Made by a program: the position numbers and the translations under genes
Assembly: GCA_902791935.1 (NCBI GenBank)
Contig: CADAXQ010000004.1
Span: 1-64,000, forward strand
Length of the DNA: 64,000 nucleotides
Direction of reading: 5' to 3'
DNA from: an uncultured Erysipelotrichaceae bacterium
GTDB lineage: Bacteria > Bacillota_I > Bacilli_A > RFN20 > CAG-826
Notes under the pieces: model-generated
Told to the model about the DNA's origin: nothing
Database searches by the model: none
The model's input: the letters and a program-made list of their open reading frames with translations, nothing else
In this document: piece by piece, positions 1 through 64,000 of the stretch
Numbering within the stretch: position 1 is the stretch's first letter
How the letters are laid out: each line of letters starts with the position of its first letter

Positions 1-1122
1 GAGAAGATCGAGGAGGCGATAAACGACCTCATGGACGGCGAGATCGAGGATTTCCTGACCGACGCGCTCAGGGATGAGACCCTCGACGTCAGGAACGGCT
101 ATTACAAGCGCCGTCTGAAGACGAAGTTCGGCTCGATCGAGGTGAAGGTCCCAAGGGACAGGCTCAATTACTTCGAGACCAAGATCATCAAACCGTACAA
201 GCAAACCTGCGAGGACGTCGAATTCATCGTCCAATCGCTTTACCTCAAGGGCATGTCCCAGAACGAGATAGTCGATTACCTCGACAAGACGATCGGCCTG
301 TCGATGTCCCGCGAGACCATAGGCAGAACCGTCAGGAAGATACTTTCCACCGCGCTCGAATTCAAAAAGCGCAGGCTTCCCAAATGCGTGGTCATCTTCA
401 TGGACGGCACCTACGTTCCGCTTAAGCGGAAATACGCGAGGATAGGCGGGTGCGTCACCGACGAATGCATCGAGGTCGTCATGGGGGTCACCGCCTCCGG
501 CCATAAGGAGATACTGGATTTCGTCACCGTCCCGAACGAAGGCGCGCATTCCTGGAAAGACTTCCTTTTCGAGCTCAAGGAAAGGGGCGTCGGAGACCCT
601 AAGATCTTCGTCACGGACGGTCTCCAAGGGATGCCGGAAGCAATCGCCGCCGCCTTTCCGAACGCCACTCACCAAAGGTGCCTCGTCCATATCCAAAGAA
701 ACATCGCGCAAGCCGTCAGGGTCAAGGACCGGGCCGAGATCTGCGGCGATTTCCGCGAGGCCTACACCCAGGAAACGGAGGATGAAACCAAGGCGAAGTT
801 CGACGAATTCACCAAGAAATGGGGAGTCACGTACCCCCATTTGATCAAAAAGGTCATGGAGACGCAGGGGCTGTTCACGTATCTGGGTTTTCCAAAGGCG
901 ATGTGGCAGTCGATACGGACGAGCAACGCGATAGAGTCGTTCAACTCGGATCTGCAGCGATACTCGAACCATAGGATCCTGTTCAACAGCGAGGCGAATC
1001 AGATGATCGTCCTCACCAGCTGCATCGCCGATTACAACAACACCTGCAAAAAGAAGAAGGAGAAATACATTCAGGAATTGACGGAAGAGGAAAGAGCGAC
1101 ATTAGGCTTCGACATATTGTAG
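1..1122 (+). CDS. IS256-family (mutator-type) transposase, 5' end outside window
   Basis: DDE transposase of the IS256/mutator group, which moves its insertion sequence by cut/copy-and-paste. The reading frame is open to base 1, so the N-terminus is missing; the ATG at 31 is probably internal. Family signatures visible: the first Asp in VIFMDGTYVPL, the second in VTDGLQGMPEAI followed by the HQRCLVHIQRN block, and the Glu in SNAIESFN near the C-terminus. Codons are markedly G/C-ending, unlike most later genes, which suggests recent transfer. The frame is intact to its stop, so the element may be functional if the upstream part is complete. A candidate right terminal end follows at about 1147-1174. 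Confidence 0.92.
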   Translation, partial: EKIEEAINDLMDGEIEDFLTDALRDETLDVRNGYYKRRLKTKFGSIEVKVPRDRLNYFETKIIKPYKQTCEDVEFIVQSLYLKGMSQNEIVDYLDKTIGLSMSRETIGRTVRKILSTALEFKKRRLPKCVVIFMDGTYVPLKRKYARIGGCVTDECIEVVMGVTASGHKEILDFVTVPNEGAHSWKDFLFELKERGVGDPKIFVTDGLQGMPEAIAAAFPNATHQRCLVHIQRNIAQAVRVKDRAEICGDFREAYTQETEDETKAKFDEFTKKWGVTYPHLIKKVMETQGLFTYLGFPKAMWQSIRTSNAIESFNSDLQRYSNHRILFNSEANQMIVLTSCIADYNNTCKKKKEKYIQELTEEERATLGFDIL

Positions 1123-1146
1123 AGGCCAAGGGTGGGCGCGGAATCA

Positions 1147-1174
1147 AAAACACAAACTTTCTTGCAACTCTCTA
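1147..1174. repeat. Candidate right terminal inverted repeat of the IS256-type element
   Basis: The segment containing CACAAACTTTCTTGCAACTC, starting 25 bases after the transposase stop, resembles terminal inverted repeats of IS256-family elements (A-rich, then a CTTG-like core, ending CTC). The left end lies outside the window, so this cannot be confirmed by pairing the two ends. Confidence 0.4.
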
Positions 1175-1181
1175 CATGTAT

Positions 1182-1237
1182 AAAACATTTTGTATTTTTG
1201 GGGAAAATATGCAAAAAACATTTTGTATTTTTGGGGA
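1182..1237. repeat. Two 23-bp direct repeats upstream of the ATPase gene
   Basis: The 23-bp sequence beginning AAAACATTTTGTATTTTTGG occurs at 1182-1204 and again at 1215-1237, a 33-bp period (about three helical turns). It lies about 65 bases before the probable start of the AAA/DUF4143 gene, in its likely promoter region. An operator pair for a repressor or self-regulator is the simplest reading; it could also be a relic of insertion. Confidence 0.6.
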
Positions 1238-1302
1238 ATTTAGCTAATTAAAATATTGAATTCGATGTTATTGTGCGGTATAAAAATTCCAGGAGGACGA
1301 AA

Positions 1303-2628
1303 ATGATATTTAAACGTAAAATCTATAAGCAATTTTTAGAGTGGAAAGAAAATTGGGCAGGGAAAAGAGCTTTGCTTGTACAAGGAGCTAGACGTATCGG
1401 AAAGTCTACCATCGTGGAAGAGTTCGCTAAAAATGAGTATGAATCTTATATTCTAATTAATTTTCAGACAGATCTTAGCAAAGTGGAGCAACTTTTTAAG
1501 AACGACATTTCCGATCTTGATGCTTTTTTTAGAAACCTAACATTGCTATACGGGAAAAGGCTGATCGAACGTAAATCTTTGATCATATTCGATGAAGTTC
1601 AGCTTTTTCCACTTGCAAGGCAATCTATTAAACAGTTGGTTGCTGATGGAAGGTACGATTATATCGAAACAGGATCACTCATTACGTTAAAACAGAACGT
1701 AGAAAATATTTTGATTCCAAGCGAAGAAAAGTCTATCGACATGTATCCACTTGATTTTGAAGAGTTTTTGTGGGCAAGAGGCGATACCATTACAGCGGAC
1801 ATCATTAAAGATTGCTTCCACAATTTGGAACCACTAGGGCAAACGGCGCATCGAAAAATCTTAAAGGATTTTATGTTGTATGTTACTGTTGGCGGAATGC
1901 CGCAAGCGATTGCAGAACTTATGGAATCTAACGATTTCTCACGCGTGGACGAAGTAAAACGAGATATTCTGAAACTGTATCGAGATGATTTGAAAAAGTT
2001 GGATTTGAAATATCATTTTTCAACTTCCCTGATATTAGACGCCGTTCCTTCAGAATTATCTACGCAAAGTAAGTTGTTCCGCTCTGTGACGATTGGAAAA
2101 AACAGCCGCGCATCGAAAATATATAGTTCGTATGAAGCAATCAAAGATTCTATGGTTGTCAACATTGCGAATAATTGTACCGATCCAAGCGTTGGACTCA
2201 ATCGGACGAAAGATTATGCGACTCAAAAGATTTATATGGGCGATACAGGACTTTTAGTAACGTCTATTTTTGCCGATTCCAAATTGCCCATAGAAGATTC
2301 GATTTACAAGCAGTTAATCGTGGATAAACTCGGCGTCAATATGGGCATGGTGATGGAAAATGCTGTCGCGCAGGCACTGGTTTGCTCCGGGCATGAGTTG
2401 TTTTTCCATCGGTTTGATCGCTATGAAATAGATTTTTTGCTTACGTCTGGAAAAAAACTGTTGCCTATCGAGGTTAAATCATCATCGTATAGCACGCATA
2501 AGTCGTTAGATAAATTTCAAGATAAATATTCTGACAGGGTTAAAAACTCTTACGTTATATACAGTAAAGACGTGAAAAGAGAAGGAAACACAACATATAT
2601 TCCTTTTTATATGACGATGTTTTTGTGA
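1303..2628 (+). CDS. AAA family ATPase with DUF4143 C-terminal domain
   Basis: Predicted ATP-binding protein of the AAA_14/DUF4143 type, a widespread accessory family of unsettled function. Near the N-terminus a Walker A variant GARRIGKST follows LLVQ; Walker B is LIIFDEVQLFP. The C-terminal part (FHRFDRYEIDFLLTSGKKLLPIEVKSS) has the D...E-x-K spacing of a restriction-like nuclease fold typical of DUF4143. An in-frame GTG exists at 1273, but AGGAGG at 1291-1296 sits 6 bases before the ATG at 1303, so I choose 1303 (441 aa). The gene is AT-richer than the neighbouring transposase. A tandem 23-bp repeat precedes it. Confidence 0.85.
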   Translation: MIFKRKIYKQFLEWKENWAGKRALLVQGARRIGKSTIVEEFAKNEYESYILINFQTDLSKVEQLFKNDISDLDAFFRNLTLLYGKRLIERKSLIIFDEVQLFPLARQSIKQLVADGRYDYIETGSLITLKQNVENILIPSEEKSIDMYPLDFEEFLWARGDTITADIIKDCFHNLEPLGQTAHRKILKDFMLYVTVGGMPQAIAELMESNDFSRVDEVKRDILKLYRDDLKKLDLKYHFSTSLILDAVPSELSTQSKLFRSVTIGKNSRASKIYSSYEAIKDSMVVNIANNCTDPSVGLNRTKDYATQKIYMGDTGLLVTSIFADSKLPIEDSIYKQLIVDKLGVNMGMVMENAVAQALVCSGHELFFHRFDRYEIDFLLTSGKKLLPIEVKSSSYSTHKSLDKFQDKYSDRVKNSYVIYSKDVKREGNTTYIPFYMTMFL

Positions 2629-2941
2629 CGCGGATGGCGAACGACCATGAGACGATAGATTAGTGGCCAGGCGAACTAAGGATTTATTTTGCCAGACTGA
2701 GCTACAAATTTTAGGCCATACATTATATAGATTATGGTATCGTCCTCTCATTGAAATAGTGCTGTTGCGTAGTATAACGAAATCCCTTAAACTACGGAAA
2801 AGAATGTGCGTTGACTACCACAAGCATTCTACGGATTCATTTTGAATCTTGCAGATGATTTTATGGTTTTGTTTCGATTGTCATCGGCCCCGTTACTGGA
2901 CATTAACGAATGCACGGCATCTAACGACTAGGAGAAATGAG
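2629..2941. other. Intergenic stretch without a recognisable gene
   Basis: About 310 bases between the ATPase and the first lipoprotein. Short open frames on both strands have no ribosome-binding site and no recognisable protein pattern. I see no strong hairpin terminator or tRNA. Only the Shine-Dalgarno AGGAGA at about 2930 belongs to the next gene. Confidence 0.5.
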
Positions 2942-3880
2942 ATGAAGAAACGACGCCTATGGATGATTTTGCCGCTTACTCTTTTCGTCGCCTCATGTGC
3001 CGATGAAAGCCATCGATTGCAGAATGAGATTGCAAAACTTCCCTTTTCTGCTGACTATGGCTTCTTCTCTGTGGGCTGTTACCAAGACAAGGACACGAGC
3101 TTTGAGTTCGCACCTTTAGTGGCGAAAGCGTTATCGAAAGAAGGATTCAGGAATCCTGACGTCCGTTCGCACTTGACGCGTTCTTCTTCTTGCGCTTACC
3201 AAAACTCGGTCTACTCTCTTTATCAATTTGACGTAAATGAAGCCATCTACTATGCCGCTGTTAAGATTGACACCACAACGCGAGAAATTGTCGTTTTTGA
3301 TCGATTCCCGGTTCTTTCTTTGGTAGAAAAAGGTCTTGCTAGCAGTTCTTTCTCAAGAGAGGAAATTTATGATTCGAAAGTCAATGAGACTCGAAACAAT
3401 GGCATCTCCTTTGATATCAATTGTTGCGGTTCCCATATCTGTCTGACTTATGGTCCCGTTACACTTGAGAAAGTCTATGAAGGGGTGTCCGAATGGAATT
3501 ATGCATCCAACGAGAAAATCAACGATGAATATTTCATTTTATTAGGATGTTCAGTGTATGATCCTTTTCCTGCTAGCTCATTGTTTATTCAAGACCAAGA
3601 TGGCAACGTATGGGATGTGATTAAAACTCTGAAAGAAACGGAAATTTACAAGCAAATAAAAGAAATTTATCCTGATCCTCAATTCCATTTTAGATATCAT
3701 TACTATATTTTGGACGAAGAGCTTTATATTGAGGCGGAATACGCTCCCTATGTTTTATGGAATGGCAGCGACGATACTACCGCTACAATGATTTTTGAAA
3801 CGGATATAGAAAACCACACATTTGAATATCTAGGGTATCTTCCCGTGGCAGAGATGCTGAGCGGGATTATTAAACGGTGA
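2942..3880 (+). CDS. Putative lipoprotein, paralogue A
   Basis: Secreted lipoprotein of unknown function. The N-terminus MKKRRLWMILPLTLFVASC is a lipoprotein signal peptide with the lipobox ending at Cys19. The mature part is soluble and rich in aromatic and acidic residues. It is clearly related to the next gene: both share EIAKLPFS-DYGF, SFEF-PL, an AYQNS motif, KINDEY, WDV-KTL, and a YILDEELY-EAE block near the C-terminus. An upstream in-frame start (2849) is disfavoured because AGGAGA lies 6-7 bases before the ATG at 2942. I do not recognise the family; a tandem duplication gave the pair. Confidence 0.75.
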   Translation: MKKRRLWMILPLTLFVASCADESHRLQNEIAKLPFSADYGFFSVGCYQDKDTSFEFAPLVAKALSKEGFRNPDVRSHLTRSSSCAYQNSVYSLYQFDVNEAIYYAAVKIDTTTREIVVFDRFPVLSLVEKGLASSSFSREEIYDSKVNETRNNGISFDINCCGSHICLTYGPVTLEKVYEGVSEWNYASNEKINDEYFILLGCSVYDPFPASSLFIQDQDGNVWDVIKTLKETEIYKQIKEIYPDPQFHFRYHYYILDEELYIEAEYAPYVLWNGSDDTTATMIFETDIENHTFEYLGYLPVAEMLSGIIKR

Positions 3881-4037
3881 TGGGCGTCTTGAAAATGTCG
3901 TCCGAAAGAGAAAAAGCAATAGAACGGGATGCGTCGCGCATTTTGTCTCTTAAAAGTTGGACTTAGAACACCACCGTCAACGTCTAGCCGCCGATTTTCA
4001 CAAGCGAGTACCAAGCGATGGAGAAGGAGAATGTGAA

Positions 4038-5024
4038 ATGAGAAAACAACATCTATTTATTATGTTTTTGTCCTTGTTTCTCCTTTCCTCGTGTCGGGAC
4101 GAAAACCGCCTGCGCGAGAAGGAGATCGCCAAGCTCCCTTTCTCGCCGGACTATGGCTTCGCCTCCCAATACGCCTACAAGGACAGCGACTCCAGCTTCG
4201 AATTCAAGCCACTCCTAAGGAAGGCGCTCCTGAAGGAGGGCATGCGTGACCCAGATCTGTATTTGAATGCGTCCCATTCCGTCTGCAAGGCCTATCAGAA
4301 TTCGATGTATTTCTTCTCTAAGGTCATCGATGAGGGGGTACTCTATTACGCCGCGATTAAAATTGACGTTACGTCTTTGGAGACGACCGTCATGGATTTG
4401 TTTTCCGTCCAGTCGTTGAGAGACAAAGGTTTGGTTGCTGATAGAAGTGCTGATACAAGCGAAGACGATTATTTTTCGTCCGATATCATCAACGCTTGGG
4501 ATGAACCAGTTTCTTTTGAACTCGACTTTTCGGGAACGCATCTTCGCTTTACTTATGACCCCATCACTTTGGAAAAGACATATGAAGGAGCGTACGTGAA
4601 AGATCCCACGTACGACGAAGGAAAGATCAATGACGAATATTCTGTCGTGGCCGGGGACACCATATACGACTATTATCATAGCCTTCCTGGAATTCTTAAG
4701 GTGGAAGACAAGGCCGGAAAAGAATGGGATGTGGTAAAAACATTAAGAGAAAGTGACATTTATGCCAAGATAAAAGAGATTTATTCTGACGTTCATCTGG
4801 CCTTGAATTATAGCTATTGTATTTTGGACGAGGAATTGTATTTCGAAGCGGAATTCAACCCCACTTCTGTGGTTATCTTCGACTCGAAGAGTACCGCCAC
4901 GATGGTATTCAAAGCCGATTTGGAACACCAAAGCGTCGAATATTTGGGGTATCTTTCGGTGCAAAACTTGTTAATGGGCATTTATCAGCGGGCGAAATCG
5001 GTATCCGTCATCGCCGAAATTTGA
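4038..5024 (+). CDS. Putative lipoprotein, paralogue B
   Basis: Second member of the tandem lipoprotein pair. Signal peptide MRKQHLFIMFLSLFLLSSC ends at the lipobox Cys. Shared motifs with paralogue A run through the whole length (EIAKLPFSPDYGF, AYQNSMYF, TLEKTYEGAY, KINDEYSV, YCILDEELYFEAEF). The start at 4038 is set by GAAGGAGA at 4023-4030; an earlier in-frame start at 3957 lacks a site. Codon use is mosaic: from about 4090 to 4290 nearly all third positions are G or C, like the transposase at the window start, whereas the remainder is AT-ending. This looks like recombination between divergent alleles. Function unknown. Confidence 0.75.
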   Translation: MRKQHLFIMFLSLFLLSSCRDENRLREKEIAKLPFSPDYGFASQYAYKDSDSSFEFKPLLRKALLKEGMRDPDLYLNASHSVCKAYQNSMYFFSKVIDEGVLYYAAIKIDVTSLETTVMDLFSVQSLRDKGLVADRSADTSEDDYFSSDIINAWDEPVSFELDFSGTHLRFTYDPITLEKTYEGAYVKDPTYDEGKINDEYSVVAGDTIYDYYHSLPGILKVEDKAGKEWDVVKTLRESDIYAKIKEIYSDVHLALNYSYCILDEELYFEAEFNPTSVVIFDSKSTATMVFKADLEHQSVEYLGYLSVQNLLMGIYQRAKSVSVIAEI

Positions 5025-5064
5025 CCATTTTATCTCATCGTTTTAAAATTATCGCACAAGAACC

Positions 5065-5901
5065 ATGAAAAAACCGATTGTTGCCATCATGTACGATTTC
5101 GACTCTACCTTGGCTAAGAGCGACATGCAGAATTTTGGTTTTATTCCCGCTTTGGGGATGACACCGGAAGAATTCTGGCGCAAAACCTCCGATTTTTGTG
5201 AAAAAACCGGAATGGAACGCACGTTAGGATATCTTTACGTCATGAAGAAGTCCTGCGAAGAAAAAGGGATTCGCATGACCCACGAATGGATGAAAGAACA
5301 GGGTGCTGCCATCGAATTCTGGCCTGGGGTCAAAGAGTGGTTCGCCCGTACGAATGAATATGGCAAAGAGCTGGGCCTTCGCATCGAACATTATCTTGTC
5401 TCCAGCGGAAACAAAGAAATCGTTGAAGGCTGTTCCATCGCCAAAGAATTCAAAATCATCTATGGTTGCGAATTTTATTTCGATCCTAAAACCGGGGAAG
5501 CCATTTGGCCTAAACTCGCGATTAACTTCACGCAGAAGACCCAATATTTCTATCGGATATCCAAAGGGGTTTGGGATACGACAGACGACGTTGGGGTCAA
5601 CGAAAAACGCCCTGACCGTCGCATTCCTTATTCCAACATGATTTATATCGGGGATGGGATGACGGATATTCCGGCGATGATTGTCGCCAAAAATAGCGGG
5701 GGCAAGTCCATTGCCGTCTATCCCGCCGGCAATGAAGACAAAGTCCAAGGCCTCTTCCAAGATGGTCGGGTGAATTATGTTTGTCCCGCGGACTATCGGC
5801 CCGGAAAAGAACTCGACAAAGTGATGCGTCTCGTCTTACAAGGCATCGCGATCAACGAGTCGTTAGCCACCCGAGAAAACATGAACAAGACCGTCGACTG
5901 A
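5065..5901 (+). CDS. HAD-superfamily phosphatase
   Basis: Haloacid-dehalogenase-like hydrolase, likely a phosphomonoesterase in the cytoplasm; substrate unknown. Motif I is YDFDSTLAKSD near residue 12 (nucleophile Asp plus acid Asp), motif II is VSSGNKE, and motif IV is YIGDGMTDIPAM. The 278-aa length and the long cap between motifs I and II fit phosphoserine-phosphatase-like HADs. No clear Shine-Dalgarno is visible before the ATG. The gene ends in a strong terminator overlapping its last codons, so it is probably transcribed separately from ispD. Confidence 0.8.
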   Translation: MKKPIVAIMYDFDSTLAKSDMQNFGFIPALGMTPEEFWRKTSDFCEKTGMERTLGYLYVMKKSCEEKGIRMTHEWMKEQGAAIEFWPGVKEWFARTNEYGKELGLRIEHYLVSSGNKEIVEGCSIAKEFKIIYGCEFYFDPKTGEAIWPKLAINFTQKTQYFYRISKGVWDTTDDVGVNEKRPDRRIPYSNMIYIGDGMTDIPAMIVAKNSGGKSIAVYPAGNEDKVQGLFQDGRVNYVCPADYRPGKELDKVMRLVLQGIAINESLATRENMNKTVD

Positions 5902-5916
5902 CGGTCTTGTTTTTTG
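5885..5916 (+). terminator. Rho-independent terminator after HAD phosphatase
   Basis: An 11-bp stem, ACAAGACCGTC (5885-5895) with GACGGTCTTGT (5900-5910), 4-base loop, followed by a run of T. The left arm overlaps the last codons and stop of the HAD gene. Confidence 0.85.
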
Positions 5917-5931
5917 TTACAATAACCCGTG
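5915..5931 (+). promoter_or_regulatory. Extended -10 promoter for ispD, probably leaderless
   Basis: TGTTACAAT (5915-5923) matches an extended -10 (TGn plus TACAAT). The expected transcription start, about 7 bases downstream, falls on the ispD start codon at 5929-5932, and no Shine-Dalgarno precedes it. The mRNA may therefore be leaderless. Confidence 0.45.
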
Positions 5932-6639
5932 ATGAAACGGCATGATTTTTCGCGGATTGCCATCTTATTGTTGGGCGGCAAAGGAACACGCTTAGGTGAA
6001 GACATGCCTAAGCAATATCGCCTGGTGCATGGCATCCCGCTTTTTGGATTTGCTACGAAGACCTTAGTTCATTCCCCTTTGGTGGAAGCCATAGTCTATG
6101 TGGTGCCGAAAGGGGATGAAACGAAAGTTTTATCCTTTTTAAAGGACTTATCGTTAGATCACAAACCTTATTGGATCGTCGAAGGTGGTGCTTCAAGAGA
6201 AGAAAGCTTAAGCCATGCCTTAGCAAAACTAAAAGAGCTAGGAATTCCCGACGATGCCTTATTGCTTTGCCATGATGCGGCGAGGCCAAATCTTACCGAA
6301 TCCATGATTGAAGCGAACTTTCAGACGGCAAGCGCCAATGGGGCAGCGGTGACCGCTATCCCTTCGAAGGATTCTTTGGCTATCTCGAACGATGGCAAAC
6401 ACTTAGCGACCTATTTGCCTCGTTTTGCCGTTTGGCGGCTTCAAACGCCTCAAACGTATCGTTTTTTCTTGATTGAGGAAGCGGTTTTTGCAGCGGATAC
6501 CCGTCTAGAAGACTATACTGATGAAGGGTCATTATTGGTAGCGAAGACCAAAATCGCTCCCGCGATTGTGCTTGGGGACGAATCGAACTACAAAGTGACC
6601 GATGCTTCCGATTGGGAACGCTTTTGCCAAGAAAAATGA
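5932..6639 (+). CDS. ispD: 2-C-methyl-D-erythritol 4-phosphate cytidylyltransferase (IspD-like)
   Basis: Transfers CMP from CTP to methylerythritol phosphate in the MEP isoprenoid pathway, or, in the close relative TarI, to ribitol phosphate. The N-terminal nucleotide-binding loop LLGGKGTRLGEDMPKQY (residues about 13-30), the central HDAARP motif and the TPQTYRF segment are the family signatures. Length (about 235 aa) is standard. Start choice lies between GTG 5929 and ATG 5932; there is no Shine-Dalgarno. The stop overlaps the next ATG, indicating translational coupling with the S1 protein and then pgi. Only one cytidylyltransferase is seen, so IspD is preferred but TarI is possible. Confidence 0.82.
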   Translation: MKRHDFSRIAILLLGGKGTRLGEDMPKQYRLVHGIPLFGFATKTLVHSPLVEAIVYVVPKGDETKVLSFLKDLSLDHKPYWIVEGGASREESLSHALAKLKELGIPDDALLLCHDAARPNLTESMIEANFQTASANGAAVTAIPSKDSLAISNDGKHLATYLPRFAVWRLQTPQTYRFFLIEEAVFAADTRLEDYTDEGSLLVAKTKIAPAIVLGDESNYKVTDASDWERFCQEK

Positions 6640-7004
6640 TGAAACACGCGATGGTTGGTGACATTTTAGAAGGAACCGCAGTGAAGGTATATCCGCGCTA
6701 CGCGATTTTGCTTTTCGATCGCCATGAGACGGGTTTGCTTCACATCAGTGAGGTTTCGCGTAATTTTGTCCATTCCTTGCCCGATATGATTAAAATCGGG
6801 AACCTTTATAAAGTGAAAGTGATCGCGTACGACGAAGCGACAGGCGCGATGCGCGTGTCGTTAAAGCAATTAACGTCCGCCGAACGGAATCGTTCGATCT
6901 CTCATGACCCGGTGCCCGCAGAAGAATGTTCTGCCGAAGCACTCAAAGAACATCTGGCTTCTTGGATTCAAGAAGAAAACGCAAAGGGAGGCAAAGCAAG
7001 ATGA
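6636..7004 (+). CDS. S1 RNA-binding domain protein (GSP13/YugI-like)
   Basis: Small RNA-binding protein with a single S1 domain occupying residues about 5-75: VGDILEGTAVKVYPRYAILLFDRHETGLLHISEVSRNFV, then DMIKIGNLYKVKVIAYDEATGAMRVSLKQL, the typical five-strand OB fold. The short acidic tail ends at the pgi start. Relatives such as YugI/GSP13 associate with ribosomes. Start at ATG 6636 (or 6639) overlaps the ispD stop, and the stop overlaps the pgi ATG by four bases, so the three genes form a coupled operon. Confidence 0.85.
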   Translation: MMKHAMVGDILEGTAVKVYPRYAILLFDRHETGLLHISEVSRNFVHSLPDMIKIGNLYKVKVIAYDEATGAMRVSLKQLTSAERNRSISHDPVPAEECSAEALKEHLASWIQEENAKGGKAR

Positions 7005-8287
7005 TTGTAGAAACAAAGTTGGACCATTTGGTACATCCGGTGGATTTGGCGTCTTATCAAGACCAAGTGAATCAGATTCATGAAGGCTTAATGGCAAAGA
7101 CCGGAAGAGGGAATGATTTCCTTGGCTGGTTAGATTGGCCCGTGAACTACGACAAAGCAGAACTAGCCCAAATCAAAGCAAGCGCTGCGTATGTTCGTGC
7201 CCATTATGACGTATTAGTCGTCTGTGGCATTGGCGGTTCTTATCTTGGGGCACGCGCCGCGATTGAAGCCATTCGGGGTTTGTTCCCGAAAGACAAGATG
7301 CAGATCTTGTTCTTAGGCCAAACGTTTGATCCGACCTATGTCGCCCAATGCTTAGACTACTTAAAAGACAAGAAGTTCGCGATTAACGTTATCTCCAAGA
7401 GTGGCACGACCACCGAAACTTCAGTGGCGTTCCGTCTCCTTCGTGAGATGTTAGAAAAACGTGATGGCGTAGACGCGGCTCGGAAAGCCATCTTTGCGAC
7501 GACCGATGCCAAACGGGGTGCCTTACACGATTTGGCCGTGCAAGAAGGCTATGTGCGTTTTGTGATTCCTGATGACATCGGGGGACGTTATAGCGTGCAA
7601 ACCGCGGTGGGTCTCTTCCCGATTGCCTGCGCTGGCATTGACCCAGAAGCCGTCTTAAATGGATCGGCCAAAGCAAGAGAAGATACGATGGATCCTTCCT
7701 TAGAAAAGAACCAAGCGTATCGTTATGCCGTCGCCAGACGTCATTTGTATCATGAAGTTGGCAAAGACGCGGAGTTCTTTATTACGTATGTGCCATCGTT
7801 TGTGCAACTCGGAGAGTGGTGGAAACAACTCTTTGGCGAAAGCGAAGGTAAAGAAGGGAAGAGCTTGTTGCCCGATAGCGCCACGTTTACCACGGACCTT
7901 CATTCGTTAGGGCAATTTATCCAACAAGGTCATCATTGTTTCTTTGAGACGACGTTACATGTCTTGCATCACGAACAAGATGTGACAGTGCCGCATGATG
8001 AACAAAACTTAGATGGTCTTAATTACTTAGAAGGCAAAGCGTTAAGCGACATCCAAGAGAAAGCATTCGAAGGCACGTTACAAGCCCATACCGAAACCGG
8101 GAAAAACGACAACATCGTCTTAGACTTCGAAGGCATGAACGCGTTTAACCTTGGTTATCTCTTCTATTTCTTCGAGCGAGCGTGCGCGATGAGCGCCTAT
8201 CTCAATGATGTGAACCCCTTCGACCAACCCGGGGTGGAAGTGTATAAGAAGAACATGTTCCATCTCTTAGGGAAGCCAGGATTCTGA
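7001..8287 (+). CDS. pgi: Glucose-6-phosphate isomerase
   Basis: Interconverts glucose 6-phosphate and fructose 6-phosphate in glycolysis. Family signatures visible: GIGGSYLGARAAIEA, the phosphate-binding SKSGTTTET, DDIGGRYSV, and a C-terminal FDQPGVEVYKKNM segment with the conserved Gln and Lys. At 428 aa it is the short Bacillota-type enzyme. AAGGGAGG at 6985-6992 precedes the ATG at 7001; the longer in-frame extension to 6926 overlaps the S1 gene and is rejected. Last gene of the ispD-S1-pgi operon; a terminator follows at 8294. Confidence 0.96.
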   Translation: MIVETKLDHLVHPVDLASYQDQVNQIHEGLMAKTGRGNDFLGWLDWPVNYDKAELAQIKASAAYVRAHYDVLVVCGIGGSYLGARAAIEAIRGLFPKDKMQILFLGQTFDPTYVAQCLDYLKDKKFAINVISKSGTTTETSVAFRLLREMLEKRDGVDAARKAIFATTDAKRGALHDLAVQEGYVRFVIPDDIGGRYSVQTAVGLFPIACAGIDPEAVLNGSAKAREDTMDPSLEKNQAYRYAVARRHLYHEVGKDAEFFITYVPSFVQLGEWWKQLFGESEGKEGKSLLPDSATFTTDLHSLGQFIQQGHHCFFETTLHVLHHEQDVTVPHDEQNLDGLNYLEGKALSDIQEKAFEGTLQAHTETGKNDNIVLDFEGMNAFNLGYLFYFFERACAMSAYLNDVNPFDQPGVEVYKKNMFHLLGKPGF

Positions 8288-8293
8288 GATTCC

Positions 8294-8325
8294 AAAGCCA
8301 GCGCTTCGTGCGGTGGCTTTTTTCT
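8294..8325 (+). terminator. Terminator after pgi
   Basis: Hairpin with outer stem AAAGCCA...TGGCTTT, an inner GCGC/GCG-rich stem, a TTCG loop, and a following T run, seven bases after the pgi stop. Confidence 0.8.
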
Positions 8326-8406
8326 TAGAAAAAACACCGGATTCTTGATTGACGAAGAAAAGTCACGATGATATATTAATAACCGCACGTTTCAGCGAGC
8401 GCCCGT

Positions 8407-8481
8407 GGATGCTTAGCTCAGCGGGAGAGCATCGCCCTTACAAGGCGGGGGTCACAGGTTCGAACCCTGTAGCATCCACCA
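8407..8481 (+). tRNA. tRNA-Val (anticodon TAC)
   Basis: Acceptor GGATGCT pairs with AGCATCC; the D arm TAGCTCAGCGGGAGAGC, anticodon loop CTTACAA (TAC), T arm with GGTTCGAACC and encoded CCA are all present. First of five clustered tRNA genes. Confidence 0.97.
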
Positions 8482-8517
8482 CCTCAAGGAAATTACCTCA
8501 AAACGTGCGAGAACCGT

Positions 8518-8601
8518 GGGCGAATAGCGAAGTGGCCAAACGCGGCTGACTGTAAATCAGCTCCTTCGGGTTCGGTGGTTCAAATCCATCTTCGCCCACC
8601 A
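8518..8601 (+). tRNA. tRNA-Tyr (anticodon GTA)
   Basis: Class II tRNA with a long variable arm. Acceptor GGGCGAA pairs with TTCGCCC; anticodon loop CTGTAAA gives GTA; encoded CCA ends the gene. Confidence 0.96.
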
Positions 8602-8606
8602 TCTAT

Positions 8607-8681
8607 TGGGGTGTAGCCAAGAGGTAAGGCAACAGACTTTGACTCTGTCATACACTGGTCCGATCCCAGTCACCCCAGCCA
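8607..8681 (+). tRNA. tRNA-Gln (anticodon TTG)
   Basis: Acceptor TGGGGTG pairs with CACCCCA, D arm AGCCAAGAGGTAAGGC, anticodon loop CTTTGAC (TTG), encoded CCA. The T:A first pair is typical of tRNA-Gln. Confidence 0.96.
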
Positions 8682-8685
8682 ATTT

Positions 8686-8760
8686 CCTCCGTTAGCTCAG
8701 TGGTAGAGCACTTGACTTTTAATCAAGGGGTCGAGGGTTCAAGTCCCTCACGGGGGACCA
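8686..8760 (+). tRNA. tRNA-Lys (anticodon TTT)
   Basis: Acceptor CCTCCGT pairs with ACGGGGG (one G:T), anticodon loop CTTTTAA gives TTT, T arm GGTTCAAGTCC, encoded CCA. Confidence 0.96.
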
Positions 8761-8787
8761 ACTAGTCCAATTAGTCCCATCCTTCAT

Positions 8788-8874
8788 GCCGGTTTGGCGG
8801 AATGGTAGACGCAAGGGACTTAAAATCCCTCGGGCGAATAACCCGTGCCGGTTCGAGTCCGGCAACCGGCACCA
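8788..8874 (+). tRNA. tRNA-Leu (anticodon TAA)
   Basis: Class II tRNA: acceptor GCCGGTT with AACCGGC, D arm GGCGGAATGGTAGACGC, anticodon loop CTTAAAA (TAA), long variable arm, T arm GGTTCGAGTCC, encoded CCA. Confidence 0.96.
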
Positions 8875-8883
8875 TAGCATGTT

Positions 8884-8914
8884 AAGGTTTGATTCAGACA
8901 TCAAACCTTTTTTG
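8884..8914 (+). terminator. Terminator of the tRNA cluster
   Basis: 10-bp stem AAGGTTTGAT (8884-8893) with ATCAAACCTT (8900-8909), 6-base loop, T run. Confidence 0.88.
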
Positions 8915-8987
8915 TTGCCTTAGCTTGACATATCGTAAAGCGTCCAAGAATGCGCTAGAATGATGGTATTCATTCTTGGAGATGCTT

Positions 8988-9620
8988 ATGAAGACGAAAA
9001 AGATTCTTTTTGCAGGATGTATGGCTTTTATCTTTGCCTTGGCCGGATGCTCAAATGGCGTTAAGGCACAAACCACAGGAGTAGTGAACTGCTATTACTT
9101 AGAAGTTGACGTCGGTGGTCAAACTTTTTCGAATCATTATTCCCAAACTTATTCGGAAGTGTACGAATATAAAGACGACAACGGAAATGCGATTTACGCT
9201 AGCACGCAAGTGAGTTGGAACCGATACGATGAAGCAACGGGCAAATATAAAACCTGCACTTCCTTGTGGGTTTATCGTGACCGATATACCACGGAATATA
9301 CGGAATACAAATACGTGCGCTTAGTCGGTCAGTTAATGGAAGAGCATAATTTTTATCTTGATCTCGATAAAAGGGTTATCGATTCCGAAACGAAATGGTC
9401 AGAATGCAGACACGAGCAATCATCTAGTTCTAGCGATTCGTCCATGTCATACGATAATCACGAAGCGTATCAAAAGGCAAAGACGGGCTATTTTCAAAGC
9501 GATAGCATTAACTATAACAGCATAAAACTCGATTTGGCGCAAAAAGGCCTAGAGCGGCATACCTACACAATTCTTAGTGAGGATAGCGTGATTACTTACA
9601 GGGCTAAATGGTTCCAATAG
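8988..9620 (+). CDS. Putative lipoprotein of unknown function
   Basis: Secreted lipoprotein: MKTKKILFAGCMAFIFALAGC carries a short basic region, a hydrophobic segment and the lipobox LAGC. The mature domain is rich in Tyr, Thr and Ser (for example YRDRYTTEYTEYKYVRL) and has a serine run SSSSDSSMS at two-thirds length, suggesting an extracytoplasmic linker. GGAG at 8978-8981 lies 6 bases before the ATG at 8988; another in-frame ATG at 8976 lacks a site. No family recognised. Confidence 0.7.
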   Translation: MKTKKILFAGCMAFIFALAGCSNGVKAQTTGVVNCYYLEVDVGGQTFSNHYSQTYSEVYEYKDDNGNAIYASTQVSWNRYDEATGKYKTCTSLWVYRDRYTTEYTEYKYVRLVGQLMEEHNFYLDLDKRVIDSETKWSECRHEQSSSSSDSSMSYDNHEAYQKAKTGYFQSDSINYNSIKLDLAQKGLERHTYTILSEDSVITYRAKWFQ

Positions 9621-9668
9621 AAAAGAAGCGTTTGCCTCAAATCGTAAATCGATAAGAACGAAAATGTT

Positions 9669-9699
9669 TTGACTATTTGTTTCTTTTGCGTAATATAGT
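9669..9699 (+). promoter_or_regulatory. Promoter of the type III antitoxin RNA
   Basis: TTGACT at 9669-9674, 16-bp spacer, TAATAT at 9691-9696 (an overlapping TATAGT lies at 9694-9699). The predicted start is about 9703, just before the tandem RNA repeats. Confidence 0.6.
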
Positions 9700-9702
9700 A
9701 AA

Positions 9703-9855
9703 TGGTAGCAATACCGATGACGAGGAGCGAGAGTAAGCTCCTGACTAAATAAAGAAAACTCATTAGGATGACGAGGAGCGAGAGTAAGCTCCTGACTAAA
9801 TAAAGAAAACTCAGTAGATGAAGAAAGAACCCGCTGAAAGCGAGTTCTTTTTTTA
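9703..9855 (+). ncRNA. TenpI-like type III antitoxin RNA with two tandem repeats
   Basis: Two nearly identical units start at 9716 and 9767 (47 identical bases, 51-bp period), followed by a short third-unit start (GATGA). Each unit has a stem AGGAGC/GCTCCT closing the loop GAGAGTAA; GAGT in the loop can pair with ACTC about 20 bases downstream across an A-rich stretch, making an H-type pseudoknot as in ToxI/TenpI RNAs. A promoter precedes and a terminator separates the repeats from the toxin gene, the standard type III toxin-antitoxin order. In such systems the toxin cuts this RNA into units that bind and inhibit it. Confidence 0.8.
9824..9855 (+). terminator. Attenuating terminator between antitoxin RNA and toxin
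   Basis: Stem AAAGAAC...GTTCTTT plus an inner CGC/GCG pair around a TGAAA loop, followed by a T run. In type III systems such a terminator sets the RNA:toxin ratio. Confidence 0.85.
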
Positions 9856-9873
9856 CATCATGTCAAAATGTTA

Positions 9874-9907
9874 TTGTCAAAAGCGCTGGAAATAGTACAA
9901 TGACAAT
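9874..9907 (+). promoter_or_regulatory. Possible secondary promoter at the toxin start
   Basis: TTGTCA, 16-bp spacer, TACAAT ends about 10 bases before the GTG start. It would give a leaderless toxin transcript independent of the RNA repeats. Unusual for a type III locus and may be fortuitous. Confidence 0.35.
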
Positions 9908-10342
9908 GTGAAAAAATATAAAGTATGCATTTTGAAACAGGAATTCTATCATAAATATCCTGCTGATATTTATCCCGAAATCCTTCAAAAAGGAGAAAAT
10001 CGCCCCTATTTAGTTTTGCTTTTGCGAGTAAATGGTAGACTTTACGCAATTCCGTTTAGAAGCAACATCAAACATAAATTTTGTTTCAAAATCCGGAATA
10101 ATCGTGGCCTTCAAGAAGGATTGGATTACACGAAAGCTTTGATGATAGAAGAAGAGGATATCGACAGAGAAGCTCACCTAAGGCCGAACACGCTTCCCCA
10201 AATTGATCAAAATATAAACATTATTATTCGGGATTTTACAGATTTCTTATCCTTATATAAAAGAATTCGGAGTGGCGAAAAAGCGGGCGTGACGGAGAGC
10301 AATATTTTATCGATGACAACTCTTAAATACTTTGACATATGA
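9908..10342 (+). CDS. Type III toxin-antitoxin endoribonuclease, TenpN-like
   Basis: Toxin of a type III system, expected to be a ToxN-fold endoribonuclease held inactive by the upstream RNA. Family-like blocks: FYHKYPADIYPEILQKGENRPYLVLLL near residues 13-40, IPFRSNIKHKFCF around 50, and GLDYTKALMI around 75, followed by a helical C-terminus. The length (144 aa) fits TenpN. GTG at 9908 is the only sensible start and has no Shine-Dalgarno. Family recognition is from memory of motif patterns; the tandem RNA plus terminator independently supports it. Such systems act in phage abortive infection or plasmid/chromosome maintenance. Confidence 0.82.
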   Translation: MKKYKVCILKQEFYHKYPADIYPEILQKGENRPYLVLLLRVNGRLYAIPFRSNIKHKFCFKIRNNRGLQEGLDYTKALMIEEEDIDREAHLRPNTLPQIDQNINIIIRDFTDFLSLYKRIRSGEKAGVTESNILSMTTLKYFDI

Positions 10343-10404
10343 GGAAACTAGATTTTGCTGTGTATTAAAATTTAGTTAAGATAAGGTAAAGGGCTAAATA
10401 AAAC

Positions 10405-13400
10405 ATGGCAAAAAGAGTTCCGACGATTATTGATTATTCGAAGTCAACTTTGTCTGAAATCATCGAAAAAGAAACAGGGCGTGAAACTGATTTTTTGGAA
10501 CTGGATTCTAACGAAAAGTGCAGGATTTTAAGATGCCTTGAAGAGCATAATGTTAACATCAAAGTTTTGGGCTATAAGTGGTACGACATCTTATCGAATA
10601 AGTTTTTTGCCGTTAAATATCAATTGGATGGAAGAGAAGTTCGCGGTTTTAGAGAAGATAAGATAGAGTTGGATCAATTTGAAGAATTGTTTCGCTATGT
10701 AGAAGGTGATGTTTATCACAACGCTTGCTTCTACGGATATAGCTTTTCGGAGAAAGAAATTTCCGAATACTCGCTCGATTTGCATCAGATTAATTTTGAT
10801 TCCCTTATTAATGAAACAATCGAGATGTATACTTTTGAGTCTATAAAAGGAATTGACAAGGAAGAAACCGCTGGCGCCGTTCTTAGAGCGAGCGAAATCG
10901 CCCAGTGGTTTAAGAAAGCCAGGGCGGTATCGACGTTAAAATCTTTAGAAGCGAAATACAAGGAGTTTATTGACAAATTTAATTTCTTTGAAGCACGAGC
11001 AATCTTTTTCTCTATATATTTACGAAAACACAAAGATGCTGTGAAAAAAGCAGCTATCGAATTCGCGTGTAAGCACGATTATTCTGACGGATTAGAGTTT
11101 GAGAAAATTTTTCAGACATACGGCAAAGATGCTGCTCAATATGTCATAGATCATTTTGATGGTGGTTTACGCCGGCGAATGATACAAAAGCGAAAATGCA
11201 ACTACAAGGACGAGCTCGCGGGATTAGAGAGCGGGACATGCATTTTCCTACGAGAACTAGGATTTGATAAGTACTTGCAACTTTATTACGTAAAAGACGG
11301 ATATTACAGCAGAAGGTATCGTCCATCGGTCGTCCATGACTATTTCACTGATTTTTCGGAATTTGCATCTTATGTAAACGGCGATTTATCGGACGCCGAT
11401 TTATCAGAGGCACCTGTTTCTAAGCAAGAAGTGGAAAAATACAAGACGAATGAATATACAAGATTCCCTTTCTCAAAAAAGTATAGCCATTATGAGGTGA
11501 CTAAAGAGTTTACGGATGGCAAGTTTATTGTGACGCAAAGATGGCTGGATTTCGATGGCAGCATCATACTTGAAAAACAACATCAATTTACACGATTTTT
11601 CGATTTTGCGCATTTCCTTAAAGACGATTTATCTGGTGCTGATTTGCTCCTTTGCGATGGCATTGAAAATATTTACAAGATGCCCGGCCTCAAGCTAGAC
11701 GGAATTAAAGTCAGAAGTGTGGCAGCTGAAAAATTAGGCCTTTCGTTGCAGCTCTTGCCCGAAGGCAGCTTAAAAGTAAAGGAATTTGAGCAAACCAGCA
11801 AATTAGAGCTCACAACTGTAGATAGTTCTTTGATGAAACACCCTGAAGATCAGGATTATTCGAATCTTGTAAGATACGTTAGCGATATCCATCTTTTGCA
11901 TCGATATCAAGCCTATCAATGTAAAACCGTTGGCGATGTCGAATACGTTACGAGGACGATCACTAAGACTTTGGCCAAAGATTCATACGGAGTGAATCTC
12001 ATTGGTGGCGATACTTCCAGTAATTTCGAAGTTTTCAAAGAATTTGTCAAAGATCTCGCAGGAGAACTTTCTGCATATAAGAAAAACGGCGATTTCTTTT
12101 TCACACTAGGAAATCATGAATTATGGGGCTTAAATGGTGAAAGCCTCCCCTCAATTGTTGAGCAATACAAAGCTGTTTTAGAACAAGAGGGTGAAGGAAA
12201 TATGCACCTTGTTCAAAACAATATTTTCTATGCCGATGGCGGGTGGAAAGAAATTACAGAGGAAGAGTTGTCGAAGATTTCTCCCGAAGATTTAAGAGCA
12301 AAGCTAAAGTCAGCGTTTGTTATTATCTTTGGCGGTATCGGTTTTGCCGGAAAAAATAATGAATTCAATGCTAATAATGGCATTTATTTGAATGTTTTGG
12401 ACAGAGAAGGTGAAATCCGCGAAAGCGAAAAGTTTCTCTTTTTGTATCAAAAAGTAGCCACCGCACTTAAAGGAAGAAGCTTTATCGTTCTGACTCACAT
12501 GCCGATGAAAGACTGGGGCGGAGAAGATATTCACCCGCAAGATGGCGTTGTTTATGTAAGTGGTCATAATCATCGAAACTATTTCTATGACGATGGTCGC
12601 AAACGCATTTATGCCGATAACCAAGTTGGATATAAAGGCAAAAATGTTGCTTTTAAGGAATTTGCAATTGATTTTAGCTATGAATGGTTTGCTGATTATA
12701 AAGACGGGATTTACGAAATTTCTAGAGAAGACTACGAACGCTTCTACCGGGGAACCACTTGGCTTCAGCTTACCTTTAAACGAAAATTCAACAAGCTATT
12801 CATGATTAAACGTGAGAAAACCTATATGTTTCTCATGCAAACTCCCAAAGGAACTTTAGTCATTCTAAATGGCGGCGCCATCAGAAAAGCGGGTAATCAT
12901 TCTCTGGAATATTTTTATGAGAATATCGTCAAATACTCTGAATCGGTTAAACTATTCTTAGCCAAATATAACGCATATCAAAAACGTGTATCGGATGACA
13001 TCAAACGCTTTGGCGGAGAAGGCACAATCCATGGATGTATTGTAGACATAGATTTTTATAACCATTTGTATGTAAACATCAGAGATGGGACAATCACTCC
13101 ATACTATGCCTTGTCTATGGTGGGCAAAACGGTGTATGAAAATCTGCCTAGCCTATTGAACGTGCATTGCCCTCAGCTTTTTTATAACTACAAGAAATTA
13201 ATTGAACAGCAAAGCGGGGAAAACGCATTAACCGTTTTTAACGAAAGAGAGCCTATCGTGAAAGACAGGTATTGGGATGACTCAACGGAAATTTATCGTG
13301 ATTCTCGCATTGTCAATGGCTTGCAATATACGACAAGATACAACATCGTTAGGCTTTGGAATGACGTCTTTGTGGAAGGAGCATCAGAAGAAAATGGGAA

Positions 13401-13488
13401 GATGATTGTCTTGGGCATCATGAGGCCAGAAGTTGACGCCGAGCCTGTTGAGATAGAATGCGATAAGAAATCCAAGAAGAAATCCTAA
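10405..13488 (+). CDS. Large metallophosphoesterase-domain protein (1027 aa)
   Basis: A calcineurin-like phosphoesterase domain lies in the middle: D-x-H in YVSDIHLLH (about 494-496), GGD (534-536), GNHE (569-572), THMPM with H698, and SGHNH (719-723); this is the complete di-metal ligand set. The roughly 490-residue N-terminal region is unrecognised and has two related segments, each with a WL/YY-containing part followed by a VNGDLSDADL or LKDDLSGADL motif. The 300-residue C-terminus is also unrecognised. It follows the type III toxin by 62 bases. Substrate unknown; a defence role is only an inference from position. Weak ribosome-binding site (AAGGTAAAGGG). Confidence 0.75.
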   Translation: MAKRVPTIIDYSKSTLSEIIEKETGRETDFLELDSNEKCRILRCLEEHNVNIKVLGYKWYDILSNKFFAVKYQLDGREVRGFREDKIELDQFEELFRYVEGDVYHNACFYGYSFSEKEISEYSLDLHQINFDSLINETIEMYTFESIKGIDKEETAGAVLRASEIAQWFKKARAVSTLKSLEAKYKEFIDKFNFFEARAIFFSIYLRKHKDAVKKAAIEFACKHDYSDGLEFEKIFQTYGKDAAQYVIDHFDGGLRRRMIQKRKCNYKDELAGLESGTCIFLRELGFDKYLQLYYVKDGYYSRRYRPSVVHDYFTDFSEFASYVNGDLSDADLSEAPVSKQEVEKYKTNEYTRFPFSKKYSHYEVTKEFTDGKFIVTQRWLDFDGSIILEKQHQFTRFFDFAHFLKDDLSGADLLLCDGIENIYKMPGLKLDGIKVRSVAAEKLGLSLQLLPEGSLKVKEFEQTSKLELTTVDSSLMKHPEDQDYSNLVRYVSDIHLLHRYQAYQCKTVGDVEYVTRTITKTLAKDSYGVNLIGGDTSSNFEVFKEFVKDLAGELSAYKKNGDFFFTLGNHELWGLNGESLPSIVEQYKAVLEQEGEGNMHLVQNNIFYADGGWKEITEEELSKISPEDLRAKLKSAFVIIFGGIGFAGKNNEFNANNGIYLNVLDREGEIRESEKFLFLYQKVATALKGRSFIVLTHMPMKDWGGEDIHPQDGVVYVSGHNHRNYFYDDGRKRIYADNQVGYKGKNVAFKEFAIDFSYEWFADYKDGIYEISREDYERFYRGTTWLQLTFKRKFNKLFMIKREKTYMFLMQTPKGTLVILNGGAIRKAGNHSLEYFYENIVKYSESVKLFLAKYNAYQKRVSDDIKRFGGEGTIHGCIVDIDFYNHLYVNIRDGTITPYYALSMVGKTVYENLPSLLNVHCPQLFYNYKKLIEQQSGENALTVFNEREPIVKDRYWDDSTEIYRDSRIVNGLQYTTRYNIVRLWNDVFVEGASEENGKMIVLGIMRPEVDAEPVEIECDKKSKKKS

Positions 13489-13606
13489 TTATCTCTTTTG
13501 TGATTGCTAATGTGAGCGACGCGAAACCTGGAAACGATCGCCAATCTTAGACGATGAAGGAAGCTGTCTCTCAGATACGTTCTAGCAAAAAACGAGCTCG
13601 TACTAT

Positions 13607-13664
13607 TTGCTTCATTTCTTGCTTCATTTATTGCTTCATTTCTTGCTTCATTTTAAAAATGAAG
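13607..13664. repeat. Four tandem 12-bp repeats with foldback
   Basis: Units TTGCTTCATTT(C/A/C/T) at 13607, 13619, 13631 and 13643. The last unit runs into AAAAATGAAG, so CTTCATTTT (13646-13654) can pair with AAATGAAG (13657-13664). The array is a multiple of three in length and could vary by slippage. Confidence 0.8.
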
Positions 13665-13802
13665 CCGAAGAATTCAAAAAAATATATGACAAGATCGGAA
13701 GGAAGTATTGGATTTTTAGGGACTTCGTATGGTGATTCTCTGGGTACCGGCATTGATAAGGAAAGAAAAAGAAGAAAATACAAGGAACGCGTACCAGTAA
13801 AA

Positions 13803-13868
13803 GGTGACCAACGGTAACGAGCGGTAACCAAAGGTAACGGATGGTAACCAAAGGTAACATGTGGTAAC
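13803..13868. promoter_or_regulatory. Seven 10-bp-phased GGTRAC motifs
   Basis: GGTGAC at 13803, then GGTAAC at 13813, 13823, 13833, 13843, 13853 and 13863: seven hexamers at exactly 10-bp period, separated by variable tetramers. The same face of the helix is presented each turn, which suggests a cooperative protein-binding platform just upstream of the ribosome-binding site at 13881. Conservation of the hexamer but not of the tetramer argues against simple tandem duplication. Confidence 0.75.
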
Positions 13869-13891
13869 ATTAAATAATAGAGGTGGTAGTT

Positions 13892-15562
13892 ATGGAACAA
13901 AAGAAAATGCTGCCGTTAGGCATTGAGGATTTTGAGCAGGTGATTTCTAATTGCTATTACGTCGACAAAACCATGTTGCTTTCTGAAATTGTCAAATATC
14001 CTACAGGCACGGTTCTTTTGTATGCTAGGCCGAGACGCTTTGGAAAAAGTCTGGCGCTTTCTATGATGGATTGCTTTTTCTCGTCGTTTCGAAAAAACCA
14101 CGACCTTTTCCGCGGGCTGGCTATTTCGCAAGATAAAGAGTTTTGCCAAACGTATCAAAATCAGATTCCCTTAATTCATTTAAATCTTAAGAACGTGACG
14201 GGGTCGGACGAGAAAGGCTTTTTGTTCAAAATGGGGGAAGCCATGGCATCGCTCTATGAGTCTTTTGCCAATCTTTCCCATGCAGCCGTTTTGTCGGAAA
14301 GAAGGAAAAACTACATTCAGAAAATTTTGGCCCAAAAAGCCAGCAAAGATGAACTTAGTAGTTCGTTGCGCGAACTTTGCGATGATTTGTGCTTCTGCTA
14401 TGGGAAAAGAGTCATGATCCTGATCGACGAATATGACGCCCCATTGCAAAATGCATTCACAAAAGGATTTTACGAAGATACGGTGGATTTTTTCAAAGAA
14501 TTTCTCGGCATGGCATTGAAGGGAAATCCCTCTCTTGAAAAAGCCGTTCTTACCGGTATTGCTCAAGTTGCGCAGGCTTCCATCTTTTCAGGAATGAATA
14601 ATTTGGTAGCGAATACAGTCATGTCCCATAGTGAAAATGAATTCTTTGGCTTTTCTGCTGAGGAAGCCAAGGAACTGTTCTCCTACTATGGAATCGCTCA
14701 GGATGCGTCTTCTGTCCGTCAATGGTATGGTGGCTATCGTTTTCAAGGGAGAGAAATTTTGAATCCCTGGTCGTTGCTGGAATTTGTCAAGAATCAGGGT
14801 TTTTTCCAGTGCTATTGGGTTAACACCGGGTCCTACGATGTCATAAAACGTCTTTTAGCAAATGGAGATGAGGCAATACTTCGCGACGTGGAAACGCTTC
14901 TCGCTTGTCGAAGCGTAGAATCGGAAATCCCCTTTTCACTAAATTACGGAGAACTAGATGGAGAAGCACCGTTTCTCTCTTTGCTGCTTCAGTCGGGCTA
15001 CCTCACGGCAAAGCCAGCCTTGGCGCCTGGCCGCTATGAACTTTCTCTTCCTAATCGTGAGATCATCGAAGTTTTTCGCCTAGAAATCAACGATTCTTAT
15101 TTTAAAAACGGAAAATCCAATCGGATTGAATCTTTGAAGGAAGCATTTTTAAAGGGAAGCGAGGAAGAAATTTCCAAGAGCATAGAAGAGAATCTTCTCA
15201 CCAGCTTTTCTTATTATGACTTTGGACAGGAAAAGAACTATCAGATTATGATTCTTACTATGGCATCTTTATTGTTCGAGGAATGCGCCATAGAAAGCGA
15301 GATTCCTGCTGGTACTGGTCGATGCGATATCCTCGTCTCTCCAAAGCAAAAAGTGGGAACGGGCATGGTCATTGAAATTAAGGCTTTAAAAGGAAAAAGC
15401 AGCCAGTCAAGGATTGAAACAACCGCCTTAAGCGCCTTGCGGCAGATTGAAGAGAAGCAATACGATGAGAGGTTGAAGAAAGATGCCGCCACCCATTTGC
15501 TGCTGTTCGGAATTGCGTTTCACGGCAAACGGGTCGCGGTGCGTAAGAAGATTGCAAGATAA
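13892..15562 (+). CDS. AAA-ATPase-like protein with PD-(D/E)XK nuclease domain (DUF1703 type)
   Basis: Two-domain protein of the AAA-ATPase_like/PDDEXK_9 group, abundant in gut anaerobes and of unknown role. N-terminus: LPLGIEDFEQVISNCYYVDKTMLL, then a Walker-like loop ARPRRFGKSLALSM and Walker B VMILIDEYDAPL. Later WYGGYRF and LNPWSLLEF are family motifs. The C-terminal restriction-like fold shows ESEIPAGTGRCDILVS followed by GMVIEIKALKG (D...E-x-K). AGGTGG at 13881-13886 supports ATG 13892 (556 aa); the in-frame GTG at 13883 overlaps this site. Preceded by the phased GGTRAC array. Confidence 0.88.
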   Translation: MEQKKMLPLGIEDFEQVISNCYYVDKTMLLSEIVKYPTGTVLLYARPRRFGKSLALSMMDCFFSSFRKNHDLFRGLAISQDKEFCQTYQNQIPLIHLNLKNVTGSDEKGFLFKMGEAMASLYESFANLSHAAVLSERRKNYIQKILAQKASKDELSSSLRELCDDLCFCYGKRVMILIDEYDAPLQNAFTKGFYEDTVDFFKEFLGMALKGNPSLEKAVLTGIAQVAQASIFSGMNNLVANTVMSHSENEFFGFSAEEAKELFSYYGIAQDASSVRQWYGGYRFQGREILNPWSLLEFVKNQGFFQCYWVNTGSYDVIKRLLANGDEAILRDVETLLACRSVESEIPFSLNYGELDGEAPFLSLLLQSGYLTAKPALAPGRYELSLPNREIIEVFRLEINDSYFKNGKSNRIESLKEAFLKGSEEEISKSIEENLLTSFSYYDFGQEKNYQIMILTMASLLFEECAIESEIPAGTGRCDILVSPKQKVGTGMVIEIKALKGKSSQSRIETTALSALRQIEEKQYDERLKKDAATHLLLFGIAFHGKRVAVRKKIAR

Positions 15563-15769
15563 AACAATCCGATCTGCGTTTTTTGGAAAGCGTTTGGGCC
15601 ATCGGAAAGGTCATGTTTTTTGAAGCGTTGCTTTTGACTATGTTTTTGAGATTAGCAACGTTCAGAATAGAACCGCATCGTTTTGCCTGTCTTATTTTGC
15701 GTTTTTCTTTTGCCATCTTTCAGAATGTTCTATGCTAATAACAACAAGAACATCAGGAGATGAATGCCC

Positions 15770-17020
15770 ATGAACGACCAGGCGATTGCCAATTTATTGA
15801 CGTTAGAAGCGAAGCGACAAAATGAGGGGATCGAGCTTATTGCTTCGGAGAATTATCCCTCAAAGAGCGTGCGAGAAGCACAAGGGTCGATTTTGACGGC
15901 CAAGTATGCCGAGGGTTATCCCCAGAGACGTTACTATGGCGGGTGCGAGTATATCGACAAGGTCGAAGAACTCGCGATTGAACGGGCAAAGCGGTTATTC
16001 TCTTGCGCTTATGCGAATGTGCAACCCCATAGTGGTTCCCAAGCGAATGCCGCGGCTTATCATGCCTTATTAAGACCAGGGGATAAGGTGTTATCGTTAG
16101 TGCTCAATGATGGGGGTCACTTAACGCATGGATCCCCCGTCAGCTTCTCTTCGGCAACCTACCACTTTGTGTTTTATCCTTTAAATGATAAAGGTCACCT
16201 TGATTTAGATATCATTGAGAAATGGCTAGATCAAGAAAATCCCAATCTCTTTTTAGCGGGTTATAGTGCCTATCCTTATGCGATTGACTTCAAAGGCATG
16301 CGAGAACGGATTGATCGGCATAATGCGCATAGTCCCACTCCTTGCTTATTTATGGTGGATATGGCGCATATTGCCGGGATTGTGGCAGCAGGGTTATGCC
16401 AGAATCCCGTGGATTATGCCGATATCGTTACGTCTACGACCCATAAGACCTTAAGAGGGCCACGAGGGGGTTTAATCTTAAGCAATCGGCTTGACTTAGC
16501 CAAAAAGATTGATTCTGCGGTGTTCCCTTATACCCAAGGGGGACCTTTGGAACATGTGATTGCCGGGAAGGCAATCACATTCTTAGAAGACCAGTCTCCT
16601 GCATTTAAGACCTATATGAAGCAAGTCTTAGAGAATACCAAGGCGTGTAATGATGAGCTCGCAAGACGAGGAAGAATCGTGTCGGGCACAGAGAATCATT
16701 TGTTCTTGCTCAATGTTTTAGAATCGTATGGGATTTCTGGCAAGGTTGCCCAACAAGAATTAGAGTCCATCGGGATTACGACGAACAAAAACATGATTCA
16801 TGGCGATACCTTAAAGCCGAATGAGACCTCAGGATTAAGAATCGGGTTTGCCGCAGCAACAACGAGAGGGTGCACCAAAGAAGAAGCCATTCAGATTGCG
16901 GGTCTTATTGATGACTGCTTAAGCAAGTCAAAGTCCAAAGAACAATTAAAAGAAGAAGTGCATCATATGGTGTCAGGTTGGAAGGATGTCATGACATTAG
17001 AGTTCCCGATGGGGGAGTAA
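15770..17020 (+). CDS. glyA: Serine hydroxymethyltransferase
   Basis: PLP enzyme that converts serine and tetrahydrofolate to glycine and methylene-THF, supplying the one-carbon pool used by ThyA encoded near the window end. Signatures: IELIASENYPS at the N-terminus, YPQRRYYGGCEYID, and the PLP lysine in TSTTHKTLRGPRGG around residue 225. Length about 416 aa is standard. AGGAGA at 15755-15760 fits ATG 15770 better than ATG 15764, two codons upstream. Confidence 0.96.
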   Translation: MNDQAIANLLTLEAKRQNEGIELIASENYPSKSVREAQGSILTAKYAEGYPQRRYYGGCEYIDKVEELAIERAKRLFSCAYANVQPHSGSQANAAAYHALLRPGDKVLSLVLNDGGHLTHGSPVSFSSATYHFVFYPLNDKGHLDLDIIEKWLDQENPNLFLAGYSAYPYAIDFKGMRERIDRHNAHSPTPCLFMVDMAHIAGIVAAGLCQNPVDYADIVTSTTHKTLRGPRGGLILSNRLDLAKKIDSAVFPYTQGGPLEHVIAGKAITFLEDQSPAFKTYMKQVLENTKACNDELARRGRIVSGTENHLFLLNVLESYGISGKVAQQELESIGITTNKNMIHGDTLKPNETSGLRIGFAAATTRGCTKEEAIQIAGLIDDCLSKSKSKEQLKEEVHHMVSGWKDVMTLEFPMGE

Positions 17021-17159
17021 ATTGAAAACCGTTTTGGTAAGCCGGTATTTTTCTTATTGCGCTAAAAACGACGATAACTGCCATATTTGGTGATATTTTT
17101 GCCTTCCTTCTGTAATCCATCCATAGTAAAATACGGTTAATGAATTGCCAGCGTGTAAG

Positions 17160-17251
17160 GAAAAGAAAAAGTTCCTTTTCTAGAGGAACTCTTTTACCCG
17201 CCAACGCAGGTCTCGGTTTTGGCAACTGCTTTATTTGAACGGTTGTTAACC
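17160..17251 (-). ncRNA. Predicted tracrRNA of the type II-A system
   Basis: Read on the minus strand from about 17251. The anti-repeat (17251-17233) pairs with the 5' part of the CRISPR repeat: seven lower-stem pairs (GTTTGAG with TTCAAAT, G:U allowed), a small bulge, then ten continuous pairs of GGTTGTTAAC with GTTAACAACC. A stem GCCAA/TTGGC and other pairings follow, and the RNA ends in terminator hairpin AGTTCCT/AGGAACT plus a T-rich run. A consensus -35 TTGACA and TAAACT -10 precede it. This lower stem-bulge-upper stem architecture is that of Cas9 guides. Confidence 0.82.
17161..17190 (-). terminator. Terminator of tracrRNA
   Basis: Minus-strand stem AGTTCCT with AGGAACT (plus positions 17170-17190), 7-base loop, followed by TTTTTCTTTT. 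Confidence 0.8.
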
Positions 17252-17257
17252 GTCTTC

Positions 17258-17287
17258 AGTTTATTTCCCAGTTAGGAGGTTTGTCAA
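17258..17287 (-). promoter_or_regulatory. tracrRNA promoter overlapping the cas9 translation start
   Basis: Minus-strand TTGACA (plus 17282-17287), 18-bp spacer, TAAACT (17258-17263), giving a start about 17251 at the first base of the anti-repeat. The -35 lies between the cas9 Shine-Dalgarno (AGGAGGT, 17274-17280) and its ATG (17289). Confidence 0.65.
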
Positions 17288-17288
17288 G

Positions 17289-20200
17289 ATGGGCGATAAG
17301 AAAAAGTTTTACCTTGGATTAGATATCGGTACGGATTCCGTCGGTTGGGCAGTCACCGATGAACATTACCATATCGTTCGAAAACAAGGTAAACATCTTT
17401 GGGGTTCTAGACTTTTTAGCGAAGCGCAAAAAGCGGAAGGGCGGCGTGCGCATCGTATCGCCCGTCGTCGTTATGTGAGAAGAAGACAACGGATTCTTTG
17501 GTTACAAGAAATTTTTGCCAAAGAAATGGCGAAAGTGGATCCGAACTTCTTTGAACGTCTCAATAACGCTGCCTTCGTTTTTGAAGACAAACCGAAAGAA
17601 GTGCAAGATGACTATGACAATTTAAAAGGGCGCCCCTTGTTATTCCCATGGCCACAAAAGGACGTGGATGTGACGTTCTCTAGCGATGCGGCTTACCATG
17701 GGAAATACCCAACCATCTATCACTTAAGAAAAGACATGATGGACCACCCGCATAAGAAATATGACATCCGTTTGATTTATCTGGTGATGGCCCACATGAT
17801 CAAATATCGTGGCAATTTCTTACAAGAAGGCGAGATTAAAGAAGGCGGAACCGATATCCGTCGTCTTACGGATCTCTTGCTAAGATTAGAAAACGCCGTG
17901 AAAGACTATTCTTTTGATGAAGAAGACGATGAGAACACAAATGATGTCGGTTTCTCTTATTCGGATACCAAGAAAGTAGAGCAATGGTTGCTCGATATGC
18001 AAAACCCCAATCTGCGGTTAGGCGATTTAGAAGACGCCACCATGGAGTTGTTGCAAATCGATAAGACGCATAAAAAGCCGATTAACATCGTAAGGCTCTT
18101 TAATTTGATTGCCGGCGGGAACGCGAAGATGAAGGACATCTTTGCGTTTGATGAGGAAGAAGCGGGAGATTCGGAATTGCCGGACACGCCCATTCAATTT
18201 GACAACGAAGATTTCGTGGATTCTATCCCTCAATTAGGCGATGCCTATGCTGAAGTGTTAATGGCCGCAAAAGACATTTATGATTTCCGGGTCTTGGTCC
18301 GTACCTTACAAGGCGAAAATCGTTTGTCTAACGCGATGGTCAAACGTTATGAGCTACATCAACAACAATTGAAGACGTTAAAGAAACTCTTCCGGGATTA
18401 CGATGCTGCCCATGGCACGAAATGCTTCGCGGAATTCTTTGAAATCGCTTCAGCGAAGGGCAAAGAACCAAACAAGAATTATTTGAATTATGTCGGTGTT
18501 TATAAGAGCAAGGGCAATCCGATTCAACACTACCCGCATTCGACGAAGATTGACGAACTCTATAGCGCTTTAAAAAAGTCAGCGCCGATTGCCAATGATC
18601 CCGAAAATCCCATCGTGAAAGACATTTTAACGTCCATTGATTCTCGGAACTATTTGTTGCTACAAAATTCCAAAGACAATGGTGTCTTGCCATATCAGTT
18701 AAACCTCAACGAAATGCGGATCATTCTTTTCAACCAATCGAAATACTATGCCTTCTTAGGCGAACAAGCGCCTGAATACAACAATCCAAAACGGCAGGAT
18801 TATCGCTTGGTCTCATTGCTTGAATTTAAAATTCCTTACTATGTCGGACCGTTGATCGTAAGCCGCGGTGAAAACGACCCCAAGGGCAAAAACCACTGGG
18901 TGGTTCGAAAGAGCGATTGCAAGATTACGCCTTGGAATTTCCACGACGTCGTCGATGAGAACGCCTCAGAAGAAGGCTTTATCAACAATCTTAAAAATAA
19001 CTGCACTTATTTGATGAACGAACCAACGCTTCCGAAGAATTCGTTACGTTATACTGAATTCATCGCGTTGGATCAAATGAATGGCTGGCGGATATTCTGC
19101 CATGGTTCAAAACGTCCATTAACGGTAGATGAACGGCGGGATTTATTTAATAAAGTTTTCCTCTCCAAACACAAGGTTACAGTTGCCCGTATCCAAAGTG
19201 AGCTTTGCTTGTTATTAAAAGCAAAGCCAGAGGATATCGTGTTATGCACGGACAAGAAAGATTCTTTAGATAATGCCGATATCACGTTATCGTTAAAGCC
19301 ATGGGTTCTCATGATGGATCCGCGTGGATTTGGCCCTAACTTATCCAGCAGCAAGGAAGATATCGATAAAGCAGAAGAAATCATTTATTGCCTGACGATT
19401 TTTGAAGACAAGAAAACGGCTGGTCGCCATATTGATGAGATGCCAGGATTAAGTGATGGGCAAAAGAAGTACTTTAAGTCACTCTCCTTCAAAGACTGGG
19501 GTCGTTTATCTAAGAAACTGATTGATGGGCTAACCATCCCAGTGCCAGATCAAGAAACAGGGGAAGTCTTTGATAAAACCATCCTGGATTTGATGTGGGA
19601 TACTGGCAAAACTTTCATGGAGATTTATCGGACGAAAGAACCTGATCCCGTGACTGGGTTAGATACAACTGGCTTCCAAAAACAGGTCGAGGAACTGACG
19701 GATGCCGAAGCCGGTACGCCTTATGACCTTATTGAAGAACAATATGCTTCACCATCAGTTAAGCGTTCGTTACGGCAATCGTATCGAATTATCGAAGAAT
19801 TAAAGAAGATTTTGCATATCGATTCCTTCGATGCCATCTTTGTCGAAGTCACAAGAAGTGCAAGTATAGACCAGAAAGGGAAGCGAACCAAATCACGGAA
19901 AGATCAAATTCTTGATTTCTATAAGCAAGTCAAGAAGATGAACAAATCCATGAGTGATGAGATTGACAAGCTCGAAAAAGAATTAGGGCAAAAAGAAGAC
20001 CGTCTGAATGATCGCCGTCTCTTCTTGTACTTTGCGCAATTGGGCCATTCTGTTTATACCGGCAAGCCGATTGATATCGAAAGACTAGAAAAAGACTACG
20101 ACATCGACCACATCATTCCTCGTGCAAAATACGAAGATGATAGTTTTGGTAATACCGTCTTAGTCGAACAAGCTTTAAATCGCAATAAGAGTGATGTATA

Positions 20201-21764
20201 TCCGATTGAACCAACCATTTTGACTGAAGGTGGCCGGCAATGGATTCAATATCTGGAGCAATGGAGCGCGGCAAACAAGATTAAATTCATGTCTGCTGAA
20301 AAAGCACGGCGGTTATTACGCGTTGAGCCTTTATCTGAAGATGAACTCGTTGGTTTTGTGAACCGTCAAATTGTAGCCACCAGCCAAGCCACGACGGGCA
20401 TTGCAAACTTATTACGGAAGACGGACCCCAATAGCCGTGTGGTCTTCTCCAAAGCCGATCGGGTCAGCGACTTCCGAAAAGAATTCGACATGATGAAGTG
20501 CCGGGAAGTGAATGATTTCCATCACGCACAAGACGCTTATTTGAATATTGTGGTAGGGGACGTATATGAACAAGTCTTTACCAAGAGCTTTAGCGTCAAG
20601 CAGTTGCGCGAAAAGAAGCAGGAACTTGGAAAAGACTATTCCATCCGTACCGATGTGAAGACATTCTTCCGGCGCAACCAGTATCGTTTTGGCACAAAGC
20701 ATGGCGTCTGTGTTTGGCAAGCGAAAGAATACGCGAGTGACGGCGTAGAGAATCCATCTAGCGTTGGGACTATCGATATTGTACGAAAGTACATGGCACA
20801 CAATGATCCGTTGGTAACGCGGATGCAGACAAAACCTGTAGGACAAAGCGGATTCTTTAATCAAACCATTCTTGGAAAAAGAGAGGGCGCTGGAGTGCCT
20901 TTAAAAGCAAACGGCCCTTACGCAAAAGAAGGATATGCCGATGTTTATGGCGGATACACAGGCGTATCTTATCCGTATTATTTGCTTGTTAGATCTAACG
21001 ACAAAAAAGGTGATTTTGTCTATACTTTGGAATCTATACCTGCTGTCTATATAGCGTGTGCGCCATTAAATTTTGATGAGGAAAAGAAGAATCAACGACT
21101 AGAGAATTATTTAGCAGAGAAAAAAGGATTAATCAAACCAGTCATCGTTTTAAACAAACTTCTCCCTGGCGCGGTTTTTGAGCGAAATACTCCTCACGGA
21201 CACATGCGCTTTACTGTTACCGGGAAAAGCGACGCTCGTCGTTTCTATTTTTCCAATTTGACCAATTTAGTTCTTCCCAAACACTGGTACGATTATTTCA
21301 AAATGATCAGCAAGTACCTTGGCCTAGAATTGCCGCCAGAAAGAAAGGCCGCTATAAATTTTAAGAAAGACCTTCAAAAAGAAGAAATAACAATTAGCGA
21401 CGGTCGTATTCTTTCTAAGACAGAAAATATTCAGCTGTTCAACTATTTTGGCGACAACGTTTTGAACCGCAGTCCATATATTGATATGCCAGGGTCCGAA
21501 TCAATTAAGCGAGAAATTCAGAACGAGAAAGGAAGAAATTTGTTTGTTACGCTGTGCATAAAGGATCAATGCGAGGTTTTAGAGCAGCTTTTAATTTATT
21601 TTTCCTATGGTTCAGGAACTTGCAACCTGTCTTTGATCGGTGGAACAAAAAGCGAAGGACTTAAACGCATTTCGGGGGTGCTGAACCCAGACACTGATCG
21701 CATCATCGCCCAATCTGTCACTGGTTTTTATGAAACTCAGTGTTGGCCGAAAGGTAACAACTAA
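17289..21764 (+). CDS. cas9: CRISPR-associated endonuclease Cas9 (type II-A, long form)
   Basis: RNA-guided DNA endonuclease that uses crRNA:tracrRNA. RuvC-I: YLGLDIGTDSVGWAV with D12. Arg-rich bridge helix about 51-75 (RRAHRIARRRYVRRRQRIL). RuvC-II: FVEVTRSAS with E853. HNH: DYDIDHIIPRAKYEDDSFGN with H941 and a downstream ALNRNKSD. RuvC-III: FHHAQDAYLN with H1079 and D1082 (Gln replaces a usual His between them). All catalytic residues are present. At 1491 aa it exceeds S. pyogenes Cas9 (1368 aa). The C-terminal PAM-interacting region (after about residue 1210) is more AT-rich than the rest. Strong AGGAGGT at 17274; the stop overlaps cas1 by one base. Confidence 0.97.
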   Translation: MGDKKKFYLGLDIGTDSVGWAVTDEHYHIVRKQGKHLWGSRLFSEAQKAEGRRAHRIARRRYVRRRQRILWLQEIFAKEMAKVDPNFFERLNNAAFVFEDKPKEVQDDYDNLKGRPLLFPWPQKDVDVTFSSDAAYHGKYPTIYHLRKDMMDHPHKKYDIRLIYLVMAHMIKYRGNFLQEGEIKEGGTDIRRLTDLLLRLENAVKDYSFDEEDDENTNDVGFSYSDTKKVEQWLLDMQNPNLRLGDLEDATMELLQIDKTHKKPINIVRLFNLIAGGNAKMKDIFAFDEEEAGDSELPDTPIQFDNEDFVDSIPQLGDAYAEVLMAAKDIYDFRVLVRTLQGENRLSNAMVKRYELHQQQLKTLKKLFRDYDAAHGTKCFAEFFEIASAKGKEPNKNYLNYVGVYKSKGNPIQHYPHSTKIDELYSALKKSAPIANDPENPIVKDILTSIDSRNYLLLQNSKDNGVLPYQLNLNEMRIILFNQSKYYAFLGEQAPEYNNPKRQDYRLVSLLEFKIPYYVGPLIVSRGENDPKGKNHWVVRKSDCKITPWNFHDVVDENASEEGFINNLKNNCTYLMNEPTLPKNSLRYTEFIALDQMNGWRIFCHGSKRPLTVDERRDLFNKVFLSKHKVTVARIQSELCLLLKAKPEDIVLCTDKKDSLDNADITLSLKPWVLMMDPRGFGPNLSSSKEDIDKAEEIIYCLTIFEDKKTAGRHIDEMPGLSDGQKKYFKSLSFKDWGRLSKKLIDGLTIPVPDQETGEVFDKTILDLMWDTGKTFMEIYRTKEPDPVTGLDTTGFQKQVEELTDAEAGTPYDLIEEQYASPSVKRSLRQSYRIIEELKKILHIDSFDAIFVEVTRSASIDQKGKRTKSRKDQILDFYKQVKKMNKSMSDEIDKLEKELGQKEDRLNDRRLFLYFAQLGHSVYTGKPIDIERLEKDYDIDHIIPRAKYEDDSFGNTVLVEQALNRNKSDVYPIEPTILTEGGRQWIQYLEQWSAANKIKFMSAEKARRLLRVEPLSEDELVGFVNRQIVATSQATTGIANLLRKTDPNSRVVFSKADRVSDFRKEFDMMKCREVNDFHHAQDAYLNIVVGDVYEQVFTKSFSVKQLREKKQELGKDYSIRTDVKTFFRRNQYRFGTKHGVCVWQAKEYASDGVENPSSVGTIDIVRKYMAHNDPLVTRMQTKPVGQSGFFNQTILGKREGAGVPLKANGPYAKEGYADVYGGYTGVSYPYYLLVRSNDKKGDFVYTLESIPAVYIACAPLNFDEEKKNQRLENYLAEKKGLIKPVIVLNKLLPGAVFERNTPHGHMRFTVTGKSDARRFYFSNLTNLVLPKHWYDYFKMISKYLGLELPPERKAAINFKKDLQKEEITISDGRILSKTENIQLFNYFGDNVLNRSPYIDMPGSESIKREIQNEKGRNLFVTLCIKDQCEVLEQLLIYFSYGSGTCNLSLIGGTKSEGLKRISGVLNPDTDRIIAQSVTGFYETQCWPKGNN

Positions 21765-22639
21765 TGGGTTTCCGAATTATTCGCATCACTAGCCGTTGTA
21801 AGTTGGAAACCCAACTGAACTATTTGGTTTGCCGTACGGATAAAGAAACTCGTGTTCCGCTAGATGAAATTGACTTGCTGGTCATCGAAAGCCAGCAAGC
21901 CGTCATCACGGAAGCTTTAATCACCGCTTTGCTCGACCACAAAGTGAAGATTTTACTATGTGACGAAAAGCACCATCCACAAGGTGAAATTAATGCTTAT
22001 TCTGTTTGCTACGACTCTCCTGACAAATTAAAGAAGCAGGTGGAGTGGACACAGGAGAAGAAAGATCGACTTTGGCAGCAAATCGTGAAGCAAAAGATTC
22101 ATAACCAAGCTGTAGTATTGCAACGCCATCACGAACGTGAAGCATATCAGATGCTAAGCAAATGGGAAGAAGAAGTCTTACCGGGTGACCCAACCAATCG
22201 TGAGGGGTTGTCGGCAAAGACATATTTTCCTGCCGTATTTGGCGAAGGCTTCGTTCGGCAAAGACATGGCGGCGGTTATAACGATATGCTGGATTATGGT
22301 TATTCAGTATTGCTTGCTTTGGTGGACCGTGCCATTGCTATTTACGGCTATAACTCGTCTTTTGGCATTCACCATAGAGGTAAGCAAAACGTCTATAACC
22401 TTGGTTCGGATTTAATGGAACCCATGCGTCCTTTCGTTGACGACTACATTTTATCGAATGATTTGGCACCGGATGACTATAAACACGATTTGTTGCAGGC
22501 TTTCGGCCAAAACGTGGATTTCAATGGTCGTCACGAAATATTTCAAAACGCAATTTTCGACTATGTTTTGAGTTGTCTTCAAGCCTTATCTCCAGACGAT
22601 GACTTACTAAGTAAGCCAATTAATTTTTTGGCTTTATGA
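21764..22639 (+). CDS. cas1: CRISPR-associated Cas1 (type II)
   Basis: Integrase subunit of the Cas1-Cas2 spacer-acquisition complex. Metal-ligand blocks: Glu in NREGLSAKTYFPAVFG, His in FGIHHRGKQNVYNLGSDLMEPMRPFVDDYI with the following Glu/Asp. Length 291 aa matches type II Cas1. The start codon overlaps the cas9 stop (TAATG), with no separate Shine-Dalgarno, so translation is probably coupled. Its stop overlaps cas2. Confidence 0.96.
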   Translation: MGFRIIRITSRCKLETQLNYLVCRTDKETRVPLDEIDLLVIESQQAVITEALITALLDHKVKILLCDEKHHPQGEINAYSVCYDSPDKLKKQVEWTQEKKDRLWQQIVKQKIHNQAVVLQRHHEREAYQMLSKWEEEVLPGDPTNREGLSAKTYFPAVFGEGFVRQRHGGGYNDMLDYGYSVLLALVDRAIAIYGYNSSFGIHHRGKQNVYNLGSDLMEPMRPFVDDYILSNDLAPDDYKHDLLQAFGQNVDFNGRHEIFQNAIFDYVLSCLQALSPDDDLLSKPINFLAL

Positions 22640-22959
22640 GTAACTTTCGATTTATGAGAACCTTATTGATGTTTGATTTGCCGACTTTAACGGCACAAGA
22701 TCGCCGCCATTTTCAAAAATTCGTGAAATATCTCGAAAAGTCAGGTTATATCCGTTTTGAGAAATCGATTTATATGAAGATGACCTTGAATGCTTCTCAG
22801 GCTGAAAAGGTCATTGCAGACGCAAAAAAGAACCTGCCACCAGCAGGAATCGTTGCAGCCTTAACCATCACGGAAAAAGAATTTAACGGCATGGATTATC
22901 TTCTTGGTGAGATTACTTCCGATGTCGTTTCTTCGCCGGATCGAGTAGTGGACCTATGA
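22636..22959 (+). CDS. cas2: CRISPR-associated Cas2
   Basis: Ferredoxin-fold structural subunit that bridges two Cas1 dimers during spacer integration. N-terminal MRTLLMFDLPTLTAQDRRHFQKF has the conserved Asp; SGYIRFEKSIYMK follows. 107 aa is typical for type II-A. The ATG overlaps the cas1 stop and the TGA overlaps csn2 (ATGA junctions). Confidence 0.95.
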   Translation: MSNFRFMRTLLMFDLPTLTAQDRRHFQKFVKYLEKSGYIRFEKSIYMKMTLNASQAEKVIADAKKNLPPAGIVAALTITEKEFNGMDYLLGEITSDVVSSPDRVVDL

Positions 22960-23669
22960 ACATTATTCAAAGCCCTGTCATTGAGCAAAACATAGAGTTA
23001 AAGCCCGACGTTTTCTTCAACGTCGTTTTTGAAGATCCATTCATGTTCCGCGAGGAACTGTCTCATATTGACGACCAGTTATTGTCCGGCGACGATTACC
23101 TTTCTTATTGGGTGGACGGAGCAAAAGAGAATTTATCTAAGGTTGCCTTCTTGGTAGATAACCCTTTAAAGATTGAATTCGATCAGAAGAAGACCGATGC
23201 CTTGGTGCAAAAAGACGTGCAGAAGAGAATGGCCCAAGAACGTAAGGACGAATATGCAGAACTGATCCAAAAGATTAACGAATATATTGAAAAAATAAGT
23301 TTCGATTACGCCATCCCATTAACTTTCGACACGGATATAAGTCTGGCATCTTTCTTAAAGGCGGTATCTTTGACTTCGGAAGCGGACTATGGCACCTATT
23401 TTGATTACTTGGTGGCCACCATTAAGAAAATATCCTTCGTTTTAGGATACAAAATATTCTTTTTCGTGAATCTTCATGACTATTTAAGGTCAGAAGAACT
23501 ACAAAATTTCGTTCGTAGCATGCGTCAGCTTGAGATTGACTTCGTTTTGGTGTCATCTCATCGTCCAAATACTGTTTTGGATGATGAGTTCTTAATCGAA
23601 ATTGACCAAGACAAAGCCGAGTTACACGTTGAACCAAAAAATCAAATGAGTAGAATAATCAATGGTTAG
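22956..23669 (+). CDS. csn2: Type II-A protein Csn2
   Basis: Ring-forming DNA-end-binding protein that defines subtype II-A and assists spacer acquisition. Position (after cas2, before the array), ATGA overlap and 237-aa length fit. Sequence features: acidic N-terminal half, a lysine/glutamate helical stretch around residues 85-115, and a Rossmann-like segment KKISFVLGYKIFFFVNLHDYLRSEELQNF with LVSSHRPN late in the protein. A promoter for the array appears to lie in its last codons. Confidence 0.88.
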   Translation: MNIIQSPVIEQNIELKPDVFFNVVFEDPFMFREELSHIDDQLLSGDDYLSYWVDGAKENLSKVAFLVDNPLKIEFDQKKTDALVQKDVQKRMAQERKDEYAELIQKINEYIEKISFDYAIPLTFDTDISLASFLKAVSLTSEADYGTYFDYLVATIKKISFVLGYKIFFFVNLHDYLRSEELQNFVRSMRQLEIDFVLVSSHRPNTVLDDEFLIEIDQDKAELHVEPKNQMSRIING

Positions 23670-23704
23670 ACCATCAAAAAGACCCGAAAACACCATATTT
23701 TGAG
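23629..23704 (+). promoter_or_regulatory. CRISPR leader with candidate array promoter
   Basis: TTGAAC (23629-23634), 16-bp spacer, TAGAAT (23651-23656) lie in the 3' end of csn2 and would start transcription near 23663. The leader ends in ATTTTGAG directly against the first repeat, close to the ATTTGAG leader-anchoring sequence known from streptococcal II-A loci, so this is the integration end. Confidence 0.65.
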
Positions 23705-23845
23705 GTTTGAGATGGTTGTTAACTCATATCCTTCTTCAACGAGCAAACTAGACTCATAGAAATAGTTAGAGTTTGAGATGGTTGTTAACTCATATCCTTC
23801 TTCAACAACGGTTTATAGTCTATAGCCTCGTCTTTGAAACCTTTC

Positions 23846-23881
23846 GTTGAAGAAGGATATGAGTTAACAACCATCTCAAAC
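23846..23881 (-). repeat. Perfect CRISPR repeat in inverted orientation
   Basis: All 36 bases are the reverse complement of the array consensus. It is 39 bp after the forward repeat at 23771-23806, so pre-crRNA could form a 36-bp perfect stem with a 39-base loop. Sequence between (23807-23845) is longer than any spacer. Confidence 0.95.
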
Positions 23882-23911
23882 CTTTTATCCCCGCGATTGC
23901 CGCCGGTGTCC

Positions 23912-23936
23912 GTTGAGGAAGGATACCTTCTTCAAC
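23912..23936. repeat. Chimeric 25-bp mini-repeat forming an 11-bp hairpin
   Basis: It begins GTTGAGGAAGGATA (like the inverted repeat's start) and ends CCTTCTTCAAC (the forward repeat's end). The two arms pair over 11 bp (one G:T) around an ATA loop. It is flanked by 30-bp spacers on both sides (23882-23911 and 23937-23966), so it behaves as the junction of inverted and forward array segments. Confidence 0.9.
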
Positions 23937-26052
23937 AGGGGAAGGAGAAGAACCCTGATCTTTGCCGTTTGAGATGGTTGTTAACTCATATCCTTCTTCA
24001 ACCCAAACAACAATGAGTTCAGAAGAACAATAGTTTGAGATGGTTGTTAACTCATATCCTTCTTCAACGGCGACGCCTTTTATGGTCTTCTCATAGTCGT
24101 TTGAGATGGTTGTTAACTCATATCCTTCTTCAACCCAAGACCAGCGATTAAGATATTGCCCAAGGTTTGAGATGGTTGTTAACTCATATCCTTCTTCAAC
24201 TTGAACACGTAGATGCCTTCGGCTTCGGGAGTTTGAGATGGTTGTTAACTCATATCCTTCTTCAACTGCGATTGTCAGTCCGCACCAATACATCAAGTTT
24301 GAGATGGTTGTTAACTCATATCCTTCTTCAACCCATGGAGCGGCTCTTCCGGCCGGAGACCGGTTTGAGATGGTTGTTAACTCATATCCTTCTTCAACGA
24401 CACTGGGACGTTCGGACGTAAAAGTCCAGTTTGAGATGGTTGTTAACTCATATCCTTCTTCAACAAATAAATGATAAAGCAATTCTTTTATATTGTTTGA
24501 GATGGTTGTTAACTCATATCCTTCTTCAACCGTAGCCTGCCTTATGCCGCCTGGCGGAGCGTTTGAGATGGTTGTTAACTCATATCCTTCTTCAACCGGA
24601 ACGATAGAGAGGGAAACGGCCGCTTTGTTTGAGATGGTTGTTAACTCATATCCTTCTTCAACAGAGATAAACGAGATGCTATGGCTCGCACTGTTTGAGA
24701 TGGTTGTTAACTCATATCCTTCTTCAACGAAAAATAGGGAAAAAATGAACTACAAATGGTTTGAGATGGTTGTTAACTCATATCCTTCTTCAACTTCCGC
24801 ATGACGTACTCCCTTTGATCGGGCGTTTGAGATGGTTGTTAACTCATATCCTTCTTCAACCGTTCGGCTCTTGGAACGCGCTAACCGTCCGTTTGAGATG
24901 GTTGTTAACTCATATCCTTCTTCAACACTTTGAAGACGATATGGATGGCTATTACGGTTTGAGATGGTTGTTAACTCATATCCTTCTTCAACAACATGGC
25001 AACTAAGAAGAGTGGATTTGTGGGTTTGAGATGGTTGTTAACTCATATCCTTCTTCAACTAATAAGTAGTAAGTAGTGACTTAGAACGCGTTTGAGATGG
25101 TTGTTAACTCATATCCTTCTTCAACGCATCGTCTCCGCCCTGTTCTCTCTTTCGTGTTTGAGATGGTTGTTAACTCATATCCTTCTTCAACAAATATGCT
25201 AAGCTGGTTCTAGATTTTCCGTTTGAGATGGTTGTTAACTCATATCCTTCTTCAACATCAATAAGTATTACTTGCTCAACTCCGGTGTTTGAGATGGTTG
25301 TTAACTCATATCCTTCTTCAACCGCGTAATAGAAGCGTTTGGTCAGTTTGTCGTTTGAGATGGTTGTTAACTCATATCCTTCTTCAACTTCGCGGCCGAT
25401 TCATCAGGCGAAGGAGAGGTTTGAGATGGTTGTTAACTCATATCCTTCTTCAACGAACATTAAAGGAATCGTATGATGCTTATCGTTTGAGATGGTTGTT
25501 AACTCATATCCTTCTTCAACAAGACGTTGGCCCTCGTCCCGTCAACCTTTGTTTGAGATGGTTGTTAACTCATATCCTTCTTCAACTTCAGCCTTAGAAA
25601 ATTTATTGAAAATTCGGTTTGAGATGGTTGTTAACTCATATCCTTCTTCAACCCAATCAAATGCCAAAGAAATAGGGAACTCCGTTTGAGATGGTTGTTA
25701 ACTCATATCCTTCTTCAACCGATGAGCCGCATCAAGTCGCTTTTCGTGAGTTTGAGATGGTTGTTAACTCATATCCTTCTTCAACTAAACGGGCAAAAAA
25801 TGCCGATCGGCGGAAGTTTGAGATGGTTGTTAACTCATATCCTTCTTCAACAAGAGGCGATTGCTTAGTCCACATCTTGCGGTTTGAGATGGTTGTTAAC
25901 TCATATCCTTCTTCAACGGACAAAGACTCTGAGACATTCGGGCGAAGGTTTGAGATGGTTGTTAACTCATATCCTTTTTTGCTTATTTCTAAAAAACGGC
26001 GATATTGCAGATCCCCAAGTAGCTACATAAAATTTTGAAGTAATCTTTCAAT

Positions 26053-26466
26053 ATGGGACTCAAAAATAACGAAGGACGTGTGGGTTTGTTTTACATCGTA
26101 GACGGGAATATCTATACGATGATTAATGATCCCTTAGAAAACGAAGTGGACTCTATGAATGAGATCCAACCTCTTTATAACCATGAATATTTACTAGATA
26201 AGATGAAGTATGGTGATGAACCTAATTTCAAAGAGCTTCAAGACTATCTAGGTTATGATCTAAGAAAAGCCACAGTATGGACGTTCCCTCGTGGTAGGGT
26301 GTGGTACAACGTTAAAACCAATACCTACACGATTTCCTCATCGCATAGGTTGCTAGAAGACCCTCATTATCGTCAGATAATCTTGGATACATTTCATTTG
26401 AATGGTCAAAAGGTCTATCTCAACTACGAAGGCGAATATGAGAACTTTGATGAGTCTTATTTATAA
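26053..26466 (+). CDS. Hypothetical protein downstream of the CRISPR array
   Basis: 137-aa soluble, acidic protein with no signal peptide or membrane segment. Notable stretches are VGLFYIVDGNIYTM near the N-terminus and ATVWTFPRGRVWYNVKTNTYTISSSHRLLEDPHY in the middle. No family is recognised and no Shine-Dalgarno is obvious before the ATG. It starts about 70 bases after the degenerate terminal repeat and is followed closely by the ASCH-like gene, with which it may be co-transcribed. The pairing FPRGRV...Y suggests a small regulatory or binding protein, but this is not established. Confidence 0.6.
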   Translation: MGLKNNEGRVGLFYIVDGNIYTMINDPLENEVDSMNEIQPLYNHEYLLDKMKYGDEPNFKELQDYLGYDLRKATVWTFPRGRVWYNVKTNTYTISSSHRLLEDPHYRQIILDTFHLNGQKVYLNYEGEYENFDESYL

Positions 26467-26475
26467 GGCAAAACG

Positions 26476-26856
26476 ATGAAAATGAAGACTAAGATTTTGA
26501 TATCAATTCATCCCGAGTATGTTCGTCAAATCATCAACGGGGCCAAGAAATATGAATATCGCAGAGTTGTAGCAAAGGAAAACGTATATTCCATTCTTAT
26601 TTACGAAACCATTCCGGTAAAGAAAGTGGTGGCGGAAGCAGAGGTTCTAGAAGTTTTAGCGATGTCTCCCGACGAGTTATGGGAGCAAACAAAAGACTAT
26701 TCAGGAATCAGTAAGGCGTTCTTTGAATCTTATTTTGCTGGACGTAAGATTGCTTATGCCTATAAGCTTGGCAAAGTAATGGCTTTTAAAGAGCACAAGC
26801 CCTTAGCTGCTTATGGGTTAAGAATCGCACCCCAGTCCTTTGCTTACGTTGAGTAG
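26476..26856 (+). CDS. ASCH/PUA-like domain protein
   Basis: Small predicted RNA-binding or RNA-processing protein. The N-terminal ILISIHPEYVRQIINGAKKYEYRRVVA is the typical ASCH-type opening (S-I-x-P-x-Y-x-x-x-I-x-x-G-x-K-x-x-E-x-R), followed by a VYSILIYETIPVKKVVAEAEV beta segment and a C-terminal strand. 126 aa fits the family. Ten bases separate it from the preceding gene. Cellular target unknown; some relatives are annotated as transcriptional regulators. Confidence 0.72.
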   Translation: MKMKTKILISIHPEYVRQIINGAKKYEYRRVVAKENVYSILIYETIPVKKVVAEAEVLEVLAMSPDELWEQTKDYSGISKAFFESYFAGRKIAYAYKLGKVMAFKEHKPLAAYGLRIAPQSFAYVE

Positions 26857-26897
26857 TGAGTTTGAATAGGCCAAAACGAACATTTCGCGTTCCATTC

Positions 26898-26926
26898 TTG
26901 CATTCATCTCTTTTCCGGATTATAAA
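26898..26926 (+). promoter_or_regulatory. Promoter of the structured RNA
   Basis: TTGCAT (26898-26903), 17-bp spacer, TATAAA (26921-26926). No coding region follows; the transcript would run to the terminator at 27068-27093. Confidence 0.65.
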
Positions 26927-26932
26927 TATGCC

Positions 26933-27093
26933 GCCGAGTAAGCTCGATATGGCCGTCCAAGTAGGGTAGTTGTAGGTGCAAATCCTATGGTGGTCCCAAT
27001 CGCGCAGCGTGCCTTGAGACGTCAAAACGTGTACAGGCCGTCTGTGGGGCAGCGTTAAGCTGCGACACCCTACGATAACGTAGGGTCTTTTTT
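26933..27093 (+). ncRNA. Structured non-coding RNA, possibly raiA-motif-like
   Basis: About 160 bases between its own promoter and a strong terminator with no protein-coding pattern. Visible local stems: CGAG/CTCG closing TAAG near 26935; TAGG/CCTA closing the T-loop-like TGCAAAT; GCCT...AGGC with an inner ACGT/ACGT (27011-27038); GCAGC/GCTGC (27049-27063); and the terminator. It does not match tmRNA, RNase P, 6S, SRP or a tRNA as far as I can judge. Size and the AGTAAGCTCGATA and GGTGCAAATCC segments remind me of the Bacillota raiA motif, but this is a recollection and unverified. Confidence 0.65.
27068..27093 (+). terminator. Terminator of the structured RNA
   Basis: CCCTACG/CGTAGGG stem, ATAA loop, then TCTTTTTT. 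Confidence 0.9.
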
Positions 27094-27118
27094 ATGCCGT
27101 TATGGATTCTTGATTGAT

Positions 27119-27661
27119 TCATTTAAACAGCCAATCATATCCTGGCGGCTCTCCGATCAAATGCTTTGTCTCCAGATCCTTTATCGTTGCCTCCATATCC
27201 GCCATATCTTTCTTGAGTTGAGCCATTTCTTTATTTAAAGCGTTGATCCTAGATTTCGTCTCTCTTGCTTCTCGAATGGTTTGATCTTGATGCTTCATCA
27301 CGAACTCTAGTCGTTCTAATTCTTGCGCATCGGCTTCTAATTGATTTTTCTTGTTTTCGAGTTCCACTTTGAGTTGAGCCGCTTTCACTTTTCTCTTCTC
27401 TTGTTCGTTGTCCGCTTTTCTTAATGCATCTAAATCATAAAAGAATTCAATATGCCCACAGTTCTTACACACATAAGAATGCACATAACGGAATCGATTC
27501 GGTGAAAAGGCATTATTCGTATCGTATTGATACGCATCCACCGCGGATCTTAATCGGATATCTAAACACACCTCTTCAAAGTCTTCTTTGCCACAGTTTG
27601 AGCATTTCATTTCACCAAACCTCTTTTTCATCATCATATATGATTTTTCGTTTTGTGACAT
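27119..27661 (-). CDS. Zinc-ribbon and coiled-coil protein
   Basis: The N-terminal part has two C-x2-C knuckles (KCSNCGKEDF and YVCKNCGHIEF) about 45 residues apart, a probable zinc ribbon. The second half is a long charged helix (residues about 85-165, rich in E, K, Q with regular leucines), predicted coiled coil, ending in PPGYDWLFK. Function unknown; such proteins often bind nucleic acid or another protein. Start uncertain: ATG 27661 has no Shine-Dalgarno, whereas an internal ATG just before KCSNCG (about residue 18) is preceded by AGAGG. Confidence 0.7.
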   Translation of the reverse strand: MSQNEKSYMMMKKRFGEMKCSNCGKEDFEEVCLDIRLRSAVDAYQYDTNNAFSPNRFRYVHSYVCKNCGHIEFFYDLDALRKADNEQEKRKVKAAQLKVELENKKNQLEADAQELERLEFVMKHQDQTIREARETKSRINALNKEMAQLKKDMADMEATIKDLETKHLIGEPPGYDWLFK

Positions 27662-27682
27662 AAGAATACGGAATGCATCTTA

Positions 27683-27739
27683 GTTGTAGTCACATCAACT
27701 ACAACGTATGATTGTTGTCGTAGTAATTGCCCTTACTAC
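27683..27739. promoter_or_regulatory. Rrf2 promoter with two inverted-repeat operators
   Basis: Operator 1: GTTGTAGT (27683-27690) and ACTACAAC (27698-27705), 7-bp gap. Operator 2: GTAGTAA (27720-27726) and TTACTAC (27733-27739). A promoter TTGTAG (27684-27689), 17 bp, TATGAT (27707-27712) is overlapped by operator 1 at its -35 and followed by operator 2, an arrangement suited to repression by the downstream Rrf2 protein. Confidence 0.65.
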
Positions 27740-27754
27740 CATGAAAGGAGAAGT

Positions 27755-28207
27755 ATGCAGTTCTCAAGTCGCCTGAATCTTGCCTCTCATATCTTGTTAT
27801 ATCTTGCTGCGTATCAAGATAAGCAAAAGGTTACTTCTGAAGTCTTGGCGGATACCACCGGGGTGAACCCGGTGAATGTTCGTAAAACCCTATGCTTATT
27901 AAAAGAAGCAGGGCTCGTGCAAACAAAGCCCGGTGTCGGCGGTACCTCTTTAGCAAGAGATCCAAAAGACATCACGTTAGCCGATATCTTTGACGCCGTT
28001 GAAGATAAAGGCACCGACCTCTTCCCGATGCATCAGAATCCCAATCCCAATTGTCCCGTAGGAAGAACCATTAAGGATGTGATGGATGCAAGAATCAAAG
28101 TCTTAGAGACTTCGATGCATCAAGAGATGGAACAAATGACATTAGAAGAGATGCTAGAAGATATGAACCACGAGATTCAAACCCAAGAGAATGCATCGAA
28201 GAAATGA
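27755..28207 (+). CDS. Rrf2-family transcriptional regulator
   Basis: Winged-helix regulator. N-terminal MQFSSRLNLASHILLYLAAY and TSEVLADTTGVNPVNVRKTLCLLKEAGLVQTKPGVGGTSLARDP form the helix-turn-helix and wing; the dimerisation helix follows. Only one cysteine (NPNCPVG) is near the usual sensor region, so it lacks the three-Cys iron-sulfur set of IscR and is closer to the YwnA type. AAAGGAG precedes the ATG. Two palindromes in its promoter suggest autoregulation. It heads an operon with a PNPOx-like flavoprotein and a dioxygenase. Confidence 0.9.
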   Translation: MQFSSRLNLASHILLYLAAYQDKQKVTSEVLADTTGVNPVNVRKTLCLLKEAGLVQTKPGVGGTSLARDPKDITLADIFDAVEDKGTDLFPMHQNPNPNCPVGRTIKDVMDARIKVLETSMHQEMEQMTLEEMLEDMNHEIQTQENASKK

Positions 28208-28223
28208 GGAGGATCGATCACGT

Positions 28224-28628
28224 ATGACCAACCTGGAAAAAGTATGTGACTTCTTAAAACAAGCCGGGACGTATTACCTTGCGACCGTCGATGGAGACCA
28301 ACCCAGGGTTCGCCCCTTTGGCACGGCCCATATCTATGAAGGCAAGCTATACCTTCAAACCGGAAACAAGAAAGAAGTGTATCAGCAAATCCTAAAGAAC
28401 CCGAAAGTCGAGATCTGCGCTATGTACAAAGGGGAATGGATTCGGGTATCTGGAACCTTAGTGCTCGACAATCGCGTCGAAGCACAAGAATCCATGCTTG
28501 ATGATTATCCCTCGTTACGGAAGATGTATACGACTGGACCAAACGGCAATACGGCGGTGTTCTATTTTGAGAAGGGGACTGCTGTGATTAGTGCTTTTAC
28601 GCACGCCCCTGAAGTGTTGGAGTTCTAA
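28224..28628 (+). CDS. Pyridoxamine 5'-phosphate oxidase-like flavoprotein
   Basis: Split-barrel FMN/F420-binding fold. Signatures: TYYLATVDGDQPRVRPFGTAHIYEGKLYLQTGNKKEVYQQILKNPKVEICAMYKGEWIRVSG, the typical strand-turn series of this family. 134 aa. GAGGAGG at 28206-28212 marks the ATG at 28224; a longer frame to 28191 overlaps rrf2 and is not needed. Substrate unknown; co-transcription with an Rrf2 regulator suggests redox or electrophile response. Confidence 0.85.
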   Translation: MTNLEKVCDFLKQAGTYYLATVDGDQPRVRPFGTAHIYEGKLYLQTGNKKEVYQQILKNPKVEICAMYKGEWIRVSGTLVLDNRVEAQESMLDDYPSLRKMYTTGPNGNTAVFYFEKGTAVISAFTHAPEVLEF

Positions 28629-28630
28629 AG

Positions 28631-29408
28631 ATGATGACGATGCCTATCCTTTTCTCGGGTCATGGAAGCCCCATGATCGCCTTAGAACATAATGACATCA
28701 CCAAAACCATGAACGAAGTCGGGAACCGTATCTTGAAAGAATATGGCACCCCGAAAGCCATCCTATCCATCTCTGCTCACTGGTATGTATACCCGTGATA
28801 CCTTTGTTCAAAGTAAGCAAGAACCTAAACCAATCTACGACATGTACGGGTTCCCGCCTGAACTCTATGCCTTAAAGTATCCCGTCCAAGGATACGCCCC
28901 ATTAACAAAACGAATCCAAGAAGTGTTAGGAGATAAGGTATCCATCAACGATACCTGGGGCATTGACCATGGTTCTTGGAGCGTGCTCGTTCATTTCTTC
29001 CCCCATGCCGATATTCCCGTGGTGCAGTTATCCGTGAACCGATTCTTAAGTCCCAAAGAAAGCTACGAACTAGGTAAGCAGTTATCGATCTTATCAAGCG
29101 AAGGTTATCTTATCTTTGGTAGTGGTAACGTCGTGCATAACCTTCGCGAAGTCGAATGGGACAATCCAGACGGCAGTGAAATGACCCATGCATTTAACGA
29201 TGTCGTGGTCGATGCCATCAAACATCATGACGATGACAAAGTCATTCGTTATGAGAACATTCCTTATGCCTCTTATGCCGTTCCTACGCCCGATCATTAT
29301 CTTCCCTTGCTTTATTGCTTAGGGGCAGCCCAAAGAAGAGACGTTGAAGTGTTTAACAATGTCTGTAACCTTGGCTCTATCGCGATGACGGGATTCCTCT
29401 GGAAATAA
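28631..29408 (+). pseudogene. Frameshifted class III extradiol dioxygenase (YgiD/LigB family)
   Basis: Ring-cleaving dioxygenase-like protein in two frames. Frame 1 from ATG 28631 encodes PILFSGHGSPM ... ILSISAHWY and stops at 28796-28798; the continuation TRDTFVQS ... YGFPPELYALKYP ... GIDHGSWSVL ... GSGNVVHNL to 29408 is in another frame. The shift is a tandem GTAT duplication at 28783-28790; removing one copy restores one open frame of about 257 aa with all four putative metal-ligand His blocks. It lies two bases after the PNPOx gene. A real null allele, phase variation or a sequencing error are all possible. Confidence 0.85.
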
Positions 29409-29419
29409 GCAAAGAGGGC

Positions 29420-29449
29420 AAAAAAGACGGGCGTTCGCCCGTCTTTTCG
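29420..29449. terminator. Bidirectional terminator
   Basis: GACGGGC/GCCCGTC stem with GTTC loop, flanked by A-run on the left and T-run on the right, so it can end both the plus-strand Rrf2 operon and the minus-strand polysaccharide operon. Confidence 0.85.
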
Positions 29450-29456
29450 TTTTGTC

Positions 29457-30920
29457 TTACTTTAACTTTTGGACTACCTTTTGAAGTTCATCCTTCGATA
29501 AAGTCGAGGAATCCACTAACTTGCCATACGAAGAAGAACCATCTTTCTTCGCGAGGATCATATCCCCGTAATAATGGAATCCATCTTCTTCGTAACGCAT
29601 GACTTTGACCGGTACTTCATAGGTACCAGGATGATCAATCTTTAGGGTGACATTCCCTTCTTTGCCTTGTGCGACGGCGTATGTTGGTAAAGCAAGGGAT
29701 ATCATGAACGGTATATTCATCTTTGATACGATGACTTTGACCTTGTGATGGTGATAGACATCGCCTTCTAAACGGAATGAGACATCTTCATCCTGGTAAC
29801 GAAGGTCAAAAGGATTTAGGACCTCATAACCACCTTCTTGCTTTTGCACCGCGAAAGATTGGATTTCTTTGAACCCTTCACCCAAACGCATCGTGCAACA
29901 GAAATAGGCTTCATACATCCATTCTTTCATTGTGTGATTCGTCGCTGTCGTGGCGCAGGTGGAACAACCGGCACCTCCGTTATCGCGTTGGAACGTACGA
30001 ATCGAGTTTGCTAAGATACGGTGATATAGCTTCAAGTAACGTTCGTCTTTCGTGGACGTATAGAGTTCTTTGGCTAAGATCCAGCTATCGACGATGCAAC
30101 AAGGTTCTGTCCAAGTTTCCGGACGGCCAAACCAGTTGATGTTTGCATAGTCTTCGCTCATGCCTTGGGTGCAATAGAGGTGAAAGATCTCTTGCACCCA
30201 GGCTAGATAACGTTCGTCGCCTGTCGCTTGACACATCCGGTAGATGCCGCGACAACAAGTCAATGTCGCATGGGTTTGAAATTGCTTTGCCACAAAGTCA
30301 ATGTCTTGGAAACGGGATAATACCCGTTCACAAGCATCAAGGAATGCTGGCTCCTTCATGGCTTCATAACCAGCGGAAAAGCCATCAAACGCCAAAAAGG
30401 CAGCTCCAATGTCGCTCGATAACTTCCAACCATTGGTCTCGTCGACCAATGAACCGCTGACTTCGCCTTTCTTCCGTTCGCCTAACGGATAGTCGGCGTA
30501 GTGATAAGAAGCAGGAACCAATAAGTTCTCCATGACCCGATGGGCTTTGTCTAATGCGTCTTTTTTGCCACTGTAACGATAGAACTCAATGAGTGCCCGT
30601 AAGAACCAGGAATTGCCCGCCAGTTGTTGTTCATCGACTAAGCCGTCTTCATGGATGGGACCAAAGTATCCTTTTTCGTTGAGACATTGATCCAATCCTT
30701 TATAAAGCTCTTCCAGACGTTCTAACGCCATTTGTTGCCGTTTTTTGTCCCCGGTTTCCGCTTGAAGCAAAGAAACCAGTGATAACATCTCTCGACCATA
30801 GAAATCCCCTGGCCAATCCGGCGACATGGTTTTGGCAGAGGCAAACGAATAAAGTGGTTCTAATAACCGATCGAGGTTCCGATCGATTCGTCTTTTGATT
30901 TCTCCTTGTAAGGTGATCAT
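29457..30920 (-). CDS. GH127-like (alpha/alpha)6-barrel glycoside hydrolase
   Basis: Cytoplasmic protein without signal peptide, resembling the DUF1680/GH127 group (beta-L-arabinofuranosidase and relatives). Helical-barrel features: WPGDFYGREMLSL near the N-terminus, AGNSWFLRALIEFYRYSG, ATLTCCRGIYRMCQ and, late, HTMKEWMYEAYFCCTMRLGEG; the Cys-rich CSTCATTATNH segment could supply catalytic or metal-binding cysteines. A C-terminal beta domain follows. Last gene of the minus-strand operon; starts 6 bases after the rhaA stop without its own Shine-Dalgarno. Probable role: removing a sugar residue from imported oligosaccharide. Confidence 0.65.
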   Translation of the reverse strand: MITLQGEIKRRIDRNLDRLLEPLYSFASAKTMSPDWPGDFYGREMLSLVSLLQAETGDKKRQQMALERLEELYKGLDQCLNEKGYFGPIHEDGLVDEQQLAGNSWFLRALIEFYRYSGKKDALDKAHRVMENLLVPASYHYADYPLGERKKGEVSGSLVDETNGWKLSSDIGAAFLAFDGFSAGYEAMKEPAFLDACERVLSRFQDIDFVAKQFQTHATLTCCRGIYRMCQATGDERYLAWVQEIFHLYCTQGMSEDYANINWFGRPETWTEPCCIVDSWILAKELYTSTKDERYLKLYHRILANSIRTFQRDNGGAGCSTCATTATNHTMKEWMYEAYFCCTMRLGEGFKEIQSFAVQKQEGGYEVLNPFDLRYQDEDVSFRLEGDVYHHHKVKVIVSKMNIPFMISLALPTYAVAQGKEGNVTLKIDHPGTYEVPVKVMRYEEDGFHYYGDMILAKKDGSSSYGKLVDSSTLSKDELQKVVQKLK

Positions 30921-30926
30921 AGGGAT

Positions 30927-32186
30927 TTATTGGCGAAGCCGTTGGACTTCGTTCTCATAACGTTTGAGTTCTTGCTCCATGTCTTTGCCACTTAAGATGC
31001 CTTTCTTGGCCAATAAGTAGTTCCATACGTCGTTGCGCGGCAGGTTATGGAATTCTTCCATATAGAGCAATCGGTCTCCAAAGTCCCCTTTCTCTTCGGT
31101 ATCTTGTAATATTGCCGTCGGCTCTAATAAGGCGTTTAAAATGGCTTTGGCCGCCGCTCTTAGACCAATGACCCAGCCATAAACTCGGTTGATGGTGGCA
31201 TCGAAATAATCTAACCCAATCGCGACTTTTCCAAAATAGCCACCTCGTTTTAGCTCATTCATCATATTCGTTAAACCATCATCTTCAATGACCACGTGAT
31301 CGCTATCCCAGTGGATGCCACGGGAGACATGTAGCATCATGCCGTTAACAAACGGATAGATGGCGCTGACTTTGTCCGCCACGTCTTCCGTGGGACGGAA
31401 GTGGCCGGTATCGAGGGTGACACCGACATGGTGTGTGGCGGCATAGCCGATATAGAATTCATGGCTACCGACCACGAACGATTCGGTGCCAATCCCAAAC
31501 CATTTGCCTTCCAAGACGTCTTTGACATAGGGCTTTTCATCCTCGGTGTATGGTTCGGCAAAGATTTGGTTCAAAGAATCTTCTAAGAGTTCCCGATATT
31601 TCTTACGGTTGGCTGGGATGTCTTTTAGACCATCTGGGAACCACAAGTTGTTATAACAGACTTGATGTAATTCTTTGCCAATCGCGGCGCTGATCTTGCG
31701 ACCATCGATACCAGCTTTAATCCAATAAGCACGGACTTCGGGGTCTAAGCAAGCGACACTCATGCCGTCTTTCATCATTGGGTGCGTAAAGAAGGAGACG
31801 TTGAAATCGACGCCGTATCCTTTCTTTTTCGCCCAATCAATCCATTCACGGAAGTCTTCGATCGTTAAATCATTCCGTGGATGATGATGTTCGGCATACA
31901 TGGAATGTAAGTTCACTTTGTGGGTCAACGGGCTAAGCGAGAATGCTTCATCGATATCGGAACGAAGCTCATCACCATTTCGCGCGGCGTAAGGATACGC
32001 GCCTGTGACGACGTTTTCGCTTGCCACTGGGCCTAATCCTTCAAATCCCTTCACATCATCACCAGCCCAACATTGCAAGCTCACCGGGATTTTTTCAAAC
32101 TCTTCTAAGACTTTGTCGGTATCGACGCCATAAGCGGCGTAGACTTTTTTGGCCGCTTCATAGGCGGCAAGAATCGCTGCATCCAT
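30927..32186 (-). CDS. rhaA: L-rhamnose isomerase
   Basis: Converts L-rhamnose to L-rhamnulose, the first cytoplasmic step of rhamnose breakdown. Recognised by IPVSLQCWAGDDVKGFE, NLHSMYAEH, VDFNVSFFTHPMMKDGMSVACLDPEVRAYWI, LDTGHFRPTEDVADKVSAI and HVSRGIHWDSDHVV, which carry the metal-binding Glu, Asp and His residues. About 419 aa. AAGGAGAA 8 bases upstream fixes ATG 32186; a longer frame to 32252 overlaps the GH78 gene. Rhamnulokinase and aldolase genes are not in the window. Confidence 0.96.
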   Translation of the reverse strand: MDAAILAAYEAAKKVYAAYGVDTDKVLEEFEKIPVSLQCWAGDDVKGFEGLGPVASENVVTGAYPYAARNGDELRSDIDEAFSLSPLTHKVNLHSMYAEHHHPRNDLTIEDFREWIDWAKKKGYGVDFNVSFFTHPMMKDGMSVACLDPEVRAYWIKAGIDGRKISAAIGKELHQVCYNNLWFPDGLKDIPANRKKYRELLEDSLNQIFAEPYTEDEKPYVKDVLEGKWFGIGTESFVVGSHEFYIGYAATHHVGVTLDTGHFRPTEDVADKVSAIYPFVNGMMLHVSRGIHWDSDHVVIEDDGLTNMMNELKRGGYFGKVAIGLDYFDATINRVYGWVIGLRAAAKAILNALLEPTAILQDTEEKGDFGDRLLYMEEFHNLPRNDVWNYLLAKKGILSGKDMEQELKRYENEVQRLRQ

Positions 32187-32197
32187 ATTTTTTCTCC

Positions 32198-34048
32198 TTA
32201 TGCATTTAACAATGGGTAGTAGTAGACGGGGAGGGCACTCCAACCATGGCATAGACTACCTGCCCCATCAAAATCATCTTTTCCTTTTAAGGTCTCCCAG
32301 AAAGTCGTCGCGCCTTTTGCTAGCATCATGCCGAACTTTCGGTCGATGTCTTGCAAGACAAAGTCGCGGTAACGCGCTTTGTCCGTATGAAGCAAAGCAT
32401 CATATTCGACTGATAACATGCTTAACGTGCAAGGAACGATATCGGAAGTGGGATGAGTCAACGTATCGGCAAGAGTAATGACGTCTTCTTGAGGCACCGT
32501 ATCCGTCAACAAGGCATAGGCATTCACCAAAGCGTGATACCCACCCGTCAAATACGTTTTGAATAACTTCCGTTCATCGTCCCAGAAATAACGGGTAACC
32601 GCTTGTTTTAAGGCCAATTCTTTGGCTTCATATTCCTTTGAATCTTCTTCACATCGCCGCATGGCAGCTATGAGGTGTTGTAACGCAAAGATAGCTGTGA
32701 AGTTTAAGCAGGCGTCTACCTTGCCACCGGCTGGCCAGCCATCGAGCCCGGGATTCCATTCGTAGAAATTCCAATAAGTGGGTTCTGGGAAGTTCTCAAG
32801 TAACCCATCATTTCGGCTCTGGGCTAAGACCTGATCTACGATGCTTTTCATCTTTGGCAAGTATTCTTTTAATAAAGAGGTATCTTGGCTATAAGAGGCA
32901 TATTCATCCATGGCCACGACGTAATATAACGCGAAAGACGGAATGACTTCTGGATCATCGGTCGGAACGGTGATGGAGAGAAGGCCTTTGGGAGAACGGT
33001 CTTCAGACATGAGTTTCAAGGCCTCTTTTTGATAGGTATAACCTTCAAAGGCGTAGGCCCCATAACGCATCTGGCAACGGGAATCTAGCGCATAGAAACC
33101 TTGTTCCCGCCAAGGACAATCGAAGTAATGATCTAAGGCGTTCCGTGTTAAAGTTCGTACGCCGGTATCATAGATTTTTTGCCGTAAAGGCGAGGAGAAC
33201 TGACGAGAGATGACGTGGAACGGATAATGGACGGGGATCCATCCGATCGCGTGGATATCGCCTTCTCCTTTTCCTTGGAAATAACGGAAGCCATATTTCG
33301 CGAACGGGTTTGTGTATAAAGTTTCTTGGCCATTCCCGACCAGTTCAAAGGAGAAGTCCCGTGACCCGATATGTTGGGCGACGTTCCCTTCCTCGTCGAG
33401 CCATTCTCCAAAGGCAACGACCAGGGTCTTGCCCATCGGGATCGTTGCTTTGATATAGGGCACCCCTAAGGATTCTTCCCCGGCATCGTAGACGCGATGG
33501 GGCAGGGGTGTCATCATTTTTGGTGATTCATATACCATCCGCTCTATCGGGCGAAGAAATAAAGCCTCTGGCCCTTCGACAACTTTCGAAGAGGCGTATT
33601 CTCCACCTTTCCAATTCGGATCTAAGCAAAACGAGTAACCAAGTTGTCGGGTAATGACTTTCTTTTCCCCAGAACGAATGCCAGGCGCAAGACGCGAGGC
33701 GATGGATTCGTCCGAGGTCGCAAGGATTTTCGTCTTGTTTTCTAAGGCGAACCATAACATCGGCTTCCCAACTTTATGGTGAAAATTCGGATCGCCACCA
33801 TAATAAACATAGATCGTTAAGATATTGGACCCTTGTTTTGGCGTCAAAGGAAGACGATCCTTGATCTTATACCAAGGCATATCCGCGTATTGTCCGGCAT
33901 AGACAAAACGGTCATTTAGATACACCGCATAATCCGTATGGGCAGAGAGCTCTAACCATAATGGTTCCTCTTGCGTCTCAAAAGGAATTCGGAATTCCGC
34001 GTATACATCTTCTTGAATAGAGTCGTCGTTTAACCAAATCCACTTCAT
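32198..34048 (-). CDS. Alpha-L-rhamnosidase-like protein (GH78)
   Basis: Likely removes terminal L-rhamnose from oligosaccharides in the cytoplasm (no signal peptide). N-terminal beta domains with AYLNDRFVYAG-like carbohydrate-binding segment; the (alpha/alpha)6 catalytic domain begins near FDCPWREQGFYALDSRCQ (about residue 309), whose CPWREQ is the family's acidic motif; NFYEWNPGLDGWPAGGK and GATTFWETLKG follow. 616 aa. ATG 34048 overlaps the stop of the esterase gene (ATGA), so translation is coupled. Lies directly before rhaA, consistent with rhamnose release. Confidence 0.85.
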   Translation of the reverse strand: MKWIWLNDDSIQEDVYAEFRIPFETQEEPLWLELSAHTDYAVYLNDRFVYAGQYADMPWYKIKDRLPLTPKQGSNILTIYVYYGGDPNFHHKVGKPMLWFALENKTKILATSDESIASRLAPGIRSGEKKVITRQLGYSFCLDPNWKGGEYASSKVVEGPEALFLRPIERMVYESPKMMTPLPHRVYDAGEESLGVPYIKATIPMGKTLVVAFGEWLDEEGNVAQHIGSRDFSFELVGNGQETLYTNPFAKYGFRYFQGKGEGDIHAIGWIPVHYPFHVISRQFSSPLRQKIYDTGVRTLTRNALDHYFDCPWREQGFYALDSRCQMRYGAYAFEGYTYQKEALKLMSEDRSPKGLLSITVPTDDPEVIPSFALYYVVAMDEYASYSQDTSLLKEYLPKMKSIVDQVLAQSRNDGLLENFPEPTYWNFYEWNPGLDGWPAGGKVDACLNFTAIFALQHLIAAMRRCEEDSKEYEAKELALKQAVTRYFWDDERKLFKTYLTGGYHALVNAYALLTDTVPQEDVITLADTLTHPTSDIVPCTLSMLSVEYDALLHTDKARYRDFVLQDIDRKFGMMLAKGATTFWETLKGKDDFDGAGSLCHGWSALPVYYYPLLNA

Positions 34049-34860
34049 TGCTTTGCTAGCCTCCGCCACGCGTTAAAATAACGCTCGCCTAACGCTTCTT
34101 GGCCAAGCCGAGAGAAATGAATGACATCGCCATTATGGACGACTTCATCGTTCGATAATAACTCTTCGGTGGTGACAAACGCGCCATTCCCTATGGAAGA
34201 TAACACTTCTTTTGTTGCGCTCCATACTGCTTGGCATTGGGAGGCGTATTCTTTCTCCCATTGCTTTGTGCCTTCGCCACAAATAATCGGAACATTGCCA
34301 AACTGTGCACGGAAGTCATCGAAAAGCTCTTTTAACCAGGCGTAGTAATCATCATGCCGTTCTTGCATCGAGAGGTTTGGCCTTTCAAAGGCCTCATGTT
34401 CCCCTTGGTGCCACAAGAAAGCAACCAAACGGCAATCGCCGAGTTTTAAGGCATCTTGCGTCACAGACAATAAGCGGTCTGAAAGTGGTTCGTGTCGTCC
34501 CCATTGTCCATCCCAATAAAACCCCGTGCCGTCAACGGCGGCCTTAACAAGCAAGATCTTACGACCTTCGGGAAGATAACCCGCCTTCCGATAAGCGTTC
34601 GCAAAGCCAGGGAACAAGCAGGCGTAATGCCCCTCTCCTTCGGGATAGGTTTCTTCTTCGAATGGTTTTAAGACGAAAGCGGGCGGGGTATGGAGTAACA
34701 AACGATAACTGCCGTCTTTTTGCTGGCGCATTCCAAACGGATACGGATCGGAATATTCCCAAAGAACGGGGTCTAGGACGACGGGAAGATTTCCTTCCCC
34801 GCGTCCTCGTCCTTCTCCGTTTGATTGCCCGCCTAAGACAAATACATCATAGGAGTTCAT
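34045..34860 (-). CDS. SASA/CE6-type carbohydrate esterase
   Basis: SGNH-like esterase of the sialate O-acetylesterase domain group, likely deacetylating a sugar. Block I FVLGGQSNGEGRG carries the nucleophile Ser, the central FLWHQGEHEA is the WHQGE motif, and DVIHFSRLGQEALGERY near the end provides the catalytic His. 271 aa, no signal peptide, so cytoplasmic. Starts four bases after the upstream lipoprotein stop; its own stop overlaps the GH78 start. Acetyl groups occur on rhamnogalacturonan, which fits the operon. Confidence 0.82.
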   Translation of the reverse strand: MNSYDVFVLGGQSNGEGRGRGEGNLPVVLDPVLWEYSDPYPFGMRQQKDGSYRLLLHTPPAFVLKPFEEETYPEGEGHYACLFPGFANAYRKAGYLPEGRKILLVKAAVDGTGFYWDGQWGRHEPLSDRLLSVTQDALKLGDCRLVAFLWHQGEHEAFERPNLSMQERHDDYYAWLKELFDDFRAQFGNVPIICGEGTKQWEKEYASQCQAVWSATKEVLSSIGNGAFVTTEELLSNDEVVHNGDVIHFSRLGQEALGERYFNAWRRLAKQ

Positions 34861-34864
34861 AAGG

Positions 34865-36406
34865 TTATGCCAAGACGATCAAGGCGCCTTCTCCGGCGTC
34901 TAGGCGGAGTGGTACGGCATTTCCGACCACATCGACGCTTTCGGCACGCTGCGTGACGGTGTAACGATAATCATCGCGGTCAAAATGTAACGTGATATCC
35001 GCCTTTTCTTTACGGTTGTAGTTCACCACATAAAGGGCAGTTCCCCCTTTGTAGTCAAAGCAACCGACAACGCAATCGCCACCGCTAATGGAGCTAAGCT
35101 CGCGGTAAGATCCACCCTCTAAGACGGCACCGAAAGACGATTCTTTCTGCGCTTCGTCGACGATGTAGTGCCTTGCCGTATCGCCATGGACCAATACGCC
35201 ATCATTCGCAGACTTCATTAAGACGTGGTCAATCGCCTGGATTTGGGCGTTCGCCCGTTTGGCATAGTAATACCAGCGCGTTAAGTTCCCATCCGCCCCG
35301 ATTAAGCCACAACGATTGTCAAAATCATAAGTGCCACCTGTTTTATACGCATAATAAAGCGGTTGAATTAACGGGAAGTATTGAATGGCTTTCGCGCCAT
35401 AGGCAAGCGCTAAGTTCACATCGTATAATGTCTCGCCTTCGCTCGGATAGGGATCTACGGAAGGAATCCAAGCCGCCGCATCGTTATGTTGTCCACCGGC
35501 TTGTAACATCCGCCAGAAGGGTACGTGATACTTATTGGCCGTATAACGATTCGCATCTAAGCCATAATATAGTGGCGAAACCAGTGCCGATTCTTCCGTT
35601 GATTCGGAGGTAAATGGGTATTGGGTGCAAGAGAACATCCTGGGTGTAATCTCATCGAAGTATTGCTCCATGTAGGATTCATAATTCATGGAAGGACCAG
35701 CGCCAAAGAAATTGTTCTCACCATTCCAACGGCCTAACGAGTTATAAAAGATGTCGTAGGAATAACCTTTTTCTTGGCAGATCTCATAGAAGGTTTTGGA
35801 GAACAAGGAAATGCTGTCGAATTGTTTGGGGAATGGCTCATCCATGCCGTGCACCCCGACAAAGGCTTTGCGTTTGCCCGAATCACTGACTTCATCAATG
35901 ACGCCGGCTAAGATTTCTTTGCCATCGTCTTGGGCTAAGGGAATCGAAGTGGCGTCACTAGGGGCCATATGTTGCCCTAATTGGTTCGCAATCCAGTCAA
36001 CATAGACGAAGTAACCCATATGGTGGGCTTCGGCTAAATCTAGCGCTTCCGTTAAATTCGCGTTTCCGCCTTGGTACGTCCAGAAGTCACGGCTATAGAC
36101 CAATAAGTTAATGCCGGCATCTTCGAGGTATTGGAAATACTTCTCGCTCACAAAGTTCGGGAAGTTATGGCCGTCGACTGAGCCACCCGACGCATAAGGG
36201 CCATAGAAGCCACCAATCGGCATGACTTCATCGCCACCGATCGCATCATAGGATAAAGAATAATACGTTTCTGCTTCGTGCTTTGTTGTTTCGTGATACG
36301 TCATGCCATCGACATAACGCTTGGTGATGGCTGGCTTACTTTGGCAACCAACCAAGGCGAAGAGGAAGGGGAATATCCCAAGTCCGAGTAACCGTTTAGT
36401 TTTCAT
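34865..36406 (-). CDS. Lipoprotein with TIM-barrel glycosidase-like domain
   Basis: Surface lipoprotein: MKTKRLLGLGIFPFLFALVGC is a signal peptide with lipobox ending in Cys21. The body resembles GH42/GH5-like barrels: MPIGGFYGPYASGG, DAGINLLVYSRDFWTY, GYFVYVDWIANQ, VGVHGMDEPFPKQF (candidate acid Glu after Asp), AYGAKAIQYFPL and WYYYAKRANAQIQ, then a small C-terminal beta domain. 513 aa. CGGAGA upstream selects ATG 36406. Related in layout to the lipoprotein at 46763. Substrate unknown; assigned to polysaccharide use by context. Confidence 0.7.
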   Translation of the reverse strand: MKTKRLLGLGIFPFLFALVGCQSKPAITKRYVDGMTYHETTKHEAETYYSLSYDAIGGDEVMPIGGFYGPYASGGSVDGHNFPNFVSEKYFQYLEDAGINLLVYSRDFWTYQGGNANLTEALDLAEAHHMGYFVYVDWIANQLGQHMAPSDATSIPLAQDDGKEILAGVIDEVSDSGKRKAFVGVHGMDEPFPKQFDSISLFSKTFYEICQEKGYSYDIFYNSLGRWNGENNFFGAGPSMNYESYMEQYFDEITPRMFSCTQYPFTSESTEESALVSPLYYGLDANRYTANKYHVPFWRMLQAGGQHNDAAAWIPSVDPYPSEGETLYDVNLALAYGAKAIQYFPLIQPLYYAYKTGGTYDFDNRCGLIGADGNLTRWYYYAKRANAQIQAIDHVLMKSANDGVLVHGDTARHYIVDEAQKESSFGAVLEGGSYRELSSISGGDCVVGCFDYKGGTALYVVNYNRKEKADITLHFDRDDYRYTVTQRAESVDVVGNAVPLRLDAGEGALIVLA

Positions 36407-38093
36407 GTTTTGTTCTCCGTTTCTTGGCAAAAGTGATGCCGCCGAGCGTTCCTCCGACTAGAAGCACGCCTCCCCCAACGCCTAAACCAATCCATAGGCC
36501 TAACAAAGGGGAAGCATTATCTTGCGACAAGGAATCGACGCGGTTTCCTAATAAATCGCTGCTATCAATCGGCGTTTCGTAATCGTAATTTTGACCCGAT
36601 TCAATGCCGTTTTCACGGTATCCAGGATCAGCGATCGTTTGCTTGACACTCGCCGCATCTAAGTTCGTGAGGTTCCAGTTATCAATCGAGAAATCAGCAA
36701 CACCTGAATAAGCGACCCCTTGGCCCGAAGGATTCGTTAAAGCCCAAGTGAAGAGACGCACCGTGCCAAGCGAAGTCGTACCAAAGTCATAACTTAAGAC
36801 CGGTTGGCCATAACCTGCCGACCCTTCATAACGTTGATAGAGTAAGAAGATGCCGTCTACCATCGTCATCTTGAGATAGAGCGTGCGGTCTTTGGCATCG
36901 CTTTCGGAAAAGAAGTTATGTTCCATCGCCTGGATTTTAACGGCTCTTCCTTTTTGCCAAAGCACATAACGCGGATTCGAATAATCCTCGGTATGAAGCG
37001 CGCCATCGACCGGAATGCCTTCAAACTGAATCCAGTTGTCATACGCGATGGTTTCGCCAGTGGTTTCCGTGATATTTTGCACGCCCCAGGCAATGCCAAA
37101 CCAGTTCGAGATTAACGCGGTATACGCGCCATCCTCATTTTGTTCGGCTTTCCGTTGGATGAAGGGGACTTCGAACTCCGTGCTGAAATTACTGTATTCA
37201 TAACGGGTATTGATATAGGCAGGGCCAGTCTTGGAGAAACGCAATACCCCATTCCCGCTTTCATCGGTATCGACCCCGAGATAGCTTGGCGTTAAGAATG
37301 AGGATTGGGCATTGCTATAAAACACATTCGCGTTATAGTGCCCATCATCGAAGTATTCGGTATAGTCGACATTTTCTGGCGTGTCATACGTATAGCCATA
37401 GATGGAGAAGTCCCGTAAGGAAACGGTGTTGATGCCATCGGAGAAGAATCCAAAGAAGCCACTCCCGTCTTCACGGAACGAAGCGGCATCCAATACTTTG
37501 GTATCGCCAAACGTAACGGTTAACTTTTGATTGGTGGTGGCCAATAACGTCACTTTTGTGCGAGTGCCGTAACCAAAGGCAGTTAAAGGGGATAATGGCA
37601 ATAATTCTTCGTCTACCCCTTCGCCATAATGGCCAATGACAGAAAGATAAGGATCACCAGCCGGGGCGCTAAAACGAATTTCGACGACCCCTTTCTCCGA
37701 AAGTGCAGAAGATACTTTCGGTAATCCGAAGGCGATAGAAAAGGCGCCATCTTTGACCAAATCATCGATGCGGATGGAGAAACTCGCGGAGAATAAGGTG
37801 CTCACCTCTTCTTCGGCATAGTTATTGATCTTTGTTTTGCCAACAAGCTTGCTATAAGAAGAGCATTCTTCATCAAATAGAACGGTTTTGTCAGTGGCGT
37901 GCACCCCACCGGAAAGCAAGAAGTCACCGGTATTGATGTGGCCATCGACAACCGAAGTCTCAGAAGCGATAAATTTTTTACTGGCGCCAGCCGAAGCCGA
38001 AAGCATCGGCCTAGAAGCAGCATAAAGTGCCGTTCCTAACCCTAGGCTTCCTCCTAATGCTAAGACCAGTAATGCTTTGGAAAAGGGTTTCAT
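36396..38093 (-). CDS. Membrane-anchored extracellular protein with two jelly-roll-like domains
   Basis: Signal peptide (MKPFSKALLVLALGGSLGLGTALYA) and a C-terminal hydrophobic anchor LGLWIGLGVGGGVLLVGGTLGG followed by KKRRTK, so a cell-surface protein anchored at both ends or after cleavage at the C-terminus only. The ectodomain has repeated beta-rich segments (FSIRIDDLVKDGAFSIAFGLP and later FEVPFIQR...WFGIAWGVQN) typical of LamG/concanavalin folds that bind glycans. The start ATG 38093 overlaps the substrate-binding gene stop (ATGA). Likely a glycan-binding component; no catalytic motif seen. Confidence 0.65.
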   Translation of the reverse strand: MKPFSKALLVLALGGSLGLGTALYAASRPMLSASAGASKKFIASETSVVDGHINTGDFLLSGGVHATDKTVLFDEECSSYSKLVGKTKINNYAEEEVSTLFSASFSIRIDDLVKDGAFSIAFGLPKVSSALSEKGVVEIRFSAPAGDPYLSVIGHYGEGVDEELLPLSPLTAFGYGTRTKVTLLATTNQKLTVTFGDTKVLDAASFREDGSGFFGFFSDGINTVSLRDFSIYGYTYDTPENVDYTEYFDDGHYNANVFYSNAQSSFLTPSYLGVDTDESGNGVLRFSKTGPAYINTRYEYSNFSTEFEVPFIQRKAEQNEDGAYTALISNWFGIAWGVQNITETTGETIAYDNWIQFEGIPVDGALHTEDYSNPRYVLWQKGRAVKIQAMEHNFFSESDAKDRTLYLKMTMVDGIFLLYQRYEGSAGYGQPVLSYDFGTTSLGTVRLFTWALTNPSGQGVAYSGVADFSIDNWNLTNLDAASVKQTIADPGYRENGIESGQNYDYETPIDSSDLLGNRVDSLSQDNASPLLGLWIGLGVGGGVLLVGGTLGGITFAKKRRTKHEN

Positions 38094-39586
38094 TCTTGAA
38101 TCCATCCTTCCCAGTTTTCTTCGACACTGTCGACAAACGTTGACCAAATCTCGTCGGCGTTACGACGGTCAACGGGATTCGCGGCAATCAAGGATTGTGC
38201 GATCAACACGTTATTCATGATGTTGATGCTGTAGTTCTTAAAGACGCGCGAACGTTTGACAGGTGTCAATAATGGATTGCCTTGGTTGGCAATTTCGAAG
38301 CAGCGTTGATTCCAGGCCGCATAAGTTGAAAGCGGAATCTTGGAATCATCGGTCAAATGCATGGTTGCGGGCAAATGAAGTGCATTGATGTAACGCATGA
38401 TCGAGGCATCGGTGCTATAGAAACGAAGGAACGCAGTCGTTGCTTCTCGGGCATTGCTGTAATTCGGTGAGAAGATATATTGCTCTGCGCAGTTATTCGT
38501 ATAGACGCCGCGTGCTTCTTTGATCCGGGCAAAATCGTGCTCATCGCAAAGCGTGCTAGAGGTTGCCCCATTATCAATTTCATCCACAATCGCAGATAAC
38601 GTGGCGTCACTCATGGAAGTGTCATCTAGCGTTTCGACAATTGAAGAAATGACTGGCGTCTTCATCATCGAGATATCGGCAGTGGAGTTATTTTCATTCA
38701 ATAACCATGCTCCATTGATATTCATGGCCGCCTGTCCTTCCAAGAACAAGGTTTGCACTGTGGTGAAGTTCGTGTTCGTGCATTGCTTATGCGTCGTGGT
38801 CGGAGTCAAAATCTTCTCCATGACTTCTAAGGCTTGATAACGGCCGTCTTTCTTTTCAAAGGCTGCCTTAGAAGGAGAGGTGCCATCGTCACCCTTTAAC
38901 TGCATCAAGGTGTTGTAATAATAATCCAAGCCACTATATTGCATGGCCCAAGCATCAAGGACGTAGTTCCAGTAACCATTCGATCCGCCACTTGGTTCGT
39001 TGAAGAATAACCAAGGGGTGACGCCTTCGGCCACTAAGTCGGTGACTAACGATTCTAATTCATCGGTGGTATTCGGCACTTGGTCGTCAGAAATCAGGGA
39101 ACGGTTATAGGCAATGCCAGTCGCATTGTTGCCATAATACATGAACTTATGGACGCCATCGCTATCTTTGGAAGCATCATAGAATCCGCTATAAAGTTTG
39201 TCTTTAATGAGCACAGATTCATCGTCTGATGCCTTGCTATTCAGCACATCGTCTAACGAAGCAAACTCATCATAATGGGAGAACGAGCCAAGATAACTGA
39301 AATATAAATCATAGGGGTTCCCGGCCGCGCCAAGTTCTAATGTGTTCGTGATGGTCGTCAAAGAGTTATTCGTCGTTAAAACGGCTTTGTAGTCCGTTTG
39401 CGACGCATTGAAGTCATCGACGATTTGGCTAAGCCATGCCGTTCCTAAGCCAGAATCCCAAGCATAGATTTGCACGGTGTTCGCATCGGCTTCGTTTTTT
39501 GGCCCATTCGTTTGAGAACAAGCGACTAAGGCGAGCGCGGTCGATAAAGCCGCTAAAGCAATAACAATTTTACGAGACGATTTCAT
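38090..39586 (-). CDS. Sugar ABC transporter substrate-binding lipoprotein
   Basis: Extracellular solute-binding protein, family 1 type. MKSSRKIVIALAALSTALALVAC is a lipoprotein signal with lipobox LVAC. Typical blocks: VQIYAWDSGLGTAWLSQIVDDFNASQ, GNPYDLYFSYLGSF, GIAYNRSLISDDQVPNTTDELESLV, FLEGQAAMNINGAWLLN and, near the end, ATTAFLRFYSTDASIM. 498 aa. AAAGGAG before ATG 39586. Works with the two permeases immediately upstream; a dedicated ATPase is not in this run, but one lies at 51127. Confidence 0.92.
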   Translation of the reverse strand: MKSSRKIVIALAALSTALALVACSQTNGPKNEADANTVQIYAWDSGLGTAWLSQIVDDFNASQTDYKAVLTTNNSLTTITNTLELGAAGNPYDLYFSYLGSFSHYDEFASLDDVLNSKASDDESVLIKDKLYSGFYDASKDSDGVHKFMYYGNNATGIAYNRSLISDDQVPNTTDELESLVTDLVAEGVTPWLFFNEPSGGSNGYWNYVLDAWAMQYSGLDYYYNTLMQLKGDDGTSPSKAAFEKKDGRYQALEVMEKILTPTTTHKQCTNTNFTTVQTLFLEGQAAMNINGAWLLNENNSTADISMMKTPVISSIVETLDDTSMSDATLSAIVDEIDNGATSSTLCDEHDFARIKEARGVYTNNCAEQYIFSPNYSNAREATTAFLRFYSTDASIMRYINALHLPATMHLTDDSKIPLSTYAAWNQRCFEIANQGNPLLTPVKRSRVFKNYSINIMNNVLIAQSLIAANPVDRRNADEIWSTFVDSVEENWEGWIQE

Positions 39587-39608
39587 GGTATTTACTCCTT
39601 TGATTTTT

Positions 39609-40478
39609 TTATTCTTTAATGCCCCCGATCGAGACATTAGACATCATGGTTTTATTGCAGAACGCAAAGAGGACAAGCGGCGGGATCATTGAGATGGCGC
39701 ATCCGGCGAACAACAAGTCCATCCGGTTGTTATAGGCGGCATAGGTTTGGAATTGATAGAGGCCTACCGCCAAAGTAGGTAAGTTGGGCATGTAAATCAA
39801 GGCACTGCCGTAAGAGTTCCAGTCGGCAATCCATGCCATCAAGAACAACGAGCCGAATAACGGCATGGCTTGGGGTAAGATGATGCGGTAATAAATCTGC
39901 CAAGGATTCGCACCATCTAACGATGCCGCTTCGGAATAGACGCCCGAAACGGTTTGATAGAACGCATAGAAGTAGAGGAAGTAGCCAGTAAAGCCGTTGA
40001 AGGAAGTGAAAATCATCAAGTAGCTGTCTAACCAGTTAAGACGGTAGAGCAAGCGGTACATGGCCGTTCCAGAACCGTAAATCGGCAAGGTCATGACGAT
40101 TAAGATAATTGCAGGGATCAAAGAACTGCCGACAAACTTGTACTTTGCGCAACAATAGGCCAAAGCCGACGTTAAGAAGATGGAAATTAATGGGCCAAAG
40201 AAACTGAAGTAGACCGAGTGCCAAATCATAGCCAAGAAGTTCGAACCGTTACTTTGAATGGCCGTGAATACTTCGATGTAATTTGACCATTGAATACGAG
40301 AGAATCCGAAGGGGTTCGAGGCTAAATCGGCATAGTTTCTAGCGCCACTATAGAAGCACCAGAGGATGAGGTAGACGTAAGAAGCGGCGAAACAAACAAA
40401 GACGATCCATACAATCGCGCGGATGATTCGTTCCGCGACCGTGAGATGCATGGCTTTTAATTCTTGAAATGGCGACAT
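39609..40478 (-). CDS. Carbohydrate ABC transporter permease (MalG-like)
   Basis: Inner-membrane permease with about six transmembrane helices. N-terminal AIVWIVFVCFAASYVYLILW, and the EAA loop YSEAASLDGANPWQIYYRIILPQAMPLF that contacts the ATPase. 289 aa. GAGGAGG in the end of the upstream permease gene supports ATG 40478 rather than the longer frame. Ends with SNVSIGGIKE, the usual MalG-type tail. Confidence 0.93.
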   Translation of the reverse strand: MSPFQELKAMHLTVAERIIRAIVWIVFVCFAASYVYLILWCFYSGARNYADLASNPFGFSRIQWSNYIEVFTAIQSNGSNFLAMIWHSVYFSFFGPLISIFLTSALAYCCAKYKFVGSSLIPAIILIVMTLPIYGSGTAMYRLLYRLNWLDSYLMIFTSFNGFTGYFLYFYAFYQTVSGVYSEAASLDGANPWQIYYRIILPQAMPLFGSLFLMAWIADWNSYGSALIYMPNLPTLAVGLYQFQTYAAYNNRMDLLFAGCAISMIPPLVLFAFCNKTMMSNVSIGGIKE

Positions 40479-40479
40479 A

Positions 40480-41415
40480 TTAGTACTGCACCTCCTCGAC
40501 ACGCGATGTTAAGAATTTCCGAATGAGTAACGCTAACGCGCAGCTGATGATCGTAAGGATGAATCCAAGCGCGGCGGCACGATAGAGGTTTGTCGACATC
40601 GTTCCGTTTGCTGTCTGCACGTAGAGGTACATCCAGTTGGAGACTGTTTGGGTACCATAGTTGCCACCGGTTAATAAGAAGACGTTACCGGTGGCTCCGA
40701 AGATGCCTGCCACCTGGGTCGTAATCAAGATGACAAACGTCGGCCAAACAATCGGAAGAATGATTTGGAATAGTTCCCGAAGCCAGCCACAGCCATCGAT
40801 TTTGGCACTTTCCAAAACTTCGGCAGGAATGCGGGCGAAGGTGCCACCCCAAAGAATCATGTTGGACGGGAAGTTCAGCCAAATGAGGTTTAAGAAAATC
40901 ATGCGGTTCGCAAATTTTGAATCCATCAATGGAGATTTCATTTCATAATCTAGGTGATAGATTTTTTCTAAGAGATGCGGCACGAAGTCACTATTCATGA
41001 GCTGAATATAGAAGATACTGGTGACAACGGCTGAAACGAGGGAAGGCAAGAAGAAGAGGATACGGAAGTAACGGTAGCCGAAGATCTTCTTATATAAGAA
41101 GTAAGAGACAAACAAGCCGACGACGAACATGGCAATCTGAACCAAGAAGGTTAAGAAAGTGTTCGCGAACGCCAATCGCAAATCATCCCGCTGGTTCGTT
41201 GAGCCATTCACGATCTTGTCCCAAACCCAACGAAAGTTATCGAATGTCCAGACCAATTGACCATTTTTTGGCATTTGGAATGCCATCACGAAGGAATCAA
41301 TGTTCACATAGACATAGAAAACCAAGAAGTTGACGACTGGAATTACGACACACGAAAGAATGAAAAGGTGATCTTTCCAGGTATAACGCCGTTTTTTCTT
41401 ATTCTGAGCAGTCAT
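40480..41415 (-). CDS. Carbohydrate ABC transporter permease (MalF/UgpA-like)
   Basis: Partner permease of the importer. Multi-span protein: LFILSCVVIPVVNFLVFYVYV, VQIAMFVVGLFVSYFLY, YFRILFFLPSLVSAVVTSIFY; EAA loop PAEVLESAKIDGCGWLRELFQIILPIVWPTFVI. 311 aa. AAGGGGG seven bases before ATG 41415. Resembles permeases of the YesP/LplB class, used for rhamnogalacturonan oligosaccharides in Bacillus (inference). Confidence 0.92.
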   Translation of the reverse strand: MTAQNKKKRRYTWKDHLFILSCVVIPVVNFLVFYVYVNIDSFVMAFQMPKNGQLVWTFDNFRWVWDKIVNGSTNQRDDLRLAFANTFLTFLVQIAMFVVGLFVSYFLYKKIFGYRYFRILFFLPSLVSAVVTSIFYIQLMNSDFVPHLLEKIYHLDYEMKSPLMDSKFANRMIFLNLIWLNFPSNMILWGGTFARIPAEVLESAKIDGCGWLRELFQIILPIVWPTFVILITTQVAGIFGATGNVFLLTGGNYGTQTVSNWMYLYVQTANGTMSTNLYRAAALGFILTIISCALALLIRKFLTSRVEEVQY

Positions 41416-41433
41416 ATATCCCCCTTTCTTAGA

Positions 41434-43191
41434 TTATTTCGAAAACGTCAACTTCCAATACAACTTGCCGATGTAATGGCCGTTCATGTCGCTGGCGCTG
41501 TAGTCGATTTGAAGGTCGCCATAGGTATAATCGAATCCCCCATTGACCATGTCATAGGTGCAAGCGTAGCTGCCATCGCTTTCTAAGGCGCCGGCAATAT
41601 GGATCCACGCCAATTGCACTCGCGATAAGACGGGGTTGCTCCCTTCTTGTTTTTGATAGGCCCACATATCGAAGTTCACTTGATTCGCGTGACCTTCGCC
41701 GATATCTTCGTCGTCCCATGGATCATAGTAATTTATCGTGAAGAACTTATAGCCTTCTTCTAACTTCTGGGCGAAGACTTCAGAACGGATGTAGAAACGA
41801 TACGAACCCGAAGTGCCTAAATAAGTGGTCTTGTAGCCATGGTCGGCATCATAGGTTGTGAAGGTCTCGCTTTCTTTGACCCAAGTCGAAGGATCATCGT
41901 ACGAATAGAGTTTGCTGACACGAGTACGAAGTAAGAAACAATCGCCTTTTGCGGCTGCTGTATCACCATCGTCATAGTTGGCGTGAATGAGGTAGAACGT
42001 GAGACCATCGTCCCCTAAGTGAGAACTCCGTTTGCCAGATTCGCTTTGTAGCGGAATTTCAATCAGTTCATTGCTATAGCCCGTCGCAGGATCCGTGTGG
42101 AAGTACGTATACGAATCATTTTGGCTGAAGCGGTAGCCAAACGTACGGGCGTTGTTATCGGGGTTGCCTAAGAAGACTTTGAGCGTAGAAACGCGAGCGT
42201 CAATTAAGGCGTTGGCTTCTGCCAAGCTTAAATGCACGGCAATTTCATTCGTTTTGTCTGCCGCGGCATAGACCACCGTATCGCCAGAAGTGGTGCTAGG
42301 AAGCGATAACACTTGCTTGCCGTTTTGCGTGTAAGAGAAGTGCTGTGCCGTCTCGATGCTTTCGCCACATACGCTACAAGTATGGTTCGTATAGGTATGT
42401 TCATGTTTTGCTTCGTCTAACGCAAAGTATCCAACTTGGCCACAACAGCTGCAGGTACGGCTTTCATAGGCGCCATGCGTGCAATCGGCTTCGTGGGTCA
42501 CGGGATTTTGATAATCATGGCCCAATGCCGCGACATAGGTATCTTGGAAGCGTTCGCCACAAACGGAGCAAACGTGATCGGTGTAGCCTTGGCTCGTGCA
42601 AGTTGGGGCAATGACGGTATCGGAATCAGCCTTTGCTGTATGACCGGTGGCGGGTAAGAAGCCATCATAGACTTTTTCACCGCAAACGCTGCACGTGTGG
42701 ACCGTGTAACCCGAAGCGGTGCAAGTTGGGGCAACAACAACGTCTTTTGAAGCATCGAACGTGTGTGCTTTTCTTGCCTTATATTCATAAGACAATTTGC
42801 CACAACGGCTGCATTCGTAGGTCAATACGCCGACGGAAGAACAAGTGGATTCCGTCGCGCTCTTTAAGACGTAGTTGTGCCCTAATGCCGCGACGGTGTC
42901 ACGCTTTTCTGTCGTACCGCAACGGGAGCAAGTATAGACGGTGTAGCCAGCTTCTTCGCAAGTTGGGGCAATGACTTCTCCCGCCTGCATATCATGGCTC
43001 ACCGTAGGGGCAATGGTTTTGCCACAGCTTAAGCAAATTCTGCTTTCACAAGGATAAGTGCCTTCCGCAAAGACATGCACATGGGCTTCTTGAGAGGATT
43101 CTTCCCGTGTGGAATTGCCTGTATTTTGACAAGCGGCTAAGCCAATGAGGGCAAAAGTTGCCGTCAATAACATCACGAAACGTTTTTTCAT
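41434..43191 (-). CDS. Lipoprotein with tandem Cys-rich C-x2-CG repeats
   Basis: Lipoprotein signal MKKRFVMLLTATFALIGLAAC. The first half (residues about 40-300) has about seven repeats of roughly 35-45 residues with the pattern APTC-x5-GYT-x-YTC-S-x-CG-x12-ALGH, a wall-associated repeat type common in Bacillota surface proteins; paired Cys could bind zinc or form disulfides. The second half is a beta-rich domain (FYLIHANYDDGDTA, TYLGTSGSYRFYIRSEVFA) of unknown function. GGAGG precedes ATG 43191, which overlaps the stop of the DUF4838 gene. Confidence 0.75.
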   Translation of the reverse strand: MKKRFVMLLTATFALIGLAACQNTGNSTREESSQEAHVHVFAEGTYPCESRICLSCGKTIAPTVSHDMQAGEVIAPTCEEAGYTVYTCSRCGTTEKRDTVAALGHNYVLKSATESTCSSVGVLTYECSRCGKLSYEYKARKAHTFDASKDVVVAPTCTASGYTVHTCSVCGEKVYDGFLPATGHTAKADSDTVIAPTCTSQGYTDHVCSVCGERFQDTYVAALGHDYQNPVTHEADCTHGAYESRTCSCCGQVGYFALDEAKHEHTYTNHTCSVCGESIETAQHFSYTQNGKQVLSLPSTTSGDTVVYAAADKTNEIAVHLSLAEANALIDARVSTLKVFLGNPDNNARTFGYRFSQNDSYTYFHTDPATGYSNELIEIPLQSESGKRSSHLGDDGLTFYLIHANYDDGDTAAAKGDCFLLRTRVSKLYSYDDPSTWVKESETFTTYDADHGYKTTYLGTSGSYRFYIRSEVFAQKLEEGYKFFTINYYDPWDDEDIGEGHANQVNFDMWAYQKQEGSNPVLSRVQLAWIHIAGALESDGSYACTYDMVNGGFDYTYGDLQIDYSASDMNGHYIGKLYWKLTFSK

Positions 43192-45059
43192 CGTTTTTCC
43201 TCCGCATGTTTGGTAAGCAGATGTTCTCTGACTCGGATGGGGTGAATTTTATAATCTTCGCTTTCGACGTAATCCACGTATTTGGCGTAGGAGAAGTATT
43301 CTCTTGCATTCGTGTCGCCCGATTTCTTAGCTTCTTGGAGATAGGCTTCTTTTGCCGCTTGACGTTCCGCTTCGCCTTTCGTGGGATAATAGGCGTGGAA
43401 ATTGATGTAACGAACGTTTAATGGGCTTAGTTTTACGGCAGAAAGACGGCGATGATACGTTTCTTTTTCATGAAGGGATAATGGTGCTTCATCAATCGCT
43501 TTATCGCCTTCTTCTAAGAGACGTAACGCTTCTTCCACGACCGATACGGGCAAATTCTCAGGATAAACATGGGTGCCCCACGTATCGAGATAGAGGTCAT
43601 GGCCTCGCCTCGCGACGGATTCATAGTTTTGGTGATATAAGGTCATCATGGCTTCCACGAATTTGGCTGCAGGACCATAGACATGTTCCAAATAATCTTT
43701 TGTTAAGGCATTTTGATCTAAGGAAGGGTCCCACATCAAACGACGGTATAAGTAGGCACGTAAGTTGCATTGCCAGTTATATTTCGTGTCATAAGGTCCG
43801 TTGATTAAAAGATAATCGATATGGTTCTTTTGAAAGCCGCGAACATTTTCCACGATGTGTTCAAACGAATCAAAATAGGCGGAGTAGTTCGCAAAATCGA
43901 TGTCATAACCCCAGAACCAGTAGTGGGAAGCAAGCCCTTTCCATTCCGCAAAGGTTTGTTTGACTTGATCGCATTGTTTCGAAGAGAAATAGCTATAGAA
44001 TCCGTTGCAAGGGAAGGCCAACATTACATAGAGATTCGGATCACAAACCACGGTGGGATCTAAGGGAACGTAATGGTCTCCTTCTTTTTTCACCGGGGCA
44101 TGAGCCGTATAAGAATAAGCAAACGTGACCAGTTTGATATCCCGTCCGAGTTCTTTTAACGCCCAAGGATGAATTTCACGAATGATGGCGTTGCAGAAAC
44201 GGATGAGCATCCCCGAACGACGATATTTCTTTTCTTCCGCGCGGTTATGTTCATCATCGAAATAGCGTTCGCCATCTTCTTGTGTTAAGGAAATATAACG
44301 TAAGGAAGGATGTGAACGGATGTCTTTCTTCATTTCCTCGATGACGATATTCGCGACACTCACTTTTCCGTCCCGAAGCAAAGAACCATTTTCCGCGATG
44401 CCGTTCGTGATATCAATCGTCATCATCTTATGACCATTGACTTCGATGGGTTGGAAGAATTCTGGGTGATCCTTGCCATAGACTTCATAAGGGCAATAAC
44501 AATGGAAATTATGGAATAGTCCTCTCGCATAGAACGGAATCAGGCCACCATGTTCTTCGTCATAGGGCGTAAAGGCACCTAAGGCGTGGGCCTTGATCAT
44601 GAACGTTTCTTTCGAAATCCTTGTTACCTCGTCTTCATTCATGGAATAAGTGTCTGCCGTCAGGTAATTTCGCATCGAAAAGACGGGATTCATGATTTCG
44701 TTTTTCGGAAGAGGCAACGAGGAAAAAGATGGGACATATTCGATTTCGCTCGTGTAGAAACGAATGTGAAGGTCTTTTTCTAAGTACGATACCATGGCGT
44801 CGAGTAAGCCTCGTTCCGTCTTGGCATAAAAAAGAATGGATTTTCCTTGGACCGAAACCGCATAGGCGTTTTCTTTCTCAAATTTTGCGTCGAAAGCAGG
44901 ATTTGGATGGTCTTTTGCGAGCACCAAAGAAAAATGAACTCCTGGGATTTCGTCTTTTTCGCTTTGTCCTAAGGCCCGATTGACATAGGTGAGCAAAAGT
45001 TGTTTGGCTAATGTCAAGGATGCATCGTTTCTTGATAATTCAATTTGTTCTGGTGTCAT
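43188..45059 (-). CDS. DUF4838-type glycosidase-like protein
   Basis: 623-aa protein without signal peptide, similar in layout to DUF4838 members (distant GH20/GH67-like barrels). An N-terminal alpha/beta domain (SILFYAKTERGLLDAMVSYLEKDLHIRFYT) precedes the barrel, which contains HNFHCYCPYEVYGKDHPEFF, RYISLTQEDGERYFDDEHN, IKLVTFAYSYTAHAPVK, HYWFWGYDIDFANY and LLINGPYDTKYNWQCNLRAYLYRRLMWDP. Conserved Glu/Asp positions suggest hydrolase activity, probably on acidic oligosaccharides; not demonstrated. AGGATGA upstream of ATG 45059. Confidence 0.7.
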   Translation of the reverse strand: MTPEQIELSRNDASLTLAKQLLLTYVNRALGQSEKDEIPGVHFSLVLAKDHPNPAFDAKFEKENAYAVSVQGKSILFYAKTERGLLDAMVSYLEKDLHIRFYTSEIEYVPSFSSLPLPKNEIMNPVFSMRNYLTADTYSMNEDEVTRISKETFMIKAHALGAFTPYDEEHGGLIPFYARGLFHNFHCYCPYEVYGKDHPEFFQPIEVNGHKMMTIDITNGIAENGSLLRDGKVSVANIVIEEMKKDIRSHPSLRYISLTQEDGERYFDDEHNRAEEKKYRRSGMLIRFCNAIIREIHPWALKELGRDIKLVTFAYSYTAHAPVKKEGDHYVPLDPTVVCDPNLYVMLAFPCNGFYSYFSSKQCDQVKQTFAEWKGLASHYWFWGYDIDFANYSAYFDSFEHIVENVRGFQKNHIDYLLINGPYDTKYNWQCNLRAYLYRRLMWDPSLDQNALTKDYLEHVYGPAAKFVEAMMTLYHQNYESVARRGHDLYLDTWGTHVYPENLPVSVVEEALRLLEEGDKAIDEAPLSLHEKETYHRRLSAVKLSPLNVRYINFHAYYPTKGEAERQAAKEAYLQEAKKSGDTNAREYFSYAKYVDYVESEDYKIHPIRVREHLLTKHAEEKR

Positions 45060-45081
45060 GGAAATTCATCCTGGTAGGTAA

Positions 45082-45101
45082 GGGGGCGGGTGACCGCCCC
45101 C
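45082..45101. other. GC-rich intercistronic hairpin
   Basis: GGGGGCGG/CCGCCCCC, 8-bp perfect stem with 4-base loop between the lipoprotein gene and the DUF4838 gene, without a following T run. More likely to stabilise or partly terminate the upstream mRNA than to stop transcription fully. Confidence 0.6.
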
Positions 45102-45117
45102 ATCAATACAGTTGTGG

Positions 45118-46737
45118 TTAGTCTAAGAATTCAATGGAGTAGACGTAGATGATGTATTTACCATTGACGCCATAGTCGTAGAATTCAACGCCCCAGGACC
45201 AATCGATCGTGGAATCCGTGAGGTCGAAGTCGTAATAGTACTTGTTGTCGCCAGCCGAGGTCATCGAGGTAGAAATCCAGCTGTTGAAGAGACCGTTGGT
45301 CGCGCCGTTCTTACTGACGTTGATAATCAAACGCGAGGTTTGGGCATCGGCTACGCCATCATCCCAAGCTGGGCCGAAGGTCATCCGCATCTTCTTTTTA
45401 CCTAAGCCTTGGTAATAAGTTGGAACGCTACCAGAGAGCTTCCAGTGGTTGCCTGTTCCGCCATCGATCTTCCAGCCATGGTCGGCATCGTAAGTGCAAG
45501 TGCCGCCGGCATCCATCATGAAGTAGTCGGTTGCCACTGGTTTTGGATCGACAAATTCAACGTTATAAATGTATTGCGCAGGAGCAGCATTGCCTGAAGC
45601 ATCTTTTGGGTTGGCATAGAAGATTAAGGTGTTGTAGCTTTCCGTTAAATCAAAGGAGAATGTGCAAAGGTCATCCGTTCCCGATGCGCCACCGGCACTG
45701 GGATAGAAGCCGTTCGAAATGACTTTTGAACTGGCTAAATCGCTGGTATATGCCGTTAAAGCGGAAGAAACGTTGACAGGGTTTCCAACGACGCCATCGG
45801 CATCTTTCGTGCCGAAGGAGGTGCCGTTACCGTATGTCACTTTGACTTTGGTCTTGCCTTGGGCGTAGTAGTAATCGACAACGGTCGGGTTCATCACGTA
45901 GTTGAAGCCATCGCCATTGCTCGACAAGATCTTCCAACCATGGTTCGCATCATAAGTCGCGGTGCAACCAACCCAGTTAGCAAAGAGCACGGCCATGGTG
46001 CTTTGCCCGCACTTCGTGCATTTGTCATCTTCGCCAAAGATGTGGTCAGCGGCAGTGATGGTAAGCGAAGTGTCTTCCGTTAACGAATCAATCGTGTAGA
46101 TACCATCAGTTGCCGTTAATTCAGTTTCGCCTTGCATGACGGTGAAGTCATGGAACGTTAAGTAGCCGCCAACGGCAGAGCTTAAGCCGAAGTGGACTTT
46201 CGAGCCACGGCTGAAGATACCCGTTTGATCTTCTAATAACGCACCGGCATCATCATAGAAACGAAGCGAAATGTTGGTGTTAGACGTCGTTAAGGTGGCG
46301 GTCATGAGTTCCACGCTCACACGAATCGTGGTCTTTTTGCTCACCACAAACGAGTAAATGCCCGCTTCGGAGGCTGTTAATTCAACGCCGCCTGCTTCGA
46401 CTTTCGTGATGCCATAGCTTTCGTCTAACAATTGAACTTTAAACGAAACGGTTGTGCCTTCTTCGTATTCTTCTAATAAGGCAGCACCATCGGGATCGGT
46501 GACCGATACTTTGGTTAAGTCCGCTTGGACGGTCACCGCGTATTTCGTCACGACGGAAGAAGAGTTAGAACTTTCTTCTGACTTCGTGGATGAGGATGAC
46601 GCCACAGGTACGCTGGACTCTGGGGTCGGGGCTGGGGATGAAGAAGTCGGGTGGTCATTGTTGCAAGCACTGATATTGAGGGCCAGCATCAAGCCGCATA
46701 ATGCGACTGCTCCATGGAAAAACTTTTTGTTTGGCAT
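45118..46737 (-). CDS. Lipoprotein with Ser-rich linker and repeated beta domains
   Basis: Lipoprotein signal MPNKKFFHGAVALCGLMLALNISAC, then a Ser/Thr/Pro linker (about residues 28-60) that would span the wall. A DKCTKCGQS knuckle occurs mid-protein. Two related domains follow, each with CTATYDANHGWKI or CTYDADHGWKI, a ...YYYAQGKTKVKVTYG or YYQGLGKKKMRMTFG segment and a FSFDLTESYN or YDFDLTDSTID strand: likely tandem carbohydrate-binding modules. AAAGGAGG before ATG 46737. No catalytic motif seen; probably a glycan-binding surface protein. Confidence 0.7.
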   Translation of the reverse strand: MPNKKFFHGAVALCGLMLALNISACNNDHPTSSSPAPTPESSVPVASSSSTKSEESSNSSSVVTKYAVTVQADLTKVSVTDPDGAALLEEYEEGTTVSFKVQLLDESYGITKVEAGGVELTASEAGIYSFVVSKKTTIRVSVELMTATLTTSNTNISLRFYDDAGALLEDQTGIFSRGSKVHFGLSSAVGGYLTFHDFTVMQGETELTATDGIYTIDSLTEDTSLTITAADHIFGEDDKCTKCGQSTMAVLFANWVGCTATYDANHGWKILSSNGDGFNYVMNPTVVDYYYAQGKTKVKVTYGNGTSFGTKDADGVVGNPVNVSSALTAYTSDLASSKVISNGFYPSAGGASGTDDLCTFSFDLTESYNTLIFYANPKDASGNAAPAQYIYNVEFVDPKPVATDYFMMDAGGTCTYDADHGWKIDGGTGNHWKLSGSVPTYYQGLGKKKMRMTFGPAWDDGVADAQTSRLIINVSKNGATNGLFNSWISTSMTSAGDNKYYYDFDLTDSTIDWSWGVEFYDYGVNGKYIIYVYSIEFLD

Positions 46738-46762
46738 GAATGATATTCCTCCTTTCCAAGCA

Positions 46763-48220
46763 TCAGTTTTTATAAGGCAAGATAAAGGCGCCTTCGCCAT
46801 TGTTTAGCGAAAGGCTGAGCGATCCGCCGCTTAAAGGCAGGTCGTTTTCTTCACCGTTACGGTAAACCAAGGCGCGATTGACGCCTTGGAATAACAAGGT
46901 TACAAAATCCGAAGAGGAGTGGCTTGGTTGACTGTAGTTCATGACATAGAAGGCTTCGTTGCCGGCACGATCGGTAAAATGTGACAACAAGATCGGGGTT
47001 TCGGTTTCTACCTCTTCAAAGATGGCACTCGTGGAGAAGTCATATGTGGTTTCTTCGTGACCGGTAGTGCTTAAATTCTCAAGCGCAGTCTTTTCCCCGG
47101 AATACGTAGAATCTAACGTGAGTGGCAAAAATCCTTTGACGCCATCCCACGTAAATTGCAACATCACATAGCTATAGGCTTGCGATTCCGCATTTACTTT
47201 TTGAATGAGAGGATAAATCGAAGTGGTCGCCCCGTTTTGCCACATGGCTTTACGGTATTCTTCTGTTCCTGAAGGTGGGGTATCCACCGTAAATAAGGTG
47301 TAATTCTCAATGCCACAGGCGAATAACGAATTGATTTGGAACCGTAACGAAGCAAGTGTTGGGGTTTTAAAGATGATGGCGTCATCGGCCATGATGCAAC
47401 TATTGGCACGATAACCTCTTTCTTTTGCTAAACTTCCCCATAATCCAATTGTGTATAGATGATGGGCAGAAATGAGATTATTTCCGTTTACATACTGCAA
47501 AGGGTAGGTGTCGCCCAATAAGATTTTGGGGCAAGAAGGATCCAAGGCGTCTAATACGTTCGTACAATAAGAATCCAAATATTCTGGATAAGTGACGCCT
47601 TTCGTCCAGCCAGATAATGCCGTTCCGCCAGGATCCAAGACACAAGTTAAGAATGTTTTGCCAGGTAAGGTGGCGTTAAATGCGCTGACTTGATTGGCCA
47701 AGGCGGGAATATCGGAAGGCAATGGCTCGTCAATGACATAAACGCCTTCTAAGTTTTCTTGCGTTTTTAACCAAGCAGGTGAAAATAAGTCACTTTGATT
47801 GATGGCATCGCGAGATCCGGTATACGGAAAATCGTTTAATCCCGCTTCTAAGAGGGAATTCGCATAATTAAGCCCGGTGGTGTCGCTAAGATAGCCACAA
47901 GCCCAAGGCGTGGCAATCACCGAGGAGACGCCTGCTTCTTTCATGGCGGCGATGCCTTCTTTGCTCGTTGGTGGGTAATACCCATAGATATCGCGCTTTA
48001 ACGTATCTTTTTTCGCCGCATAGTCTAAGAGATTGGCTTTGCTATTGGGCGTTACTTCGGCGGAAGAAGAAATCGAAGTTTCCGAAGCAATCGAAGAGGA
48101 AGTGGCCATATCCAAAGATGACGAGGTTTCCATCGGCGCTTTTTCACAACTAACGGAAAGACAGGCCAAGACGAGACTCAGGCCAAACAAACCCTTGTGT
48201 GCAAAATGTGATATGGTCAC
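46763..48220 (-). CDS. Lipoprotein with TIM-barrel glycosidase-like domain, first gene of the operon
   Basis: GTG-started lipoprotein; signal HKGLFGLSLVLACLSVSC with a lipobox Cys, then a Ser/Thr linker. The body parallels the protein at 34865: YGYYPPTSKEGIAAMKEAGVSSVIATPW, NLEGVYVIDEPLPSDIPALA (Asp-Glu like the DEP of the paralogue), GKTFLTCVLDPGGTALSG, CGIENYTLFTVDTPP, and a C-terminal beta domain with AFYVMNYSQP. 485 aa. Probably a surface glycoside hydrolase or binding protein. It opens the long minus-strand operon divergent from the AraC regulator. Confidence 0.7.
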   Translation of the reverse strand: MTISHFAHKGLFGLSLVLACLSVSCEKAPMETSSSLDMATSSSIASETSISSSAEVTPNSKANLLDYAAKKDTLKRDIYGYYPPTSKEGIAAMKEAGVSSVIATPWACGYLSDTTGLNYANSLLEAGLNDFPYTGSRDAINQSDLFSPAWLKTQENLEGVYVIDEPLPSDIPALANQVSAFNATLPGKTFLTCVLDPGGTALSGWTKGVTYPEYLDSYCTNVLDALDPSCPKILLGDTYPLQYVNGNNLISAHHLYTIGLWGSLAKERGYRANSCIMADDAIIFKTPTLASLRFQINSLFACGIENYTLFTVDTPPSGTEEYRKAMWQNGATTSIYPLIQKVNAESQAYSYVMLQFTWDGVKGFLPLTLDSTYSGEKTALENLSTTGHEETTYDFSTSAIFEEVETETPILLSHFTDRAGNEAFYVMNYSQPSHSSSDFVTLLFQGVNRALVYRNGEENDLPLSGGSLSLSLNNGEGAFILPYKN

Positions 48221-48251
48221 GATTCGTTTTTCTCTTTCGAAGGTAGAAAGT

Positions 48252-48265
48252 AGAAAGCGCTTTCA
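48252..48265. promoter_or_regulatory. cre-like catabolite repression site
   Basis: AGAAAGCGCTTTCA contains the perfect palindrome GAAAGCGCTTTC, close to the Bacillota cre consensus bound by CcpA and other LacI-family proteins. It lies 32 bases upstream of the operon's first start codon and between the divergent operon and araC. Confidence 0.6.
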
Positions 48266-48416
48266 CCTTAAGGAAATGCTAAATAAAAAAGAATGGCTTT
48301 CCCATCCATTGAATTCTTTTAGAAATGCTTTATTTTCACTTTTCGCGTGAATTTTGGACTTTTTTATTTCTTTTTTCCTTATACAATCGTGTAGTAGGGA
48401 AAGGAAGTGGAACGCT

Positions 48417-49238
48417 ATGGACTCCGACAAAATCATGAACATCGGCGACATCGCCATTGGTTTTTGCTCAAGGCTCACGGGAGACGAGGATGAATTTCTT
48501 CATACGCATGATTTCGTGGAAGCGCTACTCATCGAAACGGGCAGCATTGAGCATGAATATAATGGCGTTCATGAAGAACTCCATGTAGGGGATTGCCGGA
48601 TTTTGTTCCCTGGCGTTGCCCATGAATTCCACCGCCATGGCCCATGCGTGCATCGCGATTTCTTAATGCGCGTTCCTTTTTACCGTCAACTTTCTGACCG
48701 CATTGACGCTCCGTTCTTTCAACAATTAGAGAAAGACAAAACGAGACTTATTCATGTATCGCATCAAGACATTCTCTATTTAGAGGAAAAAAGCACGGTG
48801 TTCTTTGGCTTGCCGGCCGGGCCAGCGAAAGCCCGCATGGAACAGACGATGGCGTCTTATCTTCTTTTCTTGTTTTATACCGCCGGCATCGAATCGGAGA
48901 ATTTAAACCCATTCCGGGTCGAGATCACCGATTTAACGAACCAATTATTCACCTATCCTGATGCCGCGAAACGGATTCGGGACAAGATGCCTTATAACGA
49001 AAAATATTTCTGCAAGAAATTCCGCGAGACGTTCAATGAACCTTTTATCACCTATTTGAATCGTCACAAGATGGAATATGCGCAATATCTCTTGCAGATG
49101 ACAGATTTATCCATGGAAGAAATCTGTTCCAAAGTCGGGATTGAGTCGGTTTCGTATTTTCACAAGCTTTACCGTAGAACGTTTGGGGTAACCCCAACAA
49201 AGACAAGGAATACGGCAAAAAAGAGCAGTAGTTTCTAA
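48417..49238 (+). CDS. AraC-family regulator with cupin sensor domain
   Basis: Likely activator of the flanking polysaccharide operons. N-terminal cupin: FLHTHDFVEALLIETGSIEHEYNGVHEELHVGDCRILFPGVAHEFHR. C-terminal double helix-turn-helix: KYFCKKFRETFNEPFITYLNRHKMEYAQYLLQMTDLSMEEICSKVGIESVSYFHKLYRRTFGVTPTKTR. 273 aa from ATG 48417, chosen for AAGGAAG at 48401-48407. Upstream TATACAAT (48380-48387) is a likely -10. It is the only plus-strand gene between two minus-strand operons. Confidence 0.9.
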   Translation: MDSDKIMNIGDIAIGFCSRLTGDEDEFLHTHDFVEALLIETGSIEHEYNGVHEELHVGDCRILFPGVAHEFHRHGPCVHRDFLMRVPFYRQLSDRIDAPFFQQLEKDKTRLIHVSHQDILYLEEKSTVFFGLPAGPAKARMEQTMASYLLFLFYTAGIESENLNPFRVEITDLTNQLFTYPDAAKRIRDKMPYNEKYFCKKFRETFNEPFITYLNRHKMEYAQYLLQMTDLSMEEICSKVGIESVSYFHKLYRRTFGVTPTKTRNTAKKSSSF

Positions 49239-50098
49239 TGGGATTTCTTACGGTGCACCCCGCGGTCCACTAACTCAGGGTAACGTTCTTTGTTGATGTA
49301 TTTGTCAAACCGCCAATAAGAGAATAAGAAGAACGCTAACGTGAGTAACGGTCCTACGAGAACTAAGGCAAGGCACAAGACAATATACTTGATGGCAACA
49401 TCGGGAATGAATTCGACCCCAAGCGGCGCTACAAAGCCAAGTAGGAATGGCAAGAATGGCAAAAATGAACGGACATAGATTCGGAATGAAATACCGACTG
49501 CCGTGAGAAACTTCGTTTGATATAAAGAAGCGACAGGGATAAAGAATAAGAAGGCTGGATAGACGATCACTAAAGATAACGCCAATAAAATCGAGTAGAT
49601 GAAGTTTGAGGAATCTAACGTACGGATCCAGGCGAAGATGCTAAAGATGGCAGAAGACAAGAAAGCCATCCCCATGAAATACCAGGTGTTTTCTTTGATG
49701 CCTTTTTTAAAATCATCAAAGAAGAAGACGGGTTGTAAAAAACAAAGCCGTTTGAAAATCCGGGCCGCGCCAGCGAGTCCGATGGAGAAGATCATGGCCC
49801 CAATCGGAATCGTGATGAGGAACAAGCGGTTTAACATATCAATTTGGTCTTGATAGGCGTCTTCTGCCAGAGAACCGGCAGTAAACGCTTGATAGGTGAC
49901 GGCTTTTTGTAAATCCAAATAAAGATGAACCCCTAAGAATGGCAAGGCAAATAAGAAAAGGAGCAGGGATATCCCGAGCAAAACGCGATATTGGTTTTTT
50001 AAAACATCCCAAAAGACTTCGGGACGTGTCGAAGGCAAATCGTCTTCTTCATAATCCCTAGAAGCCGTCTTTTCAAAAAACCAATGCCACTTTCTCAT
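49235..50098 (-). CDS. YesL/DUF624-type membrane protein
   Basis: Predicted integral membrane protein with about six hydrophobic segments: LLGISLLLFLFALPFLGVHLYL, FLITIPIGAMIFSIGLAGAARIF, WYFMGMAFLSSAIFSIFAWI, FIYSILLALSLVIVYPAFLFFIPVA, FLPFLPFLLGFVAPLG, IVLCLALVLVGPLLTLAFFLF. Layout and FFDDFKKGIKEN match the DUF624 family, whose member YesL lies in the Bacillus rhamnogalacturonan cluster. Last gene of the 54062-49235 run; ATG overlaps the preceding stop. Function of the family is not settled. Confidence 0.72.
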   Translation of the reverse strand: MRKWHWFFEKTASRDYEEDDLPSTRPEVFWDVLKNQYRVLLGISLLLFLFALPFLGVHLYLDLQKAVTYQAFTAGSLAEDAYQDQIDMLNRLFLITIPIGAMIFSIGLAGAARIFKRLCFLQPVFFFDDFKKGIKENTWYFMGMAFLSSAIFSIFAWIRTLDSSNFIYSILLALSLVIVYPAFLFFIPVASLYQTKFLTAVGISFRIYVRSFLPFLPFLLGFVAPLGVEFIPDVAIKYIVLCLALVLVGPLLTLAFFLFSYWRFDKYINKERYPELVDRGVHRKKSH

Positions 50099-50670
50099 AA
50101 TAACGTCCTAGCCAAGACGATGTCGGCATCGTCTTCTTGGGAAGATAAGGCACCGAGATGCAACGAACTTTTTCCAAACGACACGTAATAGGTTTGGTCA
50201 TCGGGCAATATAGAACTCGTTAAGGCAATCCCATAATTGATGTCGTCTTTTTGATAATACGTTAAGCCATCACCGAATAAAGAAGAGCAGGCATTCTCGT
50301 TTAACGGCAATAAGGATGTCGTGCCCCAGGAGGTATAGACGCTTTCGGGAAGAATAAAGACATCGCACGTCACTTCACCATAGGTGCCTAACACAGAATT
50401 CATTTCTTGGGTGTTTTCCATCACAAAACGATATTCAATCGTGACTAAGTCTTTTGGTTTTGCTTTATCCAATTGTTTTTGAAACTTATTTTGAAACGAA
50501 GCGTCGTTCGCCTGCTTAGAAATGACTAAAACATCGACTTTTTCTTCTTCGCGAAGTTTCGTTTGGTAACGCCAACCAATCGCTCCAACGACAACGGCCG
50601 CAATCGTAAAACCAAGGTAATACACCCCATAGTTACGGAGATGGAAAAAGAACGCGTCACTTCGTTTCAT
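50095..50670 (-). CDS. Membrane-anchored extracytoplasmic protein
   Basis: One N-terminal transmembrane helix (YGVYYLGFTIAAVVVGAIGW) with a 160-residue exposed domain; no lipobox. The domain has alternating beta/alpha segments (KVDVLVISKQ, DLVTIEYRFV, CDVFILPESVYTSW, NYGIALTSSIL, YYVSFGKSSL) that faintly recall substrate-binding proteins. No family recognised. Overlaps the upstream gene by 14 bases and the downstream gene by four, so it belongs to a tightly coupled membrane module. Confidence 0.65.
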   Translation of the reverse strand: MKRSDAFFFHLRNYGVYYLGFTIAAVVVGAIGWRYQTKLREEEKVDVLVISKQANDASFQNKFQKQLDKAKPKDLVTIEYRFVMENTQEMNSVLGTYGEVTCDVFILPESVYTSWGTTSLLPLNENACSSLFGDGLTYYQKDDINYGIALTSSILPDDQTYYVSFGKSSLHLGALSSQEDDADIVLARTLL

Positions 50671-51130
50671 CGTGTTTCTCCTCGTAACCTACAATGATCC
50701 GTTCATGGTTTGCTAAGAAACGGACGTTATCTCCCACGGAAATATCAGGGGCACCAAATAACAAGCAGTAGAAGTAGGAACCATGCTCAAACGTAATCTC
50801 TAACGAAGGAACTTCTCTTCGTAACGAATATTTACGGATCGAGATTACTTTTCCTTCTACGCTGGTTTCAGAATCTTCTTGCGCCCATTCTTTTAACAAA
50901 GTAAGTCTTAACTTGTTTTGATGGGCAAAGACTAGGAATGCAATGCCGGCATAGCCAAAGACCAGTAAGAAAAGAAACGATAATGTAACACATAACGTTT
51001 CTCGTGGTCTCGTGAAGAAAAAGAAAGGCACAATAAAACCAGTCACCGCGACGACCCAACACAAAACCGTGACGAGTATATCGAGTTTTCGGTGCTTTAA
51101 ATACGCTTGTCCTTCTCCGATTCGCTTCAT
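50657..51130 (-). CDS. Small membrane protein with two transmembrane helices
   Basis: 157 aa. Two hydrophobic helices near the N-terminus (ILVTVLCWVVAVTGFIVPFFFF and TLSFLFLLVFGYAGIAFLVFA) and a C-terminal cytoplasmic beta domain (VEGKVISIRKYSLRREVPSLEITFEHGSYFYCLLFGAPDISVGDNVRFLANHERIIV) reminiscent of an OB/NfeD-like fold. No confident family. Its ATG overlaps the ABC ATPase stop. Confidence 0.65.
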   Translation of the reverse strand: MKRIGEGQAYLKHRKLDILVTVLCWVVAVTGFIVPFFFFTRPRETLCVTLSFLFLLVFGYAGIAFLVFAHQNKLRLTLLKEWAQEDSETSVEGKVISIRKYSLRREVPSLEITFEHGSYFYCLLFGAPDISVGDNVRFLANHERIIVGYEEKHDETK

Positions 51131-51846
51131 CGTTTAAACTCCATGAGTTCCGGTCGGAAGGATTTCGCGGCTTCTAAGGCACTTCCGACGAAGACAAACT
51201 TGCCTTCTTTTAAAAGATAGATTTGATCCCCGACCGCTGTGGCGTCATCAAAAGAATGGGTCACTAGCAATGTAGTAACGGGATAAGCCTCTATCTTTTG
51301 CTTCAAGAAGATACGGCAGTGTGACCGACTTTCGGGATCTAAGTTTGAGAAGGGCTCATCAAGCAATAACAAAGCGGGTTGCCGAATATAGGCTTTCGCG
51401 AGGGCAACTTTTTGTTGCTGCCCCCCAGAAAGAACGCGGGGTTTTCGAGAAAGAAGGTACGTTAAATCAAACTGTTTTGCGATTTCGTTGACGCGTCTTT
51501 CAACTTCTTCTCGGGGCGCCCCCATCACCTTCAACGGAAAGGCGATATTTTCAAATACCGTCATCTGCGGATAGAGGCGAAAGTCCTGACTGACGAGGGC
51601 GATGTTCCGTTGTCCTATCGCTAAGTTATCGATCCGTTTGGAACCCAATAAGATTCTTCCTCGATCGGGTTGCAACGTACCAGAAAGCAAGTTTAGTAAC
51701 GTGCTTTTGCCAACGCCACTTTCTCCGAGAATGACCGAGATTTTATCGGCCGGAAATGTCGTTGTTAAATCGGAAAAGATGGGGACGGATTGATGATGGT
51801 CCTCATACGCAAAGGCAATATGTTCTAAGACTAATTCGTTTTGCAT
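51127..51846 (-). CDS. ABC transporter ATP-binding protein (short MsmK/MalK-like)
   Basis: Complete nucleotide-binding domain: Walker A LGESGVGKSTLL, Q-loop VSQDFRLYPQMTVFENIAFPLK, signature LSGGQQQKVALAKA, Walker B LLLLDEPFSNLD, H-loop LVTHSFDDA. At 239 aa it lacks the C-terminal regulatory OB domain normal in MalK/MsmK. It may energise the MalF/MalG-like permeases at 39.6-41.4 kb or the neighbouring membrane proteins; the sequence does not decide. Overlaps the GH78 gene upstream by 16 bases. Confidence 0.88.
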   Translation of the reverse strand: MQNELVLEHIAFAYEDHHQSVPIFSDLTTTFPADKISVILGESGVGKSTLLNLLSGTLQPDRGRILLGSKRIDNLAIGQRNIALVSQDFRLYPQMTVFENIAFPLKVMGAPREEVERRVNEIAKQFDLTYLLSRKPRVLSGGQQQKVALAKAYIRQPALLLLDEPFSNLDPESRSHCRIFLKQKIEAYPVTTLLVTHSFDDATAVGDQIYLLKEGKFVFVGSALEAAKSFRPELMEFKR

Positions 51847-54062
51847 TTTTCCTTGGTGAATACATAAGTATAAACACGCTTTTGCCTTTGAGAAGAGAGG
51901 ATTCCATTCACAAAATCAAAATGGGGCTTCACTCCTTCGGGAAGATGAAGTTCGTAATGAATGCCATCGTCTTGAACACGATAAGAGACTTCGATTCTGC
52001 CTTTCGGGGAGTCATAATAGCCGCTTAATTCAGGCACACGGGGATCAAAACGAGGTGCGATATGAACGGCAGTAAATCCTGGTTCATCTTCTTCAGGAGC
52101 AATTCCAAGCATCGTTTCATACATCCATTCTAAGCATGTGCCAAACGCATAATGATTAAAGGAATTCATGCCGACATCGTTAAATCCTTTGTCTTTTCGG
52201 TAAGAATCCCAACGTTCCCATAATGTGGTGGCGCCACAATCGATCATATAACCCCAGGATGGGTATTCTTTTCGGAGCAATAACGAATAGGCGATGTCTT
52301 CCTTACCCCATTCGCTTAAAACGGGTAACAAGAACTTTGTCGCATGGAAACCGGTGGTTAAGCGACCACATTGGGCCAGCTTACGTAAGAGATTGGGTTT
52401 AGCTTCTTCTTTGCTGAGTAGGCCAAAACGATAGGCAAAGACATAGGCACTTTGCGTGTCACCTAAGATTTTGCCATCGTGGTAATAGGCTTGACGGAAT
52501 ATCGCTTTGGTTTTTGCGTATTCGGATTCGTAATAAGCGGCCCGCTCTTCTTTACCTAGAATATGGCTGATTTTCGCGAGGATTCTTACTTCTTCGGCAT
52601 AGTAGGCGGTGTTATAGACAGGGCAAGGTAAGGTTTCATCTACGCTTAGCCAATCCCCATAGGTTTTTCGCTCTAACAAGCCGTTTTTCCCCACTTCATA
52701 ACGTTGCATGTAGCGATAGAAACGCTCCATATAAGGATAATTGTCTTCCAAAAAGTGTTTCTCTCCATAATGGACGTAGAGTTCATAAGGAATAAAGATG
52801 ATGGCGTCGCTCCAACCGGGTTCACCGACACGTAATAAGTCAGGGAGGATATAAGGAACGAAAACCGGAACGCCGTCACTTTGCAAATCTATCGCATCGC
52901 GCATGGTTTGAAGGTAATGGCCAAAGAATGGACGGACATCGAATAGATAAGTGGAGGTTCCGAAGAAAATCTCGGCATCGCCGGTCCAGCCAAGTCGTTC
53001 ATCCCGTTGAGGGCAATCCGTGGGCTGCGCTAAGAAATTGCTACGCGCGCCCCAATAGACGCAATCGGCTATCTTCTGCAACAAAGGAGTAGCGATTTTT
53101 AATGTTCCAGCCGGTTGTAAATCAGTTGAAAGGTCTTTGCGAACAACAGAGATGATTTCTGCTTCTCCTTGGATTTCGATTTCGGCATAACGGAAGCCGT
53201 GAAAGGTGAAGCGGGGCAAGAAAGTTTCTTCTTTTTCGCCACTTAAAACAAAAGTATCCGTGGCTTTTGCCGTGCGAAGGTTGTCCGTATAAAGCGATCC
53301 ATCTTCGTTTAGAACTTCGCCATGACGAACGATAAGGGATGCCCTTTTTTTCCCTTTTGCAATAACTTCCAAAACACCGGCGCAGTTTTGCCCGAAATCG
53401 AATTGAATCCGTTTGCCGTTATGTTTTGTGGTTATCGGTTTATCGGTTTGAAAAGCACATACCAAAGGCAAAGAAGAAGGAATCTCCTTTAAGGGCACTT
53501 CAAAGGTTTCTACCTGTTTCCATCCTTTGGCCAGGTAGGAAGGCGAAGAGAAATCGCCGAGCGAAAAACGATGATCAATGATTTCTCCATTTTGATTATC
53601 GCTGGCACGGATTTCTCCATCATGCCATTTTTCCTTGCCATCGCTTTCGATGATTTCTGTTCCGTTGGTTAAGCGATACCAAACTTTTAAGGGGTAAGGC
53701 CCAAAGGCATTTTTTCCAACGTAAGAAAGGTTAGAGGCATACCAGCCATCTCCTAGAACAATGCCAAGCACATTCTTGCCTTTTTGAAGATAAGAAGACA
53801 CTTCAAAACGATGCGAAGAAACGGTTCTGCGATATTCATCAACTTCTTGGCAAAGATAAGAGTCGTTCACTAAATGACCATTAAGATAGATTTGATATAC
53901 CCCTAAGCATGCGACTTCTAAGAAGGCATCGGATGTGATTTCTTGAAGCAGGAATTCCTTCCGAATATAGGGGGAAGGCATGCCAAATTCCTGATAACGA
54001 TTCGAAATGTCGTATTGGGGATCGGTCCAAGCGCCGATCCATGTTTTGCAATCTTGCAACAT
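51831..54062 (-). CDS. Alpha-L-rhamnosidase (GH78)
   Basis: Cytoplasmic inverting alpha-L-rhamnosidase. N-terminal beta domains (LEVACLGVYQIYLNGHLVNDSYLCQEVDEYRRTV and VLGIVLGDGWYASNL), then the catalytic barrel with the hallmark TDCPQRDERLGWTGDAEIFF (about residues 345-365), KTYGDWLSVDE, and CGATTLWERWDSY, followed by the C-terminal beta domain. 743 aa, typical. No Shine-Dalgarno precedes ATG 54062; a TTGCAA/CATGAT promoter pair ends 11 bases upstream, so the mRNA may be leaderless. Confidence 0.94.
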   Translation of the reverse strand: MLQDCKTWIGAWTDPQYDISNRYQEFGMPSPYIRKEFLLQEITSDAFLEVACLGVYQIYLNGHLVNDSYLCQEVDEYRRTVSSHRFEVSSYLQKGKNVLGIVLGDGWYASNLSYVGKNAFGPYPLKVWYRLTNGTEIIESDGKEKWHDGEIRASDNQNGEIIDHRFSLGDFSSPSYLAKGWKQVETFEVPLKEIPSSLPLVCAFQTDKPITTKHNGKRIQFDFGQNCAGVLEVIAKGKKRASLIVRHGEVLNEDGSLYTDNLRTAKATDTFVLSGEKEETFLPRFTFHGFRYAEIEIQGEAEIISVVRKDLSTDLQPAGTLKIATPLLQKIADCVYWGARSNFLAQPTDCPQRDERLGWTGDAEIFFGTSTYLFDVRPFFGHYLQTMRDAIDLQSDGVPVFVPYILPDLLRVGEPGWSDAIIFIPYELYVHYGEKHFLEDNYPYMERFYRYMQRYEVGKNGLLERKTYGDWLSVDETLPCPVYNTAYYAEEVRILAKISHILGKEERAAYYESEYAKTKAIFRQAYYHDGKILGDTQSAYVFAYRFGLLSKEEAKPNLLRKLAQCGRLTTGFHATKFLLPVLSEWGKEDIAYSLLLRKEYPSWGYMIDCGATTLWERWDSYRKDKGFNDVGMNSFNHYAFGTCLEWMYETMLGIAPEEDEPGFTAVHIAPRFDPRVPELSGYYDSPKGRIEVSYRVQDDGIHYELHLPEGVKPHFDFVNGILSSQRQKRVYTYVFTKEKCKTN

Positions 54063-54162
54063 AATCGAAAGATATCATGCCGTCCCATCCTTTTCTTTGC
54101 AAGAAGAGAAGAACGCAAAAAGAAAAAAGGGCAGGAACGGATGAAGAATCGTCCAACGAATC

Positions 54163-54197
54163 AAAAAAGACCGTCAGGAGAGGAAGTCCTAACGGTC
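54163..54197 (-). terminator. Terminator of the oleate hydratase gene
   Basis: Minus-strand stem GACCGT/ACGGTC with an inner AGGA/TCCT pair (plus 54169-54197), followed by six T (A-run at 54163-54168). Confidence 0.82.
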
Positions 54198-54213
54198 AGA
54201 GAAAAGCATGCAA

Positions 54214-56004
54214 TTAGATGAGCTTAGATTCTTCTAACAAGATCTCAATATCGGTGTCCTTCACTTTCTTTAATGCCTTCTTTAGGACGACCTTTTCCAT
54301 AAAACTCAAACCCATGTCGGTGATTTTCTTACGGTCAATGGCGTAATAGGTCGCACGGAGCAATTCGCGGATGTCATAACGGGAACCCCAGACTTCCGGA
54401 ACACCGCGGTCAACATTCATCAACGTATAGACGGCTTCCATGCCTGAACGCATTGAATATTCGGTGGTGAAAATGGTGTCGTGTGGAATTTCGGCGAATT
54501 GGCCAATGAAGGCGAAGTTCTTTGATCCTTGCGGAACGACACGCGGACGATCGGTTTCTTTGCGTGGCTGGAAGAAGGCGTCAATATAAGGCATGAAGGC
54601 AGAGGTGGTATTCGCGTGTTTGGTGGCGTATTCTTCGATTTTGTCACTCGGAACGCCGATGTGATACATCCATTCCTCGGCGATTTCGATGCCGGTGCAA
54701 TCGCGCATCGGTTTTTTCACATAGTTGCCAGGACGGTTCGTATAAAGCGAGTAGAACCAAACCAAGACGCGGTCGTGCGGTTGGTCCAAGAATTGGCCTT
54801 GACGGTTGATGGTCCAAGAGCAGCGCCAGAAGTCCCAAGAATCTTTGACGGTGACAATACCGCCCGTGCAGACTTTTCCATCGCGCGGGTCGCGGCCGGT
54901 GATCTTCATGATGTAAGGAATCAAAGTCTCATCGACATCAATGGTCGCGGACATCCAGTTGGTTTCTTCAATGTTGGAGCAGAAATTGTCAACGTCGCCG
55001 AAGGTGCCATCGGTGACTTGGTTTTGCATCTTGCGCCACAAATTCCAAGAATCGCCTTCTTTGTTCTTGATGGATTTCCAGTTCGGGGCGGTCGTTTGAT
55101 TGCCGTAGACCGTGCTATCGACGCAAGAACCATTCGTGATGAAGAGGAGATCGTTTTCACCGAGTTCGATGGTTTCGGCTTTGCCATCACGCGTCAATTC
55201 AATCTTCTTGGCCCATTTTTCGTTCGGGTTCTTCGCATCGAAGATGACGTTGGTCACTTCGGTGTGTGGGATGAATTCCACGCCATGGCTTTCCAAATAG
55301 TGGAGCAACGGAAGAATCATCGAATCGTATTGGTTATAACGGGTGAAGCGAAGCGCGGTGAAATCAGGCAAACCGTCGATGTGGTGGACGTAACGTTGCA
55401 AATAACGTTTCATCTCGAGGGCGCTAGACCATTCTTCGAAGGCAAACATCGTTTGCCAATATAGCCAGAAGTTGGATTTCCAGAAATGGTCATCGAAGCA
55501 ATCGCTGATCTTCTTGTCCTCTAAGTCTTTTTCGGGGGTCATGAAGAGTTTCAGCAATTCTTCTTGGGCTTTGCGGTCCAACGTGAAGTCATGACCGGTA
55601 GGAAGCTTTTGGCCACAATTGGCAGTCGCGCGGCAAAGCGAGTAGTTCGGGTCGGCGTTGTTGAGCCAACGATATTCATCGAGCACCGAGACTTTCGGAT
55701 CGGAGGCAGAAGGAACGTCTTTAAAGACATCCCACATGACTTCAAAGTGGTTATCCATTTCACGGCCACCGCGCATAATGTAGCCGTTTTTCGGATCGTG
55801 GATGCCGTCGCAAGCGCCACCAGCAACAGGATCACGGTCAAAAATATGAATGTGCTTGCCTGGGACTTGCCCATCTCTTACGAGATAGAAGGCAGCGGTA
55901 AGGCCCGCTAAGCCGGAGCCGATGATATAGGCGTTTTTTGTGTCGGCGCCTTCGGGTTTCTTAGGATGTGCGAAGGCTTCATAGTTACCAGCAGAATAAT
56001 ACAT
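54214..56004 (-). CDS. ohyA: Oleate hydratase (myosin-cross-reactive antigen family)
   Basis: FAD enzyme that adds water to the cis-9 double bond of unsaturated fatty acids, detoxifying them. FAD-binding GSGLAGLTAAFYLVRDG at residues 29-45, with FDRDPVAGGACDG and YIMRGGREMDNHFEVMWDVF following, all family hallmarks. 596 aa. AAGGAGA 7 bases before ATG 56004. A TetR regulator is divergently unlinked but adjacent on the same strand upstream, probably controlling it. No frame disruption. Confidence 0.95.
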   Translation of the reverse strand: MYYSAGNYEAFAHPKKPEGADTKNAYIIGSGLAGLTAAFYLVRDGQVPGKHIHIFDRDPVAGGACDGIHDPKNGYIMRGGREMDNHFEVMWDVFKDVPSASDPKVSVLDEYRWLNNADPNYSLCRATANCGQKLPTGHDFTLDRKAQEELLKLFMTPEKDLEDKKISDCFDDHFWKSNFWLYWQTMFAFEEWSSALEMKRYLQRYVHHIDGLPDFTALRFTRYNQYDSMILPLLHYLESHGVEFIPHTEVTNVIFDAKNPNEKWAKKIELTRDGKAETIELGENDLLFITNGSCVDSTVYGNQTTAPNWKSIKNKEGDSWNLWRKMQNQVTDGTFGDVDNFCSNIEETNWMSATIDVDETLIPYIMKITGRDPRDGKVCTGGIVTVKDSWDFWRCSWTINRQGQFLDQPHDRVLVWFYSLYTNRPGNYVKKPMRDCTGIEIAEEWMYHIGVPSDKIEEYATKHANTTSAFMPYIDAFFQPRKETDRPRVVPQGSKNFAFIGQFAEIPHDTIFTTEYSMRSGMEAVYTLMNVDRGVPEVWGSRYDIRELLRATYYAIDRKKITDMGLSFMEKVVLKKALKKVKDTDIEILLEESKLI

Positions 56005-56064
56005 GGTTTTTCTCCTTGCCTTGAAAGGCAATTCCACCTTAAAAGAAAAAAGAAAAACGTCAAA

Positions 56065-56117
56065 TGGTCAATTTTTGATAACTGACAAGAAATAAGAAAA
56101 TAAATTCAAATTGACCA
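56065..56117. promoter_or_regulatory. Inverted repeat upstream of oleate hydratase
   Basis: TGGTCAATTT (56065-56074) and AAATTGACCA (56108-56117) are exact 10-bp inverted arms with 33 bases between, in the AT-rich gap before the gene. Candidate binding region for the neighbouring TetR regulator or a looping site. Confidence 0.45.
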
Positions 56118-56154
56118 ATAAATTTACAAATTATATAAAATGACAAAAATAGAA

Positions 56155-56724
56155 TTATTTTCGACCGGAATAGGCATTCAAGGCGTTAGGAATCGTCCCT
56201 TTGATGAGAGGGGAAAGATGGTCAATAATCATTTGCGGATCTTCTTTCATCCCGCGGTCCACCCATCCAACCATGATATCCACGAAAGAAACGGTATAAA
56301 AATTCGCGATGAAATCTTTATCGATTTGAGCGATGTCTTGAATGCGCAGACTGGTCGCGACTTCATTGACAACGTGATTCAATAAAGGCAAGGTAAGATG
56401 ATAAAGGTAGCGCATCAACGTATCTTTTGAGACGGAATGGTAGATATTCATCACGAAGGATTTCTCTTTTTTGGCCAACAAAAAGATATCTAAGAACCCT
56501 TCTTCCCAAGTGGTATAATCGCGATTTTGTTTCAAGGCAACATCCGCTTCGCTTTGACAGATCCATTCCACCAAGTCAGCGATGTCATCGAAATGATAAT
56601 AGAACGTCTGACGGCGAATGCCAGTCCGTTCGCATAGCTCACCGACGGTGATTTTGTTCAGGGGTTTTTCTGCGCACAATTCCTTCAAGGATTGTGCCAA
56701 AGCTTTCTTGGTTAATTGTGACAT
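56155..56724 (-). CDS. TetR/AcrR-family regulator
   Basis: N-terminal helix-turn-helix LNKITVGELCERTGIRRQTFYYHFDDIADLVEWIC (residues about 22-56) and an all-helical ligand domain with NFYTVSFVDIMVGWVDRGMKEDP, typical of the TetR_C_7/DhaS-like branch. 189 aa. The start codon sits inside the palindrome TGACATATGTCA (56719-56730), and an extended -10 (TGCTATATT) is directly upstream, so autoregulation and a leaderless message are likely. Probably controls oleate hydratase in response to fatty acids (inference from adjacency). Confidence 0.87.
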   Translation of the reverse strand: MSQLTKKALAQSLKELCAEKPLNKITVGELCERTGIRRQTFYYHFDDIADLVEWICQSEADVALKQNRDYTTWEEGFLDIFLLAKKEKSFVMNIYHSVSKDTLMRYLYHLTLPLLNHVVNEVATSLRIQDIAQIDKDFIANFYTVSFVDIMVGWVDRGMKEDPQMIIDHLSPLIKGTIPNALNAYSGRK

Positions 56725-56740
56725 ATGTCATAATATAGCA
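56719..56740 (-). promoter_or_regulatory. TetR autoregulatory operator and extended -10
   Basis: Perfect 12-bp palindrome TGACATATGTCA overlaps the tetR ATG (56722-56724). On the minus strand TGCTATATT ends 7 bases before the ATG. Confidence 0.55.
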
Positions 56741-56885
56741 CATCAGAAGAAAATGTCGTCGTGTATCTTGTAATATTCCGTGAAGCAAGTATTTAAATGA
56801 TGGTCGAATGGCAATTTTCGGCCTGAGGCTACATTCTTTTTTCAAAAACTTTCAAATTTAATAGAAAACTTTCAAATCAATAAAA

Positions 56886-58124
56886 TTATTTTGCAGCAAC
56901 AGCAGCTGCTTCTTCTTTCCGATGCAATGGTTCACAAAGGAAGAAAAGAATGCTTGATACACCAACCGAAGCACAGGTAAAGATGCAAAGGGCTAAAGGA
57001 TTGTTTTCGTATAAGTAGGAATGTAAGAAAGAGAACGCGAAGGCAGAAACACCATAGGCAAGCTCGTAGAAACCAAACGCTTTCGCACGATCTGCCTTCG
57101 GGGATAGGGAAGTGACGCCCGATAATAACACGGATTCCATCGCACCCATCCCAATGCCCCAGAACGTCAATCCTAAGAACACAATCGACAAATTGGTGTT
57201 CCAGAAGAAGCAGAAGGCATAAGGGGCAGTGAGTAAGGCAGCAAGGCCCACGCTATAAAACCCAATGCGGTCATAAAGGAAGCCGAATAACAAGGCCGCA
57301 ACGGCGTCAACTAACATCGCATAAGAATAAAGCAACGGGAAGAGATTGTCTGAGACCAGTGATAAATCAGCCAAATGCTTATCAATCAAGCCAAAGGAAT
57401 CCATAAAGCCCATCGCAAAGACAAAGGCGGCAACGACAAAGAGAATATAGGTCTTGCTCGTTAAGAAAGAACCGAGTTTTTCTTTGCTGTCATGCTCAAA
57501 GGATTCTGGCTTTGGGAATAAGAACCGCGATGTCCAAAGCAAGGCCAAGCAAAGGATAGCGGGGATGCTTAAGAAAGCAAAACCCCAGATATATTGGGCG
57601 TATTGGCTATCTTGCGCCCGCCATGAATAGACGGCCGTTAAAATTAAAGGGCCAATACAGGCACCGATTTGATCTAACGCTTCTCCTAACGCAAAGCTTT
57701 TGCCTGCCCCACGTTCTTTCGCCGCGAAGGAGACTAACGCACTTTTCGAAGGCTTCTTAATCGCCTTGCCAAACTTCTCCATCAAGATGAAGAAGACGGC
57801 AAGTTGCCACTTCCCATTAGGCACCAATGCGAGTAGAGGCACGGAAGCCATATCAATCGTGTAACCAAGAATCGTGAATAACCAGTACTTTTTGGTTTTA
57901 TCGGATAACCAACCAAAGAACAAACGGAGTCCTGAACCGAGTAATGTAGCCACGCCACCAACGGCGGCAATCACGATCGTCGGTGCCCCTAAAAACGATT
58001 CGAACTTCCCTTGGACGGAATTCGCCCCTTCAAAGACCATGTCATTGAATAACGACATGATCGACATCAAAACGATGAAGATGAATGCTTTTTGACTGAC
58101 GGTTAAGGGTTTACGTTTCGTCAT
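56886..58124 (-). CDS. Major facilitator superfamily transporter
   Basis: Twelve-helix MFS permease, 412 aa. Motif-A-like loop GLRLFFGWLSDKTKKYWLF between helices 2 and 3 and a symmetrical FGFLYDRIGFYSVGL in the second half. KAIKKPSKSALVSFAAKERGAGKSFALGEALDQIGA follows helix 4 and is typical of the uncharacterised MFS group with drug or organic-acid links. Substrate unknown. Next to a glycosidase-like gene on the same strand. Weak ribosome-binding site. Confidence 0.88.
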   Translation of the reverse strand: MTKRKPLTVSQKAFIFIVLMSIMSLFNDMVFEGANSVQGKFESFLGAPTIVIAAVGGVATLLGSGLRLFFGWLSDKTKKYWLFTILGYTIDMASVPLLALVPNGKWQLAVFFILMEKFGKAIKKPSKSALVSFAAKERGAGKSFALGEALDQIGACIGPLILTAVYSWRAQDSQYAQYIWGFAFLSIPAILCLALLWTSRFLFPKPESFEHDSKEKLGSFLTSKTYILFVVAAFVFAMGFMDSFGLIDKHLADLSLVSDNLFPLLYSYAMLVDAVAALLFGFLYDRIGFYSVGLAALLTAPYAFCFFWNTNLSIVFLGLTFWGIGMGAMESVLLSGVTSLSPKADRAKAFGFYELAYGVSAFAFSFLHSYLYENNPLALCIFTCASVGVSSILFFLCEPLHRKEEAAAVAAK

Positions 58125-58196
58125 GGGTTCTACCAGGAAAAGAATTTCCGTGTCTCACAAGTATAGGCGTATCTTCTATGCCGTCTAGAGAGAAGA

Positions 58197-58227
58197 AAAG
58201 GATCCGCCATCTTTTGACGAATCCTTT
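58197..58227 (-). terminator. Terminator after the interrupted glycosidase-like gene
   Basis: 12-bp stem (G:T pairs allowed) AAAGGATTCGTC/GGCGGATCCTTT on the minus strand, 7-base loop, followed by TTCTTC. Moderate T tract. Confidence 0.6.
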
Positions 58228-58245
58228 ACCCATTATTAACTCACC

Positions 58246-60246
58246 TTATTCCAATACGAACGTTGCGGTGGATAAGGGTTCAAACGGGATATCTAACGTG
58301 ATGGAGTCGTTCTCCTGGTGAAAGGGAATCTTTTCTTCCGTTCCATCCCGTTTGATCCAGGTGATAGAAGTAAACGGAACATTCCGTAACATGAAGGAAA
58401 CGTTTTCGAAGCGGCTGTAATTCGCATTCGTGAAGAATAAGACGTAACGATTGCTTTGCTCATAAAGATAGGCATATACCCCTTCGTTCGCACTATAGGC
58501 AATCGGGGTTTTGACTTGGGATAACATATGTTTTTCCCATAATCCCACCCGTAAGCTAAAGAAGAAGGCGGTATCGTCGTTGCCTTGAACGATATAAGGA
58601 TAGACGTAGAAGTGATTGCCATCACAAGCAACGCCGTTCCCGTTTCGGTTCATTCTGGGGTCATATAGCCCTGAGGCAACAGAGACGTCTTTGTCATATT
58701 TGATTTGGACATAATCCCCGGCACGGCGTTGGGCGCAAACGCGGTAATGATGGAAGTTGTGATAGGGACCTTCTTCGCCCATCTCCAAGGTGGCATGCAT
58801 CCGACATTGCCCTTCGTTGGAAGCGGATACGGCATGAATCAATGATAAGAGCCCCCGTTCTTGTAACGCCAAGACGGCGCCGCCATCGACCACGACGAAG
58901 TTATCATGGAAGAGGTTCTTTAGTTCTTCTTCCGAGAAGTTCCAGACATTATCTCCCGTTAAGACAATCGTCTGGCCAAGGAATGATTTGCTTTTGCTGA
59001 CTTGATAAGAATAACCTAACGAGGAGAAGTAACCGACAGGATCAAAATCGGTGGGGATTAATGATAAGAATCCTTCCTTGTGCCGGTGATAAACCGTATG
59101 TTCATCAAGTGGGAAAATGAGTCCTCTCATTTGACTTGGCAAGAGATGCAGATTCATCACGGCATTCAGATAGGGGGTGATGTCTTGTATCGCCTCGCCA
59201 TAATGGAATTGTTCTTGTACTCCATTCCCCGTCGATTCAAAGATGTTATAGGTCATGCCGCTTAATCCTAGTGGCAATGCCCCTTCGACTTGGAATTGCA
59301 CAAACTTCGCATCTTTGGAGAACAAACAATAAGAGCTGTTCTCCAATTCGGGATAGATGGCGCAATCATCCCCGATGAACGAACGGTTCACGACGGAGAT
59401 GCGGTTAAAGTCGAAGTAGTACGCCTTAGAACCCATTTCGCGGTACGCTGGCAAATGGATGCGGTCAATCTTGACCCCATCATAACAAAGGTCTTGATGT
59501 AAGGTTGCCCAATCTCTTGCTTCCATCGCGTGTTGCCATGGCGTAGAGCTCATTAATCCAATATGGGTTTTGACGCCTAAGGAAGCAATGGTTTTGGCAA
59601 TGTCTTTCGCTAAGCCATCTATCGTCTTCCAAGAAACATCTAACCAAGCAGCCCGTTCGGGAGAAGGTTCCCGCGCCGATAAATTCTTCACAAATGTTTC
59701 ACGCGATTCGACTTTGCCTAGTGCCTTGGAGAATTGCTCCATATGGATTGGACAAAAACAACCGCCCCAGTCTAAGGGATCATGGTTATGTAATCGAAAG
59801 TCGTCTTCAATCCATAAAACATCTGGCTCTAATTCTTTGACGTAATACGTCAACAAATCTAAATAGTATTTCTTCCATTCGGGATCGGAAGGGCAAGCAA
59901 CCATCGTGCAGGCTTTGCCATTACGGTCCACCATCGTCTGAAAATGTTGCCCCGGTTGCAATGTTCTACCCCGGTCCACATGCCCGATTTCCATCCAAGG
60001 ATTTAATGAGAAAGTAAGCCCCGCTTCTAAGAAACGTTTCTTCGCTTGCTTCATCACATCCATCCAAGGCTTTAATTCTTCTTTGGTGATGTGCCCAACA
60101 TTAAATTATTCGCCATTAAAAATCAGGATGACGTTTTGAATGCCATAACGAAGGCAAAACTGTGTGATGCTATGGATTCGTTCGTCCGCGTATTCATCGG
60201 GATAAAACTGCGCCCGTAGGCAATGAAGAAATGAAGTGGTTTTCAT
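58246..60246 (-). pseudogene. Glycosidase-like TIM-barrel protein interrupted by an in-frame TAA
   Basis: From ATG 60246 the frame encodes MKTTSFLHCLRAQFYPDEYADERIHS ... NVILIFNGE, then TAA (60106-60108), then continues in the same frame FNVGHITKEELKPWMDVMKQAKKRFLEAGLTFSLNPW to 58246, about 665 residues in all. The body looks like a GH42-type or related barrel: ELEPDVLWIEDDFRLHNHDPLDWGGCFCP, THIGLMSSTPW, then a Rossmann-like segment TIVLTGDNVWNFSEEELKNLF and a C-terminal beta domain. One base change would restore it. A downstream ATG at 60063 could give an N-terminally shortened product lacking the first barrel strand. Confidence 0.75.
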
Positions 60247-60341
60247 AGGGGATACCTTTGTCTTTCTTATTGTAGAAGAAAAAACACCTTTCGGTAGTAG
60301 CAAAACAAAACAAAAATGTATGGTTTTCCTTGCAGAAAAGC

Positions 60342-60366
60342 AAAAAGGGGCAGGAAAACCCGCCTC
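60342..60366 (-). terminator. Terminator of the thyA-folA operon
   Basis: GGCGGG/CCTGCC stem (one G:T) with TTTT loop, then CCTTTTTG, on the minus strand just past folA. Confidence 0.7.
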
Positions 60367-60383
60367 TTTTGTAGCACGGTTGT

Positions 60384-60899
60384 TTATAACGATTTTGGAT
60401 TTTGATTCTGGTAGGTCACGAAACGAATGGAATAGCCGTTGTCTTCTTGTGGTTCTGAAGCAGAGACGACGACGAAGTTTGGATCGGCATCAAGATTTGG
60501 GAAGAAGACTTCGGCATGGCCATCCGCCGCTACCTTGGTGAGATACACCTCTTGGACGTAGGGCAACATCTGGCGATAGATAGAGGCACCCCCGATGATA
60601 TAGACATCGTCTTTTTCTAAGGCGGTTTTGATGGCAGCTTTAAAATCCTCAAACGTATGGACGTTGATGACGTCAGGATAGGTATGGGTAGGATCTTGGG
60701 ATAAGACGATATTCACCCGGTTCTTTAAAGGCTTGCTACCCGGAAACGAAAGCAATGTGTTTTCTCCTAAGGCAACCGTGTGGTGAGAGGTGGTCTTCCG
60801 AAAGAAAGCCATATCCAAAGGGAGATGGAACAAAAGACCGTTCTTTTTTCCAATCCCGAAATGTTCGTCGCAGTTTAAGATGGCGCGTAACGTAAACAT
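60384..60899 (-). CDS. folA: Dihydrofolate reductase
   Basis: Regenerates tetrahydrofolate with NADPH after the thymidylate synthase reaction. Family blocks: LRAILNCDEHFGIGKKNGLLFHLPLDMAFFRKTT (substrate pocket with Asp at the usual position), TVALGENTLLSFP, and VYIIGGASIYRQMLPYVQEVYLTKV. 171 aa. Starts 4 bases after the thyA stop with no own Shine-Dalgarno, so it is coupled to thyA. At the standard 'GRKTWES' site it has GENTLLSFP, a mild deviation. Confidence 0.93.
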   Translation of the reverse strand: MFTLRAILNCDEHFGIGKKNGLLFHLPLDMAFFRKTTSHHTVALGENTLLSFPGSKPLKNRVNIVLSQDPTHTYPDVINVHTFEDFKAAIKTALEKDDVYIIGGASIYRQMLPYVQEVYLTKVAADGHAEVFFPNLDADPNFVVVSASEPQEDNGYSIRFVTYQNQNPKSL

Positions 60900-60902
60900 A
60901 AA

Positions 60903-61733
60903 TTAAATCGCAACCGGGATCTTTTTCCCGAGTTTTTCATATTCGTAATCTTCGAGCTCAAAGCTATCGACCGTAAAGTCATAGAAGTTCGTGATGGACG
61001 TATCCATCTTTAACTTCGGGGCGGGATGTTGTGGTTTGGCCATGATTTCTTTGACCAAATCCACGTGGCGGTCATAAATATGAGCGTCCGCGATGACGTG
61101 GAGCAATGTGCCTGCTTTTAAACCAGAGACTTGGGCAATCATCATTAATAACAACGAATATTGCAACACATTCCAGTTATTCGCGGTCAACATATCATTC
61201 GAGCGTTGATTCAAGATGCCGTTCAACGTATCGCCAGAGACATTGAATGTCATCGAATAGGCACAAGGATAAAGATGCATCTCATGAAGGTCTTCAAAGT
61301 TATAGATGTTCGTCATGATACGACGCGATGCCGGATGATGTTTTAAGTCATAAAGCACGCGGTCGACTTGATCAAATTCCCCTTCGGGATAGATGGCCTT
61401 CTTCGCGAGTTGGTAACCATAGGCTTTTCCAATCGAGCCCGTTTCATCGGCCCAGGCATCCCAGATGTGCGAATGCAAGTCATGCACATTATTCGACTTC
61501 TTTTGCCAAATCCATAAGATTTCGTCTAAGCAATTCTTAAACGCGGTCTTCCGGATGGTTAAAATCGGCAATTCTTCTTGCAAGTTATAACGATTCACAA
61601 TGCCGAATTTCTTGATGGTATGGGCCGGGGTCCCATCTTCCCAATGCGGACGGACTTCCGCCTTGGTATCCCACACCCCATTTGTCAGGATATCTTGGCA
61701 ATTCTCTATAAAAATCTGATCGGCACGCGACAT
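60903..61733 (-). CDS. thyA: Thymidylate synthase
   Basis: Methylates dUMP using methylene-THF. Catalytic Cys in HLYPCAYSMTFNVSGDTLNGILNQRSNDM; nucleotide-binding ASRRIMTNIYN and the HVIADAHIYDRHVD segment are conserved. About 276 aa. AAGGAG 11 bases before ATG 61733; the longer frame to 61844 has no site and overlaps the upstream gap. Operon with folA; functionally linked to glyA at 15.8 kb. Confidence 0.96.
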   Translation of the reverse strand: MSRADQIFIENCQDILTNGVWDTKAEVRPHWEDGTPAHTIKKFGIVNRYNLQEELPILTIRKTAFKNCLDEILWIWQKKSNNVHDLHSHIWDAWADETGSIGKAYGYQLAKKAIYPEGEFDQVDRVLYDLKHHPASRRIMTNIYNFEDLHEMHLYPCAYSMTFNVSGDTLNGILNQRSNDMLTANNWNVLQYSLLLMMIAQVSGLKAGTLLHVIADAHIYDRHVDLVKEIMAKPQHPAPKLKMDTSITNFYDFTVDSFELEDYEYEKLGKKIPVAI

Positions 61734-61884
61734 AACCTGTTTTCTCCTTCGTTTTCTTCTTTTTATGATAGGCGGAAACCAATCTAAAAGACAGGAAAAC
61801 GATGTTTCGAAATCGGTAATCTTATCCCTAAAGCAAGATTCCAAGAAAAGAAAAATCCCGAACGAATCGGGATTTCATTTCTGG

Positions 61885-61968
61885 TGGTGCGGGAAATCGG
61901 ACTTGAACCGACATGGGAATCCCATACGCACCTCAAACGTACGCGTCTACCAGTTCCGCCATTCCCGC
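61885..61968 (-). tRNA. tRNA-Leu (anticodon GAG)
   Basis: Minus strand: acceptor GCGGGAA with TTCCCGC, D arm GGCGGAACTGGTAGACGC, anticodon stem TACGT/GCGTA with loop TTGAGGT (GAG), long variable arm, T arm GGTTCAAGTCC, encoded CCA. Second tRNA-Leu of the window. Confidence 0.95.
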
Positions 61969-62024
61969 AGCGCTCATTATTATAATGAAGCTTTTCGGCT
62001 TAGGCAACAGGAATTCTTGGGAAG

Positions 62025-63593
62025 TTAAACGTGTGCTAAATCCGGGAAGAAGAGGCACGCCATCAAAAAGTAAATCAACAATGTCGTGACATCCATCACA
62101 GTGGTTAACATCGGTTGCGAAAGTAAGGCTGGGTCTTTCTTGATGGCCGCGGCACCTAATGGCAATAAAGTGCCAATCAACTTCGAAGCAATGATGGCAA
62201 TGAACATCGTGATGGCGACAAGCCCAGAGAAAGTGATGGTATGCAAAGCAAAGTCTGCTGCACGCGGGTCGCTAAAGACAGTCCCGTTCCATAAAATCAT
62301 ATTGGAATAATCCACGTCGCGCGTGTAAACCTTCACGATACCAGTGTATTGTTCTAACAAAACCCACAAGAAAGCAAATATACCGGTAAACAAAGCGACC
62401 AATAGTCCCGACTTGAATTCCTTCCATAACACTTTTCCGACATCTTTCGGCGTGAATTCATTGACCGCCAAGCCACGGATCATAAGCCCCGTTGTTTGCC
62501 CCCCTGCGTTGCCACCCGTATCCATCAAAGTGGGAACAAAGCTCACCAAAATCGGTAAGCTGACAAAGATTTGCTGGGTTTCTAACCGATTCAGAACCAT
62601 GGTGGTGAAGGTGCCTAATATCAGCAAGGCGATGAGCCAAGGAAAACACTTCTTAGCGCTTTCCCAAGCAGTCATGCTCATATAAGGCTTCTCGGTTGGT
62701 TCCATGTTGGTCATACGGGCCATATCTTCTGCGGATTCTTCCGTCATGACGTCGACCGCATCGTCGACCGTGACGATACCTAACAAACAATGATCTTCAT
62801 TTAAGACGGCCATCGCGTTCAAGTCATACTTACGGAACATGTTCGCGACTTCCTCTTTATCGGTATTCACGTGGCAATAAGGGGCGTCTTTGTTCATGAT
62901 GGACGTAATCGGCGCATCGTCTTTGGCCCAAATCAAATCATCCAAGTCTAGCGTGCCGACAAAACGGCGTTTGTCATTGCGGACGAAGATGGTATAGACC
63001 GTTTCGGCTTCGCGTCCGATTTTCCGGACGGCTTCAATCGCTTCTTTGACGGTGCAGCCTTGTTTGATTTCCAAGAACTCCGTCGTCATGATGGCACCGG
63101 CAGTGTCATCTTGATATTTCAAAAGCTTATTGATGTCTTGCCGCATGTCGGGATCTGCCGCAGCCAAAACCTTTTTGGCCAAGTTGGCGGGCATGTCACC
63201 GACCGTATCCGCAACATCGTCTGCAGATTGTTGATTGATTAAGGCCACGAGTTCTTTGTTGGTCATGGCCTGGACAAGCGCCTCTTTTGTTTCTTGGGAG
63301 AGCTCGTCATAAAGCGAGGCGTTTTGTTCGGACTTCGTATCGCGGAACAACGTGATTAACTCTTTGATATCGAGTTCTTCGCAAGCCTTCGCAATATCGG
63401 CATCGGGAACGGAATCAAAGATGTTCTTTAACTTTTCGGCATCATGGCGTTCGATGGCGTCACGCAAAATATCTTCATTAAAGGTGCTTTCCGTGACATC
63501 TTCGGAAGTCGCTTCATCTAAAGGGACATCGAGTTCAATCGGTTTCTTTTCTTCGTTTGACTCGGCTGGTTTCTTTGGTTCTTTTTCTTCCAT
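62025..63593 (-). CDS. mgtE: Magnesium transporter MgtE
   Basis: Mg2+ channel of the inner membrane. Order: acidic N-terminal tail, helical N domain with MPANLAKKVLAAADPDMRQDINKLLKYQDDTAGAIMTTEF, two CBS domains (FVGTLDLDDLIWA and LLGIVTVDDAVDVMTEESAEDMARM), then five transmembrane helices with PWLIALLILGTFTTMVLNR and the selectivity segment SFVPTLMDTGGNAGGQTTGLMIRGLA. About 522 aa from ATG 63593, preceded by GAAGGAGGG. C-terminal LIYFLMACLFFPDLAHV. A known Mg2+-gated fold; regulation by the CBS/N domains. Confidence 0.96.
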   Translation of the reverse strand: MEEKEPKKPAESNEEKKPIELDVPLDEATSEDVTESTFNEDILRDAIERHDAEKLKNIFDSVPDADIAKACEELDIKELITLFRDTKSEQNASLYDELSQETKEALVQAMTNKELVALINQQSADDVADTVGDMPANLAKKVLAAADPDMRQDINKLLKYQDDTAGAIMTTEFLEIKQGCTVKEAIEAVRKIGREAETVYTIFVRNDKRRFVGTLDLDDLIWAKDDAPITSIMNKDAPYCHVNTDKEEVANMFRKYDLNAMAVLNEDHCLLGIVTVDDAVDVMTEESAEDMARMTNMEPTEKPYMSMTAWESAKKCFPWLIALLILGTFTTMVLNRLETQQIFVSLPILVSFVPTLMDTGGNAGGQTTGLMIRGLAVNEFTPKDVGKVLWKEFKSGLLVALFTGIFAFLWVLLEQYTGIVKVYTRDVDYSNMILWNGTVFSDPRAADFALHTITFSGLVAITMFIAIIASKLIGTLLPLGAAAIKKDPALLSQPMLTTVMDVTTLLIYFLMACLFFPDLAHV

Positions 63594-63763
63594 ATCTGTC
63601 CCTCCTTCGTTACTTCTCAGTAAGTCTAGCCTCTTTTCTAACGGAAAGGAAACCCGAACACCATTTTTTCTCTTGTTCAAAAATACTTTTGTTGCTTCTT
63701 CATACGCAAAGACGAAGCGATGTTTTATAATAGACGCGTCCTAAAGGAGTAAGAACACAAATT

Positions 63764-64000
63764 ATGTCTGATCAAAAGATTTTAATCGAAACCAGTGCCC
63801 GTCACGTTCACGTGACCCAAGAGACGCTTGAGGTTCTCTTTGGCGAAGGCCATCAATTAGCCGTCCGGAAGATGCTTTCGCAACCCGGGCAATTTGCCTC
63901 GACCGATAAAGTCACCGTCATCGGCTATAACCGCAAAGATCCGAATGGCCCACGTCCTAGCGCGAATTTCTCGATTCTTGGACCGGTACGGGATCATAAC
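63764..64000 (+). CDS. pduL: Phosphate propanoyltransferase/phosphotransacylase PduL, 3' end outside window
   Basis: Transfers an acyl group between CoA and phosphate, feeding acetate or propionate kinase. The visible 79 residues MSDQKILIETSARHVHVTQETLEVLFGEGHQLAVRKMLSQPGQFAST...VTVIGYNRKDPNGPRPSANFSILGPVRDH match the PduL N-terminus, with the metal-binding H-V-H and the repeated beta-barrel opening. AAAGGAG at 63743-63749 fixes ATG 63764; TATAAT at 63726-63731 is the likely -10. No microcompartment gene is visible, so it may be the fermentative housekeeping version. Confidence 0.92.
   Translation, partial: MSDQKILIETSARHVHVTQETLEVLFGEGHQLAVRKMLSQPGQFASTDKVTVIGYNRKDPNGPRPSANFSILGPVRDHN

Follow-up and report, generated by a model that had tools for sequence, protein, structure and literature searches.

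The CRISPR array studied here carries, near its leader end, one perfect copy of its own repeat in reverse orientation together with a short palindromic hybrid of the same repeat, and this raises the question of how such a block arose and what it does to the crRNAs encoded around it. The array lies in the window (the whole stretch of 64,000 nucleotides that was analysed) and belongs to a draft genome of 1.93 Mb in 54 contigs, 92% complete.

The locus is of type II-A, as cas9, cas1, cas2 and csn2 adjoin the array (Table 1), with the leader on the csn2 side and a degenerate repeat at the opposite end. All 32 perfect copies of the forward repeat, GTTTGAGATGGTTGTTAACTCATATCCTTCTTCAAC (R), are identical, and the spacers outside the block are all 29-31 bp long. 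A tracrRNA candidate is found upstream of cas9, where a strong terminal hairpin is followed by a T-run; its anti-repeat is complementary to the 5' half of the repeat, GUUUGAGAUGGUUGUUAAC pairing with minus-strand positions ~17235-17262. Because of this pairing with the 5' half, crRNAs from the forward repeats are predicted to be read from the plus strand, starting on the csn2 side, and the usual rule in such systems is that the array grows at that side. The cas9-cas1-cas2-csn2-array order, the tracrRNA anti-repeat, the 36-bp repeats, the 30-bp spacers and the degenerate terminal repeat are all shared with an ordinary type II-A locus that has Csn2 and a tracrRNA, from which the inverted block is the sole difference. 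As a separate observation, just 35 bp lie between the csn2 stop and the first repeat, and the promoter and leader signals must therefore sit within the 3' end of csn2.

Anatomy of the inverted block

Table 1. Features of the CRISPR-Cas locus and of the inverted block, with positions in the window
Feature	Position	Strand	Remark
tracrRNA candidate	17150-17262	-	degenerate anti-repeat ~17232-17262, downstream hairpin, terminator hairpin with U-run ~17165-17195
cas9	17289-21764	+	TIGR01865, E=4.6e-235
cas1 (type II)	21764-22639	+	TIGR03639, E=1e-80
cas2	22636-22959	+	TIGR01573, E=3.6e-15
csn2 (type II-A marker)	22956-23669	+	TIGR01866, E=6.2e-31
promoter-like site, leader end	23629-23656	+	weak, chance level
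leader, very short, csn2 stop to first repeat	23670-23704	+	terminates in ATTTTGAG
CRISPR array	23705-25979	+	32 perfect forward 36-bp repeats and degenerate terminal repeat 25948-25979
S1, newest spacer	23741-23770	+	crRNA would use R2
R2, forward repeat	23771-23806	+	5' arm of 36-bp hairpin
39-bp segment	23807-23845		simplest reading: flipped 30-bp spacer 23816-23845 and 9 extra bp (putative 9+30 split)
R', perfect reverse-orientation repeat	23846-23881	-	reverse complement of R
flipped 30-bp spacer	23882-23911	-
25-bp palindromic chimera	23912-23936		R'[1-14] + R[26-36], one substitution
first normal spacer past the block	23937-23966	+	followed by intact R3 at 23967

The block is preceded by only one newer spacer, S1. 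R' is the only perfect reverse complement of R within the window, and genome-wide (up to 3 mismatches, 20-nt core) it is unique apart from one unrelated site with 3 mismatches; a perfect inverted match of 36 bp is far above chance. Written in forward orientation, the two flipped spacers read GGACACCGGCGGCAATCGCGGGGATAAAAG and GAAAGGTTTCAAAGACGAGGCTATAGACTA, and no forward copy of either exists in the window (no common 12-mer) or elsewhere in the genome. The distance from R2 to R3 amounts to 196 bp, 2 short of three normal 66-bp periods (198). The substitution in the chimera changes A6 to G and falls in its first arm; as RNA, the chimera is predicted to fold into 11 pairs, one of them G-U, around an AUA loop, at -13.6 kcal/mol.

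A preliminary description of this DNA had placed the same succession of elements near the leader end of a type II-A array, and base for base this anatomy is confirmed, as is the 11-bp hairpin with a 3-base loop that it proposed for the chimera. Its remark that the junction looks like an inversion or a template switch inside the array is also supported.

Predicted effect on crRNAs

In the type II-A pathway RNase III cuts the duplex of tracrRNA and repeat, and the crRNA is made of a spacer and the repeat downstream of it. For R2, the 39-bp segment and R' folding predicts a stem of 36 bp that encloses a loop of 39 nt, at -63.8 kcal/mol, compared with -16.3 kcal/mol for an ordinary repeat-spacer-repeat stretch, and the predicted pairing of R with R' reaches -59.9 kcal/mol, against -25.4 kcal/mol for R with the anti-repeat of the tracrRNA candidate. 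The fold of the whole leader-end RNA has a z of -10.2. Matches of the block to Rfam MIR4374 stay below the gathering score and were rejected as a mere reflection of the long hairpin.

It would be logical to suggest from these folds that R2 and R' pair in cis in the transcript, giving a possible RNase III target, and that the hairpin would deprive S1 of its tracrRNA partner. S1, the newest spacer, is thus probably impaired, since its crRNA uses R2, an arm of the hairpin. Both flipped spacers are probably without a plus-strand crRNA as well, as neither would have a usable repeat downstream: R' comes next after the 39-bp segment, and the chimera after the other flipped spacer. From 23937 onward processing should be normal, because the downstream repeats are intact. 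The practical cost would be modest, with 2-3 of 34 spacers probably non-functional, and the block may be considered a natural test of the fate of a crRNA beside a perfect cis duplex.

These predictions agree with the earlier suggestion of a stable 36-bp duplex in the pre-crRNA that might serve RNase III without tracrRNA. The expectation of two non-productive spacers next to the newest ones holds for the two flipped spacers and has to be amended in two respects, as S1 is predicted to be affected too and is the single newer spacer. Attenuation of array transcription, also proposed there, receives no support, since the R2-R' hairpin has no U-tract and a terminator scan was negative in the block; the same applies to a crRNA from antisense transcription, as the minus strand contains no promoter-like site in 23400-24200.

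Rarity and origin of the block

For comparison we used the csn2 neighbourhoods of 51 other genomes, in 44 of which arrays were detected, with about 1,000 repeats in total. In none of these 44 csn2-linked arrays does any 14-nt stretch match the array's own repeat exactly in reverse complement, and the array in the window is positive under the same test. The inverted block is therefore no conserved device of type II-A arrays in the group surveyed. Reverse matches at 30% mismatch in one array (L125) were discarded, as they are due to a partly self-complementary repeat and include no exact 14-mer. The genome contig database does not contain the 30-nt core of the repeat, and neither that database nor 279 genomes from the order gave a second genome with this repeat, so that no strain with the uninverted, ancestral order of units was found; a Csn2-based search of the database returned no relative. 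When type I-E arrays of E. coli were searched with a palindromic query for reversed repeats, the matches listed were only spacers that extend the match by chance, and the array of E. coli W, one of these matches, proved regular when read through; owing to the piece limit and to the joining rule, this counts as weak evidence only. Odd repeat spacings (244, 242, 939, 509 and 48 bp) were seen in other type II-A arrays of the class (L098, L117, L118 and L123), and are perhaps insertions or decayed repeats.

We consider it reasonably probable that the block is a rare and passive rearrangement of the array, in which about two units were inverted locally, each breakpoint falling within a repeat, and the longer palindromic junction opposite the chimera was lost. 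The ancestral stretch would have been regular, R2-Sa-R-Sb-R4-Sc-R3, and the inverted segment would have extended from late R2, broken after nt ~22, to late R4, broken after nt ~25. Inside the product a complete repeat in reverse would then stand between two flipped spacers of 30 bp, as is the case here, and one junction would be a short palindrome, B'B, from which the 25-bp chimera differs by a single substitution. The opposite junction would be a 47-bp palindrome, AA', whose arms of 22 bp flank a loop of 3 nt; when folded as single-stranded DNA, the predicted sequence closes completely into a hairpin of 22 pairs with that loop. Long palindromes are unstable in bacteria owing to SbcCD-type cleavage and replication slippage, and AA' may have been lost in this manner, leaving an intact R2 and 9 bp. 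We infer both this route and the loss of AA'.

Several observations bear on the inversion. One palindromic B'B junction is present, and the flipped spacers exist without forward copies, which favours an inversion over a duplication. The spacing of 196 instead of 198 bp follows from 45 bp (36+9) standing where the 47-bp AA' is predicted. The reciprocal AA' junction itself is absent and its site is occupied by the intact R2 and the 9 bp, so that a plain, untouched inversion is excluded. Against the inversion it has to be counted that the loss of AA' is an added step, that the 9 bp are without explanation, and that the substitution in the chimera and its short central offset require additional mutation.

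A close rival, which we regard as possible only tentatively, is an out-and-back template switch in replication, where the nascent strand would jump to the opposite strand after R2, copy about 120 bp backwards (a spacer, a repeat, a spacer and 14 nt of a repeat) and return at the CCTTCTTCAAC of the repeat, any forward originals being lost later via recombination between direct repeats. Only one event would then be needed to explain why R2 is intact, how the chimera formed and why the left junction lacks symmetry, and in yeast it is documented that template switches at inverted repeats can invert the sequence lying between the two arms (PMC8604942). The inversions described there are likewise bounded by palindromic arms, but they concern yeast coding DNA, whereas in the present array the arms are formed by CRISPR repeats that stood in direct, not inverted, orientation beforehand. 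The absence of the forward originals also demands a second loss event, unless the switch replaced them, and the left junction bears no more microhomology than expected by chance (a single 8-bp direct repeat, P = 0.24 from shuffles). A short-read graph error or chimeric molecules from amplification would be a more trivial source of the block, and such an artefact gains some credit from the draft, probably a metagenome-assembled genome, from the difficulty of assembling arrays of identical repeats and from the lack of a reversed repeat in the 44 other arrays. Judged from the sequence we nevertheless find it unlikely, and clearly more so than the template switch: inverted chimeras duplicate sequence that also exists in forward orientation, which the flipped spacers do not; the substitution of the chimera is found in none of the 32 perfect repeats; the arms of the chimera are not exactly complementary, unlike those of fold-back products; and outside the block spacer lengths are regular. 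Mis-integration by Cas1-Cas2 was rejected, as it gives direct copies of the target and an insert of about 30 bp, not a reversed 36-bp repeat.

To the reading of the block as a selected cis-regulatory element, with R' as an internal anti-repeat for tracrRNA-free RNase III processing or attenuation, or as a source of antisense crRNAs, we attach almost no weight. The great stability of the 36-bp hairpin and its position near the leader would suit such a role; it is opposed by the lack of recurrence in the csn2-linked arrays compared, by the ordinary tracrRNA at the locus, by the missing terminator-like and minus-strand promoter-like sites, and by R' being without the tracrRNA body that Cas9 requires. 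That a cis anti-repeat actually works here, with RNase III cutting without tracrRNA and so tuning leader-near crRNAs, or that a flipped spacer gives a functional antisense crRNA, is very improbable. The block, present in the assembly and rare, probably arose passively as a scar, at a cost that is local and can be predicted.

The local inversion that we favour can be set beside known rearrangements of arrays. Those reviewed are deletions and duplications via recombination or replication misalignment, with repeat boundaries kept (PMC8047081), and CRISPR loci are therefore recombination-prone. As in our case, a few repeat-spacer units of one array are rearranged by exchange at repeats; the reviewed events preserve repeat orientation, whereas the present one turned a repeat around and left a palindromic hybrid. 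Rare insertion of a spacer inverted relative to the PAM was reported for an archaeal array (PMC3468723), where array sequence also stands in the wrong orientation, but there the spacer alone is flipped at acquisition and here a whole repeat is reversed between spacers. Among open-licence papers our literature search found no account of a reversed repeat within an array. The reversed repeat and its palindromic hybrid can be read as a trace of strand exchange among repeats in replication or repair.

Spacer targets and neighbouring features

Protospacers of the flipped spacers were sought with the aim of establishing PAM orientation. None was found in IMG/VR with 21-22-mers, an 18-mer or extended 16-mer cores (best 22/30 and 25/39), nor in phages or plasmids, and a Pseudomonas phage match with E = 4 was dismissed as chance. 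Another spacer, at 24267-24296, matches over 23-25 nt a microvirus from pig faeces (MG945590.1) and an IMG/VR contig (L044; L045:1468-1497), and the host is for this reason probably a gut bacterium. The 3' flanks of these matches, GTTATATGG and GTTTGAATGG, would be compatible with a possible GTTNNA-like PAM, as derived from two related sequences only.

Near the CRISPR locus, at 13883-15562 (plus strand), an AAA-ATPase-like protein with a PD-(D/E)XK nuclease domain is encoded (PF09820, PF08011). Directly after the array two small genes at 26053-26856 (plus strand) code for a protein of 137 aa without family and for an ASCH-domain protein (PF04266). The intergenic stretch at 26930-27095 (plus strand) has no Rfam match; its RNA is predicted to be strongly structured (-63.6 kcal/mol, z -2.9), with a perfect terminator hairpin at its end, and it may possibly represent a structured non-coding RNA.
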